This document shows positions 1 through 29,149 of a stretch of 29,149 nt of DNA, piece by piece (within the stretch, counting starts at the first letter, position 1; each line of letters begins with the position of its first letter). Both the position numbers and the translations under genes were made by a program. The stretch comes from a virus: positions 1 through 29,149 of the IMG/VR virus record IMGVR_UViG_3300009175_000060; one strand, given 5' to 3'. Under the pieces are notes generated by a model. It did not search any database. It was not told the DNA's origin and saw nothing but the letters and a program-made list of their open reading frames with translations.

Positions 1-29
1 TGACAAATTCTTTTCGGAATGAAGTTCAT
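1..29 (-). CDS. Start of an unknown gene, cut by the left edge
   Basis: An ATG at 29 overlaps the TGA stop of the upstream gene as ATGA, and an AGAGGT Shine-Dalgarno lies 5 nt before it. Only nine codons (MNFIPKRIC) are in the window, so the product cannot be judged. The overlap and the ribosome-binding site argue that it is the next gene of the leftward Pnkp operon. Confidence 0.5.
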
Positions 30-301
30 AGTAACCTCTGGGCCAGCTTTTTTAGTTGGGTGATGTCGTGTTCTTGAACAGTAGCATTGTAAAGCTTATC
101 GGGAAAGCCCATCAGGAATTCTAGCTCAAAAACAGTGAAGGAAGACGCTGGGAGATGTTTAAGCCTTGTTAAAACGATTAACAGCTTTTCGTCATCAAAC
201 ACCTTGAGCCATAAAGTATTTGGTTTGTACGATGAAGCCCATGGAATTGGTTTAAACTCCGGATAGTCAAACATTTTGTTAAACAACTTTTCAAACATCA
301 T
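26..301 (-). CDS. Small hypothetical phage protein
   Basis: The frame is open up to 424, but that would overlap the end of Pnkp by about 120 bases. I prefer the ATG at 301, 2 nt after the Pnkp stop, with GGAG (inside the last Pnkp codons) as ribosome-binding site. ATGs at 316 and 298 are alternatives. The product is about 91 residues, rich in Phe and Leu (FEKLFNKMFDYPEF near the N-terminus), with no signal peptide, membrane segment or metal motif. I do not recognise a family. It is translated from the Pnkp transcript and its stop overlaps the next gene. Confidence 0.6.
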   Translation of the reverse strand: MMFEKLFNKMFDYPEFKPIPWASSYKPNTLWLKVFDDEKLLIVLTRLKHLPASSFTVFELEFLMGFPDKLYNATVQEHDITQLKKLAQRLL

Positions 302-302
302 C

Positions 303-1196
303 CTAAAAATCTCCATCAGCGACTTGGAAACACGATAAGCCAAGCGAACGCCATAGGTCCACAACAGATTGTCTGTCATCGAACACACAGTGAACGTTGA
401 ATTTACCACGAATTTGCTGTTCATAAATTTCGCGTTTCACAATGGCATCGGAACGTTGGTCACCGGCCTTGCGCATAAACAAAAAGCTGGATGCATTGTT
501 GACTGGAATTTCAGCCTTGTCACGGAGCCAAGCTTCAGTAGCTTCACGGCAACCGTCAGTGCGGCCACTGCAAAAGATGACACCTAAATCAGCACCATTC
601 ATCAAGAAGTCTACCGTCGAGCGCACCGGATGGTTTACTAGATCTTCTCCGACTTTATGCTCGTCAAACGGTCCACGACCATTGAACAGTGCCATTGTGC
701 CGTCCAGGTCACAAATAACAACCCAGGGTAAATTTGGGTCTGACTCCGGACGTGGCTCTGGTTTATAAAGATATTGTCGGTACATGCGACGGATAACTTT
801 TTCACCGACATAGTTAGGGCGGTTCTGATCACGCCTGAGGCACTCTTCCAGGCTAACGGCTAATTTACCAGTCGTAAAGTCGATCAGTTCAAATTCATAG
901 CCTTCACGTTCAGCCATTTCACGATATTTGGGTTCGTATATGGGGCTAAGATGCGTGTTATCGACAATAACGCTATGTTCGCGCTCAAAGGCCAGTTTAA
1001 TGAGAGCGTCCCTGGTTGCATCGATGAACTTCTCGTTGCCGGGAGACCATTTGCCAGCATGTATCATGGCGCGAAGTTCGTCATTATTAATACGAACTAT
1101 TCCCGTGTTGCCATGCTCTTCAATTTTTTTCTTGGCCCAGGTTGACTTACCGCACCCAGGAAGGCCCTTGGTCATCCAAAACGTTGGTTTTTTCAC
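303..1196 (-). CDS. pseT: T4-type polynucleotide 5'-kinase / 3'-phosphatase
   Basis: Bifunctional end-healing enzyme: it phosphorylates 5'-OH ends with ATP and removes 3'-phosphates, preparing nicked RNA or DNA for ligation. In T4 it repairs host-cleaved tRNA together with an RNA ligase. The N-terminal P-loop GLPGCGKSTWA and the HAD phosphatase motif DLDGTMA (about residues 165-171) are both present, and the C-terminus CFQVADGDF closely matches the T4 enzyme's ending. I use the GTG at 1196 (VKKPTFW...), which gives 297 residues (T4 enzyme 301) and puts the P-loop at the same distance from the start. The ATG at 1211 lies inside the -10 box of the promoter and cannot be used from that transcript. 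No Shine-Dalgarno is present, and the mRNA is predicted leaderless. No RNA ligase partner is in the window. Confidence 0.95.
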   Translation of the reverse strand: MKKPTFWMTKGLPGCGKSTWAKKKIEEHGNTGIVRINNDELRAMIHAGKWSPGNEKFIDATRDALIKLAFEREHSVIVDNTHLSPIYEPKYREMAEREGYEFELIDFTTGKLAVSLEECLRRDQNRPNYVGEKVIRRMYRQYLYKPEPRPESDPNLPWVVICDLDGTMALFNGRGPFDEHKVGEDLVNHPVRSTVDFLMNGADLGVIFCSGRTDGCREATEAWLRDKAEIPVNNASSFLFMRKAGDQRSDAIVKREIYEQQIRGKFNVHCVFDDRQSVVDLWRSLGLSCFQVADGDF

Positions 1197-1201
1197 ATTA
1201 C

Positions 1202-1230
1202 ATTTTATCATGGACTGCAGTGCCTGTCAA
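1202..1230 (-). promoter_or_regulatory. Promoter for Pnkp operon, leaderless geometry
   Basis: TTGACA, 17-bp spacer, TAAAAT with TGA just before the -10 (extended -10). The GTG start of Pnkp follows after only 5 nt, so transcription would begin at about the start codon. A second TTGACA lies 8 bp further upstream, and the -35 region touches the stop codon of the upstream gene. Confidence 0.8.
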
Positions 1231-1238
1231 CCTGTCAA

Positions 1239-1589
1239 TTAACGACGACACTCATCCAGGATGTCTCGTTTTTCTTGTTCCAGTTTTCTTGGATCAATAT
1301 CAAAGAACCCGGCTAAAAGATCTTCCAACCTGACACATATGTGGCGAAGCTGACTTTCGTTATATCCGCATGTGAGTTGACGCGATGGCCTGGTTTGGCC
1401 GTATGTACCGCCTAGAGCTAGCGGCACTTCAACTTCAACAGTACCCCAGCAATCATCGTTGTGTTTGTGCCGTTGGGCAAGGAAGATTCCTTTTTCAGAT
1501 TGCAACCATTCGCAAAATTCACCAATTGCTTGTGACTTCTCTCGGCAATTTGATAGTTTCTCGTGTTCGGGGTATTTTCCTTGCGCCAT
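1239..1589 (-). CDS. Conserved phage hypothetical protein (116 aa)
   Basis: A 116-residue soluble protein starting MAQGKYPEHEKL and ending with a Leu/Glu-rich helix (DLLAGFFDIDPRKLEQEK). From memory this architecture, with KYPEHEKL at the start and an acidic 'FFxIDxxKLExEKRxxL' tail, is common in large phages, usually annotated hypothetical. A middle stretch with H, H and C residues (RHKHNDDCW) may be surface or metal-binding, but the evidence is weak. It has its own promoter and no Shine-Dalgarno; the ATG is 6 nt after the -10 box. The gene is monocistronic or reads into Pnkp. Confidence 0.8.
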   Translation of the reverse strand: MAQGKYPEHEKLSNCREKSQAIGEFCEWLQSEKGIFLAQRHKHNDDCWGTVEVEVPLALGGTYGQTRPSRQLTCGYNESQLRHICVRLEDLLAGFFDIDPRKLEQEKRDILDECRR

Positions 1590-1595
1590 ACATGA

Positions 1596-1625
1596 ATTTT
1601 ATCATGTTTGAACCAGGACTGTCAA
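1596..1625 (-). promoter_or_regulatory. Promoter, leaderless geometry
   Basis: TTGACA, 18-bp spacer, TGA-TAAAAT, then 6 nt to the ATG at 1589. The -35 box abuts the TAA stop of the upstream gene at 1626. Confidence 0.8.
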
Positions 1626-2075
1626 TTAATGTGAGAGGGATTCCAAATAAGTAACAGCTCGTTTGCTGTTCTTAAAAGTTTTGGTTTTGTTGCCATCTGC
1701 CGATATCATGTAAATTTCATATTTGGTAAGAAAATTCTTGACAAATTGGATGGCGTGTTTGATAGCGATTGGGTTTGGCCATTTACCAGTTTCAATATGA
1801 ACAACACCGTAAGTTTCGTCGAGAGGAGAAGTTTCTTCAAACCATCTAACCCAGCCTTTCGGGATATCATGACCAACACTTATGCCATGATCTTTAAATA
1901 AGTGAAGGTGGATATTAGCATCTGGATGGGCATTACCGTCTACCATTCGACCTTCAGGGTCTATCAAACCCCATTTGTGGTAAGTTGGATAAATGTGCGC
2001 TTTTTCCGTCAAGCTTTCGTTTAGTTTTTTGTTCAAAAATGCGATGGCTTCGGTAAACTGGATGAAAGTTTTCAT
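1626..2075 (-). CDS. Small protein with capsid-targeting-like N-terminus and a domain shared with the 3226-4731 gene
   Basis: 149 residues. The N-terminus MKTFIQFTEA resembles the T4 internal-protein capsid-targeting peptide MKTYQEFIAEA, which the prohead protease removes after (L/I)-x-E. FTE|A, LNE|S and LTE|K occur within the first 26 residues. From about residue 33 on the protein matches the N-terminal domain of the divergent 3226-4731 product: W/GWI(D)xxG near the start, GW(V/I)R in the middle, (H/W)PNxxA and a final F-x-N-x-x-x-A. Function unknown; packaging in the virion is inferred. The ATG overlaps the stop of the ADP-ribosyltransferase gene (ATGA) and has no Shine-Dalgarno, so translation is probably coupled. 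Confidence 0.75.
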   Translation of the reverse strand: MKTFIQFTEAIAFLNKKLNESLTEKAHIYPTYHKWGLIDPEGRMVDGNAHPDANIHLHLFKDHGISVGHDIPKGWVRWFEETSPLDETYGVVHIETGKWPNPIAIKHAIQFVKNFLTKYEIYMISADGNKTKTFKNSKRAVTYLESLSH

Positions 2076-3199
2076 ATGTTTTTAATGAGTCGTAAAACAC
2101 GTTCAGCGTAGTCGTCCACAGCTTTTTTATGCTGGTAGGGATCTGTGATTTTGTTGATATCACGAACGATATTGCTTAAATTAGCATAGTCTGCACCAAT
2201 CTTTTTGGACACCAGCTTGGCATATTTTTGCTTAGCCCTTTCATCAGAAAACTGATACAGGATGTCAAACCAATGTGGTTTTTGAATACGTGTGTCGGCG
2301 GTACTCCAACCGTTTTTTTCCAGGGTAGCGCTGATTTGTTCAGATATTTGGTTTAACAGCACGCTGCAATATTTGCTAATAGTACGCTGATGTTCTGGTG
2401 TGAAAATCCCGTAATACGTTAACATTGAACCAGGCATGTTAACATGAACGTCTATCGTATGATAATCAGAAAACTTGAAAGTGCTGTCGCCAGCTGTAGC
2501 ATGAACTACAACTTTTGGTTTGGCTAAATGGTTAGACAACAGCTTGAAAATGTGTTCACGCACTTCAACGGAAAAATCATCAAAGTGATGAAGAATGAAT
2601 GTTAATTTCTTACCGGCAATATCATCATCTGAGAGTTTTCCCGGTTTCAAGCCCATCAATTCTTTTTCAGCCGTATCACGATCCTGGATAGAGTGTTTGA
2701 ATGGGACTAATGTTTGTGCGATACTGATTTTATACGCTCCAGGCGGCAAAATCACCTCGTCTTCATGAGCAAATTCAGACTTATTAACATCAATACCAAC
2801 ACCAGCAGCAATGGTTGTCTTAAGAATTATCCCTCGAAAACCTATCATATAGTCACGGTTTTTTTGCTTTTCTGTTTCATCGCGCATCAAATCTTTGCTT
2901 AAAAAATAAGTCGGTCTAGTTATTGCAAAAACTTTGGCTTCCGATTCACTGCGGCTCCATGATGTAATGCTAGTGGTATTGATGGTTCCTGATTTGGCTT
3001 CGGCTACGATTTTGTTGTAGTCTTCTTCATTCCTGACATTTATACCTCTATAAACGACGCCACCGCTAAAAGGATAATCTTTTAACAAGATCTTTACGAT
3101 ATCTTCGTCAGGCCATTTGTCAAGGTTTTGGTGTGTATACTTTTCCAACCAGGCGTCTGCCTTGTTAGATTCGGTTAAATATCTGATAAAAGTTTTCAC
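2072..3199 (-). CDS. ADP-ribosyltransferase, probably virion-packaged (Alt-like)
   Basis: 375 residues, GTG start. An R-S-E class arginine-type ADP-ribosyltransferase core is visible: Y50-R51-G52, then S77-ITSWS (residues 77-82) followed by A88 and F91-A92, and the ExE motif E146-D-E148 in HEDEVILPPG, very like MEVILPRG of T4 Alt. Such phage enzymes transfer ADP-ribose from NAD+ to host RNA polymerase or other proteins. The N-terminus MKTFIRYLTES looks like a T4 capsid-targeting peptide with an LTE|S protease site, which suggests packaging and injection like Alt. Residues 190-375 are a second domain I do not recognise. No Shine-Dalgarno; the GTG is 5 nt after a TAAATA element. The next gene is translationally coupled. 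Confidence 0.82.
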   Translation of the reverse strand: MKTFIRYLTESNKADAWLEKYTHQNLDKWPDEDIVKILLKDYPFSGGVVYRGINVRNEEDYNKIVAEAKSGTINTTSITSWSRSESEAKVFAITRPTYFLSKDLMRDETEKQKNRDYMIGFRGIILKTTIAAGVGIDVNKSEFAHEDEVILPPGAYKISIAQTLVPFKHSIQDRDTAEKELMGLKPGKLSDDDIAGKKLTFILHHFDDFSVEVREHIFKLLSNHLAKPKVVVHATAGDSTFKFSDYHTIDVHVNMPGSMLTYYGIFTPEHQRTISKYCSVLLNQISEQISATLEKNGWSTADTRIQKPHWFDILYQFSDERAKQKYAKLVSKKIGADYANLSNIVRDINKITDPYQHKKAVDDYAERVLRLIKNI

Positions 3200-3202
3200 T
3201 CA

Positions 3203-3222
3203 GATATTTATTGCTAAATATC
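3203..3222. promoter_or_regulatory. Palindromic, bidirectional late-type promoter
   Basis: A perfect 8-bp inverted repeat (GATATTTA, loop TTGC, TAAATATC) fills the 26-bp gap between two divergent genes. Each arm presents TAAATA outward, 5 nt before the GTG at 3199 (minus) and 5 nt before the ATG at 3226 (plus). T4 late promoters use TATAAATA about 5 nt before +1, so both transcripts would start at the start codon. Whether it acts as promoter, operator or both is inference. Confidence 0.55.
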
Positions 3223-3225
3223 AGC

Positions 3226-4731
3226 ATGGATTTTTTCACCTTCCCTGACCACGGCTGGATCAATAAAAAAGGTAAGTTTTTACGTGCTGGTAACGGAGAC
3301 TTACATCATGACGAGGTGGCCCAAGAGTTTGGAAAGAACGGTGAAGACCACGCTTTAAGGTCTGGCTGGATTCGTTTTTCTGTTAGTAAGCCACGGCTGT
3401 CGGGATTCGGATCGACAGGTCATGAATTAGCCCTTGAATTTTATGTGGACAATCACCCCAACATCAACGCACTAGTGCAAGCCATCAAAGAATGGGACGG
3501 CGAAAACCTCCATATAGATGCTTGGAGTGGCAATACACGGCAAAACAAACATTTCATCAACATCAATGATGCCATAAGATGGATCAACGAAATCACTCAT
3601 TTATCAGAGGCTTTGCTCAGTTTTAAGGGTTGGTTGATCCAAGAATCAGCAGGAGCGGCCCGAATCATTTATGTTGGAGAAGGCTCCGAAGATGACGATG
3701 AAGACGAAAACATTGTTGAATATCAAAAACAAGCATGGGATATTGCCAAATCGTCTCCTATCAATATTTTAAGGGACAAGAATTTAAATTCGGTGGCTCT
3801 GGTTGGTGACGAGGTGGCTGGTGCACTATTCGACGCATGGAATCACGAGGAATACTCGTTTGATGTAGTAGTATCGCCAAAGTTCCAGCAGCGTGGAATT
3901 GGCAAACAATTGATTGATATCGCTATGGAAGCTTTCCGTATGGATTCAGACGGTTACGACAATCCACACGTAAAAGCTGAAGTGGCTAATAAAAATCTGA
4001 TTCCTTTGTTAACTAGAATGGGATTTAAACAGACAGCGGTGTCTGGTGGCATCACCGTTATGATGTACGGATCGCTGGATGAAGCTGCTATTCATACTAA
4101 TACTTCCGGTATTCGCACGGCTCTCACCAGCATCAAATCTAAATTGATAGGCCACGACCACGGAAATTTAGAGATAGAAGAAATTTTGAACCAAGCACTG
4201 AAACCTTGGAAAGCTAAACTCATCAGAAGTTTTGATGGAGAGTCGGGTGACCCCAATCTGGCTCGGGTTTACATCACTCATGCTGCTGTATTGGAAAACG
4301 GTGGTATCGAAATCTGTTATGATGATAACTTTTACAGAAACTTCGATGACGACACTGATTGGGATACCTTCATGAACGTGATTGTTAAACTAGTAGCACA
4401 TGAACAAGTCCACATCGGCCAGTTCAATCGAATTTCCATCAAACACGACAATTATCGTTTCCAGCAGATCATCAAGAAGCTTGAACAAGACCCCAGTAAA
4501 TGTTCGGACTATTTGGGCAGCAAAACTGAGATGATGGCCTTTGCGCGAGAGGCAGCGGAAGAATTCCATCAGCTTGGTTACACACGTACCGACATTTTGA
4601 AAGCCGCTCGCAACCCTTTCAGGAGCGATATGCGCTCAGAATCCCACGTCTTTTGGACTTATATCGGCTATTTTGAACCAGGAGACGCAGCTCTAAAGGG
4701 CTTCCTCAAATATCTGATCCAATACGCTTAG
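3226..4731 (+). CDS. Multidomain protein: paralogous N-domain, GNAT acetyltransferase, HExxH metallopeptidase
   Basis: 501 residues from the ATG at 3226; a TTG at 3211 is in frame but lies in the palindrome. Domains: residues 1-125 repeat the domain of the 1626-2075 gene (GWI near 10-12, GWIRF 47-51, HPN 77-79); 131-141 LSFKGWLIQES looks like an internal capsid-targeting peptide with an IQE|S cleavage site; 155-165 is an acidic linker; about 165-282 is a GNAT fold with the acetyl-CoA loop QQRGIGKQLI (221-230); 285-501 is a putative zinc peptidase with H392-E-Q-V-H396 and a likely third ligand E435. This order reads as a fusion of a small virion protein with a packaged GNAT-peptidase. Substrates are unknown. 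Its stop overlaps the convergent DUF1152 gene by 4 bases. Confidence 0.8.
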   Translation: MDFFTFPDHGWINKKGKFLRAGNGDLHHDEVAQEFGKNGEDHALRSGWIRFSVSKPRLSGFGSTGHELALEFYVDNHPNINALVQAIKEWDGENLHIDAWSGNTRQNKHFININDAIRWINEITHLSEALLSFKGWLIQESAGAARIIYVGEGSEDDDEDENIVEYQKQAWDIAKSSPINILRDKNLNSVALVGDEVAGALFDAWNHEEYSFDVVVSPKFQQRGIGKQLIDIAMEAFRMDSDGYDNPHVKAEVANKNLIPLLTRMGFKQTAVSGGITVMMYGSLDEAAIHTNTSGIRTALTSIKSKLIGHDHGNLEIEEILNQALKPWKAKLIRSFDGESGDPNLARVYITHAAVLENGGIEICYDDNFYRNFDDDTDWDTFMNVIVKLVAHEQVHIGQFNRISIKHDNYRFQQIIKKLEQDPSKCSDYLGSKTEMMAFAREAAEEFHQLGYTRTDILKAARNPFRSDMRSESHVFWTYIGYFEPGDAALKGFLKYLIQYA

Positions 4732-5552
4732 AGTGGTATCACTTTCTTGTCACGTTCCCTGGTCACAACACCACGATATTTGATGAGTGATTCCGTGATG
4801 GTCTTGCAGTCCTTGATGTGTGGAATGATTTTGTTATTCTTGACAATACCGGAGTGCCGGAAAAACCAATAAATTCCCATCAATGGGCTTACGAAGGCCT
4901 CGTGAGGGGTATCGAAAACCATTGCGGCCAGGTTAGGGTCTCCAACCCTTAGATCGCCAAACTGGCCTTCTACAGACGCTATCACCCGTGTTTGGATGTG
5001 CGATTTCCTAATATTGATCGAGCTTTCCACGGCATCTTTATAACAGGCATACTCAGGTGTACCACCGATGAGCGAGCAAGAACCATAAAAAGCGCCATTT
5101 TTTGTTAGTTGTGCGATGTTTTCCAATACACGGTAATGGTTCATGCCCTCGTCGGTTTCGGAGCCAAAACCACTGCACACCACAATTTTATGAGGGGCAT
5201 CCAGCTGGTCCATTGCCGCCAGAGTTACAAAATCTTGAAGAACGGTTCCTGGGTCTACTTCATCACCATGCATCAGACAGTCTACTCCGCCATCCACACC
5301 GATGATAGTATCGATGCAATGCTCATCTACGATAGCTTTTAATGAAGCGGCAAGCGATTTGGGACCTTCGCGATTTGAAAGCTGATAAAACGGCTTATAT
5401 TTGGCCATGCTTTCTACCTCATTAGAGATATTGGCAAACACAGCTTCACTTCTAATAGCTTCGTGAATTGGAATAGCGCCAAAAATATCGTAGCCGCCAC
5501 CCAGCCCAAGATATAAAGTTTGAAAGGTTCCTGGAAGTTTTGGTAAATTCAT
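4728..5552 (-). CDS. DUF1152 domain protein
   Basis: 274 residues, about the length of stand-alone DUF1152 proteins. Seen: the N-terminal glycine-rich LYLGLGGGYDIFGAIP, the family signature GVDGGVDCLMHGDE (about residues 86-99) followed by LQDFVTLAA, and CSGFGSETDEGM further on. The family occurs in archaea and bacteria; I know of no established reaction, and the glycine-rich start suggests a nucleotide-binding fold. It is unusual as a phage gene. It is the last gene of the 6835-4728 operon: its ATG shares one base with the preceding stop (TAATG). The 3' end overlaps the convergent GNAT-peptidase gene. Confidence 0.8.
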   Translation of the reverse strand: MNLPKLPGTFQTLYLGLGGGYDIFGAIPIHEAIRSEAVFANISNEVESMAKYKPFYQLSNREGPKSLAASLKAIVDEHCIDTIIGVDGGVDCLMHGDEVDPGTVLQDFVTLAAMDQLDAPHKIVVCSGFGSETDEGMNHYRVLENIAQLTKNGAFYGSCSLIGGTPEYACYKDAVESSINIRKSHIQTRVIASVEGQFGDLRVGDPNLAAMVFDTPHEAFVSPLMGIYWFFRHSGIVKNNKIIPHIKDCKTITESLIKYRGVVTRERDKKVIPL

Positions 5553-5884
5553 TAATTAATCCATTCGGTTGGCGTTTCTATCCAGGCGGTTGGTAACTCT
5601 ACAAGTTCATAAAATTTGTCCATTTCGTAAATATGGCACAAGTCAAGCAAACAATCATCGTGGTCGATGTCGTCGAATTCTATGCAAAGTTCAATACCAA
5701 CATCAGTGTAACAGTGATCCACAATTAAGCCAACTGATCCACGCGGTATAACAACAGTGTCTTCGTCATTTTCACCGCACGAAAGTGTGATTGGAACTTT
5801 TGTGGTAACATGCTTATCAATCAAATTACTTAAATATTCAGTTCGTTCGTCAAGGTCTTGGATATCTTCGAATTTGCTAAACAT
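5552..5884 (-). CDS. Conserved phage hypothetical protein (110 aa)
   Basis: I start at the ATG at 5884, 6 nt after the upstream stop and preceded by TAGG. A longer frame to 6031 would run through the end of the upstream gene. The product is acidic, with an all-beta look: a TVVIPRGSVGLIVDHC segment, then IELCIEFDD and DHDDCLLD. The 'IPRGSxGxIVD' stretch resembles small SH3/KOW-like beta barrels seen in phage hypotheticals, but I cannot assign a function. Middle gene of a four-gene operon, one-base overlap with the DUF1152 gene. Confidence 0.7.
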   Translation of the reverse strand: MFSKFEDIQDLDERTEYLSNLIDKHVTTKVPITLSCGENDEDTVVIPRGSVGLIVDHCYTDVGIELCIEFDDIDHDDCLLDLCHIYEMDKFYELVELPTAWIETPTEWIN

Positions 5885-5892
5885 AAACCTAT

Positions 5893-6519
5893 CTATCTGT
5901 TGCGAGCGCGATATGTCCTTTGCTGTTGGGCTACACGATAATCTGAAACTGCTCGCATCACTTCTATGTTGGGGATTTGCATGGGCGACAACTTCATAAG
6001 TGCATCCATCACCCGTTTCATTGCCAGCCATTCGGCACGGCTACCTTCAAAAGGCGTATCCCATGTCAAAAACGTGAAATAAGCCTGGTTGGAGCTACCC
6101 TCTGGAAGCGGACAGGTGTGAAGATGCTTATGAACTCGTCGAACGACTTTATTAGTGATTTTGGAGATGGGAATTTGCTTATATACAACGTCTCCCCATC
6201 GTTTATGAACAAGGTTTTTGAAACGTGTGGTTGCTAATCGTTCTTTGACGGCTTCAAACCAGTCGGCAGGAACTTTGTAATAGTCAATAATCCTCTCATC
6301 GCTTTCTTGTGTCTCATCTGGTTCGATTTTTTCAAGAACTTCTGCGGTGGCCATCTGCATGCCGAGAGAAAAACCCATTTCATATGCATCATGAAATGGG
6401 GCGACATCCATTTTGGCATTTCTAATGAAGTCCATAGGCAATTTTGCTTGGATGAATGCTGTTTCTACACCGGCCACAAATTTTTGGGCTATCATCGCCT
6501 GGTTGTCCGTGCTAGCCAT
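5893..6519 (-). CDS. Conserved phage hypothetical protein (208 aa)
   Basis: 208 residues. The central part (VPADWFEAVKERLATTRF, then VHKRWGDVVYKQIPISKI and CPLPEG) resembles a protein often seen next to small unknown genes in large phages; no enzyme motif is visible. The C-terminus is basic (QQQRTYRARNR), which may contact nucleic acid. The ATG at 6519 lies 8 bases inside the end of the upstream gene, so translation is likely coupled. Function unknown. Confidence 0.75.
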   Translation of the reverse strand: MASTDNQAMIAQKFVAGVETAFIQAKLPMDFIRNAKMDVAPFHDAYEMGFSLGMQMATAEVLEKIEPDETQESDERIIDYYKVPADWFEAVKERLATTRFKNLVHKRWGDVVYKQIPISKITNKVVRRVHKHLHTCPLPEGSSNQAYFTFLTWDTPFEGSRAEWLAMKRVMDALMKLSPMQIPNIEVMRAVSDYRVAQQQRTYRARNR

Positions 6520-6835
6520 TGTTCACCGCCGATGCTGATGATGTTTCTTTCTTAGTCACCATAACATTTAAAGCAACATATGCTTCATCGGTATATGGTG
6601 GAATGCTGGTCCCTATGATTGGATTTGCCAGGATATTTTCAACACCACAGTCTTCGTTGCGTTGTTTCAGCTGTATAAGAATGGTGTTTAATGCTTCCGG
6701 GGTTTTGAAAAATTTGGCTTCATTAATGTTTGGCACCCAGTGCGAAAACATTTTATCTGCTTTGCCGCCACCAAAGTATTTCTTCGTTCTAATATCTTGT
6801 AAAACAATGCGTGGTTCTTGGATTGGTTGAATCAT
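6512..6835 (-). CDS. Hypothetical protein (107 aa), first gene of operon
   Basis: 107 residues starting MIQPIQEPRIVLQDIRTKKYF; no recognised domain, signal peptide or membrane segment. The opposite strand is also open for about 100 codons here, but the minus frame fits the operon (8-base overlap with the next gene, promoter at 6901-6930). There is no Shine-Dalgarno; the ATG forms TAATG with the stop of a 13-codon upstream frame, so initiation may depend on termination of that leader. Confidence 0.7.
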   Translation of the reverse strand: MIQPIQEPRIVLQDIRTKKYFGGGKADKMFSHWVPNINEAKFFKTPEALNTILIQLKQRNEDCGVENILANPIIGTSIPPYTDEAYVALNVMVTKKETSSASAVNNG

Positions 6836-6876
6836 TAATGGTGAAAAGGATAAACGTGTTCACCGAGAAAATTCAT
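6835..6876 (-). CDS. Candidate 13-residue leader peptide
   Basis: ATG at 6876, product MNFLGEHVYPFHH, stop TAA sharing one base with the ATG of the 6512-6835 gene. It lies in the leader downstream of the promoter at 6901-6930. The TAATG junction is typical of translational coupling, but the frame is short and its own ribosome-binding site is poor, so chance is possible. Confidence 0.3.
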   Translation of the reverse strand: MNFLGEHVYPFHH

Positions 6877-6900
6877 AATAAAGGACGTCTACCAATAACT

Positions 6901-6930
6901 AGTGTACCACTCATTGTAGCAGATTGTCAA
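6901..6930 (-). promoter_or_regulatory. Promoter for the 6835-4728 operon
   Basis: TTGACA, 18-bp spacer, TGG-TACACT. Unlike most promoters here it lies about 65 bases before the first long gene, leaving a leader with a short upstream frame. Confidence 0.65.
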
Positions 6931-6954
6931 CGTTGGAATGTTATTGAGGGAGGG

Positions 6955-6982
6955 AAGGCCGTCGAGGAATTTCGACGGCCTT
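6955..6982 (-). terminator. Strong hairpin downstream of the ligase operon, no U-tract
   Basis: Perfect 11-bp stem (6955-6965 with 6972-6982; AAGGCCGTCGA arms) and a 6-base loop, between the end of the ligase operon and the next promoter. Neither strand has a following T-run, so it is not a textbook intrinsic terminator. It could be an RNA 3'-end stabiliser or a factor-assisted terminator. The rest of the 6836-7007 gap holds only the promoter and leader. Confidence 0.5.
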
Positions 6983-7007
6983 GTCGGGCGGTAAGTGAGC
7001 GGCCAGC

Positions 7008-7292
7008 CTAATTGTTTCCAAGGATTTTGTCAAATTCGGCTTTGTATCGTGCTTCGCCATCGGCGGTTGCTTTATATGGAAAGCTTATAACACCACCATG
7101 AACGACAACCTCGTCACCAGGAGCGGGTATCCCAAGCCACGCATAGAAGCTATCATAGTTGTCGAAAAGATGCGTCTCACCGGCACGGTTGTAAGCACGA
7201 ATCCACATTTCTTTGCTGTACTCTACCATGTAGTAGCAGCCAACATAGCGGTCATCGGCCAAAATTACTGTAGCGCCTTTTGCTTCTGTCAT
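7008..7292 (-). CDS. Hypothetical protein (94 aa) co-transcribed with ligase
   Basis: 94 residues, mixed alpha/beta with many Tyr/Trp (YVGCYYMVEYSKEMWIRAYN). No motif recognised. The ATG at 7292 has a good AAAGGA Shine-Dalgarno formed by the last ligase codons, 2 bases after the ligase stop, so the two genes form an operon. The 3' end is followed by a stable hairpin. Confidence 0.75.
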   Translation of the reverse strand: MTEAKGATVILADDRYVGCYYMVEYSKEMWIRAYNRAGETHLFDNYDSFYAWLGIPAPGDEVVVHGGVISFPYKATADGEARYKAEFDKILGNN

Positions 7293-7294
7293 TG

Positions 7295-8704
7295 TTATCC
7301 TTTCCTTGTCATGACCTGTTCAGCCGACTTGTCGGGGCGTTCACGCTTGAAGACCGGGAAACGCAAGCTCCAAATCCGTTCGCCCTTGGCATTGTAAGTA
7401 ATGACTTCGCGCTTTGAGGCATCCAGAACTTCACACGGCTCCTGGTATTCAATTTCAATGACCGTGTCGGCCAGCGTTCCGAGATTGTTCTGGCTCCAAT
7501 ATTTGTCGCGGTCAGATGGTTTTAAACCAGAGCCAACCTTGCCTTCAACGTAGTACAGCTCTCCGTCTTTCTCGACGTATCCCTTGAACAGGAGCTTGCC
7601 ACAAGTATTGTAGGCCCATCCATCCTGGTCACCGCGTTCTGCACCCGTTACCACGACATCAGCCTCTTCAATCGGCTTCCATTTCATCCAATTGCTGTCG
7701 CGTTTGCCGTCGAAACGGTAGACTGAGCCAGGTTTCTTAAAGACAACGCCTTCGAAGCCCTGTTCCACGAACAATTCAAAAATGGCCTTGAATTCTTCAC
7801 GATTATGAACCAACACCGAATTGGTCCCGAGGACTAATGGATTGTTGATTTCGGCGATGCATTCGTTGGCCAGCGCCTTGCGCCGTTCAATCGGCCATGC
7901 CTCATCTTTTCCGGCTGAGTTCCAGTGGTTCAGCGGCATTGCATCGAAGATGAAATACTTCATCTTATCGCGCATCGGATGAATCTTTTGGGTACGGGTG
8001 ACAGCGTTGGTGAGGGTAAAATCTTCTGGAATCCCGAACTCGCCGTCCAGGACCACAGATTTCAGGCCGGATGCTTTGATAGCTGCACCGATGAGTTCCC
8101 AGTTCCAGAACGGTTTCATTTCACGGCTGTAGGCTGTCGGTTCCCCGGTTTCGTCCACAATCATGACAGCACGGACACCATCAAATTTGGTTTCCACATA
8201 TTGGGGGAAGGTGATGGTGTTGAATTTGGGGTCGGCCTTGGCGTCGAATTTCTTGCATAAATATACGCGGGAATCCGCCATTAACCCAGGAAAATATCGG
8301 GCAAGTGTTCTGGATGCAATCCCAATACGGAGGTCGCGATTGAAAATTGCGAAAAAATACTTACGAGGAGTGGGCGGTAATGCCTCCAACACCATTTGCA
8401 TGGTTCGTTTGGCATCATTACCAGATAGCGTCCTTTGAGACATTGCATCAAGGGCATTTTTGACGCTGCCCCAAATAGCCGTCAACTGCTCGTCGGACAT
8501 CTCAACATCAGCGCTGGTAGTCGGCATCTCCGGAGCCATGTAATAGTTGGTTTTGGGGTCGTAAGTATAACGCACCATTTCGCCAAATGTGGAATCTCCA
8601 ACGGTCTTTTTGATAAGACCTTCCAACAGCGCGATTTTGCCGTTAGTGCTGCTGGTGGCTGCAATACTGTCTAGTGTTTTAAAAATGATACCAAAATCAC
8701 CCAT
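7295..8704 (-). CDS. ATP-dependent DNA ligase
   Basis: Seals nicks in duplex DNA via a ligase-adenylate intermediate in replication and repair. 469 residues, close to T4 gp30 (487). Seen: motif I K173-F-D-G176 in ETKFDGVRA (Lys173 adenylated), motif III VVLDGEFG (about 217-224), motif IV EGVVFKKP (318-325) and motif V WMKWKP (339-344), followed by the OB-fold part (YVEGKVGSGL...). Residues 1-160 form the helical DNA-binding N-domain found in T4-type ligases. The ATG is 6 nt after a TATAAT box with no Shine-Dalgarno, so the message is predicted leaderless. Together with Pnkp it gives the phage end-healing and sealing capacity. Confidence 0.95.
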   Translation of the reverse strand: MGDFGIIFKTLDSIAATSSTNGKIALLEGLIKKTVGDSTFGEMVRYTYDPKTNYYMAPEMPTTSADVEMSDEQLTAIWGSVKNALDAMSQRTLSGNDAKRTMQMVLEALPPTPRKYFFAIFNRDLRIGIASRTLARYFPGLMADSRVYLCKKFDAKADPKFNTITFPQYVETKFDGVRAVMIVDETGEPTAYSREMKPFWNWELIGAAIKASGLKSVVLDGEFGIPEDFTLTNAVTRTQKIHPMRDKMKYFIFDAMPLNHWNSAGKDEAWPIERRKALANECIAEINNPLVLGTNSVLVHNREEFKAIFELFVEQGFEGVVFKKPGSVYRFDGKRDSNWMKWKPIEEADVVVTGAERGDQDGWAYNTCGKLLFKGYVEKDGELYYVEGKVGSGLKPSDRDKYWSQNNLGTLADTVIEIEYQEPCEVLDASKREVITYNAKGERIWSLRFPVFKRERPDKSAEQVMTRKG

Positions 8705-8710
8705 ATTTCA

Positions 8711-8740
8711 ATTATAACATGCGGAAATAGTTTTTGTCAA
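8711..8740 (-). promoter_or_regulatory. Ligase promoter, leaderless geometry
   Basis: TTGACA, 18-bp spacer, TGT-TATAAT (consensus), then 6 nt to the ligase ATG at 8704. The -35 box directly precedes the Shine-Dalgarno of the divergent HNH gene. Confidence 0.88.
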
Positions 8741-8749
8741 GGATAGCTG

Positions 8750-9325
8750 ATGACCGACAAAGAACGTAAACGTAACTGGTATTTACGCAATCGCGAACAT
8801 ATTCTGAATGAACGCAAAGAATATCGTGAAACCAAACAACAACAAATCGCCACATATATGCAACAGTGGCGAGCCGATAACAAGGACGATATTGCTACGA
8901 AACATGCTGAATGGTATGTCTTAAATAAGGAAACCGTCAAAACACGAGAGCGCCAGCGATATCAAACCAACAAGGAAACAATACCAGGATATTTGCATCT
9001 TTATTATGAGGCTCATGCGGATGCTATTAAAGCGCGTGTAAAGCTTTGGCAACAATCTCCACAAGGGCAAGTTGCTGCCAGCCATAAAAGAGCAAATAGG
9101 GCTAAAGCATCGGGTAGCCACACCGCCATGGAGTGGATGAACCTTAAAGAATCGTATGGTAATAAATGTCTGAAGTGCGGCACACCTGAACTAGAACGGC
9201 CATTAACACAAGACCACGTAATACCGTTATCCAAAGGCGGGTCTAATGATATCAGCAATATACAGCCGTTGTGCCGAAAGTGCAACGGTCAAAAAGGCGT
9301 AAAGACTACCGATTACCGTTATTGA
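8750..9325 (+). CDS. HNH homing endonuclease
   Basis: 191 residues. The C-terminal HNH nuclease has zinc ligands C140/C143 and C175/C178, catalytic D155-H156, N170 and N179 (QDHVIPLSKGGSNDISN). The first 100 residues are several related helical segments of the pattern N-(K/R)-E-x-I/V...R-x-x-x-Y/W, probably a DNA-reading array. Free-standing phage HNH enzymes cut a gene-free allele and spread by homing. It has a Shine-Dalgarno (AAGGA) but no clear promoter. It sits just upstream of the ligase promoter and its 3' end overlaps the convergent methyltransferase gene by 20 bases, as expected for a late insertion. Confidence 0.9.
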   Translation: MTDKERKRNWYLRNREHILNERKEYRETKQQQIATYMQQWRADNKDDIATKHAEWYVLNKETVKTRERQRYQTNKETIPGYLHLYYEAHADAIKARVKLWQQSPQGQVAASHKRANRAKASGSHTAMEWMNLKESYGNKCLKCGTPELERPLTQDHVIPLSKGGSNDISNIQPLCRKCNGQKGVKTTDYRY

Positions 9326-9998
9326 GTGGGAGGTTTCCGATATTCCACAAACAAAGCGACTTATCGGAAAAAGCTCCATTGCCTTCTTCGCATCCTTCCA
9401 GAACAGTGGCAGTCGGTATTGGAAAGTTAAATGGATCGAGTCTGAAATTTAATGGTCGCCAATCAGCATTTTGAATATCACGGTTGCCTCTAGAGCCGAG
9501 AAAGCTGGTTGTGAGCAGATATTTGGCACCGCTATCTCTGATGTTGAATAAGGCACGCCAAACATTTTCATAACTAAAGTGAACCAGGCAGTCGCGACAA
9601 AACACAATATCAACTTGAGGCAAAACGCTGGACGTGATGTCAAGATGTTCGAAACTACGATATTCAGATGCCCAAAGCTGCGTGTTGGTTTCTACCAGAG
9701 TCGAGACAATATCAGCTCCAATATACCGAATTCCCTCAAGATCAACCATTTGCATCCAGTTAAAATCGCCGCATGGAATATCAAGAACCGATTTAATATC
9801 CAACGTTTGAAACAACCTGGGAATCAGCGCACGAATTCTGCGGGTGGCTGCTAACGAAGAACCTGGGCCTGAAACCGACTCAGAGTTTGCCCACATGTTA
9901 GCTATACGGACATATTCAAAACACTCTTCAAGCGATTTACCAGCCAAATTAGCGGCGTGTTGTGGAAAAATCCGTTCTGCTGCTGTTTTTTCTATCAT
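9306..9998 (-). CDS. Class I SAM-dependent methyltransferase
   Basis: 230 residues. SAM-binding motif I VLDIPCGDFNWM (71-82), motif II YIGADIV (92-98) and the post-motif FCRDCLVHFS (133-142) identify a Rossmann methyltransferase. The end (ADWRPLNFRLDPFNFP, about 178-193) matches a family seen in phages and sugar-modification clusters; the substrate is unknown, and no DNA-methylase catalytic motif (DPPY/PC) is visible. The ATG overlaps the preceding stop (ATGA) and has AGGA upstream. Last gene of an operon running from 11820. Confidence 0.85.
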   Translation of the reverse strand: MIEKTAAERIFPQHAANLAGKSLEECFEYVRIANMWANSESVSGPGSSLAATRRIRALIPRLFQTLDIKSVLDIPCGDFNWMQMVDLEGIRYIGADIVSTLVETNTQLWASEYRSFEHLDITSSVLPQVDIVFCRDCLVHFSYENVWRALFNIRDSGAKYLLTTSFLGSRGNRDIQNADWRPLNFRLDPFNFPIPTATVLEGCEEGNGAFSDKSLCLWNIGNLPLNNGNR

Positions 9999-10153
9999 TT
10001 TTGATCCTGAAAATGTTTATGAGGCACCATATACATGCCACAACAGCTGCACCACGAGGCGTCTTTAACTGGGTATTTCCGAATCATCCTGGTGGCCTCA
10101 TCATAGGACATTGAAGCAAGCATCCATAGAAAATCGGCCTCACAAATTGTCAT
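9995..10153 (-). CDS. Small Cys/His-rich protein (52 aa)
   Basis: I start at the ATG at 10153, which overlaps the end of the upstream gene by 14 bases; an upstream ATG at 10213 lies deep inside that gene. The tail WCSCCGMYMVPHKHF has C-x-C-C and H-x-H, which could bind one zinc. Function unknown. Its stop overlaps the methyltransferase start. Confidence 0.55.
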   Translation of the reverse strand: MTICEADFLWMLASMSYDEATRMIRKYPVKDASWCSCCGMYMVPHKHFQDQK

Positions 10154-10913
10154 TATCGTCGATGCTCCAGCCGCAGCTATCGCAGCTCCAACCAGAAACA
10201 CCATCGCGTGCAAAAGGATTCATTAGCTCGTCACATTCTTCGCACATTGGTGGTTTGCTTTTTGTAACTTCTGGCAGCATCAGGCTTTCGGACGTTGTCG
10301 TAATACCGAGTTTTTCCAAGCCAGCCTGTTGAACCTGCATCTGGATATAAGCATCGAAGTCAGCTTTGGCCGAAGTCACAGCTTTTTCCAGTGATTCATT
10401 AAACATTTCAATTAGAAACGGAGCTGAGCCGGTCATATGTTGGATTGCATTGCTCAATTCGCCATACAATTTTCTCATTTCGGTCTTGTTGAATTTACCG
10501 GATTCAATCATTTGGCCAATACTGGCTAAAACAGCACGGCTATTTTCGACAGCTTTATTAGCAGCTTTTTTGATGTCCTCATCAATTTTCACCCGCTCGT
10601 TACGTTCAGGTGGGCGCTCAACATTCTGGCCGTTGATGTGGCGAAGTGTGACCGGCACACCAGAACCAATGTTCATAGTGGTGATAAGCTGGGTGAATTG
10701 AGCCTCAGACAAGTCAAACTCCACCAGGCATTTACCGGTTGTGTGATACCGCTCGATGCCACCATCACGCCAAAGCTCAGACTGATACAGCCGGAAGCTT
10801 AAAAACGAATCATGCTTGAGGGTGGAGCCGTACATGACGGCTCCTTTATTGGATGTCACACGGCTAATAGAAGCTTGGCCGTAGCTAGGGTGTTTTACGT
10901 GTTCAGAATCCAT
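10140..10913 (-). CDS. Conserved large-phage protein with C-terminal zinc ribbon
   Basis: 257 residues. The N-terminal half (HPSYGQASISRV, then FLSFRLYQSE, FDLSEAQFTQLI, NIGSGVPVTLRHING) matches, from memory, a hypothetical protein widespread in large phages. Residues 115-205 are helical and charged. The C-terminus carries two CxxC pairs (CEEC near 228, CDSC near 244) forming a zinc ribbon. The role is unknown; the ribbon suggests nucleic-acid or protein binding. It starts 1 base after the stop of the Tat-signal gene upstream, with only a distant GGAAGG. Confidence 0.75.
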   Translation of the reverse strand: MDSEHVKHPSYGQASISRVTSNKGAVMYGSTLKHDSFLSFRLYQSELWRDGGIERYHTTGKCLVEFDLSEAQFTQLITTMNIGSGVPVTLRHINGQNVERPPERNERVKIDEDIKKAANKAVENSRAVLASIGQMIESGKFNKTEMRKLYGELSNAIQHMTGSAPFLIEMFNESLEKAVTSAKADFDAYIQMQVQQAGLEKLGITTTSESLMLPEVTKSKPPMCEECDELMNPFARDGVSGWSCDSCGWSIDDNDNL

Positions 10914-10914
10914 A

Positions 10915-11820
10915 TTAGATTTTTACCTTCCATACGTCGTGGGCTGAGTTTTCTTTAATTGGGTTCCGCCAGTATGTTGTGTCACCTTTAATGGGCGAAA
11001 CCACCAAACTATAACGTGTCCGCATATACGGCCCATTGTTGTCATTTATTGCATACGGCACATATGGTATATGGTAAATTGGCGCATGATATTCGTCGTG
11101 TTTATAGCTAAGAGTTACAAAATTACGCGGCATCATCAGTGAAACGAACGGTTCCAAACCAGTTGTTCGTTTAGCTTTATCCGCGTTATCTGGGTGCGCC
11201 AGAACTAATTGATTTGGGACTTTACCTAATTTATCCCAAGTACCAGTCTGAGCGACAAAGTTGAGCGTTTCAATAGAATGTTTATCGATGGTTTCAGCCA
11301 ATTTAAGTGCGGCGAGAGCCGAGTCACCCAGCTGAGCAGACCTAACACAATAGCATAACTTGTCCAATGCGATGATTGGCGATGGACGGTCAAATTGATA
11401 CGGTGTGCTATTGTATAACGGATTCCTGGAAAAATCAAGCGCACGTAAATCTTGGCTGATTTCTACCGTACGGATACGCTCAGCTGTTGCTACATCCGAG
11501 CAGAAATAGTGTGTTGGGTCGATGGGTTCGTTGGGGTCATATAAGTTCTTGATAAACATCAACCCGCACGGACCGTATGCTATTTGGACGCCAGCAATGT
11601 GACGCGTTATCATGCTACGAAATTGCTGTGGAAAAATTCCGAACGAGTCAATACCATCATGCTCAGCAAAATTCCTGGTCATATTTTGCTGGCTGAAATA
11701 AATGGCGGCCTTGTGATGATCGCTAAGTGCCATCCTGTCCGGTTTGAATTCGGGGAGCGATGATGCTAATGAAACGGTTGGAACTGCCGCCAAAGATGAA
11801 AAAAAGGTACGCCTGTTCAT
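10915..11820 (-). CDS. Protein with Tat-like signal peptide, function unknown
   Basis: I use the ATG at 11820; the ATG at 11856 lies in the -35 box. About 301 residues. The N-terminus MNRRTFFSSLAAVPTVSLA has the twin-arginine n-region, a hydrophobic core and an A-rich end typical of Tat signals. The mature part is soluble, aromatic-rich, with no recognised catalytic motif (GPCGLMFIKNLYDPNE; PRNFVTLSYKHDEYHAPIYHIPYVPY). It may be exported, or the signal may only mimic one. Predicted leaderless, first gene of the 11820-9306 operon. Confidence 0.72.
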   Translation of the reverse strand: MNRRTFFSSLAAVPTVSLASSLPEFKPDRMALSDHHKAAIYFSQQNMTRNFAEHDGIDSFGIFPQQFRSMITRHIAGVQIAYGPCGLMFIKNLYDPNEPIDPTHYFCSDVATAERIRTVEISQDLRALDFSRNPLYNSTPYQFDRPSPIIALDKLCYCVRSAQLGDSALAALKLAETIDKHSIETLNFVAQTGTWDKLGKVPNQLVLAHPDNADKAKRTTGLEPFVSLMMPRNFVTLSYKHDEYHAPIYHIPYVPYAINDNNGPYMRTRYSLVVSPIKGDTTYWRNPIKENSAHDVWKVKI

Positions 11821-11827
11821 AAACACC

Positions 11828-11856
11828 ACTATACCACGAGTTTGAAATGCTGTCAA
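11828..11856 (-). promoter_or_regulatory. Promoter, leaderless geometry
   Basis: TTGACA, 17-bp spacer, TGG-TATAGT, then 7 nt to the ATG at 11820. It is divergent from the orphan promoter at 11874. Confidence 0.78.
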
Positions 11857-11862
11857 TATACA

Positions 11863-11892
11863 ACCACCATAACTTGACAGCTTTATGGTGGT
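11863..11892. promoter_or_regulatory. 10-bp inverted repeat around a -35 box (candidate operator)
   Basis: ACCACCATAA at 11863-11872 is the exact reverse complement of 11883-11892. The 10-base loop holds the TTGACA of the rightward promoter, and the left arm lies 6 bases from the -35 of the leftward promoter. A dimeric repressor bound here would cover the rightward -35. Confidence 0.5.
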
Positions 11893-11902
11893 GTGGTAGA
11901 AT
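11874..11902 (+). promoter_or_regulatory. Orphan rightward promoter, antisense to the GIY-YIG gene
   Basis: TTGACA, 17-bp spacer, TGG-TAGAAT. It is followed only by a six-codon frame (MNKGRR, 11916-11936) and then runs into the 3' end of the leftward GIY-YIG gene. It may yield antisense RNA, or be the remnant of a promoter separated from its gene. Confidence 0.65.
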
Positions 11903-11932
11903 CAAGGCATACATTATGAATAAAGGAAGACG

Positions 11933-12877
11933 TTAGCTGTTTTCCTTAATAATGCCAGAAATTCTGCCTCGGTTAACTCCCATCAATTTTGATATCACGA
12001 CGCGAGTATTACCAGCCAAAAATAACCGCATGACCTCGTTAATATCCACCGGGAAACGATTACGTTGGGCCTCTTGATTAGCCACTTGTGCTTTTTTGGA
12101 ACGTGGTTTACTAGACGCTTCGCTAAGTTTGGCCAATGTTTCTTTCGATATTATTTTTCCCAAATTACTCAAACGATTCTTCTGTTTGGATTCTTCACTA
12201 TGATGATAACCAGTGTGGGCCTTAGAGTTGTTTGCTCGTGCCTCAGGGCTGGCCTTTTGTCCTTTTCTAGCAGCACTTAGTTTTGCTCGTGTGGCCTCCG
12301 ATACAATTCGATTACGCATTCGTTCGATTTGTTCTTGAGACAGTTTACGACCCTGCTGAGATTCTTTCACATGCTGAATATGGTTTGATGAAAGTTTGCG
12401 ACCCGTCAGTGTCTTACTAATTTTGATTCTTTCCTCAGCTGATTTAATTCTCTTACCATTAATACTCAATTTTTGCCGCATTTCTGGTGTAGACATTGTT
12501 GCGCGAATTTTTGCCTTGGTAGCCTCAGGCAAAGGACGGCTAACTCGGGTGCCAAATGTTCCCTCACCACCAAGAGTCATGTTGTAGCCATAACCGGTCA
12601 AATAAAAAGTGTTTAGACTTTGAATAAAATATGGCTCCAAAACCTTCAATGCATATTGTTTATCAGCACAACAGCAAATTACATTGAATTGGAATTGTTC
12701 TGGGCCATATTTACGAATGGCCTCGTGGAGTATAAATCTAGAATTGTTTTTGGCAGACCGGCAATGCCGTTGCCATCGGTGGTCTGGCTGAATAGTGAAT
12801 CCGACATATTTCTTTCCATTCACCAAACATTCCACCGTGTAAATGTAACCTATTACTTGTGTGTTTAGTTGGCTCAT
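11933..12877 (-). CDS. GIY-YIG homing endonuclease with NUMOD3-type repeats
   Basis: 314 residues. The GIY-YIG nuclease is residues 8-100: GYIYTVE (10-16), KKYVGF (22-27), R34, E81 and a late Asn in YGYNMTLGG. Residues 105-265 hold repeated S/T-x-E-x-(R/K)-x-K-(I/L)-S segments of NUMOD3 type that track the DNA minor groove, and the C-terminus (INEVMRLFLAGNTRVVISKLMGVNRGRISGI) is a helix-turn-helix. A free-standing mobile endonuclease. No clear promoter or Shine-Dalgarno; its 5' end abuts the -10 box of the 12892 gene, and an opposing promoter faces its 3' end. Confidence 0.93.
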   Translation of the reverse strand: MSQLNTQVIGYIYTVECLVNGKKYVGFTIQPDHRWQRHCRSAKNNSRFILHEAIRKYGPEQFQFNVICCCADKQYALKVLEPYFIQSLNTFYLTGYGYNMTLGGEGTFGTRVSRPLPEATKAKIRATMSTPEMRQKLSINGKRIKSAEERIKISKTLTGRKLSSNHIQHVKESQQGRKLSQEQIERMRNRIVSEATRAKLSAARKGQKASPEARANNSKAHTGYHHSEESKQKNRLSNLGKIISKETLAKLSEASSKPRSKKAQVANQEAQRNRFPVDINEVMRLFLAGNTRVVISKLMGVNRGRISGIIKENS

Positions 12878-12885
12878 GTTATAAT
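12857..12885 (+). promoter_or_regulatory. Promoter with TTGTGT -35, leaderless geometry
   Basis: TTGTGT, 17-bp spacer, TGT-TATAAT, then 6 nt to the ATG at 12892. The -35 and spacer lie inside the first codons of the divergent GIY-YIG gene. Confidence 0.65.
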
Positions 12886-12891
12886 TTCGAT

Positions 12892-13392
12892 ATGATTCCT
12901 AATGAAAATGAATTGCGATTATATTTATACTCCAACTTTATGTTGTCAAGTATTCAGCAGGGTATTCAGGGACTTCATGCGACAGTAGAGCTGTTCGTTA
13001 AATATCCAAGCATACCAGCATCGTTCGACCACGTTCCTTTCGGCGGTAATAGTTTGGCCACACATTTATTGTGGGAATGGGCCGTCAATTACAAAACTGC
13101 AATCTGTTTGAATGGTGGAAACGCCGCTGACATCAGAGCTATAATGCGCTTGCTTAATGATCCCGGCAATCCTTATCCATGGGCATTATTTCGCGAATCG
13201 GATGAAGCGTTGGACCGAAACATAACATGTGTCGCGATAGTGCTACCTATGAAATTTTTCCGGCCTGATTGGGACGCCATCGCAGCATCAGTAGTGGAAC
13301 CTGCTATCGTGGCCAGCCCGTTTGAACCGACATATACCGCGTGGGAATTGGAGTTTGGCCAGGTTAAGTCCAGGTGTCCACTCGCTAGATAG
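12892..13392 (+). CDS. Conserved phage protein, possibly peptidyl-tRNA hydrolase II-like
   Basis: 166 residues; ATG at 12892 because an earlier in-frame ATG precedes the -10 box. The order of segments resembles PTH2: QQGIQGLHATVELF (compare AAQCxHAAxxxY), LLWEWAVNYKTAICL (compare W-x-x-x-G-x-x-K-x-V), a helix ADIRAIMRLL, then ITCVAIVLP. PTH2 enzymes release peptidyl-tRNA. The catalytic residues cannot be confirmed by eye, so the family call is tentative; phage homologues are usually annotated hypothetical. Predicted leaderless. Confidence 0.6.
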   Translation: MIPNENELRLYLYSNFMLSSIQQGIQGLHATVELFVKYPSIPASFDHVPFGGNSLATHLLWEWAVNYKTAICLNGGNAADIRAIMRLLNDPGNPYPWALFRESDEALDRNITCVAIVLPMKFFRPDWDAIAASVVEPAIVASPFEPTYTAWELEFGQVKSRCPLAR

Positions 13393-13395
13393 TTC

Positions 13396-13581
13396 GTGAC
13401 TTTTATAAACCTCATAAACATCTGTCTAAGACCATTTGGCTGGAGCGCTAAATTCGACAAACCAGTATATCGTCGGCGCTCCAAGCCATATGTTAAAGCT
13501 AAAAATCAAGAAGACAACGAAGAGCGTTCCATTTATTGCACCACGGCTACTGCCAAGTTTACCAAAATAGCTGGACAATAA
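13396..13581 (+). CDS. Small basic hypothetical protein (61 aa)
   Basis: GTG start 3 bases after the preceding stop, 61 residues, basic middle (FDKPVYRRRSKPYVKAK). No Shine-Dalgarno and no known domain. Position between two rightward genes and the codon pattern favour coding, but the minus strand is also open here. Confidence 0.45.
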   Translation: MTFINLINICLRPFGWSAKFDKPVYRRRSKPYVKAKNQEDNEERSIYCTTATAKFTKIAGQ

Positions 13582-13588
13582 CGTGATG

Positions 13589-13594
13589 TAAATA
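13589..13594 (+). promoter_or_regulatory. TAAATA element before the SprT-like gene
   Basis: TGTAAATA (7 of 8 to the T4 late octamer TATAAATA), 7 nt before the ATG at 13602. There is no Shine-Dalgarno in between. It could be a late-type promoter or chance. Confidence 0.35.
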
Positions 13595-13601
13595 GTTTTG
13601 A

Positions 13602-14021
13602 ATGGCTCGCTCCAAACCACCACATCAGGCTAGGATAGGCAAACGAGTTTTTAACCTTCAAGATACCGCCAGCGAACCATATACCCTCACCACAGTTGAT
13701 ATCCGCTATTGGTTCATCATCATCAATAATCTACTTTTCGATGGGGCGCTTCCGGCCTTCCGACGTATACACCTTAAACGCTTGAAATCTTGGGGATATT
13801 GTCTGGGGTTGACGAGCGAAAAACGCGGGAAAAAACGTTACAGTGAAATCTTCATGAACCTGGAGTATCCCAATTTCACGACATTTTTCTCGATATTAGC
13901 ACACGAAATGGTTCACCATTTTGAATGGATCAACACCGGCTCGATGAGTCACGGACCGGCGTTTTTCCAGTGGCGAACCAAAATGAGGAAGATTTTTATA
14001 CCGCTTAGAAAAAGCTATTAA
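13602..14021 (+). CDS. SprT-like zinc metallopeptidase
   Basis: 139 residues. The zinc site H101-E102-M-V-H105 in LAHEMVHHFEW and the third ligand H117 in SMSHGPAFFQW give the SprT/Spartan-like pattern HExxH...SHGxxF. YWFIIINNLLFDGALP at 36-51 matches the family's N-terminal 'lFNxxLFxGxLP' helix. SPRTN in eukaryotes cleaves DNA-protein crosslinks; the phage role is unknown but could be removal of proteins from DNA. No trailing zinc ribbon. Convergent overlap of 4 bases with the next gene. Confidence 0.88.
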   Translation: MARSKPPHQARIGKRVFNLQDTASEPYTLTTVDIRYWFIIINNLLFDGALPAFRRIHLKRLKSWGYCLGLTSEKRGKKRYSEIFMNLEYPNFTTFFSILAHEMVHHFEWINTGSMSHGPAFFQWRTKMRKIFIPLRKSY

Positions 14022-14395
14022 CCTACATCATTAGCCATTTGTTGGACTTCTTTTGCCGACCAAGTAGCTGATCTATGCGGTAAATCCATAAAGGCACCCT
14101 GGAGTGCAAGTTTTAAAATCATTCCCTCTGTCGAACTGGGGTCGACGGGGTCACTACCACAATGCATTTTTATTTTTTCCCAACCCTTGCCTGTGGCGTG
14201 GCCAACGACTTCATATTTCTTACCGTTTATCATCAACTCTGCTTCGCAACCACGAAGTTCGCTCCAGTCGTTGCGAATTTCTTTGATTTTGTATTGGCTT
14301 GCGGCTTCTTCAATCAGTTCGCTGGGGTTCATCTCGCTGATCTTACGAATGGACGCATTGATCAGGCTGTTGGAAAAGTCTTGTTCGTGGCTCAT
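14018..14395 (-). CDS. Protein with duplicated N-terminal peptide (copy 1)
   Basis: 125 residues. The first 24 residues (MSHEQD, FSNSLINASIR, KISEMNP) are almost identical to those of the gene at 14702-15004, while the rest is unrelated: here an ASQYKIKEIRNDWSELRG...ELMINGKKYEVVGHATG domain of unknown function. A conserved head on different bodies suggests a targeting peptide; LIEE|A after it fits a prohead-protease site. A TAAATA element and an AAAGG Shine-Dalgarno precede the ATG, which suggests late expression. Confidence 0.72.
   Translation of the reverse strand: MSHEQDFSNSLINASIRKISEMNPSELIEEAASQYKIKEIRNDWSELRGCEAELMINGKKYEVVGHATGKGWEKIKMHCGSDPVDPSSTEGMILKLALQGAFMDLPHRSATWSAKEVQQMANDVG
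14324..14395 (-). repeat. Duplicated 5' coding segment, copy 1
   Basis: 24 codons shared with 14933-15004: one amino-acid difference (D/N) and about six synonymous third-position changes. The shared promoter (TAAATATCC) and Shine-Dalgarno lie just upstream in both. Confidence 0.85.
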
Positions 14396-14410
14396 GGGAA
14401 TCCTTTTGGA

Positions 14411-14416
14411 TATTTA
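14411..14416 (-). promoter_or_regulatory. TAAATA late-type element
   Basis: CATAAATATCC (7 of 8 to TATAAATA), 15 nt before the ATG at 14395, followed by AAAAGGA as ribosome-binding site. The last bases overlap the TAA stop of the upstream gene. The same layout occurs at 15021-15026. Confidence 0.5.
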
Positions 14417-14698
14417 TGTTAACTTATCGTTGGGGTCTGGCAGTAAAGAATCTTCGTTAATCATGATGTTGAGGTCTTCATGATGTTCGGCTCCCAGTGC
14501 ACACATCCCATGATATCGGCCATCCGTCATTATGCGTTTTCGCATCTCTGGGGTAACGTTATCTTCCATGGTAATTCTGACTGCTAAGCTGCTACTCCAA
14601 CCAGGAACACGGACCCAAACTTCACCATGCTTGTTCATGTAAATGACATGGAATAACGTGCGCCATAAACGAGTTTGAACCGTCACTGTGTCAGACAT
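14414..14698 (-). CDS. Conserved phage hypothetical protein (94 aa)
   Basis: 94 residues starting MSDTVTVQTRLWRTLFHVIYMNKHGEV and containing VRVPGW, VTPEMRKRI and YHGMCALGAEHHEDLNI. From memory this is a recurrent small protein of large phages without known function. Beta-rich, no membrane segment. The ATG is 4 nt after the upstream stop. Confidence 0.78.
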   Translation of the reverse strand: MSDTVTVQTRLWRTLFHVIYMNKHGEVWVRVPGWSSSLAVRITMEDNVTPEMRKRIMTDGRYHGMCALGAEHHEDLNIMINEDSLLPDPNDKLT

Positions 14699-14701
14699 TT
14701 G

Positions 14702-15004
14702 TTATTTTTTCCAATGATGGGAGATCATGGCATCGGCGTATTTAATGGCCTTCTCTTCCGTGTCAAATGGTCCTTCAGTGTCGCCGCCTTCGTAGTCATC
14801 ATCAAACGGTGCATCTTGTTCTAAAGAAACATACCAGCCAGCTTCTACGTTTCCCCATGCAAACGGGCTGTCGCTATCGATGTATGCCACATACTTGTTT
14901 TTGGGAGAGGCCTCTTCGGTTATGACGTCTTTGGGGTTCATTTCGCTGATTTTGCGAATGGACGCGTTGATCAGGCTATTAGAAAAATTTTGTTCGTGGC
15001 TCAT
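14702..15004 (-). CDS. Protein with duplicated N-terminal peptide (copy 2)
   Basis: 100 residues from the ATG at 15004; the frame stays open to 15091 but that part holds the palindrome and promoter. Residues 1-24 repeat the head of the 14018-14395 gene; ITE|E follows. The body (KYVAYIDSDSPFAWGNVEAGWYVSLEQDAPF...GPFDTEEKAIKYADAMI) looks like a small alpha/beta domain of the SPOR/DUF1508-like size, but I cannot name it. GAGGG Shine-Dalgarno and TAAATA promoter upstream. Confidence 0.72.
   Translation of the reverse strand: MSHEQNFSNSLINASIRKISEMNPKDVITEEASPKNKYVAYIDSDSPFAWGNVEAGWYVSLEQDAPFDDDYEGGDTEGPFDTEEKAIKYADAMISHHWKK
14933..15004 (-). repeat. Duplicated 5' coding segment, copy 2
   Basis: Partner of 14324-14395. 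The changes are almost all synonymous, which indicates selection on the peptide rather than a fresh duplication. Confidence 0.85.
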
Positions 15005-15020
15005 GGAAATCCCTCTTGGA

Positions 15021-15026
15021 TATTTA
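15021..15026 (-). promoter_or_regulatory. TAAATA late-type element
   Basis: AATAAATATCC (7 of 8 to TATAAATA), then AAGAGGG as ribosome-binding site and the ATG at 15004. Confidence 0.5.
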
Positions 15027-15119
15027 TTGGGCTTGCAAGCCATCAACGACGCGAGATCCCTTCCACGGCGGAGGAACCCCACCACCTGCAAGCCCCCTGC
15101 TGCGGCCTAAGCCCAGCAT
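15024..15119 (-). CDS. Candidate 31-residue peptide or structured small RNA
   Basis: An ATG at 15119 stands 7 nt after a TAAAAT box. It opens 31 codons (MLGLGRSRGL... ending VVDGLQAQ), rich in Gly, Arg and Pro, with a TAA inside the next TAAATA element. The segment is clearly more GC-rich than its surroundings and contains strong inverted repeats, so the transcript may work as RNA instead. I do not recognise the peptide. Confidence 0.4.
   Translation of the reverse strand: MLGLGRSRGLAGGGVPPPWKGSRVVDGLQAQ
15029..15095. repeat. Inverted repeats in a GC-rich gap
   Basis: GGGCTTGCA at 15029-15037 pairs with TGCAAGCCC at 15087-15095 (9 bp, 49-base loop); within the left arm GGCTTGCAAGCC (15030-15041) is itself a 12-bp palindrome. 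On the minus strand an inner GGTGG/CCGCC stem (one G-U) is also possible. Confidence 0.65.
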
Positions 15120-15126
15120 CACAACT

Positions 15127-15156
15127 ATTTTAGCACGCTGCTGGTACAGGCGTCAA
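15127..15156 (-). promoter_or_regulatory. Promoter for the GC-rich small locus
   Basis: TTGACG, 18-bp spacer, TGC-TAAAAT, then 7 nt to the ATG at 15119. It lies inside the last codons of the 15130-15603 gene. Confidence 0.65.
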
Positions 15157-15603
15157 TTCATTACTGACAACCGGCTTGGCTACTGGTATCAAACCAGGGA
15201 AGGCAAGATTAACAACTTCCACGTTAAGATTAGGATATTTTGACATATCACGTAGAATAATATCTTCCACCAGTTGCGATTCCTGAGGGTCCATAATTTC
15301 GAGGATCTGTCTCAGAATTTCGGCTTTGCGACGGACGGGGGTTTTGCTATGTCTGCCGAATAGATAAAGACGTCGGCCTTCCGTGAACAAAGTGGCAACA
15401 TGATGTCCTTCCGGTAGTTTGCTTGGGATGTAGCTTGGAATCGTTACATCGAAGACATAGCGTGGGTCGAACATGTAACGCAAAATTTCGCGCATAATTG
15501 GTGTGTCATTGGTTCGAAGGACTCTGGCTCTGTCAACCGGCGTTGTTGCGGCGTTGGCCTCAGCTAAAGCCATCGGGATTAATTTTCGGTATACGTTATA
15601 CAA
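15130..15603 (-). CDS. Conserved large-phage hypothetical protein (157 aa)
   Basis: I start at the TTG at 15603, which has a GGAG Shine-Dalgarno 7 nt upstream; an ATG at 15573 would drop the N-terminal helix YRKLIPMALAEANAA. The product contains VDRARVLRTNDTPIMREILRYMFDPRYVFDV, then YIPSKLPEGHH and LFTEGRRLYLFGRHSK: a pattern I recall from a widespread hypothetical of T4-like and jumbo phages. Helical; no catalytic motif. Function unknown. Confidence 0.78.
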   Translation of the reverse strand: MYNVYRKLIPMALAEANAATTPVDRARVLRTNDTPIMREILRYMFDPRYVFDVTIPSYIPSKLPEGHHVATLFTEGRRLYLFGRHSKTPVRRKAEILRQILEIMDPQESQLVEDIILRDMSKYPNLNVEVVNLAFPGLIPVAKPVVSNELTPVPAAC

Positions 15604-15651
15604 GGTTTTACTCCAACAATATGTAGTGTTCCTTGTTGATGAAACAGATGT

Positions 15652-15657
15652 TAAATA
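15652..15657 (+). promoter_or_regulatory. TAAATA late-type element before the virion protein
   Basis: GTTAAATA lies 14 nt before the ATG at 15672, with GAGGG between them as ribosome-binding site. This is the expected layout of a T4-style late promoter for a structural gene. Confidence 0.5.
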
Positions 15658-15671
15658 ATGATGAGGGACTT

Positions 15672-16946
15672 ATGGCACTACTCTTTTTTGATGGTTTTGA
15701 TTTTTACAACGGTATTCAGGGCATGGGTGGCGCAAAGTGGGACCAAGGGTCCTTTATGGGTTTTTTTGGAGGTCGTTGGGGTGGTCAATCCGTTCAAGGA
15801 GGAACTAGCGGAAGCCTATTCGTGCCAACATGGGAGGGGGCTTTTAAATTTCTTCCGAATATTTCTACCGCTATTACCGGCTGCGCGGCACTTTTTACTG
15901 GCTTTGCCGGTGGTGCTGCTTCCATTACACATCCGTTTTTATGGCTTTCGCACGATTTTACACCACAGGTTTCTCTATGGCTTGATCCGTCAACCCAAAA
16001 AGTACAAGTTAGAAGAGGACGAGGTCAACCAGGCACATCTACAGCTGGCCCAGGAACCATCACTACCGCTGCATTTGGCACAGCTGTAGTCGGAGCCGGA
16101 ACATCTTTTTTAAGTTTACATGTGGGTGACATCATTACAGTTGGCTCCGAATCTAGAACAATTGCAACCATCACCGATGATACTCACTTAACGACCAACG
16201 CTTGGACTGGGGCTAATACTAGTGCCAGTTACAATTACATGGTGTCTCCGGTGATTTTGGGAACAGCACCTTTTATTCCACCGTTGGGCTTGTGGTTTTG
16301 GATTGAATTAAAAGCCACCATGACAACGTTTGACGTTCACATTAATGGTGTCAGTGTCGTGTCGGGCAGTGGTGATTTGGACCCTGCTGGGGCCGGTTAT
16401 TTTAATCAAATTCACATTGCTGGATTGGGTAACTTCGGTCCAAACTGGTATTGTGACGACCTTTATGTAGCTGACGATAGCGGTTCAATCAATAATGACT
16501 TTTTGAATGAAATTAGGGTACAAACTCAATACGCAGCAGGACCTGGCTATAAGCAAGAGTTTATTCCGGCTACTGGTTCAAACCATGTGGCTATGCTAGC
16601 CAATATACCGTGGAATTCAAGTGCTTTTATAGAAACTGGTAAACATAACTCCGGGGTGAACGTTGGAGACATTGATGCTTACACAATTTCGCCGTTTGTT
16701 ATAAATGGTGGGCAAATTTTTGGTGTTCAGAGCAACTTGTTTACCAGGAAAGACGATGTCGGGCCACGCACTGTTAAACCTACCTTACATACCGCAGATG
16801 CTACAAACTACACAGGCAATGAATTTGGCTTATATAGCGCTTACACCTACATCAATAAAATATGGGAAGTTGACCCAAGCACTAGCTCTCAATGGGATTT
16901 GACTAACCTAAATGCAGCCCAGTTTGGCATCAAAGTCCAGTCTTAA
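15672..16946 (+). CDS. Virion structural / tail-fibre-like protein with lectin-like fold
   Basis: 424 residues from the ATG at 15672 (GAGGG upstream; earlier ATGs lie in the promoter). MALLFFDGFDFY is a typical start of phage concanavalin/LamG-like surface proteins. Gly/Thr/Ser/Asn-rich beta structure follows, with LKATMTTFDVHINGVSVVSGSGDL (about 220-243) and YCDDLYVADDSGS (about 260-272) as LamG-type signatures. Residues about 125-195 (GTITTAAFGTAVVGAGTSF...GDIITVGSESRTI) form an inserted beta domain of a kind found in many phage fibres. Probably on the virion surface. Convergent with the next operon after a 20-base gap without a clear terminator. Confidence 0.82.
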   Translation: MALLFFDGFDFYNGIQGMGGAKWDQGSFMGFFGGRWGGQSVQGGTSGSLFVPTWEGAFKFLPNISTAITGCAALFTGFAGGAASITHPFLWLSHDFTPQVSLWLDPSTQKVQVRRGRGQPGTSTAGPGTITTAAFGTAVVGAGTSFLSLHVGDIITVGSESRTIATITDDTHLTTNAWTGANTSASYNYMVSPVILGTAPFIPPLGLWFWIELKATMTTFDVHINGVSVVSGSGDLDPAGAGYFNQIHIAGLGNFGPNWYCDDLYVADDSGSINNDFLNEIRVQTQYAAGPGYKQEFIPATGSNHVAMLANIPWNSSAFIETGKHNSGVNVGDIDAYTISPFVINGGQIFGVQSNLFTRKDDVGPRTVKPTLHTADATNYTGNEFGLYSAYTYINKIWEVDPSTSSQWDLTNLNAAQFGIKVQS

Positions 16947-16966
16947 GCTATTTTGTCTTTTTGGGC

Positions 16967-17293
16967 TTAAGCGGCTTCAGGGGTTTCTTTGGCTTCATTG
17001 CCATTGGTGGCCTCCTTTAATGGAACTCTAACTAGCATGAATTCTGAGCTGACCCTTACAGCTTCATACGGAGGGTTGGAAAATCTAACTAGGTTCACCG
17101 GAAATTTGCTGAAAACAAAGCTCCACGTGCTGGCTGGTAATATGTCTTTGATCAGTGACTCAATGTTTGTCGTCATTTCTTTTGACCTAGTTCTGCTTGG
17201 CAAGTTTAACTTCGCTAATGATGCTATGCTGTGTTCAATGGAGGCTTTGCCTACGCCTCCGGATGGTATGCCTGTCACATCAAGAGATTTCAT
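16967..17293 (-). CDS. Hypothetical protein (108 aa)
   Basis: 108 residues. The middle STWSFVFSKFPVNLVRFSNPPYEAVRVSSEFMLVRVPL suggests a beta sheet; the tail is acidic (NGNEAKETPEAA). No family recognised. The ATG overlaps the stop of the upstream gene (ATGA). The opposite strand is also open, but the operon arrangement favours this one. Confidence 0.65.
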   Translation of the reverse strand: MKSLDVTGIPSGGVGKASIEHSIASLAKLNLPSRTRSKEMTTNIESLIKDILPASTWSFVFSKFPVNLVRFSNPPYEAVRVSSEFMLVRVPLKEATNGNEAKETPEAA

Positions 17294-17739
17294 GATATCG
17301 TTCCTAGCGGTTGTGTGATGTCCGGTAGCCCTACAGATTTACGAGTAGCGGCTAGCAAAGAGTTGGCCGCTTGGTGATTTGACGGAATGTAGCTCAACAA
17401 GACGTGTGTGAGGGCATCAACAGCGCCCACAAGAGCCGTCTGTCGGTTTTCAACATCGACAAGTCTGGCTGACATTTCAACAAGAGAAGGAAATGCAAAG
17501 TTGACGCGAGGTAGAATACTGTCGTGATCAGTCATTTCCGATACCGGTTTTTGAATCATCGCATTATAAATGATGTCAGCTTTGGCATTCATTGCATTCT
17601 GAGCTGACTCTTCGGAGTTTGCTCTAACAGTGGCGCAAAACTGAATTGGACCTAAAACACCATCTTTGGTGCATGACACCAAAAATTCAGCACCTTCTCT
17701 AACCACTTCCCAGCTTCGAAGATAAACCATGCTTGTCAT
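17290..17739 (-). CDS. Hypothetical protein (149 aa)
   Basis: Start at the ATG at 17739, 5 nt after TAAATA; the frame extends to 17793 but only within the upstream gene. The N-terminal half (MVYLRSWEVVREGAEFLVSCTKD...CATVRANSEESA) is an alpha/beta domain; the C-terminal half is helical (VEMSARLVDVENRQTALVGAVDAL, HQAANSLLAATRKSV) and may form a coiled coil. Unknown function. Confidence 0.68.
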   Translation of the reverse strand: MTSMVYLRSWEVVREGAEFLVSCTKDGVLGPIQFCATVRANSEESAQNAMNAKADIIYNAMIQKPVSEMTDHDSILPRVNFAFPSLVEMSARLVDVENRQTALVGAVDALTHVLLSYIPSNHQAANSLLAATRKSVGLPDITQPLGTIS

Positions 17740-17743
17740 ATTT

Positions 17744-18103
17744 TTATTTAATACCAACTGACGGATGAGCGCTGATTTGAATAAAGGCCACATCTTCCAT
17801 GTTGATGTCTCTTAACGTGAAAGTGACCATAGGCTCACCATTATCGGTCCGGAGAGCCACAATCGGCTCATCCATGTGCAGCCAGTCCATCAGCTTGCCG
17901 ATATGTTCCACCCACATTTCGAACAGTGCCTTTTGAGGAGCACCGTGCATAGGTTTTTCGACTTCCACCAAAACCAATGTAAAGTTCGGCTTACCATCTA
18001 AGCCGGTGCTGATGATGGCCGGTTCGCCAATCTTGAGTTGCCAATAATTGGCGGGATCGGGCGGTAATACATGCTCTGTTTCAGTATACGTGGGGTATGA
18101 CAT
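17744..18103 (-). CDS. Hypothetical protein (119 aa)
   Basis: 119 residues starting MSYPTYTETEHVLPPDP. A beta-rich core (FTLVLVEVEKP, ALFEMWVEHIGKLMDWLHMDEPIVALR, MVTFTLRDINMEDVAFIQ). No motif or family recognised. It starts 23 bases inside the upstream gene, with GGAG upstream; its stop lies within the TAAATA element of the next gene. Confidence 0.7.
   Translation of the reverse strand: MSYPTYTETEHVLPPDPANYWQLKIGEPAIISTGLDGKPNFTLVLVEVEKPMHGAPQKALFEMWVEHIGKLMDWLHMDEPIVALRTDNGEPMVTFTLRDINMEDVAFIQISAHPSVGIK
17745..17750 (-). promoter_or_regulatory. TAAATA element 5 nt before a start codon
   Basis: ATTAAATA then AAAAT and the ATG at 17739, the same 5-nt spacing as at the 3203-3222 palindrome. 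AT-rich context makes chance possible. Confidence 0.4.
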
Positions 18104-18449
18104 CTTCTACGTTCTCCGGTAGTTTTCCAGTTGCACTTAATAGAACTTCGTCGGCTTGTATTTCTTCGACTTCAAAACCTAATTTACGAAGAACTTCAGC
18201 AAGATTTAGTTCGTTATCTTCCATAGCAAGCTTGCCGTCGATGTAGAGGCCTTCCCATTCATGGTTGTTGATGAAGGTGAGATGTGGTTTTGAAGGGTTA
18301 GATGCCATTTCATGTTGACTGTCGGTACTGGGATTTGATTCGATGATTGGTGGTGCTGATGGTTCTGGTGGCAAATTGTGACCATACCCTCGGTTCTCTT
18401 GGCTGACCAGGTTCCTTGTGTGCTCCGCTAGTGATTTCAGTATGCTCAT
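18081..18449 (-). CDS. Conserved phage hypothetical protein (122 aa)
   Basis: ATG at 18449, 1 base after the upstream stop, with AAGGA as ribosome-binding site. The first half is low complexity (Pro/Ser/Asn). The second half (NNHEWEGLYIDGKLAMEDNELNLAEVLRKLGF...LPENVEDV) matches a small phage domain I recall by its 'WEGLYIDGxL' and 'LPExxEDV' signatures. Function unknown. The 3' end overlaps the next gene by 23 bases. Confidence 0.75.
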   Translation of the reverse strand: MSILKSLAEHTRNLVSQENRGYGHNLPPEPSAPPIIESNPSTDSQHEMASNPSKPHLTFINNHEWEGLYIDGKLAMEDNELNLAEVLRKLGFEVEEIQADEVLLSATGKLPENVEDVIPHVY

Positions 18450-18450
18450 G

Positions 18451-19155
18451 TTAGTTCTTATCCTTATTCTCACTATCACAGTCTGCCTCAAGTTCTGCCA
18501 TCATTTGTTCCATGGGAATACCAACCACTTCGCCTCTGGCTGTCCGCTCATCGATGTCGGCAATCGTGGCGTGCATTTCTTCCAAAAAAGCTACATTATC
18601 TTTGGGGCCACCCATAAAACTAATATCGTCATAAATGGTGTCCAAAATGTCGAGGAGAGTGAAATATGTTTCCCCTTCAAAAATCGTCTCCTCAAAATTA
18701 CGCTTGATGGTAAACTTCTTGTTTAATTTGACTGGAAGATGCACCAGGTTTTGAACCGGCGTATACGAAACGCTGTAGTTCTGGCCTGACTTAGCAATAC
18801 CGCTGAAGTGTGCACTTGTCGAAAAGTCACTACCTTCCGATGCATGCCAAACGTTTATCTCTCCATAACGGCTGATTTCGAGATGTTCGAGCGGGTCATC
18901 ATCCGGTGCAGATGGCGAGCCTGGTAGTTTAGCATCATGGTGAAATTCGTCGATAGCTCCACACCAGCTATATGCGCCGATGAAGCGAGTCAACAATTCG
19001 CTGCTTTCGACGAATTTGAATATATCGCCAAGAGTTACCCCATCTTCGATTTCGCAAGCACTGCGTAGCGAATTCCAATAATGGACGCTTTCGACCAGTT
19101 CCGGCTCTTTTTTATATTCGATTTCAATCAGTCCGTTTTTCGTTAGTTTCAGCAT
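18451..19155 (-). CDS. Conserved large-phage hypothetical protein (234 aa)
   Basis: 234 residues. It begins MLKLTKNGLIEIEY, contains LGDIFKFVESSELLTRFIGAYSWCGAI and HLEISRYGEINVWHASEG, and ends with a helical part (ILDTIYDDISFMGGPKDNVAFLEEMHATI) and an acidic tail. I recall similar 'YwDISFfGsPexxxxFLEEL' proteins in environmental phages. No catalytic motif. AAGG Shine-Dalgarno; 32-base overlap with the upstream gene. Confidence 0.75.
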   Translation of the reverse strand: MLKLTKNGLIEIEYKKEPELVESVHYWNSLRSACEIEDGVTLGDIFKFVESSELLTRFIGAYSWCGAIDEFHHDAKLPGSPSAPDDDPLEHLEISRYGEINVWHASEGSDFSTSAHFSGIAKSGQNYSVSYTPVQNLVHLPVKLNKKFTIKRNFEETIFEGETYFTLLDILDTIYDDISFMGGPKDNVAFLEEMHATIADIDERTARGEVVGIPMEQMMAELEADCDSENKDKN

Positions 19156-19528
19156 TTAAACCTTTTTTCCAAAAACATGGGCAATCATCCGCACCCTGGG
19201 ATGGTCGCGGATTTGTGAAGAGAGCAAACGGGCCAGCTGGCCAATTATGCCCCTTAAACCACCAGTCGCAAACAGCTCTGGCATCATGATCTGTTGGAAT
19301 TGCAGCCAGCCAGCTACAGTCTTCGCAAGTTACCAAAGGTGGCTTGGGCGGCTCTTTACATGTTAACACCGGCCCAGTATATTGCGTGCCAGTTCTAACA
19401 TGGAAAGCAACCTGTGCATTTATAAGAGTGCTCCAAATTTCGTCGGCTTTGCTTCCTTCAGCGTGTAATTCAGCTCCGTTTTCGTATTTTACCGAAATGC
19501 TAACTACTCTGGCGTCTGTCAGATCCAT
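19124..19528 (-). CDS. Cys-rich hypothetical protein (134 aa)
   Basis: The strong AAGGAGG Shine-Dalgarno is better spaced for the second ATG (19528) than the first (19531). Residues 1-55 are alpha/beta (VSISVKYENGAELHAEG). The remainder has CEDCSWLAAIP, CDWWFKGHNWPAGP and DDCPCFWKKG: four to six Cys plus His that could bind zinc, in a pattern like small phage ribbon proteins with CxxC...CxC. Function unknown. Confidence 0.68.
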   Translation of the reverse strand: MDLTDARVVSISVKYENGAELHAEGSKADEIWSTLINAQVAFHVRTGTQYTGPVLTCKEPPKPPLVTCEDCSWLAAIPTDHDARAVCDWWFKGHNWPAGPFALFTNPRPSQGADDCPCFWKKGLNAETNEKRTD

Positions 19529-19827
19529 CATACCTCCTTAAGTGCCACCGTCGTTTTTGCCTCGTAGGTTCCAAGTACATGGATGCCCCGAATAGATTCG
19601 TTTCTGTATAGTGAATTTCCTATTCGGTTTTGTAACTCAGTTTGGAAATTAGCCTGGTCTGTGAAGGCCTCGTATCGGATATAGTGTTCAGTATGTTCCG
19701 GGTAGCCGTGGCCAGGAGCCGTTCGACTACGTTCATCACCTGGAATGAATACCGAACTACCGGTAATAATAGCCCAGTGTTCACCGGATGGAATATCGTT
19801 GGGTGTGTTTACAAAGGTTCCGTACAT
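19528..19827 (-). CDS. Hypothetical protein (99 aa)
   Basis: 99 residues. HWAIITGSSVFIPGDERSRTAPGHGYPEHTEHYIRYEAF is a beta-hairpin-like stretch, and a helix with Q/N follows. The wording 'xVFIPGDERSRTxPGHGYPxxT' recurs in phage and bacterial small proteins I have seen, without function. The ATG shares one base with the upstream stop (TAATG); GAGG 8 nt before. Confidence 0.7.
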   Translation of the reverse strand: MYGTFVNTPNDIPSGEHWAIITGSSVFIPGDERSRTAPGHGYPEHTEHYIRYEAFTDQANFQTELQNRIGNSLYRNESIRGIHVLGTYEAKTTVALKEV

Positions 19828-20333
19828 TACATTGACCTCGGATCAATTAAGTCTACCAATGACCAGTCTTCATTTTCAAAATCACGACGACGTTTGAGGA
19901 GTTTTTCAGCAGCTTTGGCATCGCCATTTCTGGCTGCTATGAGAGACACGGAGTCATCTATTTCGGTATAAAACTCGTTGGCATCGAAGTGACGAAACAA
20001 CGCCAGATATGCTGCGTCCAAACTGTCTGCACCGGTTACCTGGAAAACCAGTTTGTCGGTATGTTCTCCAATGTAAATGAGAACCCGCCCAACCACTTTG
20101 GGTTTTGGAATTTCAGCCATTTCAATTACTTCTATTTCATCAAAATGCACGCTGCTCCAGACTCCAGAATCATTGAATTTGACCTGGTAGAGTTCGCGTC
20201 GATTATCAATAAACTTACCAGTAACTATTCCCACGGAGCAAGGTTGGCCATAAGCCACCATTGGCGTTTTCAGCTTAACGGTGCTACCATCGGGAATAAA
20301 TGGGAAGAATTCAGGTTCTATCGTGTCAGCCAT
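19827..20333 (-). CDS. Hypothetical protein (168 aa)
   Basis: 168 residues. The N-terminal part is beta-rich and SH3-like (GSTVKLKTPMVAYGQPCSVGIVTGKFIDNRRELYQVKF); then VGRVLIYIGEHTDKLVFQVTGADSLDAAYLALF, and a basic helix AAEKLLKRRRDF. No enzyme motif. GGAGGG Shine-Dalgarno in the end of the upstream gene, overlap 16 bases. Confidence 0.7.
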   Translation of the reverse strand: MADTIEPEFFPFIPDGSTVKLKTPMVAYGQPCSVGIVTGKFIDNRRELYQVKFNDSGVWSSVHFDEIEVIEMAEIPKPKVVGRVLIYIGEHTDKLVFQVTGADSLDAAYLALFRHFDANEFYTEIDDSVSLIAARNGDAKAAEKLLKRRRDFENEDWSLVDLIDPRSM

Positions 20334-21058
20334 GCGCCCTCCGGAAGTGAATGGGAACCAGTTGTAAGTTTACCCGTTGCATCGCAACAAAAATAATTAA
20401 TCAATGGCGAAGATACCCTGACGCTGACCATGCTGCGTGCTATTTCCATAGGGTCTGAGGCATCCTTGACAGGTGGCATAAACACGATTTTCAGAAAATC
20501 GGCAAAATAGCGACGAGCGTCTTGATAGCTGGCCCACCGTTTTTGCTGGAGTTGGACACTGGTGATGATATTGGTCCCTGGAATCAAACCAACAGACGGA
20601 TGAATCAGTTCGTCATCTTTTTCATGAATCATTGTTGAGCTGAATTGATATCGTGGATCGAGATATCGAACAGTGTTGGTAGCATCACGCGGGTCAAACG
20701 AAAAATATAGCTCCTGGTCTACAATCAGGCGATATACCCATTCAGAAGCCGGGACCCCCGCGATTTTCGATTCAGAATTGATGATAGTTATAGTTTTGGC
20801 TTTGCTGCAGACTTTCAAACCTGGTGTTAAAATTCGATTGATGCCGTCAGTTACCGCTTGTTGACCAGTAATAGTCAAGGCCATCCCTCGCCGCAAAACA
20901 ATACCGTTTATTCGTGCGATGCCTTCGGGTGTGCCGTCCATTTTAGCTTCATGGACTACACGTAAAAGCTTGGGACTTTCAGTTTTGGCGAGTGCTTGTG
21001 TTACAGGCACCAATGGTGCAGCAACCAAGCTGGCCAGTAACTCACGTCTATTCATCAT
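20318..21058 (-). CDS. Protein with Tat-like signal peptide, function unknown
   Basis: 246 residues. MMNRRELLASLVAAPLVPVT followed by QALA|K reads as a Tat-type signal with an AxA-like cleavage site. The mature part has VLRRGMALTITGQQAVTDGINRI and a C-terminal half with SVGLIPGTNIITSVQLQQ and FVxMPP-type strands; no family recognised. The end (DATGKLTTGSHSLPEGAWLTR) resembles tails of other phage unknowns. Predicted leaderless: ATG 6 nt after TAAAAT. First gene of the operon running to 16967. Confidence 0.72.
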   Translation of the reverse strand: MMNRRELLASLVAAPLVPVTQALAKTESPKLLRVVHEAKMDGTPEGIARINGIVLRRGMALTITGQQAVTDGINRILTPGLKVCSKAKTITIINSESKIAGVPASEWVYRLIVDQELYFSFDPRDATNTVRYLDPRYQFSSTMIHEKDDELIHPSVGLIPGTNIITSVQLQQKRWASYQDARRYFADFLKIVFMPPVKDASDPMEIARSMVSVRVSSPLINYFCCDATGKLTTGSHSLPEGAWLTR

Positions 21059-21064
21059 AAGTCG

Positions 21065-21094
21065 ATTTTATCACGCTGCCAGTCTGTTTGTCAA
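21065..21094 (-). promoter_or_regulatory. Promoter, leaderless geometry
   Basis: TTGACA, 18-bp spacer, TGA-TAAAAT, then 6 nt to the ATG at 21058. No Shine-Dalgarno is possible between them. Confidence 0.83.
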
Positions 21095-21100
21095 TTAATT

Positions 21101-21886
21101 TTAGACCGGCCAGATACCTAAGTTCAAAACGTCATTAATTGCTGTCACGATGTATGTCGGCTTAAACGGGTAGCTTTTAACATCCTGTTCTGTCGTGCTT
21201 CCAGTCAGCACCAGGACACTTTTGAAATCAAGATCAGTTGCTCCCTTGATGTCGGTTTCCATTGTGTCACCGATCATGACGGTGTCTTCGGTGCGCAGCC
21301 CAAGCATCGTTCTTCCTTTTCGGAAGATATACGGGTTTGGTTTACCAACGTGGTAAGCTTTCTTGCCAGTAGCGGCTTCCAAAAGTGCTACTATTGCTCC
21401 ACATCCTGGCCTGGGGCCGCTGTCTGTGGGACACCACGTGTCCAGGTTGGTGGAAATTAAGTGAGCGCCTTTCAAAATGAAACGTTGGGCTTTTTCCAAA
21501 GTTTCGGCGGTATAAGAACGGCCTTCACCTATGATGACAAAATCTGGGTCATTTTGGACGACGGAAACACCAACATTGTACAGTGCTTCATTCAATGCTG
21601 GCTCACCGATGACGTATGCTTTACACTCCGGGTTTTGTTGTTTGACCCAGTCGGCTGTTGCCTGTGCGCATGTGTAGATATGGTCTTCAGTGGTTATGAC
21701 ATCAAATGTAGCAAGTTTACGAACGATATCAAACGGAGTGTATCCACTGTTGTTGGTTAAAAACACGTACGGTTTGTTCCACTCTTGAAGAGTTCTGATA
21801 AACTCTGGTGCTCCATTAATTGGTTTGGAGCCACGATAAATCACACCGTCCATGTCAATGAGAAATCCTATTTTGTTAGTGTTCAT
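21101..21886 (-). CDS. HAD-IIA family phosphatase (NagD-like)
   Basis: 261 residues, the usual size of NagD/PGP-type phosphatases. Seen: motif I L-I-D11-M-D13-G-V-I-Y-R-G with the two catalytic aspartates, motif II LTNNSGYTP, the C2a cap between, the motif III lysine in VGKPNPYIF, and motif IV MIGDTMETDIKGA. NagD dephosphorylates UMP and other small phosphates; a nucleotide-salvage or cell-metabolism role for the phage is inference. It follows the Tat-signal gene by 3 bases with a weak ribosome-binding site. Last gene of the 22922-21101 operon. Confidence 0.9.
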   Translation of the reverse strand: MNTNKIGFLIDMDGVIYRGSKPINGAPEFIRTLQEWNKPYVFLTNNSGYTPFDIVRKLATFDVITTEDHIYTCAQATADWVKQQNPECKAYVIGEPALNEALYNVGVSVVQNDPDFVIIGEGRSYTAETLEKAQRFILKGAHLISTNLDTWCPTDSGPRPGCGAIVALLEAATGKKAYHVGKPNPYIFRKGRTMLGLRTEDTVMIGDTMETDIKGATDLDFKSVLVLTGSTTEQDVKSYPFKPTYIVTAINDVLNLGIWPV

Positions 21887-21889
21887 GTG

Positions 21890-22573
21890 TTAAGCTTTTG
21901 CCGACTTTACTTCAAAACCCGATTTTGTTTTAAAACCCCAACCGTTAAACAGTTCACCGGTCCGGTTCTTTTTCTGCTCAATACGTATGCTAAGTTCTTC
22001 GCGTAAACTGCAAGTGCTGGAGAGGAAGCTGATTTGTGTCAAACTGTCAGCCATTAATAGGGCATCAAATGGAACAGAGCCTTTCCGGTATTGTGTCGAA
22101 AAAGTAAACATTTTGAGTTGTTTAACATGAAGCTGATATCTAAGGCCTTGATAATCAAGGCGCGGATGATGATTGAAGCCCAAAATTATCAGAACGGTGC
22201 CGGGAGTTACATTGTCCAGCGAAAGCGTGCCACAACTAAAAGTCATGTATTTTTGTGGTAACGACATCACCTCCAAAGGTAAAACTCCTAACATGTCTTC
22301 AGTGTGGATATGAACTGGCGTACAAGTATATGCAAAATGTGCAGCAATACTCGTCAAAACTTCACGGTGGGCGTTAGGTTCATGCATGATCACATGTACG
22401 CCGGATTTGTTGTACTTGTTATTCCATCCCAACTCGGCCATAAAGTTTTGGGGCCTGGGCTTCACTGATGGAACAAATGCTGGTGTTGGTGCAGCAATTG
22501 CTTTTTGTCCAAGCCATGTTGCTGGGACAACCGCTGCTAAAGTGGATAAAAATGAACGTCTGTCAATCGCCAT
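21890..22573 (-). CDS. Protein with Tat-like signal peptide, function unknown
   Basis: 227 residues. MAIDRRSFLSTLAAVVPATW with AIA|A (25-27) is the best Tat match of the three in this window (D-R-R-S-F-L-S). Mature part: GVHVIMHEPNAHREVLTSIAAHFAYTCTPVHIHTED and ILGFNHHPRLDYQGLRYQL, rich in His, possibly metal-binding. No family recognised. Translated with a good AGGAGG site inside the preceding gene (11-base overlap). Confidence 0.72.
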   Translation of the reverse strand: MAIDRRSFLSTLAAVVPATWLGQKAIAAPTPAFVPSVKPRPQNFMAELGWNNKYNKSGVHVIMHEPNAHREVLTSIAAHFAYTCTPVHIHTEDMLGVLPLEVMSLPQKYMTFSCGTLSLDNVTPGTVLIILGFNHHPRLDYQGLRYQLHVKQLKMFTFSTQYRKGSVPFDALLMADSLTQISFLSSTCSLREELSIRIEQKKNRTGELFNGWGFKTKSGFEVKSAKA

Positions 22574-22922
22574 CGATAATTCCTCCTGGGGCTTTGCTAA
22601 TAAGGGTCAATAAGTCGTCTAGAGCTGCCCCGGCATTGCCGGGGGTGGCTTCCCAATAATCATCGGAACGGTCTGTTCCAAGCTGAGAGATGGCTCTAAT
22701 GAGAATCGGAGCAGCTTCATTACCAGTTTTGCCATATAGTGCCCTGATACCTCTCTCAGTATCAATGGTTTGATAGAAAAATGGGGCATAATTCCAAGTA
22801 ATGTTGAGCCATGCTCTGGTGGTTCCACCGAGAGCATATGTTCCGCCAGTTAGCTCGTGTGGCTCATCAAAATGAATGTCGTCTCCCGTGCGTGGGTCTT
22901 TCAAACTAATATCATAACTCAT
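22563..22922 (-). CDS. Widely conserved phage hypothetical protein (119 aa)
   Basis: MSYDISLKDPRTGDDIHFDEPHELTGGTYA-type start, then a TRAWLNITWNYAPFFY core and GIRALYGKTG; the end has WEATPGNAGAALDDLLTLI. I recall this 'SYDIxLxDPxTGE...GGTYAxGGTxxxWLNITYNYAPfF' family from many phages and some bacteria; function unknown. First gene of its operon, with GAGGT 5 nt before the ATG. Confidence 0.85.
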   Translation of the reverse strand: MSYDISLKDPRTGDDIHFDEPHELTGGTYALGGTTRAWLNITWNYAPFFYQTIDTERGIRALYGKTGNEAAPILIRAISQLGTDRSDDYWEATPGNAGAALDDLLTLISKAPGGIIDGD

Positions 22923-22934
22923 CGGCCACCTCTC

Positions 22935-22964
22935 ATCTTATCACATCCAAAACCAACTACACAA
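22935..22964 (-). promoter_or_regulatory. Promoter with TTGTGT -35, very short leader
   Basis: TTGTGT, 18-bp spacer, TGA-TAAGAT, then 12 nt to the ATG at 22922. The transcript would start just at or before the GAGGT ribosome-binding site. Confidence 0.6.
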
Positions 22965-23360
22965 TTACTTGATGTAGCTTTTCTCAAGTTGTTGTCTGTT
23001 TGCTGTTTCCACCATCTTACGAATTTCTTGATGAGTTAAAACAACCGAAAAACGTTCAGATACTCTGTCCAGATCAGGAATTGTGGTTAGTTGGTCCGCG
23101 TCTAATTTAATTGGTTCGCCGGTCAACCTTATGTAATCGTCATCGGCTTTCATTATGGATACACGCCACTGTTCATGGAAACTTCCACCACTGACCCATA
23201 AACAACACCACGAATATGCCATAATCCATGTGCGATTGTATTGACGTCTGGTGGTTTGGCTGTTTAACAATGCCATCCCTTCTGATATCAAACCAGGAGA
23301 TTCAAACCAGACTTCGATACGATCAGCGGTTGCGATGGTTCTACCGGCAAATATGTCCAT
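22965..23360 (-). CDS. Hypothetical protein (131 aa)
   Basis: 131 residues; beta/alpha, Trp-rich middle (YNRTWIMAYSWCCLWVSGGSFHEQWRVSI). The end is helical (VVLTHQEIRKMVETANRQQLEK). No family recognised. No Shine-Dalgarno; the ATG is 6 nt after TACAAT, so leaderless expression is predicted. Divergent from the 23431 gene. Confidence 0.7.
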   Translation of the reverse strand: MDIFAGRTIATADRIEVWFESPGLISEGMALLNSQTTRRQYNRTWIMAYSWCCLWVSGGSFHEQWRVSIMKADDDYIRLTGEPIKLDADQLTTIPDLDRVSERFSVVLTHQEIRKMVETANRQQLEKSYIK

Positions 23361-23366
23361 TTCCCA

Positions 23367-23395
23367 ATTGTATCATGAGTCTGAACATCTGCCAA
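23367..23395 (-). promoter_or_regulatory. Promoter, leaderless geometry
   Basis: TTGGCA, 17-bp spacer, TGA-TACAAT, 6 nt to the ATG at 23360. Its -35 is one base from the -35 of the divergent promoter at 23397. Confidence 0.65.
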
Positions 23396-23396
23396 G

Positions 23397-23425
23397 TTGA
23401 CAAATTTTGGATATCATGATAAAAT
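23397..23425 (+). promoter_or_regulatory. Promoter, leaderless geometry
   Basis: TTGACA, 17-bp spacer, TGA-TAAAAT, 5 nt to the ATG at 23431. Back-to-back with the promoter at 23367-23395. Confidence 0.83.
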
Positions 23426-23430
23426 AAAAT

Positions 23431-23703
23431 ATGAAAAAGAACCCAGGGTATCAAAAGCTTCTTGAAGAGCACGCTGAAATGGCGGCTAAGTGGCGGTTGT
23501 ACGGAGATGCTGCTGCGTCTTCGTATCCAGATAGAATTTCCGGCAAACATGCTGATTGGTACAAAAGTGCTGTTCGTATTGCTGGTGAGTGTAAGGCCCT
23601 CTGGACCAAAATCACTGCAATGGATCAGACGCCACAACCAGCTCATTGGGCTGTACCGGTTCCAGAATTTGCTGGTAAAGTTAAGCTAAAGCCCCTGGTT
23701 TAA
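23431..23703 (+). CDS. Small helical hypothetical protein (90 aa)
   Basis: 90 residues; an N-terminal helical hairpin (YQKLLEEHAEMAAKWRLYGDAAA, ADWYKSAVRIAGECKALWTKI) and a proline-rich tail. No family recognised. The minus strand is also open here, but the promoter with exact leaderless spacing supports this strand. It ends 2 bases from the convergent IF-1 gene. Confidence 0.68.
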   Translation: MKKNPGYQKLLEEHAEMAAKWRLYGDAAASSYPDRISGKHADWYKSAVRIAGECKALWTKITAMDQTPQPAHWAVPVPEFAGKVKLKPLV

Positions 23704-23705
23704 GC

Positions 23706-23927
23706 CTACTTGTATCGATAAGTTATTCGACCACGCGTTAAATCGTAAGGGCTTAGCTCAACCGTGACTCTATCACCGGTAAGAACTCTGATACGATTTT
23801 TACGGAGTTTTCCTGCTAGTGTAGCCAAAATTTTCGTATCGGCTCCATCAAGTTGGACTTCAAACATTCCTGCGGGGTGTTTATCTGTTACAACCCCAGT
23901 CACTTCTACTGCATCTTCTTTAGACAA
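23706..23927 (-). CDS. infA: Translation initiation factor IF-1, phage-encoded
   Basis: 73 residues (E. coli IF-1 has 72). S1-like OB fold: [13 protein letters not shown] aligns with the E. coli start MAKEDNIEMQGTV, and the C-terminal half [20 protein letters not shown] then PYDLTRGRI is nearly the bacterial consensus. IF-1 binds the 30S A site and works with IF-2 and IF-3 in start-codon selection. The start codon is TTG, fixed by the alignment, with GGAG 13 nt upstream, an odd and probably inefficient start. Second gene of the unit starting at 24861. Phage IF-1 genes are rare; here it stands beside many predicted leaderless genes. Confidence 0.93.
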
Positions 23928-23943
23928 TCTGTGTAAGCTTCTC

Positions 23944-24861
23944 CTATTTTAAAAAGTTTTCGAACGTTTTGCGGCCAATGGTGTCATTGTGCACAACATA
24001 TGTAGTTGCAAAGCTGCTGTGATGGTTCATTTTATGGTATCGTGCCATGCTTTTCTGCCCTGCCACTAAGATACCTTCAATTTTTACCTTTTCCAAAGTT
24101 ATTACGCCTTTGTTGCGCTCCACTATGCTGCGGTCATCTTTAAGAGCCTCGGCTGCATCTTCGAGATTTTGCAACACCCGTTTGGTAATTTGACCAAGCC
24201 TGTCAACGTATTGTTCGCGCAGTCTTTGGCCAACACCTTTGGTGTCTTTACGCTGTTTTTCCGCATTAAAAATGATTTGACCAATCAAAAGCCATTTTGA
24301 TGTTAAACTGTGGCCTGGAGAGTGCATCGCATCTATGACTTTGGCCATTTCCTGGTCATTTACACCAACTTCATGCATCAATGCTTGCAAACCAATAATG
24401 CTACCAGATTGTGTTGCTTCATTAATAGTTTTGGTTTTCAAATCGTTGATTAGTTTTACTGTGGTGGTAACAGCATTCAGTGCATCACGACGACTGCGGT
24501 TCTTAAGGGTCTCTTCCATCAATTTCAGGTTTAGCCATCTATTGTTATCGGAGTCTGATTCCGTCAACAGGCCACTTGGCAGCTCGCCACCTTTTACGCC
24601 ACGCAACCTAAGCAGAAGAGCGTTGCCGCCACTCATTTCACGCACCAAATCGTTGAACTGGAGCTTGGTGACACCTTCAACCGGCCTGTTAGCTCGTGAT
24701 GCGGACATGACAGCGGGTAACTCGTTGAAGTTCACTAGTTTGAAGCCAACCATCACTTCAGACGGTGTAGTAAATTTGCGATATAGCTGTGACGATAGAG
24801 GCAACATGATGTTGTTACCATCGTTGCCCCAAAGAACTGTATTGATATCTGGTTTGGCCAT
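23944..24861 (-). CDS. Helical hypothetical protein (305 aa)
   Basis: 305 residues, mostly alpha-helical and basic/acidic ([30 protein letters not shown]), ending [19 protein letters not shown]. No Walker, HTH or nuclease motif found. It is co-transcribed with IF-1 (16 bases between them). Two possible promoters precede it, a TTGTGT/TAAAAT promoter and a TAAATA element, and the leader carries AAAGG/AGG well before the ATG. Function unknown; a virion or nucleoid role would fit the size but is a guess. Confidence 0.7.
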
Positions 24862-24889
24862 CGTTAAAATTTAGGTACCTTTGCACCTC

Positions 24890-24895
24890 TATTTA
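24890..24895 (-). promoter_or_regulatory. TAAATA element in the leader of the 23944-24861 gene
   Basis: GCTAAATA followed at once by GAGG, 28 nt before the ATG. It lies downstream of the -10 of the sigma70-like promoter, so the gene may have both an early and a late start. Confidence 0.4.
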
Positions 24896-24904
24896 GCCCA
24901 GCCT

Positions 24905-24934
24905 ATTTTATCATATTTTAATAAAGGTACACAA
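24905..24934 (-). promoter_or_regulatory. Promoter with TTGTGT -35 for the IF-1 unit
   Basis: TTGTGT, 18-bp spacer, TGA-TAAAAT, about 37 nt leader. One of three promoters here with the TTGTGT -35. Confidence 0.6.
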
Positions 24935-24955
24935 GTCTACCTTCAGTTGTACAAA

Positions 24956-24985
24956 TTGACCGGCTGGTTCATCGTGTGGTAAAAT
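24956..24985 (+). promoter_or_regulatory. Promoter of the 24992-28292 operon, leaderless geometry
   Basis: TTGACC, 18-bp spacer, TGG-TAAAAT, then 6 nt to a GTG start codon at 24992. It should drive the whole overlapping operon. Confidence 0.8.
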
Positions 24986-24991
24986 AGTTTC

Positions 24992-25495
24992 GTGACATTC
25001 ACACCAATTGAAACTGATGAACCAGAATGCCAATGGATCAACATGAGTAACTCATATTGGGTTGCTTTTTCCATTGATGTTGATGGTGTGTTTGGCCTCG
25101 TGGACGCATCCAGTTTAGTTCTTGCCTATATTCGTGAAACAGGTTGTTGCCGTGAGTTGTTTACCGGCTTTCCGGACGAACCCGGCTTTTATCACGCTTC
25201 CGCCAAGTTTGTTGTCAAACCGGGTGATGGCTGGGAAATAGAACAGGATGAATACTTCGAGTTAAGCGGTATAGAAAAAATCCCCGATGCCATTGGAGCG
25301 TGGCCAGAAACTTCTTGGTCGTTTCCTATGATAATTGCACTTTGTTTTGTTTTTGCTGGATTTATGGCTGTGGCTTATGGAATGGCACAACTTATCAATT
25401 ATCCAACGGCAGGTTGGCCTCTTACAGTTATGAGCGTTGCCAGTGTAACTGGTTTATTAGCGGGTTTGTTGCTTGATTTTTGGATACACCCATGA
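24992..25495 (+). CDS. Membrane protein with two C-terminal transmembrane helices
   Basis: 167 residues, GTG start 6 nt after the -10. Residues 1-108 form a soluble domain (WVAFSIDVDGVFGLVDAS; FDEPGFYH-type strand). Two membrane helices follow: about 110-134 (FPMIIALCFVFAGFMAVAYGM) and 141-164. The short loop and the terminal WIHP suggest a hairpin in the inner membrane. No family recognised. First gene of the operon; its stop overlaps the next ATG. Confidence 0.75.
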   Translation: MTFTPIETDEPECQWINMSNSYWVAFSIDVDGVFGLVDASSLVLAYIRETGCCRELFTGFPDEPGFYHASAKFVVKPGDGWEIEQDEYFELSGIEKIPDAIGAWPETSWSFPMIIALCFVFAGFMAVAYGMAQLINYPTAGWPLTVMSVASVTGLLAGLLLDFWIHP

Positions 25496-25878
25496 CACCA
25501 ATTCTTATCACCACCATTAGTTGCGACGCATGCGAGTCTTTTTCGGTTAAGGTCAACAAAACGGATGTTGCAACCGACATAGCTTATGACAGCTCTGGAC
25601 CGAACCCAGTTGATGTCATCAAAGCCACACTCAACGTCCTTGGTCTGACATTCGAAGAAGATGAAGGCAAACCAACCTGTGAATGCCCCACGCCACCCAC
25701 ACCACCATTGCCTTTAGAAGATGTTGAAGCTTTCGAAGCTGGAGTTTATAAATGGTTGGCGCAAGGTGGGCAAACTCTGAATTATCAGCCAACCATTGTC
25801 GAAACAGCAATCATTGATAGGCCATCAGTCTGGGCGTTGGCTATTGAAGAGGAAAAAGATGAACAACTTTCGAACTGA
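25492..25878 (+). CDS. Hypothetical protein (128 aa) with Cys-rich and Pro-rich parts
   Basis: ATG at 25492 overlapping the previous stop (ATGA). ISCDACESFSVKV near the start and CECPTPPTPPLPLEDVEAF in the middle (a proline linker); the C-terminal part is helical. CDAC plus CEC could bind one metal. No family recognised. Confidence 0.68.
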   Translation: MTPILITTISCDACESFSVKVNKTDVATDIAYDSSGPNPVDVIKATLNVLGLTFEEDEGKPTCECPTPPTPPLPLEDVEAFEAGVYKWLAQGGQTLNYQPTIVETAIIDRPSVWALAIEEEKDEQLSN

Positions 25879-26098
25879 ATCAGGCTCACAATACGAAGTT
25901 GATTATGAAAACTCCCGTATTCGACGGATTGCTGGTAATGCGCTTCCGACTCCACGTCAGGGGGCTGATGGCGAATGGAAGTCATATATGACAATAAGCC
26001 CACTTGTTAAAGACTGTGCCGTTGTGATAATATGGAAAATGGCCGGTGCCATCGCACAAAGCACCATTACTTCAGAGGTAAAGGAAATATGGAACTAA
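25859..26098 (+). CDS. Conserved phage hypothetical protein (79 aa)
   Basis: ATG at 25859 with GAGG 6 nt before. FRTESGSQYEVDYENSRIRRIAG... then PTPRQGADGEWKSYMTISP. I recall this 'SGSxYEVDxxxxRIRRLxG...PTPRQGxDGEW' family as a frequent small beta protein of actinobacterial and other phages; function unknown. Overlaps both neighbours (20 and 10 bases). Confidence 0.78.
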   Translation: MNNFRTESGSQYEVDYENSRIRRIAGNALPTPRQGADGEWKSYMTISPLVKDCAVVIIWKMAGAIAQSTITSEVKEIWN

Positions 26099-26355
26099 CG
26101 AAAGCAGAACTGATCTTAGCATCACGGTTGCTCGACAGTGCATCCGATGAATTTTCCAATCATGGTTGCAATGATATGTCCTCCAGTATGTTTAAGGGCA
26201 TATCTAAAGTCGAATTAGACGAGCTGGTTGAGGCATTTAATGCGGCCAACCCCGATGAAGATGAAGATGACCCAAGGCCAATCGAATCCATTGGTGACTG
26301 GGTTTGGATGAGCTTTTTATCAGACAGGCTTAAAGCTGCTGCAGGTGCCAGATGA
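26089..26355 (+). CDS. Small acidic hypothetical protein (88 aa)
   Basis: ATG at 26089 with [36 protein letters not shown]-type helices followed by an acidic loop [10 protein letters not shown]. The '[10 protein letters not shown]' stretch is one I associate with phage hypotheticals. Overlaps both neighbours. Confidence 0.7.
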
Positions 26356-26693
26356 CACGCGAGGAATACGCCGCAAAAGAACTTCATGAAAAATGCCCAG
26401 ATTGCGGGGCTGGCGTGGGAGAAGAGCATTCCCGTAATTGCGACATAGAACGGTGTTCTGTTTGTGGAATACAGTCGCTCATGTGCTTTGAACACGAAAA
26501 AGAACACGAAAAAGAACACGATCCTGCCAAGGTTGTATGGGATGGTTATCGGCCTGGTGTCATGGAGTGTTATGACAGAGGTTGGTTTGCAAAATTTGTT
26601 CCTAACATGGGTTTTATGCGGACTAACAATACCGATGACCCTGTCGATTTAAACCGGTGGGCCTATTTTTCAATCACGGGTAAAGACCAATGA
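26352..26693 (+). CDS. Zinc-ribbon phage protein (113 aa)
   Basis: Zinc ligands: CPDCG (15-19) and [10 protein letters not shown] (30-39). Downstream comes the characteristic [27 protein letters not shown] and a DLNRWAYF end, a widespread phage/bacterial family of unknown function. A run [12 protein letters not shown] between the ribbon and the tail is encoded by a 12-bp tandem repeat. ATGA overlap with both neighbours. Confidence 0.85.
26490..26520 (+). repeat. 12-bp tandem repeat (about 2.6 copies) inside a gene
   Basis: GAACACGAAAAA is repeated twice plus a partial copy. It keeps the frame (EHEK units), so copy-number changes would lengthen or shorten the linker by 4 residues. Confidence 0.85.
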
Positions 26694-26854
26694 GCTTGCA
26701 GCGATGGCAGGAAATTGACCGAATTAACCGGCGTCTGGCCGGAATTTTGGGTTGTGCACCGCATGAAGTTTATGACAAAACCGTTCAGGTGTTGCGCACA
26801 ACCTCTACCTTGAAAGCGGAAATCAAGAAGCTAGAGGAGAAAATAAATGGCTGA
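26690..26854 (+). CDS. Small helical hypothetical protein (54 aa)
   Basis: ATGA overlap with the preceding stop. 54 residues ([13 protein letters not shown]... ending [11 protein letters not shown]), two amphipathic helices, likely coiled coil at the end. No known family. Its end overlaps the next start by 8 bases. Confidence 0.62.
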
Positions 26855-27020
26855 TTGTTATTATCATGGGTATAGTGATGAGCCTGGGCCATGTAAACGT
26901 TGCGCTCCATGGATATACAACGCTCGATCTAACCGCGTGACTCAAGTCGATTATATCGACTTGACTAACCAAGAAATCGGCTACAAAATTCGGGTGGAGG
27001 AGGAAAAGAAAGATGTTTAA
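26847..27020 (+). CDS. Small Cys/His protein (57 aa), zinc-binding
   Basis: Strong GAGGAG site. The start [19 protein letters not shown] has a C-x3-H-x8-C-x2-C spacing, fitting a single zinc knuckle; I recall 'CYYHGYSxGPGPC' proteins in phages. The rest is VTQVDYIDLTNQEIGYKIRV. Overlap with both neighbours. Confidence 0.7.
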   Translation: MADCYYHGYSDEPGPCKRCAPWIYNARSNRVTQVDYIDLTNQEIGYKIRVEEEKKDV

Positions 27021-27207
27021 CATCGGTTTCGGGCTGCTGCTGGCCAACATTCTGCATTTCTTGCTTATTTTTGCCGTTGTATTCTTCGTGGTGGTTCCTT
27101 TCGTCATGGGCTTGGTTGATGGTAAGGGATACACGCACAACGTTAAACTAGTCTGTGATGCCTTTGCCTGGGTGTTAAGGCTTGGCTTCAAGAAACGGGC
27201 GTCATGA
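27013..27207 (+). CDS. Small membrane protein (64 aa)
   Basis: 64 residues with one long hydrophobic stretch (about residues 4-33, LLANILHFLLIFAVVFFVVVPF) that could form one long or two short helices, then a basic tail GFKKRAS. Inner-membrane location is inferred. ATG overlaps the upstream stop region; GGAGGAGG precedes it. Confidence 0.7.
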   Translation: MFNIGFGLLLANILHFLLIFAVVFFVVVPFVMGLVDGKGYTHNVKLVCDAFAWVLRLGFKKRAS

Positions 27208-27374
27208 CTCGTCCACATGGATGGCTTATCAATGATTTACCGGCGCACTTGGAAGTCATTAATGATGGACGCATTTATTTTTGTGAGCGGTGCGCCCGTC
27301 GTGTTGCCAAACTAAACCAAGGATTTTGGTGTGTAGTACATCAGCACATCATGACCGCTGCAATAAAGGACTAA
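27204..27374 (+). CDS. Small zinc-ribbon-like protein (56 aa)
   Basis: ATGA overlap. 56 residues with FCERC (27-30) and CVVHQH (43-48), giving possible C2HC/C2H2 ligands. Function unknown. It is too short for most gene finders but fits the operon exactly, ending 1 base before the next ATG. Confidence 0.6.
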   Translation: MTRPHGWLINDLPAHLEVINDGRIYFCERCARRVAKLNQGFWCVVHQHIMTAAIKD

Positions 27375-27375
27375 C

Positions 27376-27963
27376 ATGTCAATAAAGATTGTTGGGAATG
27401 ACATCGGCTATGGCAGGTGGGAATATCCCGTACCATGCCAAAAATGTGGGCAACAAACATGCGATACTTTCAGGTTGCCCATCGGTATGGGCGTTTGTAG
27501 GGCATGTGCCAGGGAATTTAAAAAGACCTGGATTCCGCTCAAATGTTCCAACTGTCAATCTTCGCCTCACACAATGGTGATGAGGCCAGAAGGCCTATTG
27601 TGCACTGGCTGCAACGAAGTTCTTTATGGCCCCATCCCGCCAGAGGACTTGTTTGACCACGCCACCAAACCATGGGGTGGGCGGCTCAAGCTGGACGAAA
27701 AACCGGCACGACAACTCTCTCCCGAAGAAGAAGAGACGCTGCGCAAAACGCGTAAGCTAATACAAGGGATGTTTGGTAATTTTAAACTTTGCGATATACA
27801 ACCGTTGTTGCCATCCAAACCTTCTGGCCTCATATTTGCGTTAAAACCACGCTACAAAAACAAGAAAAATGGCGTTCCTACTCCTGATAAACCGCTATTT
27901 CAAGAGATTGACCCCAGCCAGCCTATTGTTATCAAGTTAAACCGTCCAGAAGCTGATTTATGA
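27376..27963 (+). CDS. Double zinc-ribbon protein (195 aa)
   Basis: Two CxxC pairs in a first ribbon (CQKCG near 21-25, CRAC near 41-44) and two in a second (CSNC near 57-60, CTGC near 76-79). A proline/charged linker and a C-terminal part (LPSKPSGLIFALKPRYKNKKNG) follow. Probably nucleic-acid or protein binding. No family name assigned. The 3' end overlaps the next ATG by 4 bases. Confidence 0.75.
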   Translation: MSIKIVGNDIGYGRWEYPVPCQKCGQQTCDTFRLPIGMGVCRACAREFKKTWIPLKCSNCQSSPHTMVMRPEGLLCTGCNEVLYGPIPPEDLFDHATKPWGGRLKLDEKPARQLSPEEEETLRKTRKLIQGMFGNFKLCDIQPLLPSKPSGLIFALKPRYKNKKNGVPTPDKPLFQEIDPSQPIVIKLNRPEADL

Positions 27964-28292
27964 TAAACGTCGCTGAAATCAAGCCTCAAATCATGTATTG
28001 CCAAGAGCTTCCCCATCACAAGGGCGGCACTTATTTCACTCATTTTTATCCACATTTAAAAGCATACGGAGTGTGTGGCGATCATCCCATCCACAAAGTG
28101 CTGGTGAGCGTGGATGGTAGAAATGAAGAAGAAGGCCATTGGGGTTGGTATGATGTACAAGAGTCACGACTAATGTTCATCTGGCCCAATAAGACTTGCG
28201 TCAATATATGCTTTCCCTATGGGCCGCAGGTGGAAGAAGAACTAGGCAAGGGGCTGCGCGTTCCTATCAAGTTTGAAATCATCACCGATTAA
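27960..28292 (+). CDS. Conserved phage hypothetical protein (110 aa)
   Basis: Contains HWGWYDVQESRLMFIWPNKTCVNICFPYG then EEELGKGLRVPIKFEI. I recall this 'GYWGWxDxxxxxFxxIxPxxxxVExCFPYGxxxEEExGrG' family from many phages and plasmids; function unknown. Last gene of the overlapping operon; the promoter of the next unit begins at its stop codon. Confidence 0.82.
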   Translation: MINVAEIKPQIMYCQELPHHKGGTYFTHFYPHLKAYGVCGDHPIHKVLVSVDGRNEEEGHWGWYDVQESRLMFIWPNKTCVNICFPYGPQVEEELGKGLRVPIKFEIITD

Positions 28293-28322
28293 TTGACATC
28301 AATGTGTTTGACATGATAAAAT
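28293..28322 (+). promoter_or_regulatory. Promoter, leaderless geometry
   Basis: TTGACA, 18-bp spacer, TGA-TAAAAT, then 6 nt to the ATG at 28329. A second TTGACA (28308-28313) lies within the spacer, too close to the -10 to be used with it. Confidence 0.83.
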
Positions 28323-28328
28323 GTTCAT

Positions 28329-28877
28329 ATGGCACACAAAATGTTGTGGACAAACGATGGTTATAATGGTGAAAAAGGGAGCCAATATTTTGGTAAATTG
28401 GTAGACCTGGAGTTTGATAACTCTGAAGGCGAAGGTGTTATCAGGTTTCTTCGGGTCAGTGGTGATGCTGAAGCAGCATCTTTAGAAGCTTTAGCTGCCG
28501 TTGAAAATCTTGCGCCCAGATACCTAACAGTCAGTAAAGATTTCCATTTATACCTTGATGTTCCTGAGGGGGCACCCACAGCGGTTCTGGATTTGGTTCC
28601 AGCATTACAAGCGCATCTTGAGATGCAATTGCCTGACGAGACTTTAACCAAAAGCAAAAAATTACCTTGGTGGGGAATTTGTACGGAGACTTGTGATTGT
28701 TGGTTTTGTTTCTATCCTCGCTCATTCAGGCGGGAAAAAACTGTCAGATATGTTTCAACAGACATTCTTGGTCCTGTTTTAGCCGAACACCCAGCAGCAC
28801 TTGAACTGTTACTATCCGTTATTCCGAAAGATATTGCTAAAGTTTTGAAAGCCGCTGTTCAGAAGAAGAAAATATGA
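28329..28877 (+). CDS. Hypothetical protein (182 aa)
   Basis: 182 residues. Begins MAHKMLWTNDGYNGEKG; beta/alpha with LDVPEGAPTAVLDLVPALQAHL; a Cys/Trp cluster WWGICTETCDCWFCFYP (about 113-129); basic C-terminus KAAVQKKKI. No family recognised. Predicted leaderless. Overlaps the next gene (ATGA). Confidence 0.7.
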   Translation: MAHKMLWTNDGYNGEKGSQYFGKLVDLEFDNSEGEGVIRFLRVSGDAEAASLEALAAVENLAPRYLTVSKDFHLYLDVPEGAPTAVLDLVPALQAHLEMQLPDETLTKSKKLPWWGICTETCDCWFCFYPRSFRREKTVRYVSTDILGPVLAEHPAALELLLSVIPKDIAKVLKAAVQKKKI

Positions 28878-29149
28878 GCCAACTACCAAAACCGCTTCAA
28901 GAAAAAATGGACCAGCACGGCTGGATAGTGACCTGCGTACCTGAATTGAAGCTGTGCTATAGCGTTGGACTGATGGCTAAATTTGGCCATCCAGAAATCA
29001 TGATTCATGGCTTGAAATTCGAACTGGGTTTTGGGTTGATTCATGACGCTGTCAAGCTGATTGTAAAGGGAAGCAAGTTCCATGAAGATGGTATTGACTA
29101 TATGGGTATCGCGGCTGGTCTTCCGGCTCAGTTCATAGTAGTTCACGAA
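28874..29149 (+). CDS. DUF4262 family protein, cut by the right edge
   Basis: 92 codons visible. HGWIVTCVP, then YSVGLMAKFGHPEIMIHGLKFELGFGLIHDAV matches the DUF4262 signature (xxYTVGLxxxFGHPELxxxGL), a small domain common in actinobacteria and phages with no known function. ATGA overlap with the preceding gene. Confidence 0.82.
   Translation, partial: MSQLPKPLQEKMDQHGWIVTCVPELKLCYSVGLMAKFGHPEIMIHGLKFELGFGLIHDAVKLIVKGSKFHEDGIDYMGIAAGLPAQFIVVHE

What the first reader, a model, noticed from the sequence alone, without database searches (positions are those of the whole stretch)
1626..3199. ADP-ribosyltransferase and neighbour carry T4-like capsid-targeting peptides
MKTFIRYLTE|S and MKTFIQFTE|A closely resemble the T4 internal-protein signal MKTYQEFIAE|A, cut by the prohead protease after (L/I)-x-E. 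The first is fused to an R-S-E ADP-ribosyltransferase. T4 Alt is likewise packaged and injected to modify host RNA polymerase. This would be an injected effector pair.
Basis: partly seen in the sequence, partly recalled or inferred. Interest (0 to 1): 0.8.

Follow-up and report, generated by a model that had tools for sequence, protein, structure and literature searches.

The report
Phage ADP-ribosyltransferase with capsid-targeting tag
An uncultured phage encodes an ADP-ribosyltransferase (an enzyme that chemically marks proteins) carrying the kind of 10-residue address label that phage T4 uses to load proteins into its head for injection, and the label turns out to sit on dozens of unrelated proteins in many uncultured phages, so it may be used to predict injected effectors.

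Summary
The ART gene (2072-3199, minus strand, GTG start) begins MKTFIRYLTE|S; the next gene begins MKTFIQFTE|A. The ART call holds: a profile of relatives puts R51, S77-I-T-S80 and E146-x-E148 in register, and a domain model matches solved ARTs. The tag holds as a class: MKTF[hydrophobic]xF[hydrophobic]xE was found in at least 120 viral contigs, on 58 protein clusters; with Q for E the whole collection gives 79, only 6 with ORFs of 100 aa or more. All seven tagged records of 90 kb or more carry a T4-type prohead protease. Other tagged ARTs exist, and a tagged cyanophage enzyme (MKKFSAFLNE|A) was reported in purified virions. Gene 2's tag fits less well (E at position 9, no (L/I)-x-E there). 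Divergent gene 3 has an internal MLSFKGWLIQE|S before a GNAT domain. The window is a 29-kb fragment without a prohead protease gene, so packaging, cleavage, injection and target remain inferred. Best reading: a packaged ART that works like T4 Alt but carries an internal-protein-type tag, a new variant of a known kind, and a pointer to a large set of tagged candidate injected proteins.

The parts
2072..3199 (-). CTS-tagged R-S-E ADP-ribosyltransferase gene (375 aa, GTG start)
3170..3199 (-). capsid-targeting-like peptide (M)KTFIRYLTE, predicted cut after E10
   Evidence: sequence; class evidence
2675..3127 (-). ART domain as modelled, residues 25-175 (R51, S77-I-T-S80, E146-D-E148)
   Evidence: HMM; AF2 model pLDDT 75.6; fold searches
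1626..2075 (-). second tagged gene (149 aa), mature part of unknown family
   Evidence: no family match
2049..2075 (-). short CTS-like peptide MKTFIQFTE (E at 9); a later LNE|S at residues 18-20 (down to base 2016) recalls T4 IPI MKTFKEFTSTTTPVSTITE|A
3226..4731 (+). divergent gene 3: N-domain weakly like gene 2, internal CTS-like segment, GNAT domain, HEQVH motif
3613..3645 (+). internal MLSFKGWLIQE|S (TTG codon), tag-like junction in front of the GNAT domain
   Evidence: W-type tags in LR756511
3766..4035 (+). GNAT acetyltransferase domain
   Evidence: Pfam PF13508 E 2e-7
4399..4413 (+). HEQVH metallopeptidase-like motif (residues 392-396)
   Evidence: sequence; no peptidase family matched
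3205..3220 (.). divergent late-promoter-like boxes: AATAAATA (-) towards the ART, CTAAATA (+) towards gene 3

Best explanation
The ART gene encodes a late, virion-packaged effector. Its first ten residues, MKTFIRYLTE, act as a T4-type capsid-targeting sequence that docks the protein in the prohead core and is then cut off after LTE by a gp21-like prohead protease. The mature ADP-ribosyltransferase is injected with the DNA and ADP-ribosylates a host protein at the start of infection, as T4 Alt does. Gene 2, and probably the acetyltransferase part of gene 3, are packaged with it, from a divergent late promoter. Shown: the tag, the ART motifs and domain fold, the tag as a class on unrelated proteins, its association with prohead protease, and (from the literature) one tagged enzyme in purified virions. 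Inferred: packaging, cleavage, injection and host target in this phage.
For: Tag as a class: the scan hits at least 120 contigs (stopped at its limit), 97 of 121 matches opening ORFs of 100 aa or more, 58 clusters. Q-for-E control: 79 in the whole collection, 6 with ORFs of 100 aa or more. Tag-like starts not selected by the scan have E at position 10 in 34 of 40 cases against 4.4% background. Prohead protease PF03420 in 11 of 33 tagged records over 30 kb, including all 7 of 90 kb or more; among Q-pattern records, in 1 of 11 with only a short chance ORF and 6 of 9 with a longer one. Tagged ARTs elsewhere: MKTFINFISE|A, MKTFLSFISE|N, MITFRNFMTE|A, MLTFKSYLNE|Q, some matching Alt-like PHROG 802. 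Virion evidence: T4-GC190 reported in purified S-SM1 virions (PMC3037559); in S-SM1 it starts MKKFSAFLNE|A, and S-SM1 has gp21. T4 IPII and IPIII match the motif. ART: HMM 21.6 bits against 8.6 for the best of 1000 shuffles, best of 168 window ORFs; domain model pLDDT 75.6; the entries listed by VIA-align are ARTs or ART-fold NAD-using enzymes. Late-promoter-like TAAATA upstream of 51 of 134 tagged genes against 3.4% of random 60-mers, and on both sides of the ART/gene 3 divergence.
Against: No prohead protease in the 29-kb record, which is a fragment. No relative of the three proteins found in GenBank phages or by pattern in viral contigs. Gene 2's tag lacks (L/I)-x-E at the first E. The ART has no Pfam match and no Alt-like PHROG match. 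The ART model used an alignment that already contained ARTs; the single-sequence model failed. The TAAATA background is random sequence, not other gene starts. No virion data for this phage.
Confidence: 0.72

Rival explanations
1. The ART is real but is made after infection and acts in the cytoplasm (like T4 ModA/ModB); the MKTF start is a translation-initiation or composition effect, not an address label.
For: A-rich starts are common in phages (general knowledge); T4 also has ARTs annotated as acting on host proteins without being carried in the particle (ModA, ModB); no virion data for this phage.
Against: What is constrained is the residue at position 10: E in 34 of 40 unselected cases, and Q for E removes most of the signal; a translation effect would not favour E there. 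The tag goes with prohead protease.
Confidence: 0.12
2. The tag takes the protein into the capsid, but it serves head assembly or stays in the head; the ART-like domain is inactive or structural.
For: Some tagged ART-fold proteins elsewhere lack the Arg of R-S-E (YSG, HSG, SSG in place of YRG); some ART domains belong to head proteins (weak PHROG 16619 match).
Against: The window ART keeps R51, S77/S80, E146 and E148 in register; T4 Alt is packaged, injected and active (PMC5512222).
Confidence: 0.1
3. The two starts are alike by recent duplication of a gene start or by chance, not because of a targeting signal.
For: Adjacent genes; a short peptide; gene 2's peptide departs from the T4 consensus.
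Against: No other similarity between the two proteins was seen; 0 of 560 control genes have such starts; the same tag sits on 58 clusters of proteins.
Confidence: 0.06

Closest known systems
T4 internal proteins IPI, IPII and IPIII with their capsid-targeting sequences
   Same: N-terminal ~10-residue label MKT(Y/F)xx(F/Y)(L/I)xE cut by gp21 after (L/I)-x-E; IPII and IPIII match the motif directly. Gene 2 is laid out like IPI (MKTFxxFT..., later (L/I)-x-E).
   Different: T4 IPs are small proteins; IPI inhibits the restriction system GmrSD and IPIII is needed on strain ECOR17 (PMC9391042). Here the label is on an ADP-ribosyltransferase.
T4 Alt, packaged RNA polymerase ADP-ribosyltransferase
   Same: R-S-E ADP-ribosyltransferase; predicted to be packaged, cleaved and injected.
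   Different: Alt is 682 aa and starts MELITE|L, not with an IP-type label; the window ART has no match to Alt-like PHROGs.
Tagged cytidylyltransferase T4-GC190 of cyanophages S-SM1 and P-SSM2
   Same: Same type of N-terminal label (MKKFSAFLNE|A, MKSFSQFLTE|T) on an enzyme, in genomes with gp21; reported in S-SM1 virions (PMC3037559).
   Different: A different enzyme; the passages of the paper that I read do not interpret its N-terminus as a targeting sequence.
MuF and polyvalent-protein ART effectors (Iyer et al. 2017, PMC5512222)
   Same: Phage ART domains predicted to be packaged and injected.
   Different: Delivered as domains fused to head or polyvalent proteins, not through a short removable peptide.

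Membership tests
T4-type capsid-targeting sequence (ART gene) | N-terminal peptide like MKTYQEFIAE, with targeting residues at 4 and 7 and processing residues at 8 and 10 | tested here: met
   MKTFIRYLTE: F4, Y7, L8, E10; residue roles from PMC9026906; class statistics
T4-type capsid-targeting sequence (gene 2) | (L/I)-x-E cleavage site closing the first ten residues | tested here: not met
   MKTFIQFTE has F at P3 and E at 9; a later LNE|S exists; E-at-9 starts occur in other phages
T4-type capsid-targeting sequence | gp21/Peptidase_S77 prohead protease in the same genome | tested here: inconclusive
   absent from the 29-kb fragment; present in all 7 tagged records of 90 kb or more and in the 595-kb phage LR756511
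T4-type capsid-targeting sequence | protein found in the virion with the peptide removed | not testable with these tools
   no virion data for this phage; precedent only: T4-GC190 in S-SM1 virions
R-S-E ADP-ribosyltransferase | Arg, S-T-S-like and E/Q-x-E motifs in order and register | tested here: met
   R51, S77-I-T-S80, E146-D-E148
R-S-E ADP-ribosyltransferase | ART fold | tested here: met
   model pLDDT 75.6, pTM 0.71; Foldseek top hit ADP-ribosyltransferase HopU1, probability 0.99, E 0.046; VIA-align top Z 6.8, rmsd 3.7 over 113 residues, list made of ART-fold enzymes. The alignment used already contained ARTs
R-S-E ADP-ribosyltransferase | NAD-dependent modification of a target | not testable with these tools
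   needs an enzyme assay
T4 Alt family | sequence match to Alt | tested here: not met
   no match to PHROG 802 or 832 at E up to 1; other tagged ARTs do match 802 or 832

The most novel reading that the evidence does not exclude
The IP-type capsid-targeting peptide is a general, portable delivery label that a broad range of phages, from cyanophages to at least one 595-kb huge phage, use to load whole sets of enzymes (ADP-ribosyltransferases, acetyltransferases, nucleotide kinases, nucleotidyltransferases, a SAM-lyase-like protein) into the head. The N-terminal 10-mer would then read out a phage's injected proteins from sequence alone. In the window it would also act inside a polyprotein, where prohead protease releases an acetyltransferase from gene 3, alongside a second, longer modular leader (MSHEQ(D/N)FSNSLINASIRKISEMNP) on two other genes.
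Probability: 0.5. Interest if true: 0.82.

Novelty: new variant of a known kind. Interest (0 to 1): 0.65.

Why it matters
T4 internal proteins and Alt are the textbook cases of phage-injected proteins, and they were found by biochemistry. If this short label is what it looks like, injected proteins of uncultured phages can be listed from sequence, tagged ARTs become direct candidates for Alt-like host takeover outside T4, and tagged enzymes of unknown role (including the cytidylyltransferase that is part of the cyanophage core set) gain a testable place and time of action: in the capsid, delivered with the DNA.

Tried and rejected
Relatives of the three proteins: none in GenBank phages by tblastn, none by 8-residue patterns in viral contigs; ligase and kinase brought in no near relatives. 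Pfam, NCBIfam, PADLOC and PDB sequence searches with the ART gave nothing. Single-sequence structure prediction of the full ART failed (pLDDT 37). Gene 2 against the N-domain of gene 3: collinear by eye but only 3 sd above shuffles, 27 of 2000 reaching it; kept as a possibility only. Lineage: weak hits to a 595-kb uncultured phage and to Mesorhizobium, Brevundimonas, Burkholderia and Erythrobacter phages; unresolved. The MSHEQ leader was not found in other viral contigs. The top viral fold match A0A8D4KJD0 (47% identity) carries no name here and could not be followed. A purely nucleotide-level reason for ATGAAAAC starts is rejected because E at position 10 is what is constrained.

Full report
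The window is the whole of one IMG/VR record, 29,149 bases, probably a fragment of a larger virus. The first, 2072-3199 on the minus strand, opens with a GTG and reads MKTFIRYLTE|SNKADAW. The second, 1626-2075, starts in the last bases of the first and reads MKTFIQFTE|AIAF. A third gene, 3226-4731, runs divergently and contains, at a TTG codon at 3613, the segment MLSFKGWLIQE|S just before a GNAT domain. It also has an HEQVH motif.

Is the first gene an ADP-ribosyltransferase? Pfam, NCBIfam and PDB sequence searches say nothing; PHROGs give only a weak match at residues 43-96 to a minor head protein. The answer came from relatives found later. A profile built from seven ART-containing proteins of tag-bearing phages scores the window gene 21.6 bits (E 1.1e-5), the best of 168 window ORFs and well above the best of 1000 shuffles (8.6 bits), with Y-R51-G, S77-I-T-S80 and E146-D-E148 in register (same register). 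A domain model made with that alignment has mean pLDDT 75.6 and pTM 0.71. Its best PDB match is the ADP-ribosyltransferase HopU1, and the 50 entries listed by VIA-align are ARTs and ART-fold NAD-using enzymes. Among viral models the top hit is an unnamed 390-aa protein with 47% identity in the alignment, and phage ADP-ribosyltransferases follow further down. The alignment contained ARTs, so the fold result is supportive rather than independent.

Is the peptide a capsid-targeting sequence? I searched viral contigs for DNA that encodes MKTF[hydrophobic]xF[hydrophobic]xE. Of 121 matches, 97 open an ORF of at least 100 aa. With the other tag-like starts in these loci they fall into 58 clusters, a few of them probably chance. 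Pfam matches among them include adenylate kinase, ADP-ribosyltransferase exoenzyme, GNAT, S-adenosylmethionine lyase, acid-phosphatase-type HAD and nucleotidyltransferase. The same pattern with Q in place of E gave 79 contigs in the whole collection, only 6 with ORFs of 100 aa or more, and a recurring family among them (MKTFFQFMEQ) has an E one residue earlier. Among tag-like starts that the scan had not selected, E stands at position 10 in 34 of 40, against 4.4% at background start codons. Control phage DNA has 0 such starts in 560 genes, the window 2 in 47 (p 0.006).

Does the tag go with the T4-type head? Peptidase_S77 (the gp21 family) is in 11 of 33 tagged records over 30 kb, including all seven of 90 kb or more. 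In the Q-pattern records it is in 6 of 9 with an ORF longer than 45 aa but 1 of 11 with only a short chance ORF. T4 itself has the motif on IPII and IPIII, and on the uncharacterised 61.1; IPI starts MKTFKEFTSTTTPVSTITE|A, which is the layout of the window's gene 2 (MKTFIQFTEAIAFLNKKLNE|S). In purified virions of cyanophage S-SM1, Sullivan et al. 2010 report the cytidylyltransferase T4-GC190 (PMC3037559). That protein begins MKKFSAFLNE|A in S-SM1 and MKSFSQFLTE|T in P-SSM2, and both genomes encode gp21. This is the nearest thing to a direct test, and it agrees.

Tagged ARTs are not unique to the window. Eight of 50 tagged records contain a PF03496 ART, and several of these ARTs begin with the tag: MKTFINFISE|A, MKTFLSFISE|N, MITFRNFMTE|A, MLTFKSYLNE|Q, and a diverged MKSFKKFVAD. 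Three of the four scanned match an ADP-ribosyltransferase PHROG (802, 832 or 3895). Some have lost the catalytic arginine (YSG, HSG, SSG); the window ART has not.

Expression timing also fits. A T4-like late-promoter core, TAAATA, lies within 60 bases upstream of 51 of 134 tagged genes, against 3.4% of random 60-mers; in the window, boxes facing both ways lie between the ART and gene 3. The random background is not a matched set of gene starts, so this is supporting evidence only.

A lead came from an unexpected place. The best relative of the window's tail-fibre-like gene is in a 595-kb uncultured phage, LR756511. That phage has two Peptidase_S77 genes and about ten genes that start MKTFSEWLE|A, MLSFREWCE|Q, MKTFNQWLE|S, MITFSTWLE|G and similar. 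These have W at position 7, as in the window's gene 3, and mostly E at 9, as in gene 2. This supports treating the shorter gene 2 peptide and the internal gene 3 segment as tag variants.

What is not shown: the window has no prohead protease, nothing about virions of this phage is known, and the target of the ART is unknown. Gene 2's first E is not in an (L/I)-x-E context. The gene 3 segment is internal, so either prohead protease releases the acetyltransferase from a fusion or translation restarts at the TTG; both are inference. The relation of gene 2 to the gene 3 N-domain is weak.

Verdict: observation confirmed, interpretation partly supported. The best reading is a packaged, injected ADP-ribosyltransferase carrying an IP-type capsid-targeting sequence: it works like T4 Alt, is delivered like the T4 internal proteins, and is a sequence member of neither. 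The papers I could search describe the targeting sequence in T4 and prohead cleavage in giant phages; I found none that describes the tag as a general label across uncultured phages, but that absence is limited to an open-access library and a few queries.

Noticed in passing
window 14021-14395 (-) and 14705-15004 (-): Two neighbouring genes share the first 24 residues (MSHEQ(D/N)FSNSLINASIRKISEMNP; one difference in protein, 89% in DNA over 81 bases) and an ATAAATA box upstream, then have unlike mature parts after an EEAS/EEAAS stretch: possibly a second modular leader peptide.
   Followed up: partly
L128 19130 (-), T4 gene 61.1: T4's uncharacterised 54-aa gp61.1 starts MKTFKEFIKE|D, a CTS-like start: candidate packaged protein.
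   Followed up: no
L228, L235, L239, L241, L251, L255, L259 (record LR756511, 595 kb): A huge uncultured phage carries about ten CTS-like starts of W type (MKTFxxWLE) and two Peptidase_S77 genes.
   Followed up: partly
L136, L138, L152, L169, L197, L200 and others: A family of about 60-aa phage proteins starts MKTFFQFMEQ, a tag with E at position 9; the larger records that hold it have prohead protease.
   Followed up: partly
L094 4134-4943 and 5354-6211; L224; L225: Tagged ART-fold proteins in which the R of R-S-E is replaced (HSG, SSG, YSG): possibly packaged ARTs with altered catalysis.
   Followed up: no
L095 1572-3933: Three consecutive tagged genes of one family with a GxGxFG glycine-rich loop, kinase-like; no Pfam match for the one scanned.
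   Followed up: no
window 4728-5552 (-): DUF1152 protein (PF06626, E 6e-19) beside the cluster, not matched by any PHROG.
   Followed up: no
window 303-1211 (-) and 7295-8704 (-): Polynucleotide kinase/phosphatase and ATP-dependent DNA ligase; nearest kinase 44% in a 45-kb podovirus, nearest ligases about 31% in SPO1-like phages, so the lineage is unclear.
   Followed up: partly
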